Origin: Dethiobacter alkaliphilus AHT 1
Lineage (GTDB): Bacteria; Bacillota; Dethiobacteria; Dethiobacterales; Dethiobacteraceae
Direction: 5' to 3'
DNA length: 49,425 nt
Assembly: GCF_000174415.1 (NCBI RefSeq)
Contig: NZ_ACJM01000018.1
Span: forward strand, 1 to 49,425
Shown here: one piece after another, positions 1 through 49,425 of the stretch
Layout: the number at the start of each line of letters is the position of its first letter
Position numbering within the stretch: position 1 is the stretch's first letter
Program-made: the position numbers and the translations under genes
The notes under the pieces: model-generated
Seen by the model: the letters and a program-made list of their open reading frames with translations, nothing else
What the model was told of the DNA's origin: nothing
Databases searched by the model: none

Positions 1-1608
1 GTGCGGAATACCAGAGAGTTTTCTATTATCCCTGCTATAACGGTCAATTTACCGGCAAGGGCCGTTAATGCTTTGCAGCGAAGCCCTTTAGTAGATTATG
101 TTGAGCCAAATATTCAGATGTTTGCTTTGGGGGCTAGTGCTGATTCATGGGGTATTGACAGAGTAAGGGCTCCTGAGGTCTGGGACGACGGGATAGAAGG
201 AGGAAATGTAAAAGTTGCAGTCCTGGATACCGGGATTGATGACAGGCACACAGACCTGATTGTCAGGGGCGGATGGAATACTGTTAACAATAATGGCAAT
301 TATGACGACAGAAACGGACATGGTACCCATGTCGCAGGTACAATAGCAGCTTTAAATACTGTAAAGACAGTAGGCGTAGCTCCGGCTGCCGAACTTTATG
401 CTGTGAAAGTTTTAAATAACAGCGGATTTGGTACAGCTGACAGTATTGCGGCCGGGATTGAGTGGGCTGTACAGAATAATATGGACATTATCAATATGAG
501 CTTGGGTTCATCTGGCCTCTCTCAAGCAGTAGCTGATGCATGTAAGATTGCTTATGAAGAGGGTATGCTACTTGTTGCTGCTGCGGGAAACAGTGGCAAT
601 GCTGATGGTATAGGGGAAAATGTAGCTTATCCTGCAGCTTTGGAATGGGTAATTGCTGTAGCTGCCACAGACGAAAGTGACAATCGCGCCAGGTTTTCCA
701 GCACCGGCCAAGAGGTTGAGCTTTCCGCACCAGGTGTTGCAATTTACAGTACCTATCTGAGAGATGGTTATACAACATACAATGGTACATCAATGGCATC
801 ACCCCATGTAGCCGGCGTAGCAGCTCTGGTCTGGGCGCAAGATACCAATTTGAGTAATGCAGATCTTCGCGCACTGCTGCAAAATTCGTCCGAGGGCCTG
901 GGCTACCCTAACCATTATGGATACGGCATGGTGAATGCTGTTGCAGCTGTTGCAGCTGTTGCCGAAAGTGAGCCGCCCGAGCCTGCAGTAAACGTCACTG
1001 TCGAAACCCATAAGGATTTTTATGCTGAAGGCGAAGAAGCGACTATCACTGTTACTGTAACCGATGAGAACGGTGCAGCGATAAGCGGTTTGGACAGCGA
1101 TGCTTTTACAACTGATATAAACGGCTATGATGTTTCCCCCGAAGATAACCAATATATAGAACTTGAGGCAGACGGTGTTTATATCGGTAGCCTCCAGCTA
1201 CCTGAAAATGATGACGTCGAATACATAGTAACCGTCACCGTCACCGATGAAAGAGAGCTTACGGGCAGCGGTTCCGTCACCTTCACTCATGGCCCGCAGC
1301 CTGCTGAACCTACTACTGTTTCAGTAACGGAAATCAACTACAGAGCACGTGGTCGTCACCTTGATGTGACACTGCGGCTAGTGGATGATTTCGGTAATCC
1401 GGTGGATGGAGCTACTGTTTATATTCAGCTTTATCTCAATGGTTCGGAGTACCTTGATGAGAGGACCGGAACAACCGGTAGCAACGGGACAGTTACCTTT
1501 GCATATAACCAAGCCCCATCCGGAACCTATACTACAAATGTTACAGATGTGACGGCGGACGGCGTGGACTGGGACAGAGATACACCGGATAATAGTTATA
1601 CAAAATAA
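1..1608 (+). CDS. Subtilisin-like serine protease (S8), 5'-truncated by window edge
   Basis: Secreted or surface S8 protease. The triad is readable: Asp76 in VLDTGID, His107 in NGHGTHVAG, Ser264 in NGTSMASPHV, with the oxyanion Asn197 in AAAGNSG. Residues 1-43 look like the end of an I9-type propeptide (the VDYVEPN stretch), so the true start and signal peptide probably lie upstream; the GTG at base 1 is only the first available start. After the catalytic domain (about 45-320) come roughly 200 residues of beta-rich, Thr/Val-rich sequence that look like two Ig-like modules (about 328-430 and 437-530), probably for wall or substrate contact. No LPXTG motif or transmembrane anchor is visible at the C-terminus. 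Family assignment is secure; substrate unknown. Confidence 0.93.
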   Translation: MRNTREFSIIPAITVNLPARAVNALQRSPLVDYVEPNIQMFALGASADSWGIDRVRAPEVWDDGIEGGNVKVAVLDTGIDDRHTDLIVRGGWNTVNNNGNYDDRNGHGTHVAGTIAALNTVKTVGVAPAAELYAVKVLNNSGFGTADSIAAGIEWAVQNNMDIINMSLGSSGLSQAVADACKIAYEEGMLLVAAAGNSGNADGIGENVAYPAALEWVIAVAATDESDNRARFSSTGQEVELSAPGVAIYSTYLRDGYTTYNGTSMASPHVAGVAALVWAQDTNLSNADLRALLQNSSEGLGYPNHYGYGMVNAVAAVAAVAESEPPEPAVNVTVETHKDFYAEGEEATITVTVTDENGAAISGLDSDAFTTDINGYDVSPEDNQYIELEADGVYIGSLQLPENDDVEYIVTVTVTDERELTGSGSVTFTHGPQPAEPTTVSVTEINYRARGRHLDVTLRLVDDFGNPVDGATVYIQLYLNGSEYLDERTGTTGSNGTVTFAYNQAPSGTYTTNVTDVTADGVDWDRDTPDNSYTK

Positions 1609-1614
1609 CAAGTT

Positions 1615-1647
1615 AAATGAGAGGCTCCTTTTGCGGGCCTCTCATTT
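1615..1647. terminator. Bidirectional terminator between convergent genes
   Basis: An 11-bp inverted repeat (AAATGAGAGGC / GCCTCTCATTT) lies between the protease and the minus-strand glycosyltransferase. The TGA stop of the latter (1642-1644) is inside the 3' arm. The A/T runs at both ends suit termination in both directions. Confidence 0.8.
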
Positions 1648-2637
1648 GATTTCATTGTTATGCACTACATTTTTATATACATCAATCATGCGTCTTGTCA
1701 GCTTGGTGTTACAGAACTGCTTTTCCGCCAGTTTGCGGCCTTGTTGTTGCAGTTGGCGTAAATAGATCTGGTTTTGGGTCAGTTTGGCCAGATCATAGAA
1801 AATATTTTTATAGCAGGCATCGGCACCTGACAATCCACTTACATCTGGAAGCTTCTGTGCTGCTTTTTCCGGTTGGAGGAGCCCTTGGAACGTCCGGCCC
1901 AAGATAAGCACAGCGTTGCCGGTGGCCAGCCCTTCAATGGCCACGCGCCCTGTGCCCACCACGATATCTGAGGATGCAAGCAGATCTGCCGTATCATCGG
2001 GCCACCCCAAAAATCTGGCTGTGCTGCTTTTGGGTTTTTTATTTGCTGCCACAAAGAACTCCACTCCTTCCAGCAGGTCGACGGCTTTGCAAAAGTGATC
2101 GTATGCTTTTTGTTTTGCCGGTTCAACCTGGAAGAAGAGAACGATTTTAACCGGATCGTTTTTTTCACCGGGTCTCAATTCCTGCAAATCCACAGCGTGA
2201 GGAAGAATAATGGTTTTAGCTGAAAACTTCTTTAACTTATTGGCTATTTTGGCGGAAGTGCAAAATATTATCGCAGCTTCCTGCAGGTAGTGATATTCCT
2301 GTCTGTTTGCCGACTCGTAGCAGGTGATGGTAAAAGGGATTTGCAGTTTATTTGCAAGATTACAGGCCAGAGAATATGTGGGTGAGCAATGAGCATGAAT
2401 GAGGGTAGGCGAAAATTCTTTGGCGTATTCTTTAAGGGTGGTAACATCCCCGGATCTGATTATTCTGGCATCCAAGTTGTCAAGGTCATGTTTATAGCGT
2501 GACAGCGTCTGATAGGTGGGATTGCCGTCCATAATTAACTGTGCATTTATTCCCAGATTTCTTTGCTCCCGAATTAGGGAAAACACCTGCTTTGTCTGAC
2601 CGGAAGATAAAAAACGGTTTAAATGGAGAACATTCAC
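1642..2637 (-). CDS. Glycosyltransferase, family-4-like (GT-B fold)
   Basis: A 331-residue cytoplasmic protein that starts at GTG 2637, seven bases after AGGGGTG. The N-terminus (MNVLHLNRFLSSGQTKQVFSL) is the usual GT4 opening in which a nucleotide-sugar transferase scans for a donor. HAHCSPTYSLACNLA (about 110-125) resembles the HxHs... motif of GT4 N-domains, and the C-domain has SSDIVVGTGRVAIEGLATGNAVL, matching the acidic E-containing donor-binding segment. The acceptor cannot be told. It is divergent from a second glycosyltransferase at 2844, so both may act in cell-envelope glycolipid or polysaccharide synthesis (inference). Slightly shorter than typical GT4 enzymes (350-400). Confidence 0.8.
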   Translation of the reverse strand: MNVLHLNRFLSSGQTKQVFSLIREQRNLGINAQLIMDGNPTYQTLSRYKHDLDNLDARIIRSGDVTTLKEYAKEFSPTLIHAHCSPTYSLACNLANKLQIPFTITCYESANRQEYHYLQEAAIIFCTSAKIANKLKKFSAKTIILPHAVDLQELRPGEKNDPVKIVLFFQVEPAKQKAYDHFCKAVDLLEGVEFFVAANKKPKSSTARFLGWPDDTADLLASSDIVVGTGRVAIEGLATGNAVLILGRTFQGLLQPEKAAQKLPDVSGLSGADACYKNIFYDLAKLTQNQIYLRQLQQQGRKLAEKQFCNTKLTRRMIDVYKNVVHNNEIK

Positions 2638-2843
2638 GATTTCACCCCTTTCTGCCTTAGTTTATGAAGTATTAAGGTGAGGGGTGATATAGAACCAAGT
2701 TCTGCGGGTACCCTTATTTAGCGGAAAAAGAGGGGGAATTATGCAGTGTGTCGAACGTATTATTACATTGAGTTGGAAATAATGATGTTATAGACTGCAA
2801 ATACAGCTTTTTTAACAACTATAAACTTTTAGGAGGTCTTCCA

Positions 2844-3998
2844 GTGAAAATCGGCATGTTTACCGATAGTTACAGGCCGTATACCAGTGGTGTGGTTCGC
2901 TCCATAGAAACCACCGCCGGTAAACTGACTGAGCTGGGCCATGAAGTATACATTTTTGCTCCCAAGTATCCGGATTATGAAAAAGAGGCCGGTGTTTTTC
3001 GCTTTGCTTCGGTTCCAACACCTACATATCCCGATTTTGCCATTGCGTTGCCCTTTTCCCTTTACCTGAGATCAACCATTAAGCGCTTGAATTTGGATGT
3101 GATTCATGTCCATTCACCTTTTTCCATGGGGCTGTTGGGGGCACGCACAGCCAAGCGGTATGATTTGCCGTTGGTTTTTACCTATCATACGATGTATGAC
3201 CAGTATGTTCATTACCTGCCTTTTGCACAGGATATTTCCCGTAAAGTGGTGCTGAAGTTGTCCAGTAACTTCTGTAACCGTTGTGATCTGGTGATTACGC
3301 CCACTGAAGTGATTCGCAAAATTGTGGCCCCCAATGTCCAAACCCGGGTAGAGGCGGTTCCCACAGGAATTGAAGTGGACGAGTTTGATGGCGCCGACCG
3401 TACCTGGCTTCGGCGGGAATATAATATCAGTCCTGATGAAAAAATCCTACTGCATTTGGGCAGGCTGGGCAAAGAAAAAAATGTGGGTTTCTTACTTCAG
3501 GCTTATAACAAGATCCGCAAGAATCATCCTCACACCAGGCTGGTTATTGTGGGAGACGGTCCTGAGCGGGAAGGGTTAATTGAAGAAGCCAAAAGTATGG
3601 ATTTTGGTGAAAAGGTTTTGTTTACCGGGCCGCTTTCGCGCGAGCATGTGGTGGACAGCTATGCCGGTGCTGATTTATTTATTTTCGCATCCACCACTGA
3701 AACACAGGGCCTGGTTTTGGGTGAAGCCAAAGCTGCGGGAGTGCCCAGTGTGGCGGTAAAAGCGCTGGGTGCATCGGAAATGGTTAAAGATGGCGTAGAC
3801 GGTTATTTAACGCCCCTTGATATGGATAAATTTACTGAACGCATTGAGCAGCTTTTGGAAAACGATGAACTCCGCCAGGCTATGGCAGAGCGGGCCCTAA
3901 TAGAAGCGGAGCACATTTCCTCCACTGCCATGGCTAAAAAGCTCTTGGGAGTGTACATGGAGACCATTGATGACAAGAAACGGCTCTCTGCAGTATGA
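2844..3998 (+). CDS. Glycosyltransferase family 4, MgtA/diacylglycerol-glucosyltransferase type
   Basis: A 384-residue GT-B enzyme. It starts at GTG 2844 behind a strong AGGAGGTC site. The N-terminus MKIGMFTDSYRPYTSGVVRS, the HVHSPFSMG segment (89-97), FTYHTMYDQYVHYLP (112-126) and the EX7E donor motif (E286 and E294 in TTETQGLVLGEAKAAG) are characteristic of the group that transfers glucose or mannose to diacylglycerol or phosphatidylinositol. The likely role is membrane glycolipid synthesis at the inner leaflet. Single gene between a divergent glycosyltransferase and a strong terminator. The family is certain; the lipid acceptor is inferred from overall similarity. Confidence 0.88.
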   Translation: MKIGMFTDSYRPYTSGVVRSIETTAGKLTELGHEVYIFAPKYPDYEKEAGVFRFASVPTPTYPDFAIALPFSLYLRSTIKRLNLDVIHVHSPFSMGLLGARTAKRYDLPLVFTYHTMYDQYVHYLPFAQDISRKVVLKLSSNFCNRCDLVITPTEVIRKIVAPNVQTRVEAVPTGIEVDEFDGADRTWLRREYNISPDEKILLHLGRLGKEKNVGFLLQAYNKIRKNHPHTRLVIVGDGPEREGLIEEAKSMDFGEKVLFTGPLSREHVVDSYAGADLFIFASTTETQGLVLGEAKAAGVPSVAVKALGASEMVKDGVDGYLTPLDMDKFTERIEQLLENDELRQAMAERALIEAEHISSTAMAKKLLGVYMETIDDKKRLSAV

Positions 3999-4003
3999 AA
4001 TGA

Positions 4004-4029
4004 AAAAATGCCCCTCACGGGGCATTTTT
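4004..4029. terminator. Bidirectional intrinsic terminator
   Basis: A perfect 11-bp stem (AAAAATGCCCC / GGGGCATTTTT) around a TCAC loop. It serves the glycosyltransferase on the plus strand and the small cysteine protein on the minus strand, whose stop codon begins at 4028-4030. Confidence 0.9.
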
Positions 4030-4171
4030 ACTTCTGTTTGTTGTTGTCTTCATTAACTTTTGGTTTGGCATCAGGCTGATTTACAGTGCAGCAATCAGGG
4101 GCGTCACCTTTAAATTCCTTTTCATTGGATTTAGCCAGCCTCTCCAAAAAACGGCGAAATGCAGCAAACAT
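4028..4171 (-). CDS. Small CC-motif putative metal-binding protein (LDCC-type), 47 aa
   Basis: ATG 4171 is preceded by AAGGAGG with a 7-base gap, far better than the upstream in-frame start at 4267, giving a 47-residue protein MFAAFRRFLERLAKSNEKEF... An amphipathic N-terminal helix rich in Arg/Lys is followed by a PDCC motif (residues 26-29) and a polar, Lys/Asn-rich tail. This layout matches the short clostridial proteins annotated as LDCC-motif putative metal-binding proteins, with Leu replaced by Pro. Function unknown; the CC pair could bind a metal or form a disulphide. Divergent from the DUF362/ferredoxin gene at 4260. Confidence 0.6.
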   Translation of the reverse strand: MFAAFRRFLERLAKSNEKEFKGDAPDCCTVNQPDAKPKVNEDNNKQK

Positions 4172-4259
4172 AATAATCCTCCTTGCCTTACCCCCTGGGG
4201 AGGGGTCTTTAGCTATAGTATAACATACTAATTCTACTGTTTCAATAGGAGATGAGTAA

Positions 4260-5372
4260 ATGGACAACCGGGTATTTGTTTTTCAGTTGGATGATTATGA
4301 GCCGGCCGCACTGTACGAGGCTATGGGGACATTATGGCGACATTTGCAGTTGGAGGAGGAGTTTAGTGACAAGAAGGTGTTGGTAAAACCCAACCTGTTA
4401 GTGGGAGCACCTCCCCAAAATGCTGTTTGCACACATCCGGAAGTGGTGCGTTCCGTCCTGCAGAATTTATCCGCTAAACAGGTGCAGGTAGGAGACAGCC
4501 CCGGGTTTGGCAGTACGGGCAGTGTGGCCAGAACCGCAGGTATTCATCAGGTCTGCAGTGAAGAGAACGTAGAGCTTACAGACTTTTGCGACCCTCAGCG
4601 TATCCAGGCTCCCCAAACAGCAAAAACTAACAGTGTTCCTCTGTCCTCCGCTGTTGTGGGCTCAGATGAGGTAATAAATATTGCCAAGCTTAAAACTCAC
4701 GGCCTGACCCGTTACACCGGGGCTGTGAAAAATCTTTTTGGCTGTCTTCCCGGAAAATTAAAGGGCCAGATGCATCTGCGCATGGAAGAAATTGATAGAT
4801 TCTCAGATTATTTGCTGGATGTCTATCTTGCGGTGAACCCGGCGGTGTCCATAGTGGACGGAATTTTGGCCATGGAGGGAAGCGGACCGCGCACAGGTGA
4901 CCCCAGAAAAGCTGGGGTTTTGCTGGCCGGAAAAGATGCGGTGGCCGTGGATACGGTGGCATGCCACATTATCGGCCTTGATCCGGCAACGGTACCTACT
5001 CTGCAGGCGGCGCGCCGCCGCGGCATCGGCTGTAGTATGCTGGAACAAATCGAAGTTATCGGTGCCTCCTTAGATGATGTCCGTATCTCGGATTTTAAAA
5101 CAGTCAGCGGCTCTCATTCGGCACTGAAAAATTTATCCCCTTTTTTAAAACGCCTGTTGCGTAATCAACTGACGGCACACCCCAAAGTCAAAGTTGACAG
5201 TTGCATTAGCTGTAAAATATGCCAACATGCCTGCCCTGCCGGTGCCATCACCATGGAGGAAGCGGCTCAGATTGAGGAAGGTGCCTGCATTCGCTGTTAC
5301 TGCTGCCAGGAAATGTGCCCCGAAGGTGCCATTGAGCTGAAATACAGAGGACTGGGACGCCTGTTGCGGTAA
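4260..5372 (+). CDS. DUF362 protein with C-terminal 2x[4Fe-4S] ferredoxin domain
   Basis: A 370-residue cytoplasmic iron-sulphur protein. Residues about 35-275 form the DUF362 domain (VLVKPNLLV at 40-48, VGDSPGFGSTG at 77-87, NIAKLKTHGLTRYTGAVKN at 140-158, VDGILAMEGSGPRTGDP at 199-215). The tail carries two CxxCxxCxxxCP clusters: Cys315/318/321/325 and Cys343/346/349/353. DUF362-ferredoxin fusions are widespread in anaerobes; biochemical role unknown, presumably electron transfer to or from a bound substrate. ATG 4260 follows AGGAGATGAG. The preceding 60 bases hold TATAGTATAAC-like -10 sequences, consistent with its own promoter. The stop codon touches an inverted copy of a dispersed repeat. 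Confidence 0.88.
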   Translation: MDNRVFVFQLDDYEPAALYEAMGTLWRHLQLEEEFSDKKVLVKPNLLVGAPPQNAVCTHPEVVRSVLQNLSAKQVQVGDSPGFGSTGSVARTAGIHQVCSEENVELTDFCDPQRIQAPQTAKTNSVPLSSAVVGSDEVINIAKLKTHGLTRYTGAVKNLFGCLPGKLKGQMHLRMEEIDRFSDYLLDVYLAVNPAVSIVDGILAMEGSGPRTGDPRKAGVLLAGKDAVAVDTVACHIIGLDPATVPTLQAARRRGIGCSMLEQIEVIGASLDDVRISDFKTVSGSHSALKNLSPFLKRLLRNQLTAHPKVKVDSCISCKICQHACPAGAITMEEAAQIEEGACIRCYCCQEMCPEGAIELKYRGLGRLLR

Positions 5373-5440
5373 GAAAGCGCGCGCATTTGAATGATGGTTA
5401 CTTTAGCAGCTTCGCAAACTGCAAGCTTTATAATTTCCGG
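5371..5440 (-). repeat. Dispersed structured repeat, copy C (inverted)
   Basis: Read on the minus strand this stretch begins GGAAATTATAAAGCTTGCAG, continues with a small hairpin TTTGCGAAGCTGC, and ends GCGCGCGCTTTCTTAC. The same ordered blocks occur upstream of dusB (42881-42972) and greA (46860-46949). This copy is shorter because the sequence between the two GCGCGC arms is collapsed. It abuts the stop codon of the DUF362 gene, so here it is not a leader of any gene. Confidence 0.6.
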
Positions 5441-5444
5441 TATA

Positions 5445-5467
5445 AAAAAAGCCCCAGGGGGCTTTTT
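5445..5467. terminator. Bidirectional intrinsic terminator
   Basis: AAAAAAGCCC and GGGCTTTTT flank a CAGG tetraloop. It lies between the convergent DUF362 gene and the small minus-strand gene ending at 5478. Confidence 0.85.
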
Positions 5468-5477
5468 GGTATTAACC

Positions 5478-5654
5478 CTAGAGCTGATCGAGAAGGTCCT
5501 TTATTTTGGCGGCGGTATGCCCGCTGCTTTCTGCAAACTCATAAAAAGCCTGCTTCACTTTTTCATCATCGGTTGTTTGTGCAAAGCGCTGATAATCCCG
5601 AACCTGTTCCTGTTCATTAAGCATTGCTTTTTGCAAAAAGGCTTTGATTTCCAT
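5478..5654 (-). CDS. Small helical ferritin/rubrerythrin-like protein, 58 aa
   Basis: ATG 5654 is preceded by GGGAGGTG (6-base gap) and the frame runs 58 codons to TAG at 5478-5480. The protein starts MEIKAFLQKAMLNEQEQVRD and continues with two amphipathic helices rich in Glu, Gln and Lys; EQEQVRDYQRFAQ and FYEFAESSGHTAAKIKDLL resemble one helical hairpin of ferritin-like or rubrerythrin proteins (the E...E...H pattern). Too short for a full di-iron four-helix bundle, so it might dimerise or be a non-metal relative. Function unknown. Confidence 0.6.
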   Translation of the reverse strand: MEIKAFLQKAMLNEQEQVRDYQRFAQTTDDEKVKQAFYEFAESSGHTAAKIKDLLDQL

Positions 5655-5840
5655 GCCTTCACCTCCCGTAATAATAATGTTTCCCTGCCTTTAATAAATA
5701 TGTATAATGTAAATAAGTAAGTTTTTTCTCTCCTCCGTCTGTTCTTCGCCTTCAAAGACCCGGATGTTCAGAAATTGTTTTATTTTTGTTTATAAGCACT
5801 TTTTATAATGAAAGTAATAGAAGAGAAAGTAGGTGACAAG

Positions 5841-6242
5841 ATGAAAAAATTGTATCGTTCCCGGGATAATCAAATGCTTGGCGGAGTCTGCATGGGCCTG
5901 GCTCGCTATTTTGACGTGGATGTGACTTTAGTGCGGTTAATCTGGGTGGTTTTTGGCCTTATGGGTGGTTCCGGCGTCCCCGCCTACATTATTGCCTGGA
6001 TTGTTATCCCCGAGGAGCCGGCAGGTGCAGATGAGGTGATTGATGTTTCAGATAAATCTTCTTCCACCGGAGTTTCAGCAGACAACAAAACCATCGGCCT
6101 GATAATTGTGGTTATTGGAGCATATTTATTAATGCGCAACTTCTTTGACGTGCAGATCTTCCGTTATTTTTTCTGGCCCGCCGCTTTGATTGCGCTGGGA
6201 TTGTTCATCATGTTTGGTGGACTAAGGGGTGATAAGAGATGA
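5841..6242 (+). CDS. PspC-domain membrane protein
   Basis: A 133-residue protein that starts at ATG 5841 (MKKLYRSRDNQMLGGVCMGL) behind AGGTG; an in-frame ATG at 5808 would add 11 atypical residues and has no site. The PspC signature is complete: RDNQMLGGVCMGLARYF (8-24), then a first hydrophobic segment (VTLVRLIWVVFGLMGGSGVPAYIIAWIVIP, about 28-57). A second membrane region (about 80-125) ends in GLRGDKR. PspC proteins respond to envelope stress. The stop overlaps the start of the next gene (ATGA), so the two are translationally coupled. Confidence 0.9.
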   Translation: MKKLYRSRDNQMLGGVCMGLARYFDVDVTLVRLIWVVFGLMGGSGVPAYIIAWIVIPEEPAGADEVIDVSDKSSSTGVSADNKTIGLIIVVIGAYLLMRNFFDVQIFRYFFWPAALIALGLFIMFGGLRGDKR

Positions 6243-7126
6243 AGGCTGACAGAATTGTCCTGGGACTGGGCCTGGCTGTTCTGGGGTTAGTCTGGTTTTT
6301 AGTGAACTTTGGCGTGATTTCGCCCGTTGCCGCCCGTGAGCTATGGCGTTTTTGGCCGCTGCTTCTGATCCTGTGGGGAGTGTTGCTTATCCTGGGTAAG
6401 GGCAGTGGCTTGGGCGGATGCCTGATTGGTATCCTGGTATTTCTGTTCTTTTTTGGCGGCTTGTTTGGGGTATATCTTCCCGGAATAGAAGGGCCATCCC
6501 CCGGGACCGAAACCACCAATGTTACCATCCCGGCCAGCGACGAAGTTGAAAACGTCACCCTTGACCTACGCCAGGGAGCCGGTGAGGTTTATCTTTCTTC
6601 TCATGCAGGCCCCGATATTCTTCGGGCCAGTCTTACCGGAACCCCCCGTCCGATAATTGAACAGGAAGTCAGTGATGGTACGCTTCAGGTGGAAATTAAG
6701 GATGAAGCCCACTCCTGGACCATTGGCAATAGGACTAACCGGTGGAACTTAGAGCTTGCAGAAGATATTCCCACAGAAATTTCCCTGCGAGCCGGAGCGG
6801 GTCGCTCTGATTTAGATTTGTCCCGTTTGCAGGTACATGACTTGTCTGTTCAGACCGGAGCAGGAGACCTGACTGTCCGACTAGGCCAGGTTGAAAGCCA
6901 GGTGTTGGTGGAAGGTGGCGCAGGCAGCATAACTTTCTACGTACCCGATAACACCGGAGTGCGCCTGCAGACCAGCGGCTTGCTCAATGTGTCGGCAGGC
7001 GAGGTAAATCTGAAACGTTTGGACGGCGGCGATTATGAGAGTGAAAATCTGGATAATAAAGCTGCGGTGGTAGATATAGAAGTAAAAGCCGGTGTGGGTT
7101 CCGTTAACCTGCGCCGGGCACGCTAG
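6239..7126 (+). CDS. LiaI/LiaF-type membrane protein with toast-rack beta domain
   Basis: A 295-residue protein. Residues 1-85 contain three hydrophobic segments (LGLGLAVLGLVWFLVNFGVI, WPLLLILWGVLLILG, LIGILVFLFFFGGLFGVYLP) like the DUF5668/LiaI-type N-domain. The rest is a repetitive beta-helix-like domain with GAGxxxL/V repeats (RQGAGEVYL, RAGAGRSDLDL, QTGAGDLTV, EGGAGSITFYV, KAGVGSVNL), typical of the toast-rack DUF2154 or putative-adhesin family found in LiaF-like stress regulators. Coupled to the PspC gene through a 4-base overlap; together they look like a cell-envelope stress-sensing module (inference). Confidence 0.8.
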   Translation: MKADRIVLGLGLAVLGLVWFLVNFGVISPVAARELWRFWPLLLILWGVLLILGKGSGLGGCLIGILVFLFFFGGLFGVYLPGIEGPSPGTETTNVTIPASDEVENVTLDLRQGAGEVYLSSHAGPDILRASLTGTPRPIIEQEVSDGTLQVEIKDEAHSWTIGNRTNRWNLELAEDIPTEISLRAGAGRSDLDLSRLQVHDLSVQTGAGDLTVRLGQVESQVLVEGGAGSITFYVPDNTGVRLQTSGLLNVSAGEVNLKRLDGGDYESENLDNKAAVVDIEVKAGVGSVNLRRAR

Positions 7127-7149
7127 ATTAAGTCAGGGGAGGGTTTGGC

Positions 7150-7902
7150 TTGACTCAACTGGTAGTAGAAGGTGTTTCTGCCCATTTTGCTGTGAGGGGC
7201 AGCGGTGATAAAACACTGTTTTTGATTCATGGGGCAGGCGGTAACAGCCTGCATTGGATGGAAACAGAGCCCCCGCCCGGTTGGCGCCTGGTGGCGCCGG
7301 ATCTGCCCGGCCATGGAAAATCCGAAGGTTCCGCCATGAAGGACATCACCGACTACGCCCGGTGGGTAGGGGCGGCCATAAAAGAATTTGGTGGCTGCGA
7401 TTTGCTGGCGGGTCATTCCATGGGAGGTGCCATTACCATGACCGTGGCCCTGCAGCAGCCCGAACTGCTGCGCGGCATCATTCTGGTGGGTACTGGAGCC
7501 AAGCTTGGCGTCTCCGATATCATTCTGGATCTTTGCAGAGGTGGTGCTGTGGCCAAAGTAGAAGATTTACTGGCGAAAGTGGCCTACGGCCCGGTTCCCG
7601 GCTGGGAGCAGATCAAAGAATGGTACAGCATCTTTGGCAGTGCCACGCCTCAGGCTTATCTGCGGGATTTTTCAGCCTGTAATCATTTTGATATCCGCAC
7701 AAAATTAAAAGAAATCCGTCTTCCTACTCTGATTGTGTGTGGAAAAGCTGATCGGCTTACCCCGTTTAAGTACTCTGAGTATCTGGCAGAGCATCTTGAA
7801 GATGCCCGTCTGGAAGGAATTCCTGATGCCGGGCACATGGTAATGCTGGAGCAGCCGGAGCACTTTAACAGGATTCTTGCAGATTTTTGTGCACAATATT
7901 AA
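7150..7902 (+). CDS. Alpha/beta-hydrolase
   Basis: A 250-residue hydrolase that starts at TTG 7150 behind AGGGGAGGG. The oxyanion motif HGAGG (27-31), nucleophile elbow GHSMGG with Ser90, acid Asp201 in CGKADRLTP and His229 in DAGHMVMLEQP form a complete triad. The usual cap region lies between about 120 and 185. It resembles general esterase/lyase-type alpha/beta hydrolases (MhpC/BioH-like); substrate unknown. Followed after 20 bases by a cyclase-family gene, so a small two-gene metabolic operon is likely. Confidence 0.88.
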   Translation: MTQLVVEGVSAHFAVRGSGDKTLFLIHGAGGNSLHWMETEPPPGWRLVAPDLPGHGKSEGSAMKDITDYARWVGAAIKEFGGCDLLAGHSMGGAITMTVALQQPELLRGIILVGTGAKLGVSDIILDLCRGGAVAKVEDLLAKVAYGPVPGWEQIKEWYSIFGSATPQAYLRDFSACNHFDIRTKLKEIRLPTLIVCGKADRLTPFKYSEYLAEHLEDARLEGIPDAGHMVMLEQPEHFNRILADFCAQY

Positions 7903-7922
7903 AAGTAAAAACGGAGGCACTG

Positions 7923-8567
7923 GTGCGTACAATAGACTTAAGCCATCTGATTTCTACTAATATGCCGGTATATCCCGGCACCGAACCACCAAAAATGAAA
8001 ACGGCCTGTACCTTGTCTAAAGATTCGTTTGTGGAGAAGGAAATTACTCTCTTTACTCACACCGGCACTCATTTGGATGCTCCGGCCCATATTTTCCCCG
8101 ACGGAAAGACTCTGGACAGCTACCCGGTCTCCGGCTTTTGGGGCAGAGGAGTTGTTCTGGACTTTAACGACTTCAGCCGATCAATTATTACAGAAAATGA
8201 TGTGCTGCCGTATGCGGATTTAATCCGTCAAGCCGATTTTGTGCTGCTGTACACCGGCTGGTCAAAACTCTGGGGCAGCCATACTTACTTTGAAGATTAT
8301 CCGGTTTTGTCCGCCGATGCAGCCCGGTTTCTGGCCGACTTCGGCCTAAAAGGGGTTGGTGTCGATGCAATCTCGGTAGATAAGGTGGAGACGGTGGATT
8401 TTTCTGTTCATAAAACTTTTCTTGCCAAAGACACATTGATTATTGAAAACCTCACTAATCTCGAACTTCTTGTGGGGCGGCAATTTAACTTTTATTGCTT
8501 TCCGCTGAAAATTTCTACGGCGGACGGTTCACCGGTGCGGGCTGTGGCCATACTGGATAAAATATGA
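7923..8567 (+). CDS. Cyclase family protein (kynurenine-formamidase-like metal hydrolase)
   Basis: A 214-residue metallohydrolase. I prefer GTG 7923 (VRTIDLSHLI) because GGAGG at 7913-7917 sits six bases before it; a start at 7887 would lie inside the hydrolase gene. The diagnostic HxGTHxDxPxH motif is present as HTGTHLDAPAH (about residues 45-55), with DLSH near the N-terminus and LLYTGWSKLWG and GVDAISVD further on. Family members hydrolyse N-formylkynurenine or arylformamides or act as polyketide cyclases; with no tryptophan-degradation genes nearby, the substrate is open. Likely co-transcribed with the upstream hydrolase. Confidence 0.88.
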   Translation: MRTIDLSHLISTNMPVYPGTEPPKMKTACTLSKDSFVEKEITLFTHTGTHLDAPAHIFPDGKTLDSYPVSGFWGRGVVLDFNDFSRSIITENDVLPYADLIRQADFVLLYTGWSKLWGSHTYFEDYPVLSADAARFLADFGLKGVGVDAISVDKVETVDFSVHKTFLAKDTLIIENLTNLELLVGRQFNFYCFPLKISTADGSPVRAVAILDKI

Positions 8568-8573
8568 ATAATG

Positions 8574-8613
8574 CACCTCCGGTTTGCAAAAAATGCAGAC
8601 AGGAGGTGTTTTT
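8574..8613 (+). promoter_or_regulatory. Hairpin pairing the cotF-like ribosome binding site
   Basis: CACCTCC (8574-8580) is complementary to GGAGGTG (8602-8608), the ribosome binding site of the next gene, and the 3' arm is followed by TTTTT. It could act as a terminator for the upstream operon and, on read-through transcripts, hide the ribosome binding site. Confidence 0.55.
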
Positions 8614-9108
8614 ATGCAACTTACACAAAAAGAAAAGATGCTTTTGCAAGACCAGAAAAAGCACGAGGAGATGTGTGTAAAAAAGTACAATGAGTATGCC
8701 AATCAGGCCCAGGATCCCCAACTGCAACAACTTTTTAATAGCTATGCGCAGGCCGAGCAGCAGCACTTAAACACGGTTAATCAAATTCTAAGCGGCCAGG
8801 CGCCCTCACCCCAGCAGATGGGCCAGCAGCAGGGACAACAGCAGCAAGGACAGCAACAGCAGCAACAACAACAACAGCAACAGCAGACCCAGCAACCCGG
8901 CGCCAATGCCAGCAAAAAAGATGCGGATCTCTGCAACGACATGTTGATGACGGAAAAATATGTTTCCGGCACATATGACACCGCAATTTTTGAGGTCACC
9001 AACTCTCAGGTGCGCCAGGCGCTGAATCACATTCAAAAAGAAGAGCAGCAGCATGGCGAAGGAATTTTTAACTACATGCAGCAGAACAATATGTACAATC
9101 CCAGCTAA
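8614..9108 (+). CDS. Spore coat protein CotF family, with polyglutamine linker
   Basis: A 164-residue protein from ATG 8614 (MQLTQKEKMLLQDQKKHEEM) behind AGGAGGTG. Two ferritin-like helical halves are split by a Gln-rich linker: helices at 1-63 (HEEMCVKKYNEYANQAQDP...) and about 100-160 (KDADLCNDMLMTEKYVSGTY, QVRQALNHIQKEEQQHGEGI). The second half matches the CotF signature (D.lcnD.L...K.....Y..a..E.....vr..l..i..eEq.H...if..M). The linker at about residues 66-93 is built almost only of Gln, from CAG/CAA repeats. CotF proteins are spore-coat components, so this supports an endospore former, though relatives also occur in vegetative cells. Confidence 0.87.
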   Translation: MQLTQKEKMLLQDQKKHEEMCVKKYNEYANQAQDPQLQQLFNSYAQAEQQHLNTVNQILSGQAPSPQQMGQQQGQQQQGQQQQQQQQQQQQTQQPGANASKKDADLCNDMLMTEKYVSGTYDTAIFEVTNSQVRQALNHIQKEEQQHGEGIFNYMQQNNMYNPS

Positions 9109-9151
9109 CTCAAAAGTTCCCGGGAAAATTCCCGGGAACTTTTAGTTAGCT
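9103..9151. terminator. Very long bidirectional terminator hairpin
   Basis: AGCTAACT...AAAAGTTCCCGGG (9103-9124) pairs with CCCGGGAACTTTT AGTTAGCT (9131-9151) with one bulged C and a six-base loop. The stop codons of the convergent CotF-like and OsmC genes both lie within the outer stem. Confidence 0.88.
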
Positions 9152-9550
9152 ATTTTTTAACTCGAATGAAGTCTTGATTTCAATATCAGGGTTTAAGCTG
9201 TGGAGGATAAAGCATTTATCGTGCCCTTTTTCAATGGCCTTTTCCACCTTATCTTCTGTAACCTGGCCCCAGACGTCGATGTGGATATGAATGGAGGAAA
9301 ACAGCTTAGGCGGATTATTAGCCTTTTCCCCTGTGACCACAACTTCAAAGTGTTCAATTGCAAGCCCCAGTTCTTTGGCGGCAGGAAGAAAAAACAGACC
9401 TGTACAGCTCCCCAGGCTCATCAATAATAGATCCGGGGGCTTTAGCATATCGTTTTGCTGCGGTTTGGGGCTGATTTTAACTTCCAGGCCGTTATTATCC
9501 ACCGCCACATAGCTTTGCTCACCCATCCACTTAACTTTAGTTTTCATCAT
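9146..9550 (-). CDS. OsmC family peroxidase-like protein
   Basis: A 134-residue OsmC/Ohr-fold protein. The two conserved cysteines are present: Cys49 in SLGSCTG at the start of the long helix and Cys113 in HDKCFILHSL. The long central helix, the beta strand FEVVVTGEK and the closing IEIKTSFEL are standard. Such enzymes reduce organic or fatty-acid hydroperoxides by thiol chemistry. ATG 9550 (or the next ATG, 9547) follows AGGAGGG. Last gene of a minus-strand TetR-cupin-OsmC operon, ten bases after the cupin gene, so the TetR protein probably controls it. Confidence 0.9.
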   Translation of the reverse strand: MMKTKVKWMGEQSYVAVDNNGLEVKISPKPQQNDMLKPPDLLLMSLGSCTGLFFLPAAKELGLAIEHFEVVVTGEKANNPPKLFSSIHIHIDVWGQVTEDKVEKAIEKGHDKCFILHSLNPDIEIKTSFELKNS

Positions 9551-9559
9551 AAACCCTCC

Positions 9560-9883
9560 TCAATATTTGATACTGGGTGTTTTTACATTTAAGACTTCAA
9601 ACCGCTGGCCCTGATCGGCCTTTAAGGCCATTGTGGTTTCCCGTGGGCAAAGGATAATATCTTTTTCCCCAACCACAGCCTCTTCTTCTCCAATCTGAAT
9701 GGTGCCTTTACCGTCAACAACATAAAAGAAAACATCTACCGGTACGCTGTGCTCGGGGATTATTTCGCCGGGATTTAAAATCAGATTCATAACGGTGGTA
9801 TGTTGATGCTGAATCAATTTTTTTGCATTAACTCCCCGGTGATTCTTCTTGCCTTCAACTTCATTCATCCTGATGATTTTCAT
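9560..9883 (-). CDS. Small single-domain cupin protein
   Basis: A 107-residue cupin. ATG 9883 (MKIIRMNEVEGKK) has AAGGAG upstream; longer in-frame starts lack one. The first cupin motif is NPGEIIPEHSVPVDVFFYVVDGKG (one His and the closing acidic/Tyr pattern), and the second is VGEKDIILCPRETTMALKADQG. The metal-binding His/Glu set is incomplete (SVP in place of a second His), so catalysis is uncertain and a ligand-sensor or stress role is possible. The start overlaps the end of the TetR gene by 23 bases, a sign of translational coupling. Confidence 0.82.
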   Translation of the reverse strand: MKIIRMNEVEGKKNHRGVNAKKLIQHQHTTVMNLILNPGEIIPEHSVPVDVFFYVVDGKGTIQIGEEEAVVGEKDIILCPRETTMALKADQGQRFEVLNVKTPSIKY

Positions 9884-10466
9884 TTGGTAATACTCCTTCC
9901 GTTTTTTTAATGGCATTCCAGAAAAAAGTTTTCAGCTCGTGTTTAATGTCTTCATGGCCCTTTTGCACAGCTTCCTTTTTTAATTCCATAACCGCCCCCC
10001 TGATGGAGTGAAAAATTATCCTGGCTGCAAATTGACTGTCCAGGGCGCGAATCTCGTTATTTTTCTGGGCCTGCTGCAGCATATCGGCAAAGATTTCCGG
10101 CAGTTCGGTAAGGAATTTTTGCACCCCTTCCAGGCTCTGCTGCTGCGGGTTTGTGCTTTCCTGGATTAACACCGTACCCGTGCTTTCATCACTTTCCAGT
10201 TCATCGAAATGGAAGTCCAGAAAAAGCTCCAGTTTCTCATAAAAGGAGTATTCCTTTGTATTGAGGCCTAAAAGGAATTTTTCCCGCTTCTTAAACTCTT
10301 CCACAAAAATATAATCGAGGATTTCTTCCTTGCTTTTAAAATACAGATATATGGTGCCAACAGCGATACCGGCTCTGCCGGCGATGACTTTGGGAGTTGC
10401 ACCGTGATACCCTTTTTCTGCAATAATATCCGCGGCATGCTTGATAATTAACTGCTTTTTATCCAT
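9861..10466 (-). CDS. TetR/AcrR family transcriptional regulator
   Basis: A 201-residue repressor that starts at ATG 10466 (MDKKQLIIKHAADIIAEKGY) eight bases after GGAGGTGG. The N-terminal helix-turn-helix reads GYHGATPKVIAGRAGIAVGTIYLYFKSKEEIL (about 19-50), a textbook TetR DNA-binding domain; the C-terminal helical ligand domain ends EGVLPNENHQDE. It heads the cupin-OsmC operon. A perfect 18-bp palindrome lies between its -10 box and its ribosome binding site, so it very likely represses itself. The TGAATGA half-site resembles operators of fatty-acid-responsive TetR regulators such as Bacillus FadR, so a lipid or hydroperoxide ligand is a reasonable guess. Confidence 0.92.
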   Translation of the reverse strand: MDKKQLIIKHAADIIAEKGYHGATPKVIAGRAGIAVGTIYLYFKSKEEILDYIFVEEFKKREKFLLGLNTKEYSFYEKLELFLDFHFDELESDESTGTVLIQESTNPQQQSLEGVQKFLTELPEIFADMLQQAQKNNEIRALDSQFAARIIFHSIRGAVMELKKEAVQKGHEDIKHELKTFFWNAIKKTEGVLPNENHQDE

Positions 10467-10478
10467 GTAGCCACCTCC

Positions 10479-10526
10479 TGAATGAACGTTCATTCATATT
10501 ATAGCAGGAAGACATATATCTTTCAA
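10479..10526 (-). promoter_or_regulatory. Promoter with palindromic TetR operator
   Basis: On the minus strand TTGAAA (10526-10521), a 17-base spacer and TATAAT (10503-10498) form a near-consensus sigma-A promoter. Immediately downstream lies the perfect palindrome TGAATGAACGTTCATTCA (10479-10496), covering the transcription start region. This is the natural autorepressor site for the adjacent TetR protein. Confidence 0.88.
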
Positions 10527-10615
10527 GCAGGAACGTACAGACTCCGCACGAATAGTTTGATAATGAAGGCTTTGGCGGCTTTGCCCTACCTTTTGCTAAA
10601 GGAGCATTTATCAGA

Positions 10616-11809
10616 GTGAGCCAAGACGGAAATTCTGTCACCTGCAACAGTATTATGTATTCAAAACGCAACCTGGCAGTTTTTTTTGCCGGGACATTTC
10701 TGGTTTTTATTAATTTCTTTGTTTCACTTACCGTTTTGCCACCGTATTTATTAGAGCTTGGCGGTACAGAATTTCAGTCAGGCCTGCAAAACACAGTATT
10801 TTTTATGACTGCAGTGCTGCTCCGTTTTTACTTTGGGCCCCTGGCAGACAGAAGAGGCAGAAAAATCCCTTTACTGGTGGGCGCCTTTGTTTTTGCATCT
10901 GCCCCGGGACTTTTCTGGTTCAGCTCCAGCGTCAACATGCTTTTATTTTCACGCATATATCAGGCTATCGGTCTGGCGGCATATCTTTCCGCCGGCAGTT
11001 CTTTGGCGGCAGATTTAGCGCCGCCGGGGAGAACCGGCGTATATTTGGGATTCTACCGCAATGTTTTAACTCTTGCTATATTAGTGGGGCCTTCCACCGC
11101 CCTTTATATAATTAATCAAAGGGGTTATGGCCAATGGTTTTTACTTAGTTTGATAATCGGCCTTTTTTCGTGCCTGCTGCTGCTACCGGTAAAAACTCCA
11201 AAATGTATTCCGGCAGAAGGGGCAGGAGCATTTTCTGATACATTTACGGTATTAAAAATACCTCACGTTATAAAGATTCTAACTTATATTGCCCTAACTT
11301 CTCTGAGTTACGGTGCCCTGTTGACATTTGTAGTTATCTATATTACCCAGGTCACCGCAGTTGCTAATCCGGGTATATTCTTTTCTTACTTTGGGTTGGC
11401 CGGGCTTCTGGCCAATTTGACGGTAGGCTATTTGTCCGACCGCTTTGGTTATCAGAGGGTGGCCGGGCCGATTCTGATGATACTTGGCGCAGGCAATATG
11501 GTATTATACTTTCTGCCCGCTTATCCGGGGTTACTGATTGTCAGCAGTTTGCTGACCGGAATTGGTGTGGCGGGAAGTCTGTTGGTTTTTATTTCCTGGC
11601 TTGTGGCGGTGGCGGGTAACCGTTTGCGCGCCACCGCCTTAAGTCTTCAGGAAAGCACCATTGATGTTACTGTGGCTGTGGGCGCATTCTTTGTTGGCAT
11701 CGGTAGCACAAGGTTAGGCCTGGCAACAACTTTTTTGCTGGTAGGAGTGGTGGTTTTTGTGCCGGCAATTTTTGCAGCTCTGCAGAAAAAACCTGGGGGT
11801 CAGGTTTAA
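10616..11809 (+). CDS. MFS transporter
   Basis: A 397-residue major-facilitator permease with about 12 hydrophobic segments. GPLADRRGRKIPLLVG (about 76-91) is MFS motif A in loop 2-3, and GYLSDRFGYQRVAG (about 266-279) is its second-half equivalent. The chosen GTG 10616 has AAAGGAG 12 bases upstream; ATG 10655 (MYSKRNLAVFF) is an alternative nearer the first membrane helix. Substrate unknown; it looks like a drug/metabolite efflux type. Divergent from the TetR operon, so TetR control is possible but not shown: the palindrome lies about 120 bp away. Confidence 0.88.
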   Translation: MSQDGNSVTCNSIMYSKRNLAVFFAGTFLVFINFFVSLTVLPPYLLELGGTEFQSGLQNTVFFMTAVLLRFYFGPLADRRGRKIPLLVGAFVFASAPGLFWFSSSVNMLLFSRIYQAIGLAAYLSAGSSLAADLAPPGRTGVYLGFYRNVLTLAILVGPSTALYIINQRGYGQWFLLSLIIGLFSCLLLLPVKTPKCIPAEGAGAFSDTFTVLKIPHVIKILTYIALTSLSYGALLTFVVIYITQVTAVANPGIFFSYFGLAGLLANLTVGYLSDRFGYQRVAGPILMILGAGNMVLYFLPAYPGLLIVSSLLTGIGVAGSLLVFISWLVAVAGNRLRATALSLQESTIDVTVAVGAFFVGIGSTRLGLATTFLLVGVVVFVPAIFAALQKKPGGQV

Positions 11810-11843
11810 TATTATTAATCAAAAATCAGACCTGGGTATAAAA

Positions 11844-11868
11844 AAAAGACTTCCGTCAGAAGTCTTTT
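11844..11868. terminator. Intrinsic terminator between MFS gene and tRNA-Pro
   Basis: AAAAGACTTC and GAAGTCTTTT pair around CGTCA. The A and T runs on each side allow it to end both the MFS transcript and the minus-strand tRNA transcript. Confidence 0.85.
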
Positions 11869-11880
11869 CACCCATATTAA

Positions 11881-11957
11881 TGGTCGGAGCGACAGGATTT
11901 GAACCTGCGACCTCTTGGTCCCGAACCAAGCGCGCTACCAAGCTGCGCTACGCCCCG
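11881..11957 (-). tRNA. tRNA-Pro (anticodon CGG)
   Basis: A 77-base cloverleaf on the minus strand. The acceptor CGGGGCG pairs with CGCTCCG (one G-T pair); the D-arm is GCGCAGCTTGGTAGCGC; the anticodon stem CTTGG/CCAAG encloses TTCGGGA with anticodon CGG; the T-arm is GCAGGTTCAAATCCTGT; the CCA end is encoded. It has its own promoter upstream and a terminator downstream. The 5' half is duplicated 5.5 kb away at 17495. Confidence 0.97.
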
Positions 11958-11968
11958 ACGCAAAGATT

Positions 11969-11997
11969 ATTGTAACATACCGGGGATTTAATTGCAA
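11969..11997 (-). promoter_or_regulatory. tRNA-Pro promoter
   Basis: Minus strand TTGCAA (11997-11992), 17-base spacer, TACAAT (11974-11969), placed about 12 bases before the tRNA 5' end. Confidence 0.75.
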
Positions 11998-12074
11998 TAC
12001 ATTTGGTGTGGTTTGAGCTGGTGGTATTTGCCGCCAATAATGTTATGGCAACCCACCGCTTTCTATTAATTGTT

Positions 12075-12115
12075 TTGTGGTTCAGGCATAACTATGCTAT
12101 AATTATGTACATAAT
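12075..12115 (+). promoter_or_regulatory. Toxin-antitoxin promoter with palindromic operator
   Basis: TTGTGG (12075-12080), 17 bases, TATAAT (12098-12103). The perfect 14-bp palindrome ATTATGTACATAAT (12102-12115) overlaps the end of the -10 box and the start site, as expected for autorepression by a Phd/YefM-type antitoxin. Confidence 0.75.
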
Positions 12116-12133
12116 GAATGTGAGGTGATTAGT

Positions 12134-12394
12134 ATGCCAAGTATTAGGCCTATAACTGACTTACGGAATACAACGGAAATATCTGAGCTTTGTCATAGCA
12201 AGAAAGAGCCGATTTTTATCACTAAAAATGGATATGGCGATCTTGTTATCATGAGCATTGAAACCTATGAGAGAGAAATAGCGCTGGCTGATGTATATAA
12301 AAAATTGGCTATTGCAGAGAGCCAAATTAAAAATGGCGAGTTACTTGATGGTGATGAGGTTTTCGCAAAACTAAGGTCCAAGTATGGAAAGTAA
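12134..12394 (+). CDS. Type II antitoxin, Phd/YefM family
   Basis: An 86-residue protein. ATG 12134 (MPSIRPITDLRNTTEISELC) lies seven bases after GAGGTG, better than GTG 12125. PITDLRNTTEISELCHSKKEPIFITKNGYGDLVIMSIETYE is the standard Phd/YefM DNA-binding and dimerisation domain; the C-terminal part (IAESQIKNGELLDGDEVFAKLRSKYGK) is the toxin-neutralising helix. The gene overlaps the toxin start by 11 bases, ensuring coupled translation. Located next to tRNA-Pro in the interval bounded by the tRNA half-copy. Confidence 0.92.
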   Translation: MPSIRPITDLRNTTEISELCHSKKEPIFITKNGYGDLVIMSIETYEREIALADVYKKLAIAESQIKNGELLDGDEVFAKLRSKYGK

Positions 12395-12701
12395 ATATAA
12401 GTTGAAGTTCACATCCAGTGCAGAATCTGATTTGAATGAGATTTATATTTATATCAGTAACAATTTGCTGGCACCCGAAACAGCACAACGCTTAATGGGT
12501 CGAATTGAAGAAGACATCTATAAACTTTGTGATTTCCCCTTTCGGTGTGAATTGTCAAGAAATGAACTGTTACGGGAAAAAGGCTATAGAAAATTGGTTA
12601 TTGATAATTATATAGTTCTATACCTTGTTGATGAAGAAAGTAAAACTGTAATCATTGCAAGGGCTTTTTATGGCAGCATGGATTATGAGAAATATATTTA
12701 A
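12384..12701 (+). CDS. RelE/ParE family toxin
   Basis: A 105-residue protein (MESKYKLKFTSSAESDLNEI...) with the ParE/RelE pattern: KFTSSAESDLNEIYIYISNNL, a central helix AQRLMGRIEEDIYKLCDFPFRC, then YRKLVIDNYIVLYLVDEESKTVIIARAFYGSMDY, where RKL...NYIVLY...V.I.R.FYG matches the conserved core. RelE members cleave mRNA at the ribosome and ParE members poison gyrase; the two cannot be separated from this sequence. It partners the overlapping Phd/YefM antitoxin. Confidence 0.9.
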   Translation: MESKYKLKFTSSAESDLNEIYIYISNNLLAPETAQRLMGRIEEDIYKLCDFPFRCELSRNELLREKGYRKLVIDNYIVLYLVDEESKTVIIARAFYGSMDYEKYI

Positions 12702-12739
12702 CTTGAGACAATTAAAAAGACACCTTTTTAGCAGATAAA

Positions 12740-12768
12740 TTGACAGGTATTTTGTGCTGTGCTATATT
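12740..12768 (+). promoter_or_regulatory. Promoter of the Mn2+-riboswitch transcript
   Basis: TTGACA (12740-12745), 17-base spacer, TATATT (12763-12768): a strong sigma-A promoter starting the riboswitch leader about ten bases before the aptamer. Confidence 0.85.
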
Positions 12769-12777
12769 GAAGGCAGG

Positions 12778-12935
12778 TTCTAAAAGGGAGTAGCTGTGGA
12801 CAGACAGCCATAAATAAAATCAACATGCTGGAGAAATCCTGGTTTTATTTACTTTAAGATATTCTTAAAGGAGCGAGACTTTTAGATCAACAGGCCATTT
12901 TTAGATGGTTTGCTGATCTATCTGTCTCGCTTTTT
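12778..12935 (+). promoter_or_regulatory. yybP-ykoY (Mn2+) riboswitch with terminator
   Basis: The aptamer (about 12778-12862) shows the conserved GGGAGTAGCTGT loop followed by ACAGCC, a CAACA junction, a variable GCTGGAGAAATCCTGG arm and the second loop TTTACTTTAAG. The expression platform is a hairpin AGCGAGAC (12872-12879) / GTCTCGCT (12924-12931) with an inner AGATCA/TGATCT helix and a T-run. In this family Mn2+ binding prevents termination so that exporters are made. The downstream gene is a GDT1/UPF0016 transporter, a known partner of this class. Confidence 0.85.
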
Positions 12936-12957
12936 GTTTGGATAAGGGGTATCCGGC

Positions 12958-13632
12958 ATGATAGGGGGTAATCTTGTGCTTGAGTTGTTCAGGGCATTTA
13001 TCTTGATTTTTATAGCGGAGATGGGGGACAAGACGCAGATTCTGGCCATGTCCTTTGCTACAAGATTTCCGGTAAAGAAAGTTCTTCTCGGGATTTTCCT
13101 GGGATCTTTGCTTAATCATGGATTGGCGGTATTGTTGGGGAGCTATATTGCAGAATTTGTCCCTGTTAACGTCATGGCAATTATCGCCGGTGTGATTTTT
13201 ATCGGTTTTGCCCTTTGGACATTAAAAACTGAAGGGGATAATGAGGAAGCAGAAGAGCCGAAAATTAGTTATGGGCCGGTGGTAACAGTGGCTTTAGCAT
13301 TTTTTATCGGCGAATTTGGGGACAAGACCCAACTGGCGGTTATAACACTGGCAACCGATGCCACCTATCCAGCGGGGATATTGGCAGGTGCTGTATTGGG
13401 CATGATTGTTACCGGAGCAATAGGTATCATAGTTGGAAAAAAATTAGGCCATAAGATTCCTGAAAAGGCAATTCAGTTGGTGGCCGCTTCGGTATTTATG
13501 CTTTTTGGCTTGATAAAGCTCTACGAAGCATTGCCGGCAAAATATCTCACTATGCCTAATGTCTTTATCTTTTTAGGTGTTCTTGCAATCTTGGTTGCAG
13601 TTATTTTAAAGAAAAAGGCAAAGAGGGCTTGA
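12958..13632 (+). CDS. GDT1/TMEM165 (UPF0016) family manganese exporter
   Basis: A 224-residue membrane protein with the two family-defining motifs EMGDKTQ (about 20-26) and EFGDKTQ (about 118-124), each in the first helix of a three-helix repeat; six hydrophobic segments in all. The acidic linker TEGDNEEAEEPK joins the halves. Bacterial members export Mn2+ (or exchange Ca2+/Mn2+ for H+). ATG 12958 has AAGGGG about 10 bases upstream; GTG 12976 with AGGGGGT is an alternative. The upstream Mn2+ riboswitch supports the manganese assignment directly. Confidence 0.93.
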   Translation: MIGGNLVLELFRAFILIFIAEMGDKTQILAMSFATRFPVKKVLLGIFLGSLLNHGLAVLLGSYIAEFVPVNVMAIIAGVIFIGFALWTLKTEGDNEEAEEPKISYGPVVTVALAFFIGEFGDKTQLAVITLATDATYPAGILAGAVLGMIVTGAIGIIVGKKLGHKIPEKAIQLVAASVFMLFGLIKLYEALPAKYLTMPNVFIFLGVLAILVAVILKKKAKRA

Positions 13633-13985
13633 TAGAAGTTGTGTGTCGTACCCATTTGGGAAAAAGTTTCATCGCATTAAGCGATCTTCCAAGCTGCGCT
13701 AGTGAAGAAAAATCAAGGATGCAAGCAGGGGAGCTTTAATTTATGAGCAAATAATTAAAGATTGAAAAAAAAATGGAACAAAATGAATCGCTATAGCGTC
13801 AAAATGAATTAAAAAGCTTAGCTTATAGACAAAATAAAACAAATTTATCAATATTATGCATAATTTCAACATATTGTATTGACATGATTGGGGTGGTATG
13901 GCATAATCAACGTACTATTCAGAAATTTTTTATATTTTTATAATTAGTTTTGTTCATTTTGGTCTCTGGTGTGACGAATATCGTA
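13633..13985. other. Intergenic region with promoter for c-di-GMP riboswitch
   Basis: A+T-rich, no plausible gene seen. A promoter TTGACA (13879-13884), 17 bases, CATAAT (13902-13907) starts the riboswitch transcript. A 13-base match to the tRNA-Pro D-arm (CCAAGCTGCGCTA, 13689-13701) may be a trace of the tRNA duplication or chance. No clear terminator follows the GDT1 gene. Confidence 0.55.
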
Positions 13986-14125
13986 AAAGGTGAAAAAGGC
14001 AAACGTTCTGAAAGGAACGGGCGCAAAGCCACGGGTCTAAAGCCTTAAAAGGCCATGATAGCCGGGTTGCCCCATGTCTATAAAGTAAAGCCTTTTTCTG
14101 TCATGCAGAAGAAGGCTTTGTTTTT
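13986..14125 (+). promoter_or_regulatory. c-di-GMP-I (GEMM) riboswitch with terminator
   Basis: The aptamer (about 13988-14076) contains the hallmark blocks in order: GGCAAACG, a CTGAAAGG tetraloop hairpin, GGGCGCAAAGCCACGGG, the TCTAAAGCC arm, then ATGATAGCCGGGTTGCC. It is followed by a terminator with a 14-bp stem (14087-14100 with 14106-14119, one G-T pair) and a T-run. The regulated operon encodes an HD-GYP protein, CheW and a chemoreceptor. Confidence 0.93.
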
Positions 14126-14231
14126 CTGGCATAACCTAGTAAACATATATAAAAAGAGTGCGTTGCTGGTTTCTAAATGGTATCCACAAGAGGGCAGGAT
14201 ATAAGACTCTAATTAACAATGGGAGGCAATT

Positions 14232-14804
14232 ATGAACGACAAAAAGGTTAGATTTTTATTTTTGCGTTTACAGAAGCACTGCCCTATGACCGCTCAGCAC
14301 AGTTTACGGGTAGCGGAAATTGCACAGCAGTTAGCAACTACTGATAGAGAAAGGGCGTTGTTTCATACTTGTGGACTGCTTCATGATATAGGGAAAATCA
14401 GTATCCCCATTAGCCTTTTGCAAAAGGAAGTTGCGCTAACAGATACTGAAGTTATGGCTATCCGCACACACACCGCTTTAGGCAGGGATATTTTACATAA
14501 AAACAGCTTTCCACAGCAGGTTGTTAACGCAGCACACTTTCACCATGAGCGTTGCCTGGGAAATGGGTATCCCTGTTGTTTGGTGGACATACCTTATGAG
14601 GCCAGGGTTATTGCTGTTGCCGATGTATATGCTGCTCTTACAGAAAACAGAGCGTATAGAAAAGCTCACTCTTTGCAAGAGTCAATTAGCATTCTAAAGA
14701 TTCAGGCAGAGGGAGGTGGGCTTGATCCATTCATAACACAAAAGCTGATTTCACAAATAAGCGAAGACGTACAGTTATATTTAGGAGCTAATGCTTTCGG
14801 ATAA
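14232..14804 (+). CDS. Stand-alone HD-GYP domain phosphodiesterase
   Basis: A 190-residue single-domain protein behind GGGAGGC. The HD motif is His51-Asp52 (LLHDIGKISIP); further ligands are His80 (RTHTALG), His104-His105 (HFHHER) and Asp131 in VADVYAALTENRAYR. The GYP signature reads HHERCLGNGYP (104-114): the canonical HHExxDGxGYP with Leu109 replacing Asp. HD-GYP enzymes hydrolyse c-di-GMP to pGpG/GMP, so activity is likely but the substitution should be noted. No receiver or sensor domain is attached. First gene after a c-di-GMP riboswitch, suggesting feedback control. Confidence 0.9.
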   Translation: MNDKKVRFLFLRLQKHCPMTAQHSLRVAEIAQQLATTDRERALFHTCGLLHDIGKISIPISLLQKEVALTDTEVMAIRTHTALGRDILHKNSFPQQVVNAAHFHHERCLGNGYPCCLVDIPYEARVIAVADVYAALTENRAYRKAHSLQESISILKIQAEGGGLDPFITQKLISQISEDVQLYLGANAFG

Positions 14805-14878
14805 TACTCTTACTTAGTAGTCAAAATTTCAGGCAATTATATTCAGTTTAGCAATTTATCAATGAAAGGGGGGCGATT

Positions 14879-15379
14879 ATGAATCAGAGCAGTCACACAA
14901 GTGTTTCTGAGCAATTGATTGTGTTATTTAATTTAAATAATGAGGAATTTGCTCTGCCTGTAAATCAGGTTAGAGAGGTAATTAAGATTCCTGAAGTTAC
15001 TAAATTGCCTGGAACAGCAGATTATGTTCAAGGAGTTGTAACAATACGGGGCAAGGTTATACCCGTGATAAATCTGAAAAAACGATTTAGGCTGCCTGTT
15101 AATGGGATTCAAGAATCATCAAAAATCATAATTGCCGAAAGTGGCAGGGAAGTTGTTGGCTTAATAGTAGACCATGTTAATGAAGTAAAAAAGATAAACT
15201 TACATGAGATCCAAATGCAGCCTCAGATTATTGAGCAAACAGCAAACCGCTATATTGAAGGAGTTGTTTTTGAAAAAGAAGATATGTACATTATTATTAA
15301 CTTAGAAAAAATATTTGCTATTAATGAACTACTACAACTGAGTTCTAATATCTCAGGCAATGAAGTAGTGATAACTTAA
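14879..15379 (+). CDS. cheW: CheW chemotaxis coupling protein
   Basis: A 166-residue CheW domain that starts at ATG 14879 after AAAGGGGGG. The family pattern is clear: FNLNNEEFALPVNQVREVIKIPEVTKLPGTADYVQGVVTIRGKVIPVINLKKRF (about 18-71), then IIIAESGREVVGLIVDHVNEVKKI and YIEGVVFEKEDMYIIINLEKIF. It links a chemoreceptor to CheA at the membrane array. No cheA is in the window, so it must feed a kinase encoded elsewhere. It lies between the HD-GYP gene and an MCP gene, all apparently under the c-di-GMP riboswitch. Confidence 0.94.
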   Translation: MNQSSHTSVSEQLIVLFNLNNEEFALPVNQVREVIKIPEVTKLPGTADYVQGVVTIRGKVIPVINLKKRFRLPVNGIQESSKIIIAESGREVVGLIVDHVNEVKKINLHEIQMQPQIIEQTANRYIEGVVFEKEDMYIIINLEKIFAINELLQLSSNISGNEVVIT

Positions 15380-15398
15380 TGAAATGAGGTTTTAACAT

Positions 15399-17348
15399 AT
15401 GTTAAGAAATGTCAGCTTAAAGTTTAAATTTGTTTTGATGTTTCTTTTGATTGGGCTGATTCCGGCAATATCTGTTGCGGGACTGTCTTATTATAATTCA
15501 AGGAGCAATATAGAATCAGAAGTCTTTTCATCATTAGAGATGTTTGCCGATTCGAACAGTTCTCAAGTTCAAGATTACTTTGTGCAGCGGGAAGCAGATG
15601 CACGGGTTTTTGTGTCATCAACTAATGTTTTTGAATCACTTAATGTGCTCAGAGAAGGAGAATGGAGTGAATCAGATGAGGATTGGCTGGCACATAAAAG
15701 TGAATTAGACAGGTTTACCAGGCTAGTGGTGGAGGAGTACGGGTACAGCTTTATTTTTCTCACAAATCCACAGGGCATAGCAGTTTATAGTACTGAGTCC
15801 GGAATTGAGGGTGCAGACTTAACTGGGCGGGACTATTTGCAGAGATCACTTAACGGAGAGCTTAACTGGTCTGATTTATTTTACTCTGATGTCATCGAAG
15901 AAAATGCAATGGTACTTTCACTGCCTGTAAGAGAAAATGGCCTGTCCGGAGAAATGGTTGGGACAGCGAATTTTGCCATCAGGCAGGGAGTATTGGATGG
16001 TATTATTCACAGGGGAATCGACGATTTGGGTGAAACTGGGAATTCTTATCTAATAGACGCACAGGGACTTATGTTGTCAAATGCCATGCAGGGGGACCTT
16101 TCACAAGATGCTGCTTTAGTTGAAACAATTGACACAGAATCTGTGCGTATGCTATCAGGGCCAATCAGTCAGGGAGAAGTAGATTATCACGAAAACGGTC
16201 TGTATACAGACTATCTGGGGAATAATGTCCTTGGACAAGTGGAAGTTGTGCGCCTCGGCAGCGATTATGCAGGTCTGGTGATAGAAATCAGCGAGGACGA
16301 GGCTTTTGCCAGTGCTAACACCATGAGACGCCTTATGATTACGATAATTTCTGTTGCTATTATTCTTGTGGTTGTTGCGGGTGTCTTTATTGCAACCAAC
16401 ACGGCCAAGCCGATTATAGCCATAGCAGAAGTGGCTCAGCAGGTAGCAGGCGGTGACTTTACTGTGTCAACGGACATTAAAAGAAATGATGAAATTGGAC
16501 AATTGGGTAATGCCTTTAATACCATGAATGACAACTTGCGTCAGCTCATTCGCCAGGCTGTGCAAACAGCTACAGGTGTTAATGAGGGCAGTGAAGCATT
16601 GTCTCAGGCTGTAGAATCAGTAAGTGCTTCACTGGAAGAGGTGGCTGCCAGTACTAATCAGTTTTCCAGCAACACTCAGGAGATGAGTGCAAGTTCTCAG
16701 GAAATGGCCGAGCTGTCAAATCGAGTAGCAACAAATGCTGCAGACGGTAGCGCAGCCGTGGATAACGCAGTTCAGCAAATGAGTGCTATTAATACTATGG
16801 TTGAAGAACTGAGAACTGTCATTGGGGCCCTGGACAAGCGTTCGCAGGATATCGGCAATATCGTAGGGCTTATTACCGATGTTTCGGAACAGACAAACTT
16901 GTTAGCGTTAAATGCAGCGATTGAAGCTGCCCGAGCAGGTGAGCAGGGTCGGGGATTTGCAGTTGTGGCAGAGGAAGTACGTAAGCTTGCTGAGCAGTCT
17001 CGTTCTGCTGCCGAAGAAATATCAAAGCTGGTACGTGAGACGCAGGAAGAAACCAGCCATGCAGTAAATAGTATGGAAAAGGGCGTGGATACGGTTCGTA
17101 GCGGTTCTGAAGTTGTTCTGGCTAGCGGTGAAACATTCAAAGAAATTGTCAATAGCGTAAATAGCATTGTACAAAAAATTGAAGTGGTTTCAGGAGCGGC
17201 GGAAGAGATTAGTGCAGGCAGTGAAGAAATTGCCGCCTCAACAGAAGAGCAGACCTCAGTTATGGAGGAAATTAACGCCTCTGCTGAGGAGCTGAGGGAA
17301 AATGCCGATGCTCTGATTAAGGAGCTGAATCGGTTCAAATATAGTTAA
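15399..17348 (+). CDS. Methyl-accepting chemotaxis protein (dCache sensor)
   Basis: A 649-residue chemoreceptor. Membrane helix 1 is at about 10-30, an extracellular dCache-type sensor at about 31-308 ([20 protein letters not shown] and [15 protein letters not shown] mark the two PAS-like lobes), membrane helix 2 at about 311-333, HAMP at about 334-388, and the signalling domain to 645 with the hairpin tip [20 protein letters not shown] and [18 protein letters not shown]. Methylation-type Glu/Gln pairs flank the hairpin. Ligand unknown; dCache receptors often bind amino or organic acids. Twenty bases after cheW and followed by a hairpin terminator, so it closes the riboswitch-controlled operon. 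Confidence 0.95.
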
Positions 17349-17383
17349 AATATCCCCGAAGATTAACCCGCATTCCTAACTGA

Positions 17384-17452
17384 AGTAAATTGGCAGTTTT
17401 ATAATACCCAAAAGGGTTTCCGGCGAGATTATGCTTGCCAGAAACCCTTTAT
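17384..17452 (+). repeat. Hairpin direct repeat R1 (also a terminator)
   Basis: AGTAAATTGGCAGTTTTATA is identical to 25432-25451 and is followed in both places by an AAAAGGGTTTCCGGCGAGATT block and a closing GAAACCCTTTAT arm. The stem AAAGGGTTTC/GAAACCCTTT (17411-17420 with 17441-17450) can terminate the MCP operon. A diverged relative of the hairpin follows the trpB gene at 27230. Confidence 0.75.
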
Positions 17453-17494
17453 TTATCAATATCTTTTGTTGTTGTGTTAAAATTTGGTTCATCA

Positions 17495-17555
17495 TCCCGA
17501 ACCAAGCGCGCTGCCAAGCTGCGCTACGCCCCGACGCAAAGATTATCGTAACATA
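17495..17555 (-). pseudogene. Displaced 5' half of tRNA-Pro with its promoter
   Basis: Sixty-one bases match 11919-11979 with two differences. Bases 17533 to 17495 on the minus strand give tRNA-Pro positions 1-39, ending just after the anticodon; the 3' half is absent. The upstream -10 (TACGAT, 17550-17545) and -35 (TTGCAA, 17572-17567) are still recognisable with 16-base spacing. Bases 17556-17756 up to the next gene hold no other feature I can support. Confidence 0.9.
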
Positions 17556-17756
17556 ACGCCGAGGTATTGCAAGACTTGCGATGAAATAAGGACTCGTGGG
17601 ATTATCAGATACCACTGGATGCGGTTACAATTCCGTCTAAACCTCTATAACTGGCCTGCGTAACATGAATGCACTATAAAAAATTATTGCATGTAATGAA
17701 TTATTTTCAATCAACGTGTAAAGATAACTGTAAGACTCTGGCGTAGGTGGTATTGT

Positions 17757-18728
17757 ATGCCCATATCTATTTTTAAAAAAGGCGATAAAGAAAAAATCGA
17801 TATACAGGAAGTATTTAACATCTGGAATGTTCTAAGAGCAAGATATTACAGCATGGAAACCGTAAAGTTTTTCATGAACTTTGTCCATGACCGTGAATTC
17901 GACTTGGTTTTAAACCGCTTGTTAAATCATTATGAGACACAGGCACTCATTCTGGAACAGGAAGGAAAAAAATTCAAGATAGAGGTCCCTAAGAGGCCTC
18001 CGTACAAAATAAAAACATCAGCGCAGGTTGATGTGATTACGGACAGCTATATATTTCGTAATATATACAACGGTGTCGTGTCGCAGTTATTTTCCCTGAT
18101 GACTGCATATCGTTCAACCACAACAAATGATCACTTGAGAGGCATTCTTAAAGATGACCTGATACAGCATCTAAAAGATTTCGAGATACTCTATAAATAC
18201 GGAAAACTAAAAGGATGGCAGGAAGATCCCCCCGCTTTTAAGTCTATGAAACCCGTGGGTAATGAGCCTTTGTCCACAACGGAGGCATTTCATCTTTGGG
18301 ACAACATAAGTCAGAGATATCAACAATCACAACTCACAGACTTTTTTCTCGGCTTTGCGCATGACAAAGATTTCAGGGCTGTTTTAATGCTTGGCAAGAA
18401 AACATTAGATAAGCAGGCAAGGAAACTGGAAGAGGAGGCTGTTAAATTTGAAATAGCCTTACCCGAGCGGCCCCCTTCTCATGTATCGGTTCCCATGGAT
18501 CCGGAACCAATGCAGGACAGGTATATGTTTAATAGAATATTTACAGGTATTCAGGAAGCAGTCGATTTGCATATCCGCGCTACGATTGAAGCCATCAGAA
18601 ATGACTCATTACGTCACATGATGATGAACTTTTGGCTGGATGAAATAAAGATATATGAAGCGGTGCTTAAATATGGAAAGATGAAAGGGTGGGTGACCAC
18701 CCCGCCGCTTTACAACGAACCACAGTAA
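17757..18728 (+). CDS. DUF3231 family protein (tandem ferritin-like domains), paralogue 1
   Basis: A 323-residue soluble protein made of two homologous halves of about 160 residues. Each half has W..L..RY near the start (EVFNIWNVLRARYYSMETV; EAFHLWDNISQRYQQSQLT), a FVHDREF/FAHDKDF segment, a KRPP/ERPP motif, and ends in KYGK.KGW...PP. This is the DUF3231 layout known from bacilli and clostridia, predicted to be ferritin-like helical bundles; function unknown, sometimes linked to sporulation. No signal peptide. ATG 17757 has a weak upstream AGGTGG. A paralogue lies at 24326. Confidence 0.78.
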   Translation: MPISIFKKGDKEKIDIQEVFNIWNVLRARYYSMETVKFFMNFVHDREFDLVLNRLLNHYETQALILEQEGKKFKIEVPKRPPYKIKTSAQVDVITDSYIFRNIYNGVVSQLFSLMTAYRSTTTNDHLRGILKDDLIQHLKDFEILYKYGKLKGWQEDPPAFKSMKPVGNEPLSTTEAFHLWDNISQRYQQSQLTDFFLGFAHDKDFRAVLMLGKKTLDKQARKLEEEAVKFEIALPERPPSHVSVPMDPEPMQDRYMFNRIFTGIQEAVDLHIRATIEAIRNDSLRHMMMNFWLDEIKIYEAVLKYGKMKGWVTTPPLYNEPQ

Positions 18729-18789
18729 TGATGCAGATAGAAAACAGCTTGTGTATCGCTTTGGGTGACAACGTAAGATTATGTAATCA

Positions 18790-18818
18790 AGACAGACAGG
18801 CTCTGTCTATTTTTTTTT
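18790..18818 (+). terminator. Intrinsic terminator after DUF3231 paralogue 1
   Basis: AGACAGA and TCTGTCT pair around CAGGC and are followed by ATTTTTTTTT. The remainder of the 290-base gap before 19021 shows nothing further that I can support. Confidence 0.82.
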
Positions 18819-19020
18819 GTCTTCTGCTGTCTGGCAGTCATTATTATAGCAATTTTAAATTTTAGTTTATGCGTTCAAGGCAGCAGTGCTAATATGTTAA
18901 ATTTATATCTCCCAGAGAATATGGCAGGAGAATGAAAGTTTTGGGAGAAAGTTGTCCGTATATGGAAAATTTTTCACTATCTTGTAATCTACGCAGAGAA
19001 TGGTAAACGGAGGAGTTTAA

Positions 19021-21954
19021 ATGTTTTCCAAAAAGCAATCCGGCACGAGGGAAGAAACTCAGCTGAGTCATAAAGATTCTGATAACCATGGGGAAGCCGT
19101 ACATATGGATGGCTTCCCCATTGTCGCCATTGGTGCTTCGGCCGGAGGGCTGGAGGCGCTGGAAACGTTTTTTTTCAACCTGCCTGAAGATACGGGAATA
19201 GCAATGTCTTTTATTGTGGTTCAGCACATGCCGCCCGACTACAAAAGCATTTTGTCCGAACTGCTTAAACAGTATACAAATTTGCAGGTTCATGAAGCTG
19301 AAGACGGTATGGCAGTTGCACCCAATTCTGTTTATGTTATCCCTGCCAACACGGAGTTAACCATACGGGGGGGCAGGTTGTATCTTAGCGAGCCGGGCAG
19401 GCCCCGGGGCTTGTGCCTGTTTGTCGACATTCTGTTTCGTTCCCTGGCTCAGGAGCAAAAGGAGCGGTCTGTTTGTATCGTCCTTTCCGGCGCCGGTACC
19501 GATGGAACTCTGGGATTGAAAGCCGTCAAGGATGAGGGTGGGATGGCCATGGCCCAAGACCCCGATACAGCGGCGTATAAAAGTATGCCGCGCAATGCCA
19601 TCGAATCCGGCCTTGTGGACTATGTACTGTCGCCGGATGAGATGCCGGAGTATTTAATTGCTTATATTCAACACTCTTTCGGCAAGGGCAAAAAGCTGGC
19701 GAGACTCCTTTCACGTAATGACACCGACTCGCTGCAACAGATATTAACCCTGATCCATGCCCATACAGGGCATGACTTCTCCGGTTATAAGCAAAGCACC
19801 ATAGTGCGGCGGATTGAACGGCGTCTGGCCGTCAATCTGATTGAGAACCAGGATGATTATCTCTCTTACCTGGAGCAAAATCCCATGGAGGTGGAGGCAC
19901 TCTTTAGAGAGCTACTGGTGGGAGTCACCCGTTTTTTTCGCGACCCGGAAGCTTATGCTGCACTTACGGAAAAAGTTCTCCCCCGCCTTTTTGAAAATAA
20001 AAGGCCGGGTGATTCCATACGTATTTGGGTGCCTGCCTGTTCTACCGGAGAGGAAGCTTATTCACTTGCCATCCTGCTCCAGGAATACCTGCAGGGAATG
20101 AAAAAACATTACAAAGTCCAGATATTTGCCACCGATATCGACAGTGGTGCCATAGAATATGCGCGTACCGGTCTCTATCCCGAAGGTATTGCGGCTGATG
20201 TTTCGCCGGAACGTCTGAAACGCTTTTTTACCTGGGATCCGGGCTCTAACACATACCAGGTCGGGAAGACTATTCGCAGCATGCTGGTATTTGCCGAGCA
20301 AAACGCAACCGGGGATCCGCCGTTTTCCAGGCTGGATATGATTAGCTGTCGCAACCTTCTGATTTATATGGATAATGAACTGCAGAAAAAAGTACTGCAC
20401 CTGTTTCACTATGCTCTTAATCACAGCGGTTTTCTCTTTCTTGGAACATCCGAAACCATCAGTGAGTTTGGGGACTTTTTCGAGACCGTAGACCGGAAAT
20501 GGCGGTTGTATCAAAGTAAGGGGATTATGGCACTACACTCGGTGCCGAAAAATTTTCTTTCGCCCCTGATTAAAAAGTGCTCACAGAACAAGGCCATCCT
20601 CAAAGACGGTAAGAGCAGCTTCAGGGAACTGGTTGAAAATGCATTATTGCAGCAATTTTCTCCTCCCAGCGTGGTCACCGACACAAACGGGGATATCCTC
20701 TACATTCACGGACGCACGGGCAAGTACCTCGAGCCAGCGCAGGGAGAAGGCAGTCTGAACATTTTAAAAATGGCACGTGAAGGGTTAAAGCTGGAGCTAA
20801 ACGCTGCTATCCGTAAAGTTGTGGTGCAAAAAGAGCCCATTCATATCCCGGGACTACAAGTTATGGGGAACGGAGAAAACACCAGAGTGAATGTAACGGT
20901 AAGCCCGGTGTTTGAGGGTATTTCCGCCTTATCATCTCTGATTATGGTTGTATTTCAGGAAGTAGTGCTTCCTGAAATATGTGACAAGTGGAAAGAGGTA
21001 GCGGCCACGGGTGAAACTGTCGCAGACGAGCGGGTCTTTGCCCTGGAGAGGGAGCTTCGAAATAAGGAGGAATATCTTCAGACCGTCATAGAGGAGTTGG
21101 AGACTTCAAACGAAGAACTGCAGTCCACCAACGAGGAGTTTCAGTCCGTAAATGAAGAGTTGGAAACATCAAAGGAAGAACTGCAGTCGCTCAACGAGGA
21201 ACTGATGATTGTCAACGCAGAGCTCCAGAAAAAGATCGACGAGCTATCGTGCTCCAACAACGATATGAATAACATGCTGGCCGGCACAGGCGTCGGCACG
21301 GTCTTTGTGGACCACGAGCTGAGAATAAAGCGGTTTACTCCTGTTGCCACCCAGTTGATTAATCTGATACATGCCGACCTAGGCCGCCCCATAACCCATA
21401 TTGTATCTAACATAATGAACTATCATAATCTGGGTGAAGACGTGCAGGAAGTCTTGGACACCCTGAGGCCCAAGGAGGTACAAGTCCGGACCAAGTCCGA
21501 AAAGTGGTACCTGATGCGCATTCTGCCATATCGTACTTCGCAAAACGCAATCGAAGGCGCGGTAATTAATTTTATTGATTTCACGGAACAAAAAATGTTT
21601 CAGAGGATGAACCGCTTGGCCGTCGTCGTTCGTGACTCCAACGATGCGGTAACAATGCAGGATTTTGAGGGGCGGATTCTGGCCTGGAATCCGGGAGCGG
21701 AAAAAATCTACGGCTGGAGCGAGCAAGAGGCGCTGTCGATGAATATCAGGGACACGATTCCGGAAAGTGAACGAGAAAACGCACTGAAAATAATTAAGCA
21801 GCTGGCCGAAAATAAGCGCCTGGAGCCGTTCCAGGCGCGTCGCATTACCCGAGATGGACACGTTGTGGAAGTATGTATGACGGCCACAGTACTTTTGAAT
21901 GAGAAAGGAGAACGTTATGCTGTTGCGACCACTGAACGGCTGGCCGGTGAATAA
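19021..21954 (+). CDS. CheB-CheR-PAS fusion chemosensory protein
   Basis: A 977-residue cytoplasmic fusion that starts at ATG 19021 behind GGAGGAG. Residues about 32-215 are a CheB methylesterase domain with Ser40 (GASAGG), His69 (QHMPPDY) and Asp161 (GAGTDGTLG). About 230-500 form a CheR methyltransferase (KQSTIVRRIERRL, FRELLVGVTRFFRDPEAY, WVPACSTGEEAYS, ISCRNLLIYM). A Glu/Asn-rich coiled coil follows (about 680-750; ELETSNEELQSTNEE pattern), then PAS domains (about 755-860 and 865-975). It lacks a CheB receiver domain. Such proteins appear to couple receptor modification to PAS sensing, though output is poorly known. The next gene is a hybrid kinase 26 bases away, its probable partner. Confidence 0.94.
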   Translation: MFSKKQSGTREETQLSHKDSDNHGEAVHMDGFPIVAIGASAGGLEALETFFFNLPEDTGIAMSFIVVQHMPPDYKSILSELLKQYTNLQVHEAEDGMAVAPNSVYVIPANTELTIRGGRLYLSEPGRPRGLCLFVDILFRSLAQEQKERSVCIVLSGAGTDGTLGLKAVKDEGGMAMAQDPDTAAYKSMPRNAIESGLVDYVLSPDEMPEYLIAYIQHSFGKGKKLARLLSRNDTDSLQQILTLIHAHTGHDFSGYKQSTIVRRIERRLAVNLIENQDDYLSYLEQNPMEVEALFRELLVGVTRFFRDPEAYAALTEKVLPRLFENKRPGDSIRIWVPACSTGEEAYSLAILLQEYLQGMKKHYKVQIFATDIDSGAIEYARTGLYPEGIAADVSPERLKRFFTWDPGSNTYQVGKTIRSMLVFAEQNATGDPPFSRLDMISCRNLLIYMDNELQKKVLHLFHYALNHSGFLFLGTSETISEFGDFFETVDRKWRLYQSKGIMALHSVPKNFLSPLIKKCSQNKAILKDGKSSFRELVENALLQQFSPPSVVTDTNGDILYIHGRTGKYLEPAQGEGSLNILKMAREGLKLELNAAIRKVVVQKEPIHIPGLQVMGNGENTRVNVTVSPVFEGISALSSLIMVVFQEVVLPEICDKWKEVAATGETVADERVFALERELRNKEEYLQTVIEELETSNEELQSTNEEFQSVNEELETSKEELQSLNEELMIVNAELQKKIDELSCSNNDMNNMLAGTGVGTVFVDHELRIKRFTPVATQLINLIHADLGRPITHIVSNIMNYHNLGEDVQEVLDTLRPKEVQVRTKSEKWYLMRILPYRTSQNAIEGAVINFIDFTEQKMFQRMNRLAVVVRDSNDAVTMQDFEGRILAWNPGAEKIYGWSEQEALSMNIRDTIPESERENALKIIKQLAENKRLEPFQARRITRDGHVVEVCMTATVLLNEKGERYAVATTERLAGE

Positions 21955-21980
21955 AATAAAACTGGAACGGATGAGTAATT

Positions 21981-24185
21981 TTGCCTAAAAATGATGACCA
22001 TAAAAAATTTCATGATTTGCGCAGGCAAGCCGAGGAAGAGATAAAGGGGAACTTTCGTGAGATTCCCGATACCCTGGAGGCCCTGCCGCCTGAAGAGTCA
22101 CGGAGGCTGCTCCACCAACTGCGGGTTTATCAGGTGGAGCTTGAGATGCAGAATGAGGAACTGCGCCGGGCACAATTGGAACTTGAAGCTTCGCGCGGAC
22201 TGTATTTCGACCTCTACAACCTGGCTCCTTTTGGATATGTAATCATGGATGAGTGGAGCGTTATTCGGGATGCCAATATTACGTTTGCCCGGATGGTCGA
22301 CACGGAAAGAAGCCAATTGACCGGTGAACCGTTTACCCGCTTCATCGACAGAGAAGACCAGGATACCTACTACCTAAAGCGAAAACAGCTTTGGAAAACA
22401 AAAAAACAGGAAGCCTGTGAGCTGAGGCTTGTTAAAAAAGGCGGTTCCTGCTTCTGGATACGTCTGGAAATGACCGTTGTGAACGGTCATGACAGGAGTG
22501 CACCGGTATGTCGCGCGGTTATCATGGACATCACGCAACTAAAGCAGGCGGAAGAAATTCAAAAAAATGCCCACACTGTACTAGAGCACATGGTTCGCGA
22601 AAGAACGTCTGAGCTTGAAAAAGCCAATCAAAAACTGCAGGTTGAAATCGAGCAACGTAACAAAGCAGAAGCTGCACTGCAGAAAAGTGAAGAGCATTTT
22701 CGCAAAATGGTGGAACTTATGCCTGTAGCAATCTTTGCTCATACTGAAGATAGTATTATCTTTGCCAATACCGCAGCAACGGAGCTGTTAAAAGCCGCAG
22801 ATACTCAGGATCTTCTGGGAAAAGCTCTGGTGGAATTTTTACATGCAGATGATCAGGTGCAGTTTGAACAATTATTAAAATGCGTCTTGCATGAAAGAGT
22901 TGAAAAAAAAACATTCAGCGCAAAGTTTGTCTCAGTGGCAGGAGCAGATATTGATATAGAGCTGTCACTAATACCTTTTGCTCATCAAAACGTACCGGCT
23001 GTCCAGGTTACAGCTTATAATATCACTGAACGCAAACAAATAGAGGAAGAAATCATCAAAGCCGAAAAACTTGAATCCATCAGTATCCTTGCCGGCGGCA
23101 TTGCCCACGATTTTAACAACATATTGACAATTATACTGGGGTACCTTTCCGTCGTCAGGAAACCTTTCAATGCAGGTAAGAGTATAGAGACTTACTCTCA
23201 TCTCAAAGAAATAGAAAAAGCAACCATCCAGGCAATAGGCCTGACAAAACAGCTGCTGACCTTTGCCAAAGGCGGAGCACCTGTAAAAAGTGCCGCATCA
23301 ATCGAGGAGCTGATTGAAGAAACTGTAATGTTTACGTCGTCTGGTTCCAATGTCAGATGCCAGTTCGCGTTCGCGGATGATCTCATGCCTGTTGAGGTGG
23401 ATCGCGGACAAATCAGCCAAGTCTTAAACAACCTCATTATAAATGCTGTGCAAGCGATGCCCGGAGGTGGAACTATATTTATCTCCGTGGAGAATATAGC
23501 AGTTGATAAAACGAGTAGCCTGCCTCTGCAGGAAGGTAATTATATACAGATATCTGTCCGTGACGAAGGCGAAGGAATCCCAGAGGAAGTACGCAGGCAG
23601 ATCTTTACTCCCTTTTTTTCAACAAAGTCAACAGGAACAGGATTAGGCCTGACAACCAGTTATTCTATTATCAAGCAGCACGGGGGGCATATTACTGTGG
23701 ATTCCCAGGTGGGAGCCGGAGCAACGTTTGCTTTCTACTTGCCGGCTTCTGGGGGTATTATGCTAAAAGAGTCAAACCTCAGCAGGCAGCTTAAAACAGG
23801 CAGCGGACGAGTGCTGGTAATGGACGATGAAGAAGCGATTCTGAGGCTGGCCGCTGAAATGTTACCCTTACTTGGTTACGACGCTGAATTCGCCCGCCAT
23901 GGCAATGAGGCTATCGCACTTTATGCCAAAGCATTTAGATCAACAGAACCTTTTGCCGCGGTGATTCTTGATTTGACAATCCGTGGTGCTATGGGCGGTA
24001 AGGATACAGTGAAAAAACTTCTGGAGCTAGACCCGGAAGTAAAGGCCATTGTATCAAGCGGCTATTCAAATGATGCGGTTCTGTCCGATTACCGTGCTTA
24101 TGGTTTTAAGGGTATGGTCAGCAAGCCGTATCAGTTGGAAGAGCTGGCTGATGTATTGCACCAGGTTATCTTAGGAACGGTTTAA
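21981..24185 (+). CDS. PAS-containing hybrid histidine kinase with C-terminal receiver
   Basis: A 734-residue soluble sensor kinase, probable TTG start at 21981. An N-terminal helix-rich region is followed by PAS1 (about 73-190) and PAS2 (about 238-350). The dimerisation box is AGGIAHDFNNIL with His376; the ATPase domain has the N-box (Asn484), RDEGEGIP (527-534) and TGTGLGL (551-557). The receiver (about 608-730) has VLVMDDEEAI, phospho-acceptor Asp664 in VILDLTIRG, and Lys in GMVSKPYQLEEL. No membrane segments, so it senses an intracellular cue. Co-transcribed with the CheB-CheR-PAS fusion; no output regulator is adjacent. Confidence 0.93.
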   Translation: MPKNDDHKKFHDLRRQAEEEIKGNFREIPDTLEALPPEESRRLLHQLRVYQVELEMQNEELRRAQLELEASRGLYFDLYNLAPFGYVIMDEWSVIRDANITFARMVDTERSQLTGEPFTRFIDREDQDTYYLKRKQLWKTKKQEACELRLVKKGGSCFWIRLEMTVVNGHDRSAPVCRAVIMDITQLKQAEEIQKNAHTVLEHMVRERTSELEKANQKLQVEIEQRNKAEAALQKSEEHFRKMVELMPVAIFAHTEDSIIFANTAATELLKAADTQDLLGKALVEFLHADDQVQFEQLLKCVLHERVEKKTFSAKFVSVAGADIDIELSLIPFAHQNVPAVQVTAYNITERKQIEEEIIKAEKLESISILAGGIAHDFNNILTIILGYLSVVRKPFNAGKSIETYSHLKEIEKATIQAIGLTKQLLTFAKGGAPVKSAASIEELIEETVMFTSSGSNVRCQFAFADDLMPVEVDRGQISQVLNNLIINAVQAMPGGGTIFISVENIAVDKTSSLPLQEGNYIQISVRDEGEGIPEEVRRQIFTPFFSTKSTGTGLGLTTSYSIIKQHGGHITVDSQVGAGATFAFYLPASGGIMLKESNLSRQLKTGSGRVLVMDDEEAILRLAAEMLPLLGYDAEFARHGNEAIALYAKAFRSTEPFAAVILDLTIRGAMGGKDTVKKLLELDPEVKAIVSSGYSNDAVLSDYRAYGFKGMVSKPYQLEELADVLHQVILGTV

Positions 24186-24325
24186 TCAAAGGTTTTAAGT
24201 TGTCTTAAAAGTTTAAGCACCCTCTGTGGAGGCGCTGTTTTTCCCAAAAAAGTGGATTGATTACGAATTATATTAAGTTTATTTTGGGAAAATAGCTGAA
24301 ACAAACGTTATTGGGGGATTAAATC
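24186..24325. other. Intergenic dyads before DUF3231 paralogue 2
   Basis: An imperfect hairpin AGCACCCTC/GAGGCGCT followed by GTTTTT (about 24214-24242) may terminate the kinase operon. A 10-bp inverted repeat TTTCCCAAAA (24240-24249) / TTTTGGGAAA (24282-24291), 32 bases apart, may be an operator or a structured leader for the next gene. Confidence 0.45.
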
Positions 24326-25306
24326 ATGTTAGGGCTTTTAGGGCAAAAAAAACAACCGACTCAGGTGGATTTCCAAGAGGCATATAATCTGTGGGACGCG
24401 CTTTCTTCCCGTTATGATACAATTCAACAAGTTCAAATCTGGCAGAACTTTGTCCACGATCCCGATTTTCACCTTTTGTTAAAAAACTCGCTAATGAAAG
24501 TAATGGATGAGCAGGCTAAGAAGATTGAAGAATTAATGGATAACTACCAGCTTGCCCTACCCAAAAGACCACCTAAAAGTGTCCGTACCCCAGCGAATAC
24601 TGAAGCATATGAAGACAGGTTTATCGCAGGCAGTATCATATCTATGGTCCAGGAAAATGTAACACAACAATTGCGGTTTATTCGTACGTCTTTGACGAAC
24701 GACTCATTAAGAAGCGTGTTTACTAATTTCCTCAGGGAAGAAATTGAGCTGTACGACAAAGCTTTAAAGTATGTAAAGGTTAAGGGTTGGCTTGGACTTC
24801 CTCCCATGTATAAGCAGGTGCCACCGGAAAACAAGGAGTATCTTGACGCAGGAGAAGCATCTCATATTTGGGACCACCTGAGTTCCAGGTATGACTCTAT
24901 AGATAAAACGCAAAAATACCATAACTTTGCCCATGATGTTGATTTTAAAGCGATGCTTCTGCTGGGTCTGCAAAAAACACTGGAAAAGCAGGTTAACATC
25001 CTTGAAAAAGAATGTAACCACTTTGGAATTTCATTGCCTTTAAGGCCTCCAAAGAGTGTAAACATGACTGAAGGCATGGAACTGTTCGAAGATGAATCAA
25101 TGTATCGTGATGTTTTTACCGGAATGCAATTTATGATAGAGCTACATGCAACAGCAATAAAACAATGTACTACAAACGATAGAATAAGAAAGATTTATAT
25201 CAAATTTATAGAGGAAGAGCTATCAACATTAAATGTATGGGTAAAATATGGGAAAGTAAAGGGTTGGCTAAGACCCGTACCAATGTATAAGGTCGGTAAT
25301 AACTGA
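24326..25306 (+). CDS. DUF3231 family protein (tandem ferritin-like domains), paralogue 2
   Basis: A 326-residue two-repeat protein of the same architecture as 17757-18728: EAYNLWDALSSRYDTIQQV / EASHIWDHLSSRYDSIDKT, FVHDPDF / FAHDVDF, KRPPKS / LRPPKS, and KYVKVKGWLGLPPMYK / KYGKVKGWLRPVPMYK. The start ATG 24326 has a GGGGG-type site 10 bases upstream. The halves are more alike than in paralogue 1. Function unknown. With paralogue 1 it brackets the chemosensory fusion and kinase, and is followed by repeat R2. Confidence 0.78.
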   Translation: MLGLLGQKKQPTQVDFQEAYNLWDALSSRYDTIQQVQIWQNFVHDPDFHLLLKNSLMKVMDEQAKKIEELMDNYQLALPKRPPKSVRTPANTEAYEDRFIAGSIISMVQENVTQQLRFIRTSLTNDSLRSVFTNFLREEIELYDKALKYVKVKGWLGLPPMYKQVPPENKEYLDAGEASHIWDHLSSRYDSIDKTQKYHNFAHDVDFKAMLLLGLQKTLEKQVNILEKECNHFGISLPLRPPKSVNMTEGMELFEDESMYRDVFTGMQFMIELHATAIKQCTTNDRIRKIYIKFIEEELSTLNVWVKYGKVKGWLRPVPMYKVGNN

Positions 25307-25431
25307 TTATGAATTAGTTTGTGTAAATTTATACCTTTGGAGCTTGTTTTGTGCTCCGGCTCCCAAAACAATAACCCGGCAAACAGGAAATGGCCGCTTC
25401 CTATATGGTCGCCCTCGAGGAAACGTATTGC

Positions 25432-25497
25432 AGTAAATTGGCAGTTTTATAGCACAAAAAGGGTTTCCGGCGAGATTGACTCCAGGAAACCCTTTAT
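25432..25497 (+). repeat. Hairpin direct repeat R2 (also a terminator)
   Basis: Copy of R1 (17384): identical over AGTAAATTGGCAGTTTTATA and over AAAAGGGTTTCCGGCGAGATT, then a changed loop and the arm GGAAACCCTTTAT. Stem AAAGGGTTTCC (25458-25468) / GGAAACCCTTT (25485-25495). It lies between paralogue 2 and the T-box promoter. Confidence 0.75.
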
Positions 25498-25506
25498 ACA
25501 AATCTC

Positions 25507-25535
25507 TTGACAAAGGTTCAAATGAACTGTAAGAT
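25507..25535 (+). promoter_or_regulatory. Promoter of the T-box transcript
   Basis: TTGACA (25507-25512), 17 bases, TAAGAT (25530-25535), just upstream of the T-box leader. Confidence 0.82.
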
Positions 25536-25544
25536 AATAGGAAA

Positions 25545-25816
25545 TAGACTTAAACTATTGAATGAGGGTAGTAACTATAAGTTGCTTTATCTTCAGAGAG
25601 CCGCAGGTGCTGGAATTGCGGTGGTAAAGTTTATAGTGAATGGGCTCATGAAGGCGATGCAGAAATTCTTGTGATGAGTATGCTAGCCGGGAATTCCACC
25701 CGTTATCAATGGAACATGTATGATCGTACATGAAGCGAGAGGCATTTTATGCAATTTGGGTGGTACCGCAGAGACTAGAGTCTTTGTCCCTTACTATAAG
25801 GACAAAGACTTTTTTA
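25545..25816 (+). promoter_or_regulatory. T-box leader, probable Trp specifier, with terminator
   Basis: Stem I contains the AGTA element (25570-25573), AGAGAG (25595-25600), the GGTGCTGG apical element and GTGAA followed directly by TGG (25641-25643), the likely specifier for Trp. The antiterminator T-box is GGGTGGTACCGC (25758-25769). The terminator is AGTCTTTGTCC (25779-25789) / GGACAAAGACT (25800-25810) with a T-run. Uncharged tRNA should favour read-through into the downstream trpB-type gene. Confidence 0.9.
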
Positions 25817-25841
25817 TTTAAAAAGAAAGGACTGACTGACT

Positions 25842-27218
25842 ATGACAAAGATACCTTACAAGATTTATTTAAGCGAAGATGAGATGCCCGGAAATTGGTA
25901 TAACTTAAAAGCTGTGATGAAGGAGCTTCCCACTCCCTTTATTCATCCGGGTACACTAAAGCCCTGTACCGCAGATGATCTCAGACCGGTATTCTGCTGT
26001 GATTTGGTGGATCAGGAACTTAATACAACGGACAAGTACATTGAAATTCCGGAGGGAATCAGAGATTTCTATAAAATGTTTCGTCCCTCACCTCTGGTCC
26101 GTGCCTATTGTCTGGAAAAATTGTTGGATACCCCGGCTGAAATTTACTATAAGTTTGAGGGCAATAACACCTCCGGTTCGCATAAGCTTAACTCGGCAGC
26201 GGCACAAGTCTATTATGCCAAGCAGCAGGGACTTACATCGCTAACCACAGAAACCGGTGCGGGTCAATGGGGTACTGCCCTTTCAATGGCTTGCGCCTAT
26301 TACGACATGGCGTTAACCGTGTATATGGTTAAGATCTCATCACAACAGAAACCGTACCGGAAGGCTGTCATGGAAACCTATGGCGCACAAGTGGTGCCCT
26401 CCCCATCCAACACCACCGAAGCAGGAAAAAAGATTCTGGCAGACAACGCTGAAACAGGCGGTTCACTGGGCTGTGCCATCTCAGAAGCGCTGGAAGTTGC
26501 GGCTAAGAGCGACAACTGCCGCTACGTGCTTGGTAGCGTTCTGGATCATGTTCTTTTGCATCAGTCCGTAATCGGCCAGGAAACAAAGACTGCCTGCGAG
26601 AAGTACGATATTAACCCGGACATTATCATTGGCTGCGCCGGAGGCGGTTCTAATTTAGGGGGCTTGATTGCTCCATTTATGGGAGACAACATTGACGGGA
26701 AAAATAACATTAAGTTCATTGCCGTAGAACCCGCATCCTGCCCGTCCATGACCAGAGGCAAATACGCCTTAGACTTTGGTGATACCGGACAAACCACACC
26801 GCTTATCAGAATGTACACCTTAGGCTCTGGCTTTATGCCGGCACCAAACCATGCTGGTGGGCTTAGATACCATGGCATGAGCCCCATTGTTTCTAAATTG
26901 TATCATGATGGTTATATGGAAGCCCGTTCTGTGGAGCAGACCAAGGTTTTTGATGCGGCAACTACGTTTGCCCGCTGCGAGGGCATTCTGCCGGCTCCTG
27001 AATCTGCACATGCCTTAAGAGTTGCTATGGACGAGGCGCTCAAGTGTAAGGAAACCGGAGAGAAGAAGACGATACTGTTTGGCCTCACTGGGACAGGCTA
27101 CTTCGATCTGGGTGCTTATATGAGCTACAACGAAGGCTCAATTGTAGACTACATTCCCACAGATGAGGATCTTGAAAAAGGTTTCGCCTCTTTGCCGGAC
27201 GTAGACGTAGACCTGTAA
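25842..27218 (+). CDS. trpB: Tryptophan synthase beta chain, TrpB2 type
   Basis: A 458-residue PLP enzyme that makes L-tryptophan from indole and serine. The PLP Lys115 is in SGSHKLNSA, the catalytic Glu in ETGAGQWG (137-144), and the phosphate loop GGGSN at 267-271. The length, the N-terminal extension (MTKIPYKIYLSEDEMPGNWY) and the RPSPLVRA segment are those of TrpB2, which typically works without a tight TrpA partner. No trpA or other trp genes are adjacent. Expression is governed by the upstream T-box, whose TGG specifier fits. A strong terminator follows, so it is monocistronic, perhaps an indole-salvage enzyme (inference). Confidence 0.95.
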   Translation: MTKIPYKIYLSEDEMPGNWYNLKAVMKELPTPFIHPGTLKPCTADDLRPVFCCDLVDQELNTTDKYIEIPEGIRDFYKMFRPSPLVRAYCLEKLLDTPAEIYYKFEGNNTSGSHKLNSAAAQVYYAKQQGLTSLTTETGAGQWGTALSMACAYYDMALTVYMVKISSQQKPYRKAVMETYGAQVVPSPSNTTEAGKKILADNAETGGSLGCAISEALEVAAKSDNCRYVLGSVLDHVLLHQSVIGQETKTACEKYDINPDIIIGCAGGGSNLGGLIAPFMGDNIDGKNNIKFIAVEPASCPSMTRGKYALDFGDTGQTTPLIRMYTLGSGFMPAPNHAGGLRYHGMSPIVSKLYHDGYMEARSVEQTKVFDAATTFARCEGILPAPESAHALRVAMDEALKCKETGEKKTILFGLTGTGYFDLGAYMSYNEGSIVDYIPTDEDLEKGFASLPDVDVDL

Positions 27219-27229
27219 ATACCAGAACA

Positions 27230-27270
27230 AAAAAGGTTTCCGGCAAGATTTATTTGCCGGAAACCTTTTT
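27230..27270. terminator. Strong bidirectional terminator after trpB
   Basis: A 17-bp stem AAAAAGGTTTCCGGCAA / TTGCCGGAAACCTTTTT around GATTTAT. The arms resemble the R1/R2 repeats. It also ends the minus-strand CBS gene. Confidence 0.92.
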
Positions 27271-27276
27271 ATTGGT

Positions 27277-27738
27277 CTATGTGTCTGGGCTAAGTTTTGC
27301 CATGGCGAGAATTGCATCCCGCCGGGTAACGATTCCCAGTAACTTTTGTTTGCGTACAACCGGGATGCGGTTAATGTTGTGTTCCACCATAAGACGGGTT
27401 ATTTCTGCCAAGGTGGTATCTTCCTTTACTGTTACTACTTTCTTGGTCATAAAATCTTTAACCGGCATATTTAGTGAGCGTATAACATCAGCACTGAATT
27501 GCTCCGGCTGCGCTTCATTAAGCATTGCTTCCAGCAGTTGAATGTAGTCCGGCATGTGTGTTTTTCGTTTCAGGCGGATAACATCTGACTCACTTACGAT
27601 ACCCATTAGGTTGCCGGTTTCATCTATCACCGGTATGCCGCTGATGTTTTGTTCCACCATAAGTTTAATAACTTCCCGTAGGGTTTTATCTTCTGCAATT
27701 GTTACCAGGTCAGTTGTCATTATTTCTTTGGCTTTCAA
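27277..27738 (-). CDS. Tandem CBS-domain protein
   Basis: A 153-residue protein with two CBS motifs: MTTDLVTIAEDKTLREVIKL...ISGIPVIDETGNLMGIVSESDVIRL (about 7-55) and MTKKVVTVKEDTTLAEITRL...INRIPVVRKQKLLGIVTRRDAILAM (about 97-147). CBS pairs bind adenosine nucleotides and gate transporters or enzymes. The chosen TTG 27738 overlaps the 3' end of the antiporter gene by 29 bases, so the two are translationally coupled and both belong to the fluoride riboswitch transcript. A regulatory role on the antiporter is likely but inferred. Confidence 0.88.
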   Translation of the reverse strand: MKAKEIMTTDLVTIAEDKTLREVIKLMVEQNISGIPVIDETGNLMGIVSESDVIRLKRKTHMPDYIQLLEAMLNEAQPEQFSADVIRSLNMPVKDFMTKKVVTVKEDTTLAEITRLMVEHNINRIPVVRKQKLLGIVTRRDAILAMAKLSPDT

Positions 27739-28945
27739 CCTTCCATTCCCCCCCTTCAGTTAGTTCGCACTGATTCAAGAGCCGGGGAGCCAACCGTTTA
27801 ATGGCAATGGCTCCTAAAGGTGCTGTAATAATGATGGAAAGAACGGCAATGGCCAGAATTATTTCTCCGCCGGGTATGCCTGCGGCAAGGGGTACTCCGC
27901 CGATGGCCGCCTGGACGGTGGCTTTGGGCAGATAGGCTGCGGCGCAGAATTTTCGTTCATTCCAGGACAGCCCGGAGCGCCAGGTGGCAACTAATACTCC
28001 AATGGAGCGGGCGGTTAGGCCCAGGGCAATCATCATTATTCCCAGTGCCCCGGCCTGCCAGGCTACCTGGATATTGACGGCGGCCCCGATAAGTATAAAA
28101 AGGAAAAGCTGCGCGCCTAACCAGAGATGATTCAGACTTTCTTCCAATTGGGAGATATAATCATGACCGTTGCCTTTTTCAAGGAGGATAAATCCCAGGC
28201 CCATTACCGCCAGCAAGCCGGCCAGGGAGACTGCTTCGCCAATTAAAGTGACAACAATTCCCGAACCTGTTACCAGCAGTAATTGTTCTATGCGATGGAG
28301 GGTGAACCTGTTAAATAACAGGACAAGAAGATAGCCTATGATAAGCCCAAGCAATACCCCTCCCACAATTTCAACCGGTATCATGGCAAAGCTGATAAGT
28401 GGTGTTGCTTCTGTAGCTGTGCCGCCGGCCAGGCCTAAAAACACGGTGAACACGGTGATGGCAAAAACGTCGTCGATGGAGGCTCCCGCCAGGATTAATA
28501 TAGGGACGTTTTTATCCATGCCTAAGCCTCTGTCCCGCAAATCCAGCATGGACGGGACAACAACGGCGGGGGAAACGGCGGCGATGATAAAGCCCAGCAC
28601 GCCTGCCTGCGCCCAGCTAAAGTCCAGAAAGATGCGGGATAATATCATAATGGTTGTGCCTTCAAAGATGCCGGGGATGGCACTCATTTTTATAGCTGAA
28701 GAACCTATTCGCGTTAAGATTTGCCGGTCAAGGCCCAGTCCGGCCCTCAGCAAGATAATTATCAGGGCCAGGAGACGAATTTCGGTGGAAAGGGCGAGAA
28801 TGTCCTGTTCCAGCAAGTTAAGCACAAAGGGGCCGGTCAGTATCCCCACCAAAACCAAGCCAACCAGGCCCGGCAGTTTAAATTTTTCAAAGAGCTTTTT
28901 GGCTCCAAGCCCTAAAAAAAAGATTATTAACAGACTGTTTAACAA
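27710..28945 (-). CDS. CPA-type cation/proton antiporter under a fluoride riboswitch
   Basis: A 411-residue membrane protein. I choose TTG 28945 (reading LLNSLLIIFFLGLGAKKLFEKF) because GGGAGGGGTG lies just upstream; the frame stays open to 29128, but that stretch overlaps the riboswitch and promoter. About 12 hydrophobic segments; the NhaP/Kef-like motifs LPGLVGLVLVGILTGP, LIIILLRAGLGLD and PAVVVPSMLDL are visible. Antiporters of this kind are known fluoride-riboswitch partners, so it may help cope with fluoride or the linked cation/pH stress. The CBS gene follows with overlap. Ion specificity cannot be read from the sequence. Confidence 0.87.
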   Translation of the reverse strand: MLNSLLIIFFLGLGAKKLFEKFKLPGLVGLVLVGILTGPFVLNLLEQDILALSTEIRLLALIIILLRAGLGLDRQILTRIGSSAIKMSAIPGIFEGTTIMILSRIFLDFSWAQAGVLGFIIAAVSPAVVVPSMLDLRDRGLGMDKNVPILILAGASIDDVFAITVFTVFLGLAGGTATEATPLISFAMIPVEIVGGVLLGLIIGYLLVLLFNRFTLHRIEQLLLVTGSGIVVTLIGEAVSLAGLLAVMGLGFILLEKGNGHDYISQLEESLNHLWLGAQLFLFILIGAAVNIQVAWQAGALGIMMIALGLTARSIGVLVATWRSGLSWNERKFCAAAYLPKATVQAAIGGVPLAAGIPGGEIILAIAVLSIIITAPLGAIAIKRLAPRLLNQCELTEGGEWKVESQRNNDN

Positions 28946-28966
28946 GATGCACCCCTCCCGGAGAAA

Positions 28967-29052
28967 ATAAAAAACTCCTGCCAAAATATACATGGCAGGA
29001 GCTATTAGCACATTGTGCGGTTTGGGCAATGCCCCGGCGAGCTCCATCGCCT
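28967..29052 (-). promoter_or_regulatory. Fluoride (crcB-motif) riboswitch with terminator
   Basis: Read on the minus strand from 29052: GGCGATGGAGCTCGCC, a mini-hairpin GGGGCATTGCCC, AAACCGC, a small hairpin GCACAATGTGC, then TAATAGCTCC. GGCGA/TCGCC and GGAGCT/AGCTCC are the conserved helices of the crcB motif. The terminator CTCCTGCCA (29001-28993 side) / TGGCAGGAG with a T-run reuses the aptamer's 3' strand, so fluoride binding and termination exclude each other. The aptamer starts at the predicted transcription start. Confidence 0.86.
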
Positions 29053-29060
29053 TAATTAAA

Positions 29061-29089
29061 ATTATATAGCAGAAAACACAGTCAGTCAA
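29061..29089 (-). promoter_or_regulatory. Promoter of the fluoride-riboswitch transcript
   Basis: Minus strand TTGACT (29089-29084), 17 bases, TATAAT (29066-29061). The start site would fall at about 29054, at the first base of the aptamer. Confidence 0.88.
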
Positions 29090-29166
29090 TTTTTTCTGAA
29101 TTTTGTACGGCCGGGAAAATTGGGGCATTATAATTCAATGTATAGTTAGTGACAGGAGTGTTGTTG

Positions 29167-30936
29167 ATGGAGTGGGATCAGCAGTTTGACTTAGCTGGAC
29201 TTATCAAACAGGCCAAAATGATATTGGAATCCCATCAGGAATTTGCTGCAGAGGCGGGCCGGCTTGAGGAGCTTTGGGGGCGTTTGGCGAATGAACGCTT
29301 TCACCTGGCAGTGTTAGGCCAGTTTAAACGGGGAAAGAGTACCTTTATCAATGCCTTGCTGGGGACAGATTTGCTGCCAACTTCGGTTGTCCCGCTGACG
29401 GCTATTCCCACGTTTTTACTCTGGAGTCCGCAAATAGGTGTTACAGTTCATTATCAAAATGATAAAACAAGTGATACGCAGCGTAATTTGTCCAAGGAAG
29501 CGTTAAAGGATACACTTGCCCGGATTGTTACAGAAGAAGGAAATCCGCATAATGAAAAAGGAATCTCTTATGTGGAAATATTGTATCCGTCTTCATTTTT
29601 AAACAATGGGGTTGTGCTCATTGATACTCCGGGTATCGGTTCAACTCACCAGCATAATACGGAAATGACATTGGATTTTTTGGCTCAGTGTGATGCGGCT
29701 TTGTTTGTGGTTTCTGCAGACCCCCCTATAACTGAGGTTGAAGTGGAATTTTTAAAACAGGTTGAAAAGGCAGTTGCCCGGATTTTCTTCATTGTAAATA
29801 AAGCAGACTATCTGGATAAGCAGGAGAAAAAAACCTATCTGTCCTTTTTGGAAAAGGTGTTAAAGGAACAGGCCGGGTTTAATGAAGTAAAGGCAATCTT
29901 TGCTGTGTCTGCGCTACAGGGTCTGGAGGCTGCTGTAAAACAGGATGACGATTTGCTGGCTAAGAGCGGGTTAAAGGAAGTGCAGGCATTTCTGCTTGAT
30001 TTTATAAACAAAGAGAAGAAGGATGTGCTGCAGCAAGCGCTAAGAGGGAAGGCTTCAGCCATAATAGCCGAGGCACTAATGCGGTTGCAGTTGCTGCTAA
30101 ATTCAATGCAGATGCCCCTTTCTCAGCTGGAACAAAATCTGGAGACGTTTGCAGATAAGATAGAAGAGGCCAAACAGCAAAGAGTGGTTGCAAAAGATCT
30201 GCTGGCCGGGGACCGCAAGCGCCTGGTGGATTATCTGGAAGAGCAGTCAGAAGAGCTGCGGGGTAAAGCAAATGAACATTTTTCCGCCATGGTAGACGAG
30301 TTTCTGGCAAGGTCAGGAGATAATTTCAACGAGCAGGATTTAGTTGCAAAAATAACAGACGAAATTCCCCTCTTTTTTGAAAAGGAGCTTAGAGCCAAGG
30401 CTGAAGAGTTTCAAAAGAAGGTGGCGGAGGTTTTGGGGCGGCATCAGCAAAGAGCCGATAAATTAATTGGTGAGATGAGTAAAGCTGCGGCGGAGCTTTT
30501 TGACGTACCCTATCTTGCTCCCGAAAGCGCAGATGCTTTCCTGGCTAAAAAGGAACCGTACTGGGTAACACATAAACTGGATGCAGCATTAAGCCCACTG
30601 CCAAAGGCTATGCTGGGCAGACTTTTACCCTCCGGCATGCAGCGTTCCATGACATCGAAGCGCTATAAAGAAAAAATCCGGGAACTGGTTGTCAATAATG
30701 TGGAAAATCTACGGTGGGCAACCCTGCAAAACCTGGACCATGCTTTTCGTACTTTTGCCTCTGTTTTAGATGAACGCCTGCAGTCCACCATAGTTTCTAC
30801 ATACGGAGCCATGGAGACGGTCAGGGAAAAGCGCGTTAATCATTCCCGTTCACTAACACCGGAGATAGAGAATATGCAGAACTTAAAGAACGAAATGGAT
30901 GAAATACAACAAAAAATTGGTTGCTGCGGAAGATAA
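29167..30936 (+). CDS. Dynamin-like GTPase (bacterial dynamin family)
   Basis: A 589-residue protein. ATG 29167 (MEWDQQFDLAGLIKQA) is eight to nine bases after AGGAG. The GTPase motifs are G1 GQFKRGKST (51-59), G2 Thr in PLTAIPT (77-82), G3 DTPG (153-156) and G4 NKAD (211-214). The C-terminal 300 residues are helical and charged with a possible membrane-contact region (LDAALSPLPKAMLGRLLPSG), as in bacterial dynamin-like proteins that remodel or repair membranes. Only one dynamin module is present. Divergent from the fluoride-controlled operon; TATAAT at 29129-29134 is a possible -10 box. The MMPL gene follows. Confidence 0.9.
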   Translation: MEWDQQFDLAGLIKQAKMILESHQEFAAEAGRLEELWGRLANERFHLAVLGQFKRGKSTFINALLGTDLLPTSVVPLTAIPTFLLWSPQIGVTVHYQNDKTSDTQRNLSKEALKDTLARIVTEEGNPHNEKGISYVEILYPSSFLNNGVVLIDTPGIGSTHQHNTEMTLDFLAQCDAALFVVSADPPITEVEVEFLKQVEKAVARIFFIVNKADYLDKQEKKTYLSFLEKVLKEQAGFNEVKAIFAVSALQGLEAAVKQDDDLLAKSGLKEVQAFLLDFINKEKKDVLQQALRGKASAIIAEALMRLQLLLNSMQMPLSQLEQNLETFADKIEEAKQQRVVAKDLLAGDRKRLVDYLEEQSEELRGKANEHFSAMVDEFLARSGDNFNEQDLVAKITDEIPLFFEKELRAKAEEFQKKVAEVLGRHQQRADKLIGEMSKAAAELFDVPYLAPESADAFLAKKEPYWVTHKLDAALSPLPKAMLGRLLPSGMQRSMTSKRYKEKIRELVVNNVENLRWATLQNLDHAFRTFASVLDERLQSTIVSTYGAMETVREKRVNHSRSLTPEIENMQNLKNEMDEIQQKIGCCGR

Positions 30937-31008
30937 AGAGGTTACGGTAAAATTGTTTTGCCGGAAGCCTCCTTTTTTATATTGTGTTCATAAATCCGCT
31001 TCCCTCTG

Positions 31009-34000
31009 ATGCAGGACAGGCTCAGCAAAAGGCGAAGTTTTATTTATAAATGTCAAATATGGGGCAGGTCAAGCATAGTGAAAAATTCTCGGGTTAGCAT
31101 TTATATATTGGCAATTATCTGGGTGGTTGTTTCCGGAGTGCTGTTTTGGTTGGCGCCGGATATGAACAGGCTCGTTAGAGAACATACATTCTTTGAAATA
31201 CCTGAGGACTATCCCACAAAAATAGCAGAAAACATTTTGGAAGATAATGCAGAATTAGTGGGCCAAGAGATTGTTATTGTTTATCAAAGTGAAGATAACA
31301 TCAACAACTATCTGGATGATATCGAAGAAACTTTGCAGCGGCTGGAGTCTGAAACAGAAGAAATCAACGTGCATAATCTGATTCTTCCTACCGACGGGGA
31401 AGCGATGGAAGATGTCTTGGTGGATGAATCGGAAAATATTACACTTGCTATTCTGGAATTAGAGATGGACCGGGCTGAGATATCGTTTGTCAGGGATGAA
31501 CTGGAAAAAAGTGCGGAAGTAGAAGGGTTGACCCATTACATTACCGGCAATGCCATAATCCAGGATGATGTGCTCCGAACCACCGAAAGGAGCCTGAGAA
31601 CCATTGAGGGGTTTACGGTAGCGCTGATATTTGTGGTTCTTTTGTTCATCTTTCGCTCACCTGTGGCACCCCTGGTGAACCTCTTGACTTTAGGAGCTTC
31701 ATATTTGTTAAGTGTTTCTGTGGTAGCTTTACTGATTGAGCATGCCGGTTTCCCTGTCTCGCAGTTTACACAGATTTTTATCCTGACAATTATCTTTGAG
31801 ATAGGGACAGACTACAGTGTCTTGTTAATGAAAAGATATCAGGAGGAGTTGAAGAAGGACCCGGATGGGCGAAGTTCAATGGTGAGAACATACAAAACCA
31901 CCGCTTCCACTGTTTTGTACAGCGCCGTTACCGGCTGCATCGGCTTTTTTGCCATTGGACTGGCGGGTTTTAATTTATACCGTTCGGCAGTAAATGTGGG
32001 CATTGCTATAATTATTCTTATCATGGCAATTTGGGTATGGCCGCCTCTGATGATGAGTATTCTTGGTGAAAAAATGTTTTGGCCTGCTAAATTAAAAAAG
32101 CAAAAAGTTGACAATGCATTCTGGGAGAAGCTGGGCAGGTGGGCAACATGGCGCCCGGGGATCACTCTGTTGTTAATACTCCTTTTGACTGTTCCTTTGC
32201 TTTTGACTTACGATAATCAGCGATCGTTTGACTCTTTATTAGAGATAGATCAAGACTATGATTCAGTTAAAGCTTTTCGCATCATTGAAGATGTCTTTGG
32301 CCAGGGAGAATTTTTTTACCCTACCTTACTGGTGGAAGCCAGTCAGAGCGACTGGGATGATCCTCAGATTATCTCCCATCTTGAGCTTTTGGCAGGGAAC
32401 CTGACAAGGATAGACGATGTCCACACCGTTCGTGCCGTTACAAGGCCGCAGGGAGATAGGTTGGAGGACTTTACTATCCCCCACCTGGCCCGTGATATAG
32501 CCGGCAACCTGGATGAAGGGTTGTCCGACATGGGGGAAATGGAAGACGGCATAAGAGTAATGCTTGGGGAAATATCGGCTGCAGAGGCCGGATTAAAAGA
32601 AGGTCAGGCAGCACTGTATCAGCTGGTTACGGGAACACGGGAAGCGGCAAAAGGGGCCGGCGACCTGTCAGCCGGAATTCGGCAAAGCCGCCACGGGATA
32701 AATGAAATACTGGCGGCTATAGAGGAAGCTGAAAAGCAGGTGGAAGCATATTATGCCGATGTACAGGATCTGAAAAAGAAGCTTACTAACCTTATCCCTG
32801 AGCTGGAGGAAAAAATCGGCGAACTTTTTTTGCCGCTGGAAGAAAAAATTGAAACAGTATTAGCAGAGATTGAAGACTTTAAAGATCATTTCCAGGAGCT
32901 ATTGGAAAACCTCCCTGAGATGGAAGGAGGAGAAACTTTAGAAAAAGCTCTGGAAATAAAGATGGACATGCTATCTGCTATTCTTGCCGGAATTGAGTAT
33001 AAAGAAGAAACAGTTGAGGCCATAAAAATCCGGATTGTTGAAATCGTGCCCGAAAAGGAAGAAGGAATTAAGGATGCTTTTGTGCCGCTTGAAAATAAGC
33101 TGGCAGCATTAGGGGAGCGCTTTGAACAGGTAGAAGAAATATTGGCAGAGATTTATGAAGGTGTGCAGAGCATTCAAGATATGGAAGCAGTTAGACAAAA
33201 GTTATCTGCGGCCAAGGACAGCATTAAAGATAAAGATTACTATGCCGGTCTTGAGGAGATCGTAGCGCAGTTAAGTAACTTTGCTGCGGCTCTGGAGGAT
33301 AATATCGAGCAGGCATTTCTACCTGTGGAGAGGGAATTTGCAGCCATGCTCTCAGATGTCAGGCAGTTGAAACACGGCTTGGAAGAAGTTTCACTGGGGC
33401 TGCATGAACTGGAGAGAGGTGCTGCAACACTAAGTACAGAGCTTGATTCAATGGCCAGAGGTCAGTCCATGTTATTGGAACAGCTACAGCAAATGGAAGA
33501 GGGGTTGCGCGCTTTATCGGCCGGAATGGAAGATATTCTCGCCGGCTTCGGTGAATTAAAAACCGGGTTGTCGGATCTGCAAAATATTTTTGAAGAAATT
33601 GGCAATCAGGACAAGAATCCTCTGGAAGGTTTTTTTGTTCCTTTAGAAACGTATGAAGAATTGTTTGGCGATTTATGGGAAGGGTACGGGACGGCAAATA
33701 AAAGAGTAGCTTTTTTGCCGGTGATAAGCGACGTAAACCCTTATGGCGACAGAGCCATGGAAATTGTCTCTGAGATAGAGGACGTGACCGCGTTTACTTT
33801 GACAAATACGGCATTTGAAGAGGAGCGCTTTGCGGTCAGGGGCCTGCCTGCTCATAACAGGGATTTACGGGACTTATCCCACAATGATTTTGTGCGCACA
33901 GGTACTTTTATTACAATTGGCATTTTTGCTGTTTTGGTTATTCTTTTTAAATCAATGGTGATGCCCCTTTATACTTTGATTTCTTTAGGGGTTGCCTATC

Positions 34001-34446
34001 TGGCTTCCGGAGCGTTAACAGAGCTGATCTTTATCAACTTACTGGGCTATCCCGGAATTATGTGGTCCGTTCCCTTTTTTGCTTTTGCCATGCTCATGGC
34101 TTTGGGTGTGGATTACTCAATATTTCTGATAAACCGCTTCCGGGAGGAAATTGAAAAAGAAAAGGGTGATCTGGACAAAGAATCTGTAAAAAGAGCTATG
34201 ATTTCTGCAATGAAAAGGGTGGGCAGTCCCATTCTGTCGGCCACAATTATTGTGGCCTCCACTTTCGGAGCAATGATGTTTTCCGGCGTATTGTCTCTGC
34301 TGCAGATAGGTACCTGGATTATTACCGGGCTGATATTCTACGTTGTCTTTTTGCTGCCGCTATTTATCCCGGCCATGGCCACAATACTGGTGCAAAATAA
34401 CTGGTGGCCGTTTAATTTAACTAACCGCCAGTCCTCAAAAAAGTAA
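31009..34446 (+). CDS. MMPL/RND family transporter with long coiled-coil insert
   Basis: An 1145-residue RND-type protein with two membrane halves. Residues 1-380 hold helix 1, an external domain and the SSD-like bundle (FTVALIFVVLLFIFRSPVAPL, IIFEIGTDYSVLLMKRYQ); 970-1140 hold the second bundle (LMALGVDYSIFLINRF). In between, after about residue 490, is a 400-residue Glu/Leu/Lys-rich region with a motif repeated four times: LFLPLEEKIE (about 606), AFVPLENKLA (689), AFLPVEREFA (768), FFVPLETYEE (874). MMPL relatives export lipids or drugs. ATG 31009 lacks a binding site; GTG 31078, just before helix 1, is a good alternative. Confidence 0.9.
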   Translation: MQDRLSKRRSFIYKCQIWGRSSIVKNSRVSIYILAIIWVVVSGVLFWLAPDMNRLVREHTFFEIPEDYPTKIAENILEDNAELVGQEIVIVYQSEDNINNYLDDIEETLQRLESETEEINVHNLILPTDGEAMEDVLVDESENITLAILELEMDRAEISFVRDELEKSAEVEGLTHYITGNAIIQDDVLRTTERSLRTIEGFTVALIFVVLLFIFRSPVAPLVNLLTLGASYLLSVSVVALLIEHAGFPVSQFTQIFILTIIFEIGTDYSVLLMKRYQEELKKDPDGRSSMVRTYKTTASTVLYSAVTGCIGFFAIGLAGFNLYRSAVNVGIAIIILIMAIWVWPPLMMSILGEKMFWPAKLKKQKVDNAFWEKLGRWATWRPGITLLLILLLTVPLLLTYDNQRSFDSLLEIDQDYDSVKAFRIIEDVFGQGEFFYPTLLVEASQSDWDDPQIISHLELLAGNLTRIDDVHTVRAVTRPQGDRLEDFTIPHLARDIAGNLDEGLSDMGEMEDGIRVMLGEISAAEAGLKEGQAALYQLVTGTREAAKGAGDLSAGIRQSRHGINEILAAIEEAEKQVEAYYADVQDLKKKLTNLIPELEEKIGELFLPLEEKIETVLAEIEDFKDHFQELLENLPEMEGGETLEKALEIKMDMLSAILAGIEYKEETVEAIKIRIVEIVPEKEEGIKDAFVPLENKLAALGERFEQVEEILAEIYEGVQSIQDMEAVRQKLSAAKDSIKDKDYYAGLEEIVAQLSNFAAALEDNIEQAFLPVEREFAAMLSDVRQLKHGLEEVSLGLHELERGAATLSTELDSMARGQSMLLEQLQQMEEGLRALSAGMEDILAGFGELKTGLSDLQNIFEEIGNQDKNPLEGFFVPLETYEELFGDLWEGYGTANKRVAFLPVISDVNPYGDRAMEIVSEIEDVTAFTLTNTAFEEERFAVRGLPAHNRDLRDLSHNDFVRTGTFITIGIFAVLVILFKSMVMPLYTLISLGVAYLASGALTELIFINLLGYPGIMWSVPFFAFAMLMALGVDYSIFLINRFREEIEKEKGDLDKESVKRAMISAMKRVGSPILSATIIVASTFGAMMFSGVLSLLQIGTWIITGLIFYVVFLLPLFIPAMATILVQNNWWPFNLTNRQSSKK

Positions 34447-34465
34447 ACTAAATCAAGGTTTTACG

Positions 34466-34505
34466 GATGCCTCTTGCTCCTTTTGGAGCGGAGGTATCTT
34501 TGTAG
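34466..34505 (+). terminator. Intrinsic terminator after the MMPL gene
   Basis: GATGCCTC/GAGGTATC plus inner GCTCC/GGAGC around TTTT, followed by TTTGT. The remaining 120 bases before the next gene contain a CGGAAAGCCG mini-hairpin but no leader class I recognise. Confidence 0.7.
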
Positions 34506-34629
34506 TATGAGCGAGTATCGTTAACTATTTATTAGTAAAATCAAATATTCAGTATATTACAATAAAATTAGCAGGCCCTCAAACGGAAAGCCGGACAGGA
34601 TTACGCAAATAAGTTTTGGAGGTGTTGAT

Positions 34630-35886
34630 ATGAGTACCGGCGCTATTAAAGAGAAGATTGAGCAGGGTCAGGCACAGCTGCAGAAATCCTGCTATCAAAT
34701 GGTTTTCTCCAGGATGAAGGGGATACCGTTTGAGGTGAAATATTGGGATGGGAGCATAGAGTTCTATGGTGATGAAACAAGCCGGACTGCAAACCCTGCA
34801 TTCCGCCTGATTTTCCGGGAGGAGCTGCCTTTGCAGGAGATGCTGGCAGACCCCAAAGTCCGCTTTGGGGAAGCTTATATGCAGGGAAAAATTGATGTTG
34901 AGGGTGATTTAAGGGACGTTTTCCGGCTGGCAGTTGATAATGAAGAGGCTTTTTCCGAAGACCTGCACGCGCTGCTGAAGGGTTTTTTGGACAGGCAGAA
35001 ACAGACATCAAAAGATGCTCAAGTTGAAGGAGTCCGATACCATTACGATTTGGGGAATGACTTTTTCAGACTCTGGCTAGACGATACCATGAGTTATTCC
35101 TGTGCCTATTTTCGCTCACCTGAGGATACCCTGCACCAGGCACAGCTGCAAAAAATAGATCATACCCTCAGTAAGCTGAATTTAAAGGAGGGCGAGAAGC
35201 TACTAGATATAGGCAGCGGCTGGGGCTGGCTGATAATTCGGGCAGCAAAACAGTATGGTGTTAAAGCAATGGGTGTTACCCTCAGTGAGGAGCAACTAAA
35301 GGAGACTCAGCGTAGAATTGATTCAGAGGGGCTTAATGATAAAGTGTCTGTCAGGCTGGTAGACTACCGCGAATTAGCAAAAGAGAAACAAACCTTTGAC
35401 AAGGTTGTCAGCGTAGGGATGTTTGAGCACGTGGGCAAGGAAAACATTCCTGAATATTTTAAAGCCATTAAATCCATGCTCAAGCCAGGGGGACTGTCCT
35501 TGCTACACACCATCACCCGCCCCCGTGAAGGAGCCACAAATCCCTGGCTGGAGAAATATATCTTTCCCTGGGGATACATTCCTTCGTTCAGAGAGGTTGC
35601 CTGGGAGCTGCCTGAACATGGCTTTCATCTGTTGGATGCGGAAAGCCTGCGCATGCATTATGCAATGACTACAGACTGCTGGGCAAGGAATTATGAGCGG
35701 GTCACCGACAGTGTCAAAGAACGGTATGGAGAGGAGTTTGTGCGGATGTGGCGGTTATATCTGACCGGCTGTAGTGTGTCCTTTGAGCGTACAGGGCTTG
35801 ATATCCACCAGCTCTTGTTCTCCAACGGGCTAAATAACAAAATGCCGTTAACACGGGAATACTTATATGGTGGACAAGCAGGCTGA
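34630..35886 (+). CDS. cfa: Cyclopropane-fatty-acyl-phospholipid synthase
   Basis: A 418-residue SAM-dependent enzyme that adds a methylene bridge across double bonds of membrane lipid acyl chains. The SAM motif LLDIGSGWGWL is at 191-201; YHYDLGNDFFRLWLDDTMSYSCAYF (138-162) and the VSVGMFEHVGKENIPEYF segment (about 265-285) are hallmark CFA-synthase sequences. The N-terminal 120 residues form the lipid-binding part (VRFGEAYMQGKIDVEGDL). ATG 34630 follows GGAGGTG by five bases. Apparently monocistronic with a hairpin over its stop codon. Confidence 0.95.
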   Translation: MSTGAIKEKIEQGQAQLQKSCYQMVFSRMKGIPFEVKYWDGSIEFYGDETSRTANPAFRLIFREELPLQEMLADPKVRFGEAYMQGKIDVEGDLRDVFRLAVDNEEAFSEDLHALLKGFLDRQKQTSKDAQVEGVRYHYDLGNDFFRLWLDDTMSYSCAYFRSPEDTLHQAQLQKIDHTLSKLNLKEGEKLLDIGSGWGWLIIRAAKQYGVKAMGVTLSEEQLKETQRRIDSEGLNDKVSVRLVDYRELAKEKQTFDKVVSVGMFEHVGKENIPEYFKAIKSMLKPGGLSLLHTITRPREGATNPWLEKYIFPWGYIPSFREVAWELPEHGFHLLDAESLRMHYAMTTDCWARNYERVTDSVKERYGEEFVRMWRLYLTGCSVSFERTGLDIHQLLFSNGLNNKMPLTREYLYGGQAG

Positions 35887-35928
35887 TAGAGCCTGCTTGT
35901 CCGGCCTTGTTACGTTACGAACGTAACG
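35872..35928. terminator. Hairpin over cfa stop and a second dyad
   Basis: A 13-bp stem GGACAAGCAGGCT (35872-35884) / AGCCTGCTTGTCC (35890-35902) encloses the stop codon but has no T-run. A second dyad CGTTACG (35913-35919) / CGTAACG (35922-35928) follows, possibly an operator for the promoter 35 bases further on. Confidence 0.55.
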
Positions 35929-35961
35929 ATAAAAGTTATTAAATTAACTTGTCAGAATTTA

Positions 35962-35990
35962 TTGACAATTCGCTTGCAAATACATATAAT
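35962..35990 (+). promoter_or_regulatory. Perfect consensus sigma-A promoter
   Basis: TTGACA (35962-35967), 17 bases, TATAAT (35985-35990). The 75-base leader before the small gene contains GTTGTC/GACAAC, a small hairpin of unknown meaning. Confidence 0.92.
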
Positions 35991-36072
35991 ATAATTACTT
36001 AACCAAAAATGCCCGACGATGGGGGTTGTCGGCTGACAACTAAGAAGGATTATTGAAGAAAGGGGTGTGCAT

Positions 36073-36234
36073 ATGGGTCCACTGGCTTATGTCGTTTTAT
36101 TTTCCGTTTTTCTAGGATTTTCGTGGCTGGTTCGCTACATTGTTTCCAAGGATACAACTGAGAGAGTCGACAGAAAAGTGGCCGAGGAGAAAGCAGGTTT
36201 TTGCACTTGGCCCCGTGAAATAGCTGAAGAATAA
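36073..36234 (+). CDS. Small single-pass membrane protein, 53 aa
   Basis: ATG 36073 follows AAAGGGGTG; 53 codons to TAA at 36232-36234. Residues 4-23 (LAYVVLFSVFLGFSWLVRYI) form one membrane helix, followed by a charged tail SKDTTERVDRKVAEEKAGFC with one Cys and the ending TWPREIAEE. No family recognised. It has a consensus promoter and its own terminator, so it is likely a real, well-expressed gene. The positive residues after the helix suggest the C-terminus lies in the cytoplasm. Confidence 0.72.
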   Translation: MGPLAYVVLFSVFLGFSWLVRYIVSKDTTERVDRKVAEEKAGFCTWPREIAEE

Positions 36235-36236
36235 AA

Positions 36237-36266
36237 GTAAAATCCTCCGGAAGCGGAGGATTTTTT
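36237..36266 (+). terminator. Intrinsic terminator after the 53-aa gene
   Basis: AAAATCCTCCG / CGGAGGATTTT around GAAG with a six-T run. Confidence 0.92.
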
Positions 36267-36304
36267 CTGTTTATCTGGAAATATAAGCGGTAGGAGGTGG
36301 TCTT

Positions 36305-36826
36305 ATGATCTATAAATACCTGGACTATGAGCCTAAAGTGGCAGAAGATGTGTTTCTTGCGCCCGGGGTACATATTATCGGCCGAGTGGAAATAAAAGAA
36401 GGCAGCAGCATCTGGTTTAATACTGTGGTGCGGGGAGATATAAATGAAATTAAAATCGGGCGCTTCACCAATATCCAGGATAATTCCATGATTCATGTAG
36501 ACGGTGCCTACCCAACGGTGATCGGTGATCATGTGCTGGTGGGCCATAAGGCCATTTTGCATGGCTGTACCGTGGGAGACGGTGCACTGATCGGCATGGG
36601 TGCCACGCTTTTAGACGGGGCCAAGGTGGGAGAGAATGCCCTGGTTGGAGCAGGGGCGCTGGTGCGGGAAGGCGGTGAGATACCTGCCGGCACTTTGGCT
36701 GTGGGTTCTCCGGCCAAAGTGGTGAGAGAACTAAAGCCGGAGGAGATTGACCGCATACGACGGGTCACAGAAATCTATGCCCAGCGAGCCCAGGAGTATC
36801 GTAAAACACTTAAAGAAATACGCTAG
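36305..36826 (+). CDS. Gamma-carbonic anhydrase-like protein (left-handed beta-helix)
   Basis: A 173-residue hexapeptide-repeat protein behind GGAGGTGG. The candidate zinc ligands are His64 (MIHVDG), His81 and His86 (VGHKAILHG); the family residues VVRGDINEIKIG (41-52) and TNIQDNS (55-61) are also present. The left-handed helix repeats run to about 140, then a C-terminal helix (KPEEIDRIRRVTEIYAQRAQEY) packs back. Members (YrdA/PaaY/CaiE group) include carbonic anhydrases and thioesterases, so CO2 hydration is likely but not certain. Single gene between two terminators. Confidence 0.93.
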   Translation: MIYKYLDYEPKVAEDVFLAPGVHIIGRVEIKEGSSIWFNTVVRGDINEIKIGRFTNIQDNSMIHVDGAYPTVIGDHVLVGHKAILHGCTVGDGALIGMGATLLDGAKVGENALVGAGALVREGGEIPAGTLAVGSPAKVVRELKPEEIDRIRRVTEIYAQRAQEYRKTLKEIR

Positions 36827-36850
36827 CAGCCTGTTTTAGGCTGTTTTCTC
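36827..36850 (+). terminator. Short terminator after gamma-CA gene
   Basis: CAGCCT / AGGCTG around GTTTT followed by TTTTCTCTTT. No clear promoter for the next cluster could be picked in the following 150 bases. Confidence 0.6.
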
Positions 36851-36998
36851 TTTGTGCGGGTTTTGTTTTTGTCGAAATACGCGATGATGTTAAGGTCTTG
36901 TTAATGTAAATGAGCAGGAATATTTGGCTAATCCGCGAATAGAAGAATATTGGGAATGCGACTTTGCGTGTGCGCAAAGGGAGAAAAGGGGTGAAGCT

Positions 36999-37976
36999 AT
37001 GCGAGTCGGAATTCCAATGACATTGTCATTTTTTACGTTCTATCCTCTCTGGAAACCGTTTTTTGAGGGATTGGGTGCGGAAGTAGTGGTTTCACCCATC
37101 TCCAACAAAGCACTTCTGGATGAAGGGGTTAAAGAAACAGTAAACGATGCCTGTGTCCCTATTAAGCTGTTACACGGACACGTATCTGCATTAAAAGACA
37201 AAGTAGATATTCTGTTTCTGCCCCGCTTGGTTTCTCTGGATGGGAAAAACACACTGTGTCCAAAATTTTTGGGCCTTCCTGATATGGTGAGATATTCCAT
37301 TTCTGAACTGCCGGAAATCATAGAAAACCGGTTGGACATGAAAAAGAGCAGGTTTGAATTGTATCGCTTTATGTTCCGGGTGGGGCAGCGGTTTACAGAT
37401 AATAAGCTGCAAATCCTGCGGGCAATCTGGCAGGCAAGGTATAATTTTTCCCGCTACAGGAAATTATTATTACATGGTTTGACTCCCGCCGAGGCGTTTC
37501 CGCTTTTGGAAAGTGGGGAAGAGCCTGACAAGGCGGCGGAAACCGGGGATGCTATAAAGCTGGCGGTACTGGGTTATCCATATGCTCTCTATGACAATTA
37601 TGTCAGCGTGGGCTTATTGAAGAAGCTGAAGGAACATGGTGTTAATGTTGTGACACCGGAGATGGTTTCGGAAAAAGATTTGAAAAAGATGAGCAAAACG
37701 TTGCCCAAGAATCTTTTCTGGTATTATAGCAACCGGGTGGTTTGGGCTGCTCAGCATTACTTGCGCGACCAAACGGTGGACGGTATGATTCATGTGACGG
37801 CCTTTGGCTGTGGCCCCGATGCCATGACCAACAGGCTCATTGAACTGGAAGCAAAGGAAAACAGTCAGATCCCCTTGATGTCCATTACCATTGACGAGCA
37901 CACCGGGGAAGCCGGTGTGGCTACACGGGTGGAAGCTTTTGTGGACCTTTTAAAAAGAAAGAAGGGGATACTATGA
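36999..37976 (+). CDS. DUF2229-type activase-associated FeS protein, subunit 1
   Basis: A 325-residue protein; ATG 36999 (MRVGIPMTLSFFTFYPLWKP) is five bases after AAGGGGTG, and an upstream in-frame start would add 25 atypical residues. It contains exactly three cysteines: Cys52 (NDACVPIK), Cys87 (NTLCPKF) and Cys271 (FGCGPDAM). The C-terminus SITIDEHTGEAGVATRVEAFVDLL is shared with the next gene. Matches the proteins annotated as acyl-CoA dehydratase activase-related (DUF2229), which in other genomes are fused to the activase. Three Cys suggest one [4Fe-4S] cluster, as in 2-hydroxyacyl-CoA dehydratase subunits. The actual substrate is unknown. The end overlaps the next gene by four bases. 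Confidence 0.84.
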   Translation: MRVGIPMTLSFFTFYPLWKPFFEGLGAEVVVSPISNKALLDEGVKETVNDACVPIKLLHGHVSALKDKVDILFLPRLVSLDGKNTLCPKFLGLPDMVRYSISELPEIIENRLDMKKSRFELYRFMFRVGQRFTDNKLQILRAIWQARYNFSRYRKLLLHGLTPAEAFPLLESGEEPDKAAETGDAIKLAVLGYPYALYDNYVSVGLLKKLKEHGVNVVTPEMVSEKDLKKMSKTLPKNLFWYYSNRVVWAAQHYLRDQTVDGMIHVTAFGCGPDAMTNRLIELEAKENSQIPLMSITIDEHTGEAGVATRVEAFVDLLKRKKGIL

Positions 37977-39052
37977 AGATTTCATTTCCTTATATGGGGA
38001 CTTCGCATATCGCTATCAGCTACCTGCTGGAAAACCTGGGGCACGAGGTTATTTATCCTCCCAAGCCCACTAAAAAAACACTCTCTTTGGGTGTGCAGCA
38101 TTCGCCGGAGTTTGCCTGCCTGCCTTTTAAAATACTTATGGGAACATATCTGGAGGCGGTGGAGGCAGGTGCCGACAGCCTTACTACTTCCGGTGGTTTT
38201 GGCCCGTGTCGGGCCGGTTATTATGGGGAGCTGCACAAACGCATTCTCCATGATATGGGTTATCCTGTAAAGATGCTTGTGCTGGAGCCGCCCCTGATGG
38301 CTCCGCTTACTTTTTACCGTAATGTAAAAAGCCTGGTGCGGCCCACTTCCAGTTGGACTAACTTCTACCGTGTCTTTCGTGTGGCGTGGGAAAAATTGCG
38401 GGCGCTCGATGAATTGGAAGGGTTGCTCCATGAATTACGGCCCCTGGCCGTGTCCAAGCAGCAGATTACAAAGACGTATGAGCGTGGCTTGGGATATATT
38501 GACGATGCCGGTTCGGTGTCTAAGGTTTTGGAAGCAAAGGATGCGGCTCTTCAGGATATGCGAGCTGTACCGGTGGATGAAACGTTTACACCGCTGAAAA
38601 TTGGTATTATCGGCGAAATCTATGTGGTGCTGGAGCCGTTTGTCAATCATGATATTGAAAAGATGTTGGGAGATATGGGCGTGTATGTGCACCGCTCAAT
38701 CTTTCTCACCAACTGGACCAAAGATAATGCGGTATCCAATGGTGAAAAAGACATTCGGGCAATGGCCGTTCCCTACCTTAATCAGTTGGTGGGGGGGCAT
38801 GGACAAAACAGTATTGGCGAGACTGTGATTTATGCCAATAAGGGTTTTGACGGGGTGATCCAGCTGGCTCCCTTTACCTGTATTCCGGAGATTGTGGCCA
38901 AAAGTATTATGCCCACCATTACCCGTGATAAAGGAATACCGGTAATGACGCTGTTTTTGGATGAACAGACCGGCCGCGCAGGTGTGGAAACAAGGATGGA
39001 AGCATTTTTAGATTTACTGAAGGAGAAGCGCAATAAGCAGGAGGCGATTTGA
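37973..39052 (+). CDS. DUF2229-type activase-associated FeS protein, subunit 2
   Basis: A 359-residue paralogue of the previous protein, started by an ATGA overlap. It also has exactly three cysteines in matching places: Cys49 (EFACLPFK), Cys79 (FGPCRAGYYG) and Cys303 (PFTCIPEIV), and the same ending MTLFLDEQTGRAGVETRMEAFLDLL. These patterns resemble the cluster-binding segments of 2-hydroxyacyl-CoA dehydratase/benzoyl-CoA reductase HgdB-type subunits. With subunit 1 it may form a heterodimer that receives electrons from the activase encoded next. Often annotated as CoA protein activase; function not established. Confidence 0.84.
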   Translation: MKISFPYMGTSHIAISYLLENLGHEVIYPPKPTKKTLSLGVQHSPEFACLPFKILMGTYLEAVEAGADSLTTSGGFGPCRAGYYGELHKRILHDMGYPVKMLVLEPPLMAPLTFYRNVKSLVRPTSSWTNFYRVFRVAWEKLRALDELEGLLHELRPLAVSKQQITKTYERGLGYIDDAGSVSKVLEAKDAALQDMRAVPVDETFTPLKIGIIGEIYVVLEPFVNHDIEKMLGDMGVYVHRSIFLTNWTKDNAVSNGEKDIRAMAVPYLNQLVGGHGQNSIGETVIYANKGFDGVIQLAPFTCIPEIVAKSIMPTITRDKGIPVMTLFLDEQTGRAGVETRMEAFLDLLKEKRNKQEAI

Positions 39053-40020
39053 TGGATGCATACTTAGGCATTGATGTTGGCTCGGTAAGTACCAATATGG
39101 TAATTATCAATGAAGAAGGCCAGGTGCTGGCCAATCTGTACATGCGCACCCAGGGACAGCCCATTAAAGCTGTACAGGAAGGGATGCGCAAGGTTGAAGA
39201 GGAAATCAGAGGCAAGAATGTTGAGATATGTGGTGTGGGAACCACCGGTAGTGCCCGGACTTTAACCGGTGTTATTGTGGGTGCCGACACTGTGAAGAAT
39301 GAGATCACCGCCCATGCGGTGGCAGCTTCGTTTATGGTGCCCGATGTTCAGACCGTTCTTGAAATCGGTGGACAGGATTCCAAAATTATATTGCTGCGGG
39401 ACGGCATTGTTGTGGATTTTGCCATGAATACCGTCTGTGCCGCGGGAACCGGCTCATTTCTTGACCATCAGGCAGAACGGCTCAACACACCTATTGAGGA
39501 GTTTGGCTCCCTGGCACTGCAAAGCAAGGGGCCGGTGCGAATTGCCGGACGCTGTTCCGTTTTTGCCGAGTCGGACATGATCCACAAACAGCAGATGGGG
39601 CACTCTGCTCCAGATATTATCGCCGGGCTTTGTGACGCGCTGGTGCGCAATTACCTAAACAATGTAGGTAAGGGTAAGGAAATCCTTTCCCCCGTTGTAT
39701 TTCAGGGCGGCGTGGCGGCTAATGTGGGGATCAGGGCGGCGTTTGAAAAGGCGCTGGGTGTAGACATCGTTATCCCGGAGCACTATAGTGTGATGGGTGC
39801 TGTTGGTGCTGCGCTTTTAGCAAAATCTACGGCCAAAGAAAAACAAAAAACAGATTTCCGCGGCTTTGCTGTCTCGGAGATGGACTATCAGGCGTCTAGT
39901 TTTGAGTGTCAGAGCTGCCCCAACTTATGCGAGATTGTTAATATTTCCGTGGATGATGAGATTCTGGCCCGCTGGGGTGGAAGATGCGGTAAGTGGGAGA
40001 CGCTGCAGAAAACAGGGTAG
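39052..40020 (+). CDS. Acyl-CoA dehydratase activase (BadF/BcrA/HgdC ATPase family)
   Basis: A 322-residue ASKHA-fold ATPase that starts at ATG 39052 inside a TGATG stop-start overlap, with CAGGAGG upstream. Nucleotide loops: GIDVGSVSTNMVI (6-18), GVGTTGSAR (61-69), LEIGGQDSK (103-111) and GGVAANVGI. The bridging [4Fe-4S] ligands of the dimer are Cys129 (NTVCAAGTGSFL) and Cys168 (GRCSVFAESD). A C-terminal extension with CQSCPNLC and GGRCGKW may hold another metal site. These activases use ATP to inject one low-potential electron into a partner enzyme. No classical dehydratase is in the window, so the two upstream proteins are the likely partners. Confidence 0.93.
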   Translation: MDAYLGIDVGSVSTNMVIINEEGQVLANLYMRTQGQPIKAVQEGMRKVEEEIRGKNVEICGVGTTGSARTLTGVIVGADTVKNEITAHAVAASFMVPDVQTVLEIGGQDSKIILLRDGIVVDFAMNTVCAAGTGSFLDHQAERLNTPIEEFGSLALQSKGPVRIAGRCSVFAESDMIHKQQMGHSAPDIIAGLCDALVRNYLNNVGKGKEILSPVVFQGGVAANVGIRAAFEKALGVDIVIPEHYSVMGAVGAALLAKSTAKEKQKTDFRGFAVSEMDYQASSFECQSCPNLCEIVNISVDDEILARWGGRCGKWETLQKTG

Positions 40021-40041
40021 CAATAAAGTTATATTATTTAG

Positions 40042-40071
40042 AAAAGGGCTGGGAAACCAGCTCTTTTTTTT
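40042..40071 (+). terminator. Intrinsic terminator after the activase cluster
   Basis: AAAAGGGCTGG / CCAGCTCTTTT around GAAA with an eight-T run. Confidence 0.9.
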
Positions 40072-40081
40072 GTGTAGCGCC

Positions 40082-40135
40082 TTGACTTTAGCTATGGGGT
40101 GTAATATTCTTAGGGTGTATTAGTGATATAGTACA
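40082..40135 (+). promoter_or_regulatory. Promoter and candidate GntR operator
   Basis: TTGACT (40082-40087), 17 bases, TATTCT (40105-40110). A loose dyad with outer TGTA (40116-40119) and TACA (40132-40135) sits across the start region and is a candidate site for the YtrA-type regulator encoded next. Confidence 0.55.
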
Positions 40136-40151
40136 GCACTACGGAGGCGTT

Positions 40152-40550
40152 ATGTGGTATTATGTGGATCCGCACAGTGGAGTTCCAATCTATGTACAAC
40201 TTAAAGAGCAGGTAAAAAAAGCGGTGGCCGGCGGTGTGTTAAAGCCGGGAGAACAGCTGCCTTCCGTCCGTGAACTGGCGCTAAAGCTTACGGTAAATCC
40301 CAATACCGTTGCCAAGGTATACCAGGAGTTGGAGCGGGAGGGTGTTATCAGGGTGGCCAGAGGCCTGGGCACTTTTGTGGCAGAGCGGGAAGAGGACTTT
40401 GGAGGAGTGCAGGAAGCCGCTTTGGATAAGGCGTTGGAAACTTTGTTTGTAGAAGCATATCAGTTGGGGGCTTCGCCGGCTGTGCTGCAAGAAAAGTTTG
40501 CAAAAAAAATGGCGGTCTGGCAGGACCGGTTAAAGGGGGAGGATGAGTAA
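40152..40550 (+). CDS. GntR family regulator, YtrA subfamily
   Basis: A 132-residue regulator. The winged-helix domain occupies residues 10-78: PIYVQLKEQVKKAVAGGVLKPGEQLPSVRELA then VNPNTVAKVYQELEREGVIRVARGLGTFVA. The C-terminal part is only about 50 residues, the short tail typical of YtrA-type GntR proteins, which repress neighbouring ABC transporter genes. ATG 40152 follows CGGAGGCG. Its stop overlaps the start of the ATPase gene by one base (TAATG), so regulator and transporter are one operon. Confidence 0.93.
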   Translation: MWYYVDPHSGVPIYVQLKEQVKKAVAGGVLKPGEQLPSVRELALKLTVNPNTVAKVYQELEREGVIRVARGLGTFVAEREEDFGGVQEAALDKALETLFVEAYQLGASPAVLQEKFAKKMAVWQDRLKGEDE

Positions 40551-41437
40551 TGCACTGGGCAATTGACCTGCAGGGATTGCAAAAAACGTTCGGGGAAAAA
40601 GTAGCGGTGGAAGATTTGACGCTTCAGATACCGGAAGGCAGCATCTTTGGTTTTCTTGGCCCAAACGGGGCGGGTAAGACCACAACCATAAAAATGATGC
40701 TTGGGTTGCTACGACCTGACCAGGGTGGCGGGAAAATCCTCGGTCATGATATTGCGCAGCACTCCGTGGCATTGCGGCAGAAGGTTGGTTATGTGGCAGA
40801 GGTGCAGAGTCTGTATGAATATATGTCGGTGGAGGGGATTTTGGAATTTTGCCGTCCTTTTTATCCAAAGTGGAACAGACAGATTGCCGACAAGTATCTT
40901 AAATTTTTTGACCTGCCCAAAAAGCAACAGATAAAAAATCTGTCTAAGGGGATGAAAACCCAGCTGGCGCTGGTGATTGCCATGGCTCCCGAGCCGGAAT
41001 TGCTGATACTGGATGAGCCCACATCAGGACTTGACGCTATCAATCGGCAGGAATTTTTGCGAATTGTGTTGGAGGAGCTGGCGGTGCAGGGAAGAACCGT
41101 TTTCTTTTCTTCCCACCTGCTGCATGATGTGGAGCGGATTGCAGATCATGTGGCCATCATAAATCAGGGTAGGCTAATAGAGGTCCGTGATGTGGATCAG
41201 CTAAAGACTACAGTAAAGAAGATACGAATTGTTTTTCAGCATGAACCTAAAGATGATTTGTTTTCCTTTCCGGGAGTTGTTAATGTGGTAAAAGAGGGAA
41301 GTGCGTACGTGGTGTCGGTGGAAGATAATCTGCAGGAGATTCTGCAGCGTTTTAAAAGCGTACCTCACTTTACTCTGGATGTAATCGACCGTAACCTGGA
41401 GGACATCTTTATCGAGAAAGAGCGGGGTGATAGCTGA
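40550..41437 (+). CDS. ABC transporter ATP-binding protein
   Basis: A 295-residue ABC ATPase: Walker A GPNGAGKTT (37-45), signature LSKGMKTQ, Walker B LLILDEPTSGLDA, and an H-loop in FFSSHLLHDVERI. The signature has LSKGM in place of LSGGQ, common in the CcmA/YtrB/bacitracin-type group. The C-terminal 80 residues form the extra domain of that group. It works with the permease encoded next at the membrane; cargo unknown, likely an antibiotic or lipid-related molecule given YtrA-type regulation (inference). Confidence 0.94.
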   Translation: MHWAIDLQGLQKTFGEKVAVEDLTLQIPEGSIFGFLGPNGAGKTTTIKMMLGLLRPDQGGGKILGHDIAQHSVALRQKVGYVAEVQSLYEYMSVEGILEFCRPFYPKWNRQIADKYLKFFDLPKKQQIKNLSKGMKTQLALVIAMAPEPELLILDEPTSGLDAINRQEFLRIVLEELAVQGRTVFFSSHLLHDVERIADHVAIINQGRLIEVRDVDQLKTTVKKIRIVFQHEPKDDLFSFPGVVNVVKEGSAYVVSVEDNLQEILQRFKSVPHFTLDVIDRNLEDIFIEKERGDS

Positions 41438-42198
41438 TGAGTAAGACCCTCATAGCCAAGGAGTTCAGGGAGAACCGCTGGAAACTTGTTTTGGGGCTCA
41501 TTGTGATGTCTTTGCTTTCGTTATCACTGCCACTGATGTATGACACAATCATAGGGATGTATGAAGGTTTTGGCGATTTGGGGTGGATTGCCGAGCTGAT
41601 TCCACCACAAATCATGGGTAGTTTCTCCGCATTCCTGTGGAGCCAGTGGAATGCCAAGAATTTATACCAGATAGGTACCATTGTGGTTATTCTTTTAGGC
41701 ATGAGCACAATAGCCGGGGAGGTTAGCAATAAGACCATCAGCTTCCTGTTGACCAGGCCCATTTCCCGCCGTGCTGTATTTTTCAGTAAGGTAATAGCGG
41801 GGTCGCTTATGCTGTGGTTAATTATTGCAGTGTCTACCGGAGTCATGATTCTGTATGCAGTACTTGCCAGGCCGGAGGTTGTAGAGGTTGGCCGCTTATT
41901 TGTAGCCACACTAATAACCGGTGTGGGTCTGACCACCATTTATCTGTTTACCGTATTTGTTTCCACATTGTTGGATGATTCGGTGAAGGCTGCTGGGGTG
42001 GCGGCAGTGGTGCTTTTGGTTAACTCAGTTCTGGGGTGGTTTAATGCCACCAGAGTATATTCTATTTTTACCCATATGGGTGGTGCCGAGTATTTCCTTG
42101 GAGGCGTTTTCCCCGTTTGGCCGGTTTTGATTATGCTGGTGTTAAGTGGAGTATTCCTGATGACGGGGATGAATATGTTGGAAAGAAAAGAATTTTAA
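41437..42198 (+). CDS. ABC-2 type transporter permease
   Basis: A 253-residue membrane protein with about six hydrophobic segments: an N-terminal amphipathic KEFRENRWK before helix 1 (LVLGLIVMSLLSLSLPLMY), IGTIVVILLGMSTIAGEVSNKTISFLLTRPISR (the cytoplasmic loop typical of ABC-2 permeases), then four more helices ending in MTGMNMLERKEF. Starts in a TGATG overlap with the ATPase. It forms the channel of the GntR-controlled exporter. Confidence 0.9.
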   Translation: MSKTLIAKEFRENRWKLVLGLIVMSLLSLSLPLMYDTIIGMYEGFGDLGWIAELIPPQIMGSFSAFLWSQWNAKNLYQIGTIVVILLGMSTIAGEVSNKTISFLLTRPISRRAVFFSKVIAGSLMLWLIIAVSTGVMILYAVLARPEVVEVGRLFVATLITGVGLTTIYLFTVFVSTLLDDSVKAAGVAAVVLLVNSVLGWFNATRVYSIFTHMGGAEYFLGGVFPVWPVLIMLVLSGVFLMTGMNMLERKEF

Positions 42199-42210
42199 GG
42201 AGGAATTATT

Positions 42211-42513
42211 ATGCTGCTGACCACAACAGATTTAAAGGTTGATTACACGGTGTTGGGAATTGTGCGCGGTAACCGGGTTAAGGCTGTTCATTTGGGAAAG
42301 GACATTATGGCTTCCATTCGCAAGATAACCGGTGGGGATGTATCTGAGTACGGCGACCTGATGACCGAGGTGCGTGACGGTGCCACAGAAGATATGATTG
42401 CTGAAGCGGAAAATCTGGGAGCTAATGCCATTGTGGGGATGCGTTATTCATCGTCCACCATTTCCACAGGAATCGCAGAAATCTATGTTTATGGTACAGC
42501 GGTTAAAATATAA
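42211..42513 (+). CDS. YbjQ/UPF0145 family protein
   Basis: A 100-residue protein behind AAGGAGG. The YbjQ pattern is complete: MLLTTTDLKVDYTVLGIVRG, AVHLGKDIMASIRKITGGDVSEY, LMTEVRDGATEDMIAEAENLGANAIVGMRYSSS and the closing AEIYVYGTAVKI. The family forms pentamers; function unknown, formerly called heavy-metal binding. Last gene of the GntR-ABC operon, 12 bases after the permease. Confidence 0.93.
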   Translation: MLLTTTDLKVDYTVLGIVRGNRVKAVHLGKDIMASIRKITGGDVSEYGDLMTEVRDGATEDMIAEAENLGANAIVGMRYSSSTISTGIAEIYVYGTAVKI

Positions 42514-42520
42514 AGAGAGT

Positions 42521-42566
42521 AAAAATCCTGCTTGTCAGAAAATGTTCTGACAGGCAGGATTTTTTG
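42521..42566 (+). terminator. Long intrinsic terminator
   Basis: A 20-bp stem (42521-42540 with 42546-42565), loop AATG..., then T-run. Only one G-T type irregularity is seen. Confidence 0.93.
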
Positions 42567-42627
42567 ATGTTTATGTCGAAAAGTGCAGAAATGAAATTAT
42601 TGTAACAACAAGGAGGGATGATGGCAC

Positions 42628-42855
42628 ATGTCCGAACTGTTAGGGCGCCGTCTGCGGGCATTACGCAGGTTAAAAAGATTAACACAGCATGATCTGGCCA
42701 GTGAGGTAGGGATTTCGGTCAGTATGCTTTCCACAATTGAAAGGGGTAGTAAATATCCCAGGGTTGATTTGATAAAAAAGTTTGCGCGCGTCCTGGACGT
42801 GCCGCTGGAAGACCTCTTTGTGTTGCCTGAAAACAACGTGGCAAAGCACTCGTAA
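42628..42855 (+). CDS. XRE-family helix-turn-helix protein, YazB-like
   Basis: A 75-residue protein consisting of one Cro/CI-type HTH: LGRRLRALRRLKRLTQHDLASEVGISVSMLSTIERGSKYPRVDLIKKFARVLDVPLEDLF (about 5-64). AAGGAGGG lies 11 bases before ATG 42628. Position immediately before dusB recalls Bacillus yazB-yacF(dusB)-lysS. Its target genes are unknown. A terminator overlaps its stop region. Confidence 0.88.
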   Translation: MSELLGRRLRALRRLKRLTQHDLASEVGISVSMLSTIERGSKYPRVDLIKKFARVLDVPLEDLFVLPENNVAKHS

Positions 42856-42875
42856 TATAACGGGTGCTTTTTTTT
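42843..42875 (+). terminator. Intrinsic terminator after the XRE gene
   Basis: AAAGCACTCG / CGGGTGCTTT around TAATATAA, then TTTTT; the stop codon lies in the hairpin. Confidence 0.87.
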
Positions 42876-42880
42876 ACTGT

Positions 42881-42972
42881 AGAAATTATAACGCTTTGCA
42901 TTTGCAAAAGCTGCAGCTGTATACAGTACTGAAGCGCGCGCTGAGGGAACCGAATAAGCGCGCCTTTCTTGC
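42881..42972 (+). repeat. Dispersed structured repeat, copy A (before dusB)
   Basis: Order of blocks: GAAATTAT, hairpin GCTTTGCA/TGCAAAAGC, GCAGC, CTG-AAGCGCGCG, a 16-base variable part, GCGCGCCTTTCTTGC. Copy B before greA has the same order; copy C is inverted at 5371. At the 3' end TTGCTT (42969-42974), 17 bases and TATATT (42992-42997) could serve as a dusB promoter. Confidence 0.68.
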
Positions 42973-43031
42973 TTTGTCAGGCTTGCTGTACTATATTATA
43001 CAGAGACTATTTTTGTTAAAGGAGTGCAAGA

Positions 43032-43991
43032 ATGCAGATTGGTAGCCTGGCATTGCAGAATAAAGTAATACTTGCTCCCTTGGCCGGAGTAACAGACAGC
43101 AGTTTTCGTATTTTGGCCCGGGAGATGGGATGTGCGCTGGTTTTTACGGAAATGATCAGTGCCAAAGGTGCGGTATGCGCTCCGGAGCAGACGTTGAAAA
43201 TTGCCCGTTTTACTGCGCAAGAGCGCCCCATTGGTATTCAACTGTTTGGCAGCGATCCGGAAATTTTTGCCCGGGCCACCGAGCTCTGTAACGGGCAGGC
43301 TCCGGACCTTTTGGATATTAATATGGGTTGTCCTGTAAAAAAGGTGGCCGGCAAAGGCGAAGGGTGTGCCTTAATGCGGGATCCCGATAAAGCATATGCC
43401 ATCACCAAAGCGGTTTGCGACGCTGCGACCATGCCTGTGACGGTGAAAATGCGCAAGGGATGGGACGATTCTGAGGTAAACGCGGTTGAGGTGGCTTTGG
43501 CCGTACAGGAAGCAGGTGCTGCCGCTGTTACGGTTCATGGGCGCACCCGGGCGCAGGGATACAGCGGCAGGGCAGACTGGTCGGTAATTGCCCGTGTGAA
43601 AGAGGCTCTGCGTGTTCCGGTGGTTGGGAACGGGGATATCTGGGAACCGCAGGATGCACAAAGAATGCTGCAGCAAACAGGTTGTGATGCGGTAATGTTG
43701 GCCCGCGGCGTGTTGGGAAATCTCTGGTTAATCCGTAGGACGGTGCATTACCTGGAAACCGGAGAACTGCTGCCGGAGCCGGAAATGGCTGAACGGGTAC
43801 GACTGGCCTGTCGGCATCTGAAGATGGTTGTAGATGAAAAAGGTGAATACATGGGAGTGCGTGAAATGCGCAAGCACATGGCCTGGTATCTAAAAGGGAT
43901 GCGCGGAGCAGCTCAGGTCCGCAATGAAATTATGCGGGCCAAAACAAAAGAGGAAATGACGGCGATATTGGAGAACCTGCCCGGACAATAA
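43032..43991 (+). CDS. dusB: tRNA-dihydrouridine synthase
   Basis: A 319-residue FMN enzyme that reduces uridines in the tRNA D-loop. Catalytic Cys100 lies in DINMGCPVKKV; the flavin and tRNA segments LAPLAGVTDSSFR (14-26), FTEMISAKG, GIQLFGSDP, VTVKMRKGWD, VHGRTRAQGYSG and GNGDIW are all conserved in the Dus/NifR3 family. ATG 43032 follows AAAGGAG by eight bases. Stands in the order XRE-dusB-...-greA-lysS. Confidence 0.96.
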   Translation: MQIGSLALQNKVILAPLAGVTDSSFRILAREMGCALVFTEMISAKGAVCAPEQTLKIARFTAQERPIGIQLFGSDPEIFARATELCNGQAPDLLDINMGCPVKKVAGKGEGCALMRDPDKAYAITKAVCDAATMPVTVKMRKGWDDSEVNAVEVALAVQEAGAAAVTVHGRTRAQGYSGRADWSVIARVKEALRVPVVGNGDIWEPQDAQRMLQQTGCDAVMLARGVLGNLWLIRRTVHYLETGELLPEPEMAERVRLACRHLKMVVDEKGEYMGVREMRKHMAWYLKGMRGAAQVRNEIMRAKTKEEMTAILENLPGQ

Positions 43992-44002
43992 TTTTTTTAG
44001 GA

Positions 44003-44045
44003 TTGCGCAGAATGCTAAACTATGGTAGAATCCGGTTGTATACAA
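44003..44045 (+). promoter_or_regulatory. Promoter with small palindrome upstream of HTH operon
   Basis: TTGCGC (44003-44008), 17 bases, TAGAAT (44026-44031). The palindrome TTGTATACAA (44036-44045) follows at the start-site region and is a candidate site for the HTH protein encoded next. Confidence 0.55.
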
Positions 44046-44080
44046 TTTTGTGCACATGAATAAAGATAGAGGTAAGAGCT

Positions 44081-44629
44081 ATGGAGTTTGTGCGAATTGG
44101 TGAAAAACTTATTAACGTGGCAAAAATAGATGAAATTGTGCGCCGTATAGTGAAGATGCGCAGCGAAGGATTGTCGCAGCAGGAAGTTGCGGCCAAATTG
44201 CAACTGGACAGGACATTTATTTCGCGCCTGGAGTCCATTGGCAGTGTAAGGAAGGGCGGTTGCCTGGGCCTCATGGCTTTTCCGGTGGAAAACAAGGAAG
44301 AGCTGAATGATTTGGCCGACCGCTATGGTATTGAACAGCGCCTGATTTTATCAGACAATGAACGCTGGCAGCTGGTTAAGGGCGGCAGCGGTATAGACTT
44401 TTTTAACCATGCCATTAGCATAATCGAGCAGTTTCAGCAGTGTGACATAGTTTTAGTATTTTGTTCGGCAAAATGGAACCGTCTGGCGGCGGCACTTTTG
44501 GATAATGAAGTGTTGACCACGGAAATTGGGCCTTCGCCCATTACCGGCGATGTTTATGTGAATCCACAAAATGTGGAGAATATGCTAAAGCCGTTTATGC
44601 AGGACAGCTATGGGGAGGGAAAACGGTGA
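44081..44629 (+). CDS. HTH-domain protein heading the acyl-ACP-reductase-like operon
   Basis: A 182-residue protein. The N-terminal part has an HTH (KMRSEGLSQQEVAAKLQLDRTFISRLESIGSVRKGG, about 26-62), like the DNA-binding part of Cro/KorB-type regulators. The rest (about 65-180; GCLGLMAFPVENKEELNDLADRY, IDIVLVFCSAKWNRLAAALL pattern) is an uncharacterised alpha/beta domain. GTGA overlap with the next gene. I do not recognise a characterised family; it is probably the regulator of the three-gene unit. Confidence 0.68.
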   Translation: MEFVRIGEKLINVAKIDEIVRRIVKMRSEGLSQQEVAAKLQLDRTFISRLESIGSVRKGGCLGLMAFPVENKEELNDLADRYGIEQRLILSDNERWQLVKGGSGIDFFNHAISIIEQFQQCDIVLVFCSAKWNRLAAALLDNEVLTTEIGPSPITGDVYVNPQNVENMLKPFMQDSYGEGKR

Positions 44630-45531
44630 AGCAAGTTATTAGTATCAGTCTTGGTTCCTCTAAGCGGAACCATGCGGTGGAAGTGGAAATGGCAGGAGAG
44701 CTGTGCCGGGTGGAAAGAATCGGTACCGACGGTGATATGGCCAAAATGGTGGAGATGATCTCCAGGCTGGATGGTAAGGTTGATGCTTTCGGGCTTGGCG
44801 GTATGGATCTATATGTATATGCCGGTCAGACGCGCTACATTCTGCGCGATGCCAAAAACGTGGTGCGGGCTGCAAAGCTTTCCCCCATTGTTGACGGCTC
44901 CGGGTTAAAGAATACCCTGGAGCGGAAAGTAATTGAATATTTACTTGAACAGACTGAAATTCTAAATGAAAATACAAAGGTGCTGATGATGTCCGGCGCA
45001 GACCGGTTTGGCATGGCACAGGCCCTTGATGCGGCCGGTTGCAGGTTAACTTTGGGTGATTTGGTATTTACGGTGGGGATTCCGGTTCCTTTGCGCTCAC
45101 TGCAGGCGCTGGAAAAGGTGGCACGATTACTTGCTCCGTTTATCTGTCAGCTTCCCTTATCCATGTTGTATCCCACAGGGAAAAAACAGGAGGAAAACAA
45201 GCCTAAAGCCTCCGGACTGTTTGCCGAGGCTGATGTTATTGCAGGGGATTTCCATTTTATCCGGCGGTACATGCCGGAGAATATGAAAAACAAAACAATC
45301 ATCACAAACACCACCACCAGTGATGATGTGGCCCTGTTAAAAGAGCGTGGCGTTGCAACCCTTATCACCACAACTCCTGAATTAAACGGGCGCTCCTTTG
45401 GCACCAATGTGATGGAGGCGCTTTTGGTGGCTCTGTCGGGTAAAGATCGCGAGCTGGATTCAGGGGAGTATGAAGCGTTACTTGATGCGGTAAATTTTGT
45501 CCCGCGTATTACAAATTTGAATGAGGTATAG
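44626..45531 (+). CDS. Conserved protein of unknown function, sometimes annotated quinate 5-dehydrogenase
   Basis: A 301-residue protein from GTG 44626. Near the N-terminus is SISLGSSKRNHAVEVEMAG; then GLGGMDLYVYAGQTRYILRDA, AAKLSPIVDGSGLKNTLER and, in the second half, VIAGDFHFIRRYMPENMKNK, TITNTTTSDDVALLKERGV and TTPELNGRSFGTNVMEALL. I see no GxGxxG-type Rossmann loop, so the dehydrogenase label sometimes given to such proteins is doubtful. It always travels here with the acyl-ACP-reductase-like gene, nine bases downstream, which suggests a common pathway. Confidence 0.6.
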   Translation: MKQVISISLGSSKRNHAVEVEMAGELCRVERIGTDGDMAKMVEMISRLDGKVDAFGLGGMDLYVYAGQTRYILRDAKNVVRAAKLSPIVDGSGLKNTLERKVIEYLLEQTEILNENTKVLMMSGADRFGMAQALDAAGCRLTLGDLVFTVGIPVPLRSLQALEKVARLLAPFICQLPLSMLYPTGKKQEENKPKASGLFAEADVIAGDFHFIRRYMPENMKNKTIITNTTTSDDVALLKERGVATLITTTPELNGRSFGTNVMEALLVALSGKDRELDSGEYEALLDAVNFVPRITNLNEV

Positions 45532-45540
45532 GAGGGCATC

Positions 45541-46629
45541 ATGGGAGATTTTGCTTTTATAATTCATCCAATTGAACTGGATGATGTTTTCAGGAAATTA
45601 AAATTTATGCGCAGCTGGCCTGTGCCGGTGGTGGAAACGGTAGTTAAAGCACTGCCACCGTTTAAAGTTTCGGAGATAACCGGTGTGCAGTCGGATTATG
45701 CGCAAACATCAGGACACTTTGTTTCCTGCCCTCTGACCTCAAAACAGATGGTGGAGCTTCCGGAGGATAAAGTTATAAATAAAATTATCCGGGCCGGGAA
45801 AGTGGCGGAGAAGCTGGGCGCAAAAATTGTCGGCCTTGGTGCCATGACATCGGTTGTGGGCGATGCCGGTATCACCGTTGCCAAAAATCTTGATATTGCA
45901 GTGACTACCGGAAACAGCTATACGGTGGCCACGGCTTTGCAGGGCACGAAAAAGGCAGCAGAGTTAATGGGTATCGATCTTGCCAACGCAGAAGTGTTGG
46001 TTATGGGAGCCACCGGTTCCATCGGCAGCGTTTGTGCCAGAATTCTGGCCCGGGATGCCCGGTTTTTAACTCTTCTGGCCCGTGACAAAAATAAACTTGA
46101 TCTATTATCGGCTCGCATTATGCGGGAAACAGGTCTGGCCACAAAAGTCTCTTCCGATGTTAAGCGCTCGGTACAGCGGGCTGATATTATTATAGCGGTT
46201 ACCGGATCTGCAGAAGCGGTGATTGACGTGATGGATCTGAAACCCGGGGCCATTGTCTGTGATGTGGCCCGACCCCGTGATGTATCCAAACGGGCCGCTG
46301 AGCTCCGTGATGATGTGCTGGTCATCGAAGGTGGTGTGGTGGATGTGCCGGGAGATGTGGATTTTGGATTTAACTTCGGTTTTCCGCCGCGCACATCGTA
46401 CGCCTGTATGGCAGAGACCATGATTCTGTCCCTGGAGGGCAAGTATGAGTCCTTTACATTGGGAAGGGATTTGTCTGTTGCCCAGGTAGATGACATCTCC
46501 CGCCTGGCGGAAAAACACGGCTTTAAGATTTCCGGTTTTCGTAGCTTTGAACGGGCTATTTCTCCGGAAACCATCGAGAACATTCGCAAAAATGCTCAAC
46601 GCAATACGCAGAAACTGTCACAAAGCTAG
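45541..46629 (+). CDS. Homologue of long-chain acyl-ACP reductase (cyanobacterial AAR type)
   Basis: A 362-residue protein behind AGGAGGGC. Compared from memory with cyanobacterial AAR, it shares order and spacing: VTTGNSYTVA (121-130; AAR has FTTGNTHTA), the dinucleotide loop VMGATGSIGS (154-163), LLARDKNKL (178-186), VIEGGVVDVPGDVDF (261-275), YACMAETMILSLEGKYESFTLGRD (287-310) and AEKHGFKISGF (323-333). Cys289 matches the AAR acyl-thioester cysteine in ACFAEAML. AAR reduces fatty acyl-ACP to aldehyde with NADPH. No aldehyde-deformylating oxygenase is nearby. Alternative label: shikimate-dehydrogenase-like oxidoreductase. Confidence 0.75.
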   Translation: MGDFAFIIHPIELDDVFRKLKFMRSWPVPVVETVVKALPPFKVSEITGVQSDYAQTSGHFVSCPLTSKQMVELPEDKVINKIIRAGKVAEKLGAKIVGLGAMTSVVGDAGITVAKNLDIAVTTGNSYTVATALQGTKKAAELMGIDLANAEVLVMGATGSIGSVCARILARDARFLTLLARDKNKLDLLSARIMRETGLATKVSSDVKRSVQRADIIIAVTGSAEAVIDVMDLKPGAIVCDVARPRDVSKRAAELRDDVLVIEGGVVDVPGDVDFGFNFGFPPRTSYACMAETMILSLEGKYESFTLGRDLSVAQVDDISRLAEKHGFKISGFRSFERAISPETIENIRKNAQRNTQKLSQS

Positions 46630-46656
46630 CCAGGTAATCCCTGGCTATTTTTTTTG
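46627..46656 (+). terminator. Intrinsic terminator after the reductase-like gene
   Basis: TAGCCAGG (46627-46634) / CCTGGCTA (46640-46647) around TAATC with a nine-T run; it overlaps the stop codon. Confidence 0.93.
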
Positions 46657-46701
46657 CCGTTAAGAAATCATTACGTTGGTGTTACGTTTGTTTTTTGTTG
46701 T

Positions 46702-46841
46702 TTGACAAAGAATAATTCCTGTTTTATAATGGACTAGAAAAAATTGCAAATCATAAGCTGTAATAATTGGGCGCGGACTAGCCATAATAGGAAAAAGTAA
46801 AATATTGTTTTTTGAGTTGAATCGCCGTTTTGGCGATTCGT
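46702..46841 (+). promoter_or_regulatory. Consensus promoter and long leader of greA
   Basis: TTGACA (46702-46707), 17 bases, TATAAT (46725-46730). The transcript would have a leader of nearly 300 bases. It contains a perfect hairpin GAATCGCC/GGCGATTC (46819-46839) followed by a T-rich stretch, then repeat copy B. Whether a separate small RNA ends at this hairpin is open. Confidence 0.8.
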
Positions 46842-46859
46842 TATTTAATTTGTGCCGCC

Positions 46860-46949
46860 GGAAATTATTGAGCTTTGCAATTTGCAAAGCAGCAGCGGGA
46901 CCGTTCACTGTAAAGCGCGCGTAAGGTTTGACCGACGCGCCTTTCTTGC
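46860..46949 (+). repeat. Dispersed structured repeat, copy B (before greA)
   Basis: GGAAATTATTGAGCTTTGCA, a perfect hairpin GCTTTGCAA/TTGCAAAGC, CAGCAGC, CACTGTAAAGCGCGCG, a short variable part, ACGCGCCTTTCTTGC. Same block order as copy A, with base changes in the stems and variable loops. Confidence 0.68.
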
Positions 46950-47028
46950 AGATGTGAAATCTGTAGTAAACATTTTTGCTCTGCCTGAATATACTTGAGA
47001 GCATGCTTATTGCAAAGGAGCGAGAGAT

Positions 47029-47499
47029 ATGGTAAGCAAAGAAGTAATTTTGACTCAGGGAGGCCTGGAGAAATTAGAGAAGGAGCTTGACTATCTGAAA
47101 TCCACTAAGCGTCGTGAAGTGGCAGATAGAATTAAGACAGCGATTTCTTTTGGGGATATCTCTGAGAATTCAGAGTATGAAGATGCCAAAAACGAACAGG
47201 CTTTTATTGAAGGCCGCATTATCACCTTGGAAAAGATGCTGCGCAATGTGAAGTTAATTAATGAAGAAACCGACAGTGAAACCGTCTCCGTCGGTTCTAC
47301 CGTAATCCTTAAGGATTTGGAGTTTGATGAAGACTTTGAGTATACTATTGTAGGTTCTGCTGAAGCCAATCCGGCAGAGAACAAGATCTCCAATGAATCA
47401 CCAGTGGGCAAAGCCATCTTGGGTAAAAAACTCAATGATGTTGTGGAAGTATCTGTACCCGCCGGGATTCTCAAATATCAAATCGTAAAAATATCGTAA
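47029..47499 (+). CDS. greA: Transcription elongation factor GreA
   Basis: A 156-residue factor that stimulates transcript cleavage in backtracked RNA polymerase. The N-terminal coiled-coil hairpin ([57 protein letters not shown], about 6-60) carries the tip acidic residues in [13 protein letters not shown]. The C-terminal FKBP-like domain (about 80-156) ends [17 protein letters not shown] 47029 follows AAAGGAGCG. Forms a pair with lysS 45 bases downstream. Confidence 0.97.
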
Positions 47500-47544
47500 T
47501 TCTTTCTGCGGCCTGGCTGCAGTTTTTGGTAGGTGATTTTTTAA

Positions 47545-49008
47545 ATGACAGAAATGATGAGTGAGCATGAAGCTGTCCGGCGGCAAAAAATGGACAAGCT
47601 AAAAGAAATGGGCATCGAGCCTTACGGCAATAAATATCCTGTTACACATTATGCGGCCGATGTTATCGGTCGTTTTGATGAATTGGACGGGCAGTCGGTA
47701 ACTCTGGCCGGCCGTTTAATGACTGTGCGTGCCCATGGTAAAGCATCCTTTGCCAATCTACAGGATGAAAGCGGCCAAATACAGATATATGTACGGCTTG
47801 ATGATGTGGGACAACGTACTTATGATGTTTTCGAACTATTAGATATAGGTGATATTGTAGGCCTGACGGGGGATGTTTTCCGTACCCGGCGGGGAGAAGT
47901 AACGGTGGCGGTAAAGGAACTACAGTTGTTGGCTAAATCCCTGCGCCCTCTGCCGGAAAAATGGCACGGCCTCACCAATGTAGATATGCGCTATCGCCAG
48001 CGCTACCTGGACATGATTGTGAATCCGGATGTGAAGAAGACTTTTGTTCTGCGCAGTAAAATTGTTCAGGAAATCCGCAACTTCCTTAACAGTGATGGTT
48101 TTTTGGAAGTAGAAACCCCGGTTATGCACACCCTGGCCGGTGGTGCCTCGGCCAAGCCGTTTATCACACACCACAATGCGCTGGATATGAACCTTTATTT
48201 GCGCATTGCCACCGAGCTTCATTTAAAACGCCTGGTGGTGGGCGGGATGGATAAGGTCTACGAGTTAGGCCGTATCTTCCGTAATGAAGGAATATCCACC
48301 AAGCATAATCCCGAGTTTACCTCTGTTGAGATTTATCAGGCCCAGGCCGATTATGAGGATATGATGACCCTGACAGAAGAACTTATCACCACAGTTGCGC
48401 AAAAAGTGCTGGGCACATTAAAGGTTCCTTATCAGGAACAGGAGTTGGATTTAACATCTCCCTGGCCCCGCTTAACCATGGTGGAGGCCATTGAAAAATA
48501 CGCAGGCATTAACTTCAATAACATACAAACTGCTGAAGAGGCCCGGGAAGCGGCAAAGCAAAAAGGCCTGGAAGTAAAGGCGGGCACTTCCCGCGGGGAA
48601 ATTATGAATGAACTCTTTGAAGAGTTTGTGGAAGGTCAGTTGTTTCAGCCTACCTTTATAATGGATTATCCCATTGAAGTCTCTCCTCTGGCAAAGAAAA
48701 AAGCAGATGATCCGTCCATGACCTATCGCTTTGAAGCTTTTATGGCCCGCAGTGAAATTGCCAATGCTTTCACCGAGCTAAACGATCCCCTGGATCAGCG
48801 AGAGCGTTTTGAGCAGCAGGTTCTAAAAAGAGAAGCCGGAGATGAAGAGGCGCATATGCTGGATGAAGACTTTCTTCTTTCCCTGGAGTATGGTATGCCG
48901 CCCACCGGAGGTCTGGGAATCGGGATTGACCGCTTAATTATGATGCTGACCGATTCTCCTTCTATTCGCGACGTTATCCTCTTCCCCACTTTACGGGAAA
49001 AGGAATGA
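47545..49008 (+). CDS. lysS: Lysyl-tRNA synthetase, class II
   Basis: A 487-residue enzyme. The OB-fold anticodon domain spans about 50-145 ([26 protein letters not shown]...). Class II motif 1 is near [27 protein letters not shown], motif 2 [23 protein letters not shown], motif 3 [21 protein letters not shown]. The usual length is about 490-500. ATG 47545 follows AGGTGATT. Likely co-transcribed with greA and followed by a terminator. Confidence 0.97.
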
Positions 49009-49039
49009 CATCCAGATAAATTAATGTGAAAAACGTAGA

Positions 49040-49077
49040 TTAAACGCTTTTGCCTGAGGTAAAAGCGTTTAATTTTA
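49040..49077 (+). terminator. Intrinsic terminator after lysS
   Basis: TTAAACGCTTTT (49040-49051) / AAAAGCGTTTAA (49061-49072) followed by TTTTAT. Confidence 0.9.
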
Positions 49078-49082
49078 TCTAA

Positions 49083-49425
49083 TTGGTGATAGACTTCATT
49101 AGGACAGTTTGTTTTTCTTGCTCACGGATGTTATATTTATATTCGCTGTTGCGGCAGCGAGAATATTGCCACCATTACCAGAATCTAACGGTAAAAAAGG
49201 GATGGACAAACGCCCGAAAGTGTGGTAACATTCATAGAGTCGCTCCTAAACAGAGCGGCCATATTTTTCGGCAATTTGCTCTTTGAAAACTAAACAGGAA
49301 ATGCCATGCGAAGTAACATCGATTACGATGTAACACTTTACGTTTTGTCAAGGCAGGGCTTGGCCCTGAACCGGACGAACAACAATGCTTCAAAACAAAT
49401 TGGAGCCATTCAAATCTTCTCTAAC
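49083..49425 (+). promoter_or_regulatory. rRNA operon promoter region and 16S leader (gene beyond window)
   Basis: A candidate promoter is TTGTTT (49109-49114), 17 bases, TATATT (49132-49137). A 7-bp hairpin GTCGCTC/GAGCGGC (49239-49259) with following T's sits before a boxA-like antitermination element TGCTCTTTGAAAAC (49277-49290) and the CTAAACAGG sequence usual before Firmicute 16S genes. Dyads ACATCG/CGATGT and CAGGGC/GCCCTG follow, likely for processing. The window ends just before the mature 16S start; no rRNA gene body is present. Confidence 0.75.

Follow-up and report, generated by a model that had tools for sequence, protein, structure and literature searches.

Described relatives of the reductase

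The best-scoring curated family for the protein encoded at positions 45541-46629 is that of PigE, TamH, and KecF, which belong to prodigiosin, tambjamine, and koreenceine biosynthesis, respectively. PigE has been experimentally linked to reduction of a thioester and subsequent transamination (PMC8341465). For TamH, both activities, reduction and transamination, were proposed or shown, and a test with acyl-CoA yielded no amine (PMC9594044). Cyanobacterial acyl-ACP reductase (AAR; TIGR04058, 6JZU) is of the same fold family. Carmabin TAD (9e4x) and glutamyl-tRNA reductase have related reductase folds and match the protein more weakly in sequence.

All coordinates given here refer to Dethiobacter alkaliphilus AHT 1, contig NZ_ACJM01000018.1, positions 1-49,425 of the forward strand; this whole stretch of 49,425 nucleotides is called the window. 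The reductase has the catalytic cysteine, the GxxGxxG motif, and the NADPH site in common with PigE, TamH, and KecF, and the TamH order (transaminase-reductase) occurs in other Bacillota under the operator found at this locus. Unlike in the three described systems, reductase and transaminase are encoded by separate genes in D. alkaliphilus, the reductase is paired with a protein of an unnamed family (the 44626 family), and it resides in a conserved dus-greA-lysS neighborhood rather than in a biosynthetic cluster. A reductase, a family lacking a curated name, and a dedicated switch are kept side by side across much of the Bacillota, and our literature searches found no study of them.

Organization of the operon

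Three forward-strand genes make up the operon: an HTH regulator of 182 aa (44081-44629), the 44626 family protein of 301 aa (44626-45531), and the acyl-thioester reductase of 362 aa (45541-46629), assigned by homology to the PigE/AAR (COG5322-type) family. The first-pass annotation had described the genes as coupled, and their junctions bear this out. The HTH gene, with its stop codon at 44627-44629, and the second gene, with a GTG start at 44626, overlap by 4 bp (GTGA), and a 9-bp gap, at which AGGAGG is found, separates the second gene from the ATG of the reductase at 45541. A candidate -10 box, TAGAAT, was read from the sequence at 44026-44031, and most relatives have a TAAAAT/TAGAAT-like element 5' of the operator. 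Because TAGAAT went unscored in a consensus promoter scan, the operon promoter is regarded as presumptive. The operator, an imperfect inverted repeat with the sequence TGTATACAATTTTGTGCACA, follows at 44037-44056. An intrinsic terminator (46627-46655; 8-bp stem with 5 GC pairs) closes the operon; its stem begins at the reductase stop codon and is followed by a T8 run. The top promoter of the region in the scan, TTGACA-17-TATAAT (46702-46730), lies 3' of the terminator and 5' of greA. The arrangement of the three genes as one autoregulated operon is well supported.

No RNA element was detected by Rfam within the operon. Elsewhere in the window, Rfam located a c-di-GMP-I riboswitch (13988-14074), a T-box leader (25549-25794) just 5' of a TrpB-like gene (25842), and, on the minus strand, a fluoride riboswitch (28989-29060) that overlaps an antiporter-like gene at its called 5' end.

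The protein encoded at 45541-46629 is probably an acyl-thioester reductase

In NCBIfam, the PigE model (NF053554) matched residues 47-357 of the reductase with an E value of 1.7e-64 (218.5 bits), followed by acyl-ACP reductase (8.7e-34) and HemA (4.4e-9). The top matches in a PDB sequence search, well outside what chance would give, were PigE (4ppm, 7e-34) and AAR (6jzq, 1.3e-25), and carmabin TAD was weaker (5e-9). The motifs on which the first-pass annotation had relied, VTTGNSYTVA, VMGATGSIGS, YACMAETM with Cys289, and KHGFK, are all present. Cys289, the catalytic cysteine, aligns with C294 of S. elongatus AAR, whose residue roles were mapped as described (PMC7089970). C289, E292, and R309 are invariant in 62 of 62 orthologues. 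The NADPH-phosphate residues R189, R193, and R314 of AAR correspond to R181 (R in 58 of 62), K185 (K or R in 54 of 62), and R309, and AAR and the reductase also have GATGxIG in common. Unlike AAR, the reductase carries an arginine, Arg244, at the position of the substrate-binding Tyr247, and this arginine is found in all 62 orthologues. Among the three tested AAR positions that contact aldehyde-deformylating oxygenase (ADO), R73, R79, and K80, which correspond to P74, N80, and K81, K80 alone is kept.

The curated cut-offs tell a similar story. The reductase scored 117 bits with TIGR04058, the model for cyanobacterial long-chain acyl-ACP reductase, more than 330 bits short of the cut-off of 449.7; S. 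elongatus matched as a control, with one control above the cut-off. The full PigE equivalog cut-off of 850 bits, which includes a fused transaminase, was not reached by this stand-alone protein. The PigE and AAR scores and the retained cysteine and NADPH residues, combined with loss of Tyr247 and of most ADO contacts, argue for chemistry of the AAR/PigE type in a protein that is not the cyanobacterial equivalog. The former designation as a cyanobacterial-type AAR is thus upheld as far as membership in the AAR superfamily, the cysteine, and the NADPH loop are concerned; the cyanobacterial attribute is not, since PigE/TamH-type models score better, TIGR04058 is missed, and Tyr247 is lost.

The sole Pfam match above cut-off was Shikimate_DH (1.3e-9), which would fit a shikimate/quinate dehydrogenase or glutamyl-tRNA reductase, names that an automatic annotation could assign. 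We regard such an identity as scarcely credible. In the profile check that the first-pass annotation had proposed against these families, PigE and AAR models scored about 80-180 bits above HemA, and AroE was far lower; the curated cut-offs of HemA (35.8 versus 209.55 bits) and AroE (20.8 versus 285 bits) were both missed. In addition, the context of the AAR catalytic cysteine and the NADPH residues are kept, and PF01488 has far stronger matches at other places in this genome.

In a quick tree, stand-alone Bacillota reductases mostly clustered together, separate from a well-supported clade of transaminase-fused proteins. S. elongatus AAR and PigE formed long branches, the placement of which is unsure. 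One metagenome-assembled genome labeled Armatimonadetes (L062) has a reductase nested with that of Desulfovirgula, pointing to mis-binning or transfer.

As the first-pass annotation had noted for the window, ADO is missing: a profile search with PF11266 found none in the genome, and the S. elongatus positive control matched. Alkane synthesis through ADO is therefore unlikely; of the tested ADO contacts, two out of three are missing, which points the same way. More generally, AAR chemistry yields a fatty aldehyde, which could be destined for ether lipids or plasmalogens, wax, or alkanes, and a split HgdB/BadF cluster at 36924-40020 resembles parts of PlsA. Few relatives were found to have this cluster close to the reductase, and bacterial plasmalogens are described as coming from diacyl lipids via PlsA-type reductases (PMC9702350), so that no free aldehyde would be required. 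We consider these fates of the aldehyde improbable. No evidence links the locus to the plasmalogen, wax, or signaling uses suggested earlier; the regulon described below points to amine-forming steps.

The 44626 protein has a predicted AAR-like fold

Searches of Pfam, NCBIfam, and PDB sequences yielded no significant match for the 44626 protein. Its AlphaFold2 model (mean pLDDT 90.9) was most similar, among the PDB chains compared, to S. elongatus AAR (6jzq), with Z 15.6 and an rmsd of 3.8 over 247 aligned aa that span residues 3-300. Carmabin TAD (9e4x) followed with Z 13.6, and other dehydrogenase folds ranged from Z 10.6 downward. Homology to AAR was undetectable in sequence: hhalign probabilities were 0.2-6.6% with narrow and broad profiles, column-shuffled profiles scored just as high, and an alignment of the consensus sequences gave nothing reliable, its register differing from the one chosen by eye. 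It is the modeled fold, then, that suggests kinship of the 44626 protein with AAR.

Across 58 orthologues, 49 residues are invariant, and many of them are polar or charged, suggesting that the protein has its own ligand or reaction. The family has no invariant cysteine; when SFGTNVME is matched by eye to YACMAETM, an asparagine (N261) would occupy the cysteine site. As we infer its role, the 44626 protein is probably an obligate AAR-fold companion, acting either as a partner subunit or as an enzyme that belongs to the same pathway and has a polar active site.

The HTH regulator and its operator

Residues ~13-54 of the regulator form an XRE-like HTH domain (HTH_3, E value 5.6e-4, under the curated cut-off). 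They are followed by a Rossmann-like alpha/beta domain (residues 55-178; AlphaFold2 mean pLDDT 87), for which structural comparison gave generic matches (best Z 7.1) and no clear fold relative. The regulator family is conserved in relatives. Of 68 regions upstream of HTH genes, 65 contain a site that matches at least 14 of the 18 positions of the operator consensus TGTACACAA-NN-TTGTGCACA, mostly directly 3' of a -10-like element. Shuffled controls (n = 1360) reached a maximum of 14 of 18, twice. The site at 44037-44056 is the only strong one in the 3.1-Mb genome; the next-best sites have 3 mismatches, the same level as a reversed-pattern control. Exact-pattern scans of two partly overlapping sets of 80 genomes detected sites in 31 and 32 genomes, respectively, and the reversed control pattern gave no match in either. 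Literature searches on the operator half-site and on the name "quinate 5-dehydrogenase" returned nothing relevant, and the 20-bp operator is presented here as new. Judging from position, the HTH protein would repress the operon from 44037-44056, and as a putative autorepressor it would respond to lipid state through a presumed ligand.

Distribution of the operon and decay of the reductase slot

Thermoanaerobacter, Sporomusa, Moorella, relatives of Dethiobacter, and other bacteria share, with local variation, the gene order dus-HTH-44626-reductase-greA-lysS. Synteny of the operon was seen in dozens of Bacillota, and as a rule the reductase operon stands alone. Among 299 genomes drawn evenly from the phylum, 154 encode the reductase (E < 1e-60), and every one of these 154 also has a 44626 family member, counts that ignore shared ancestry. 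The functional tie between the two proteins that the first-pass annotation had supposed gains support from this co-occurrence and from their shared operator. In 39 of the 299 genomes, a 44626 protein is present and no reductase match, strong or middling, was found; the slot in some reductase-less genomes reads dus-HTH-44626-greA-lysS. Where 44626 has gone from the slot, it is retained at another locus. The relocated 44626-type gene adjoins a gene for an SCP2 lipid-binding protein at four loci (L132, L134, L150, L151), and an amino-acid permease gene comes next at three of these.

In several lineages, the reductase beside 44626 has kept its gene position and lost the catalytic cysteine, which is replaced by Gly (L155), Asp (L156), or Ala (L157). 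Other slot proteins of 296-357 aa are strongly diverged; L183-L187 are weakly similar to the reductase, and no similarity was detected for L195 and L196. Most genomes with a decayed slot also encode a transaminase-reductase fusion in the TamH order. The neighbors of such fusions revealed no common function. The combination of a decayed slot with a fusion elsewhere suggests that catalysis moved and that the slot protein kept a role.

The retention of cysteine-less reductases beside 44626 is what would be expected of a structural partner. Together with the AAR-like fold of 44626 and the short gaps to the adjoining reductase, it makes it conceivable, if somewhat doubtful, that the 44626 protein is a non-catalytic twin of AAR that pairs with the reductase in a heteromer and of which the fold alone is needed, a role compatible with the pathway favored below. 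Against this stand the persistence of 44626 in the 39 genomes mentioned above, its many invariant polar residues, and its lack of significant sequence homology to AAR.

Operator targets in other genomes

Targets were assigned by direct reading of the locus or by distance to known genes. The operator precedes four transaminase-reductase fusions at distances of 4 bp (L193), 50 bp (L199), 101 bp (L201), and 19 bp (L256), and it lies 18 bp 5' of one relocated 44626-type gene (L134). It is missing from some other genes of both kinds, and none was found 5' of the relocated 44626-type genes L132, L133, L135, and L136. In one genome (G138), it precedes a stand-alone class-III transaminase (L279), the best family of which is the transaminase part of PigE. 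In eight genomes, it is located 5' of a gene for an alpha-oxoamine synthase resembling serine palmitoyltransferase (SPT; L245-L250, L252, L253), usually followed by one for a dehydrogenase resembling threonine dehydrogenase (TDH). Seven of the eight have no recognizable reductase, and G278 has a divergent one. The SPT-like proteins score below every curated cut-off; their operons resemble a long-chain version of kbl-tdh, with serine palmitoyltransferase (8guh) as the other comparison, and a sphingoid-base-like route is possible. Once, the operator was found 5' of a fabH-fabK-fabD operon (L251, G102). Use of acyl thioesters is common to the operator targets, most of which also attach an amino group.

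The fab target, the prevalence of the lone reductase operon, and the SCP2 gene adjoining 44626-type genes in some genomes would also agree with a valve for lipid homeostasis, in which the HTH protein senses acyl-ACP or acyl-CoA and the reductase drains the excess to aldehyde or alcohol with no dedicated amine. We deem this unlikely; it leaves unexplained why enzymes dependent on PLP, be they fused transaminases, a lone transaminase, or SPT-like proteins, recur under the operator.

Proposed pathway to a long-chain amine

The reading that we favor, to which we give about an even chance, is an autoregulated operon that leads from an acyl thioester via an aldehyde to a long-chain amine, with 44626 as companion. 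Judging from its homologues AAR and PigE, the reductase would accept the acyl group of an acyl-ACP or acyl-CoA on Cys289 and use NADPH to reduce the bound thioester to the aldehyde. A class-III transaminase would most likely then aminate the aldehyde to a long-chain amine or amino-lipid precursor. Relatives have the transaminase fused to the reductase or placed under the same operator; in reductase-less lineages, SPT-like and TDH-like enzymes are found under it instead. We infer the acyl chain length, the amine product, and the direction of regulation.

In D. alkaliphilus, the transaminase is probably encoded on contig C8 (88571-89947). It shares 61% identity with the operator-linked L279 and 42-47% with the transaminase domains of the fusions, compared with 29-36% for three other class-III loci of the genome. 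No operator was found in its region or at any second gene of this genome; because the transaminase lacks an operator here, the amine step rests on homology in this organism. An SPT-like enzyme is absent from the genome (best match 1.4e-5).

On a wider and more tentative reading, which we think possible at rather less than even chances as a whole, a single HTH repressor and its operator would define a Bacillota regulon, widespread and for the most part inherited vertically, for a new long-chain amine or sphingoid-like amino lipid. Two interchangeable routes, reductase plus transaminase or SPT-like enzyme plus dehydrogenase, would lead to it, with 44626 obligatory to both. The SPT-like and fab targets may differ in product from the reductase, and the common factor may be acyl-thioester use. 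If the amine reading is true, these bacteria contain an unrecognized class of membrane or signaling amino lipid, and a pathway can be assigned to an unnamed protein family found throughout the phylum. Because the operator is exactly defined, the regulon lends itself to direct tests.

Other genes in the window

The cluster at 36924-40020 consists of three adjoining genes, for DUF2229/HGD-D, HgdB-like (by eye), and BadF-type ATPase components, and as a whole resembles a split PlsA-type enzyme or a 2-hydroxyacyl-CoA dehydratase. Two similar proteins of ~325 aa, encoded at 17757-18728 and 24326-25306 and apparently consisting of two repeats each, flank two large sensor-type genes.
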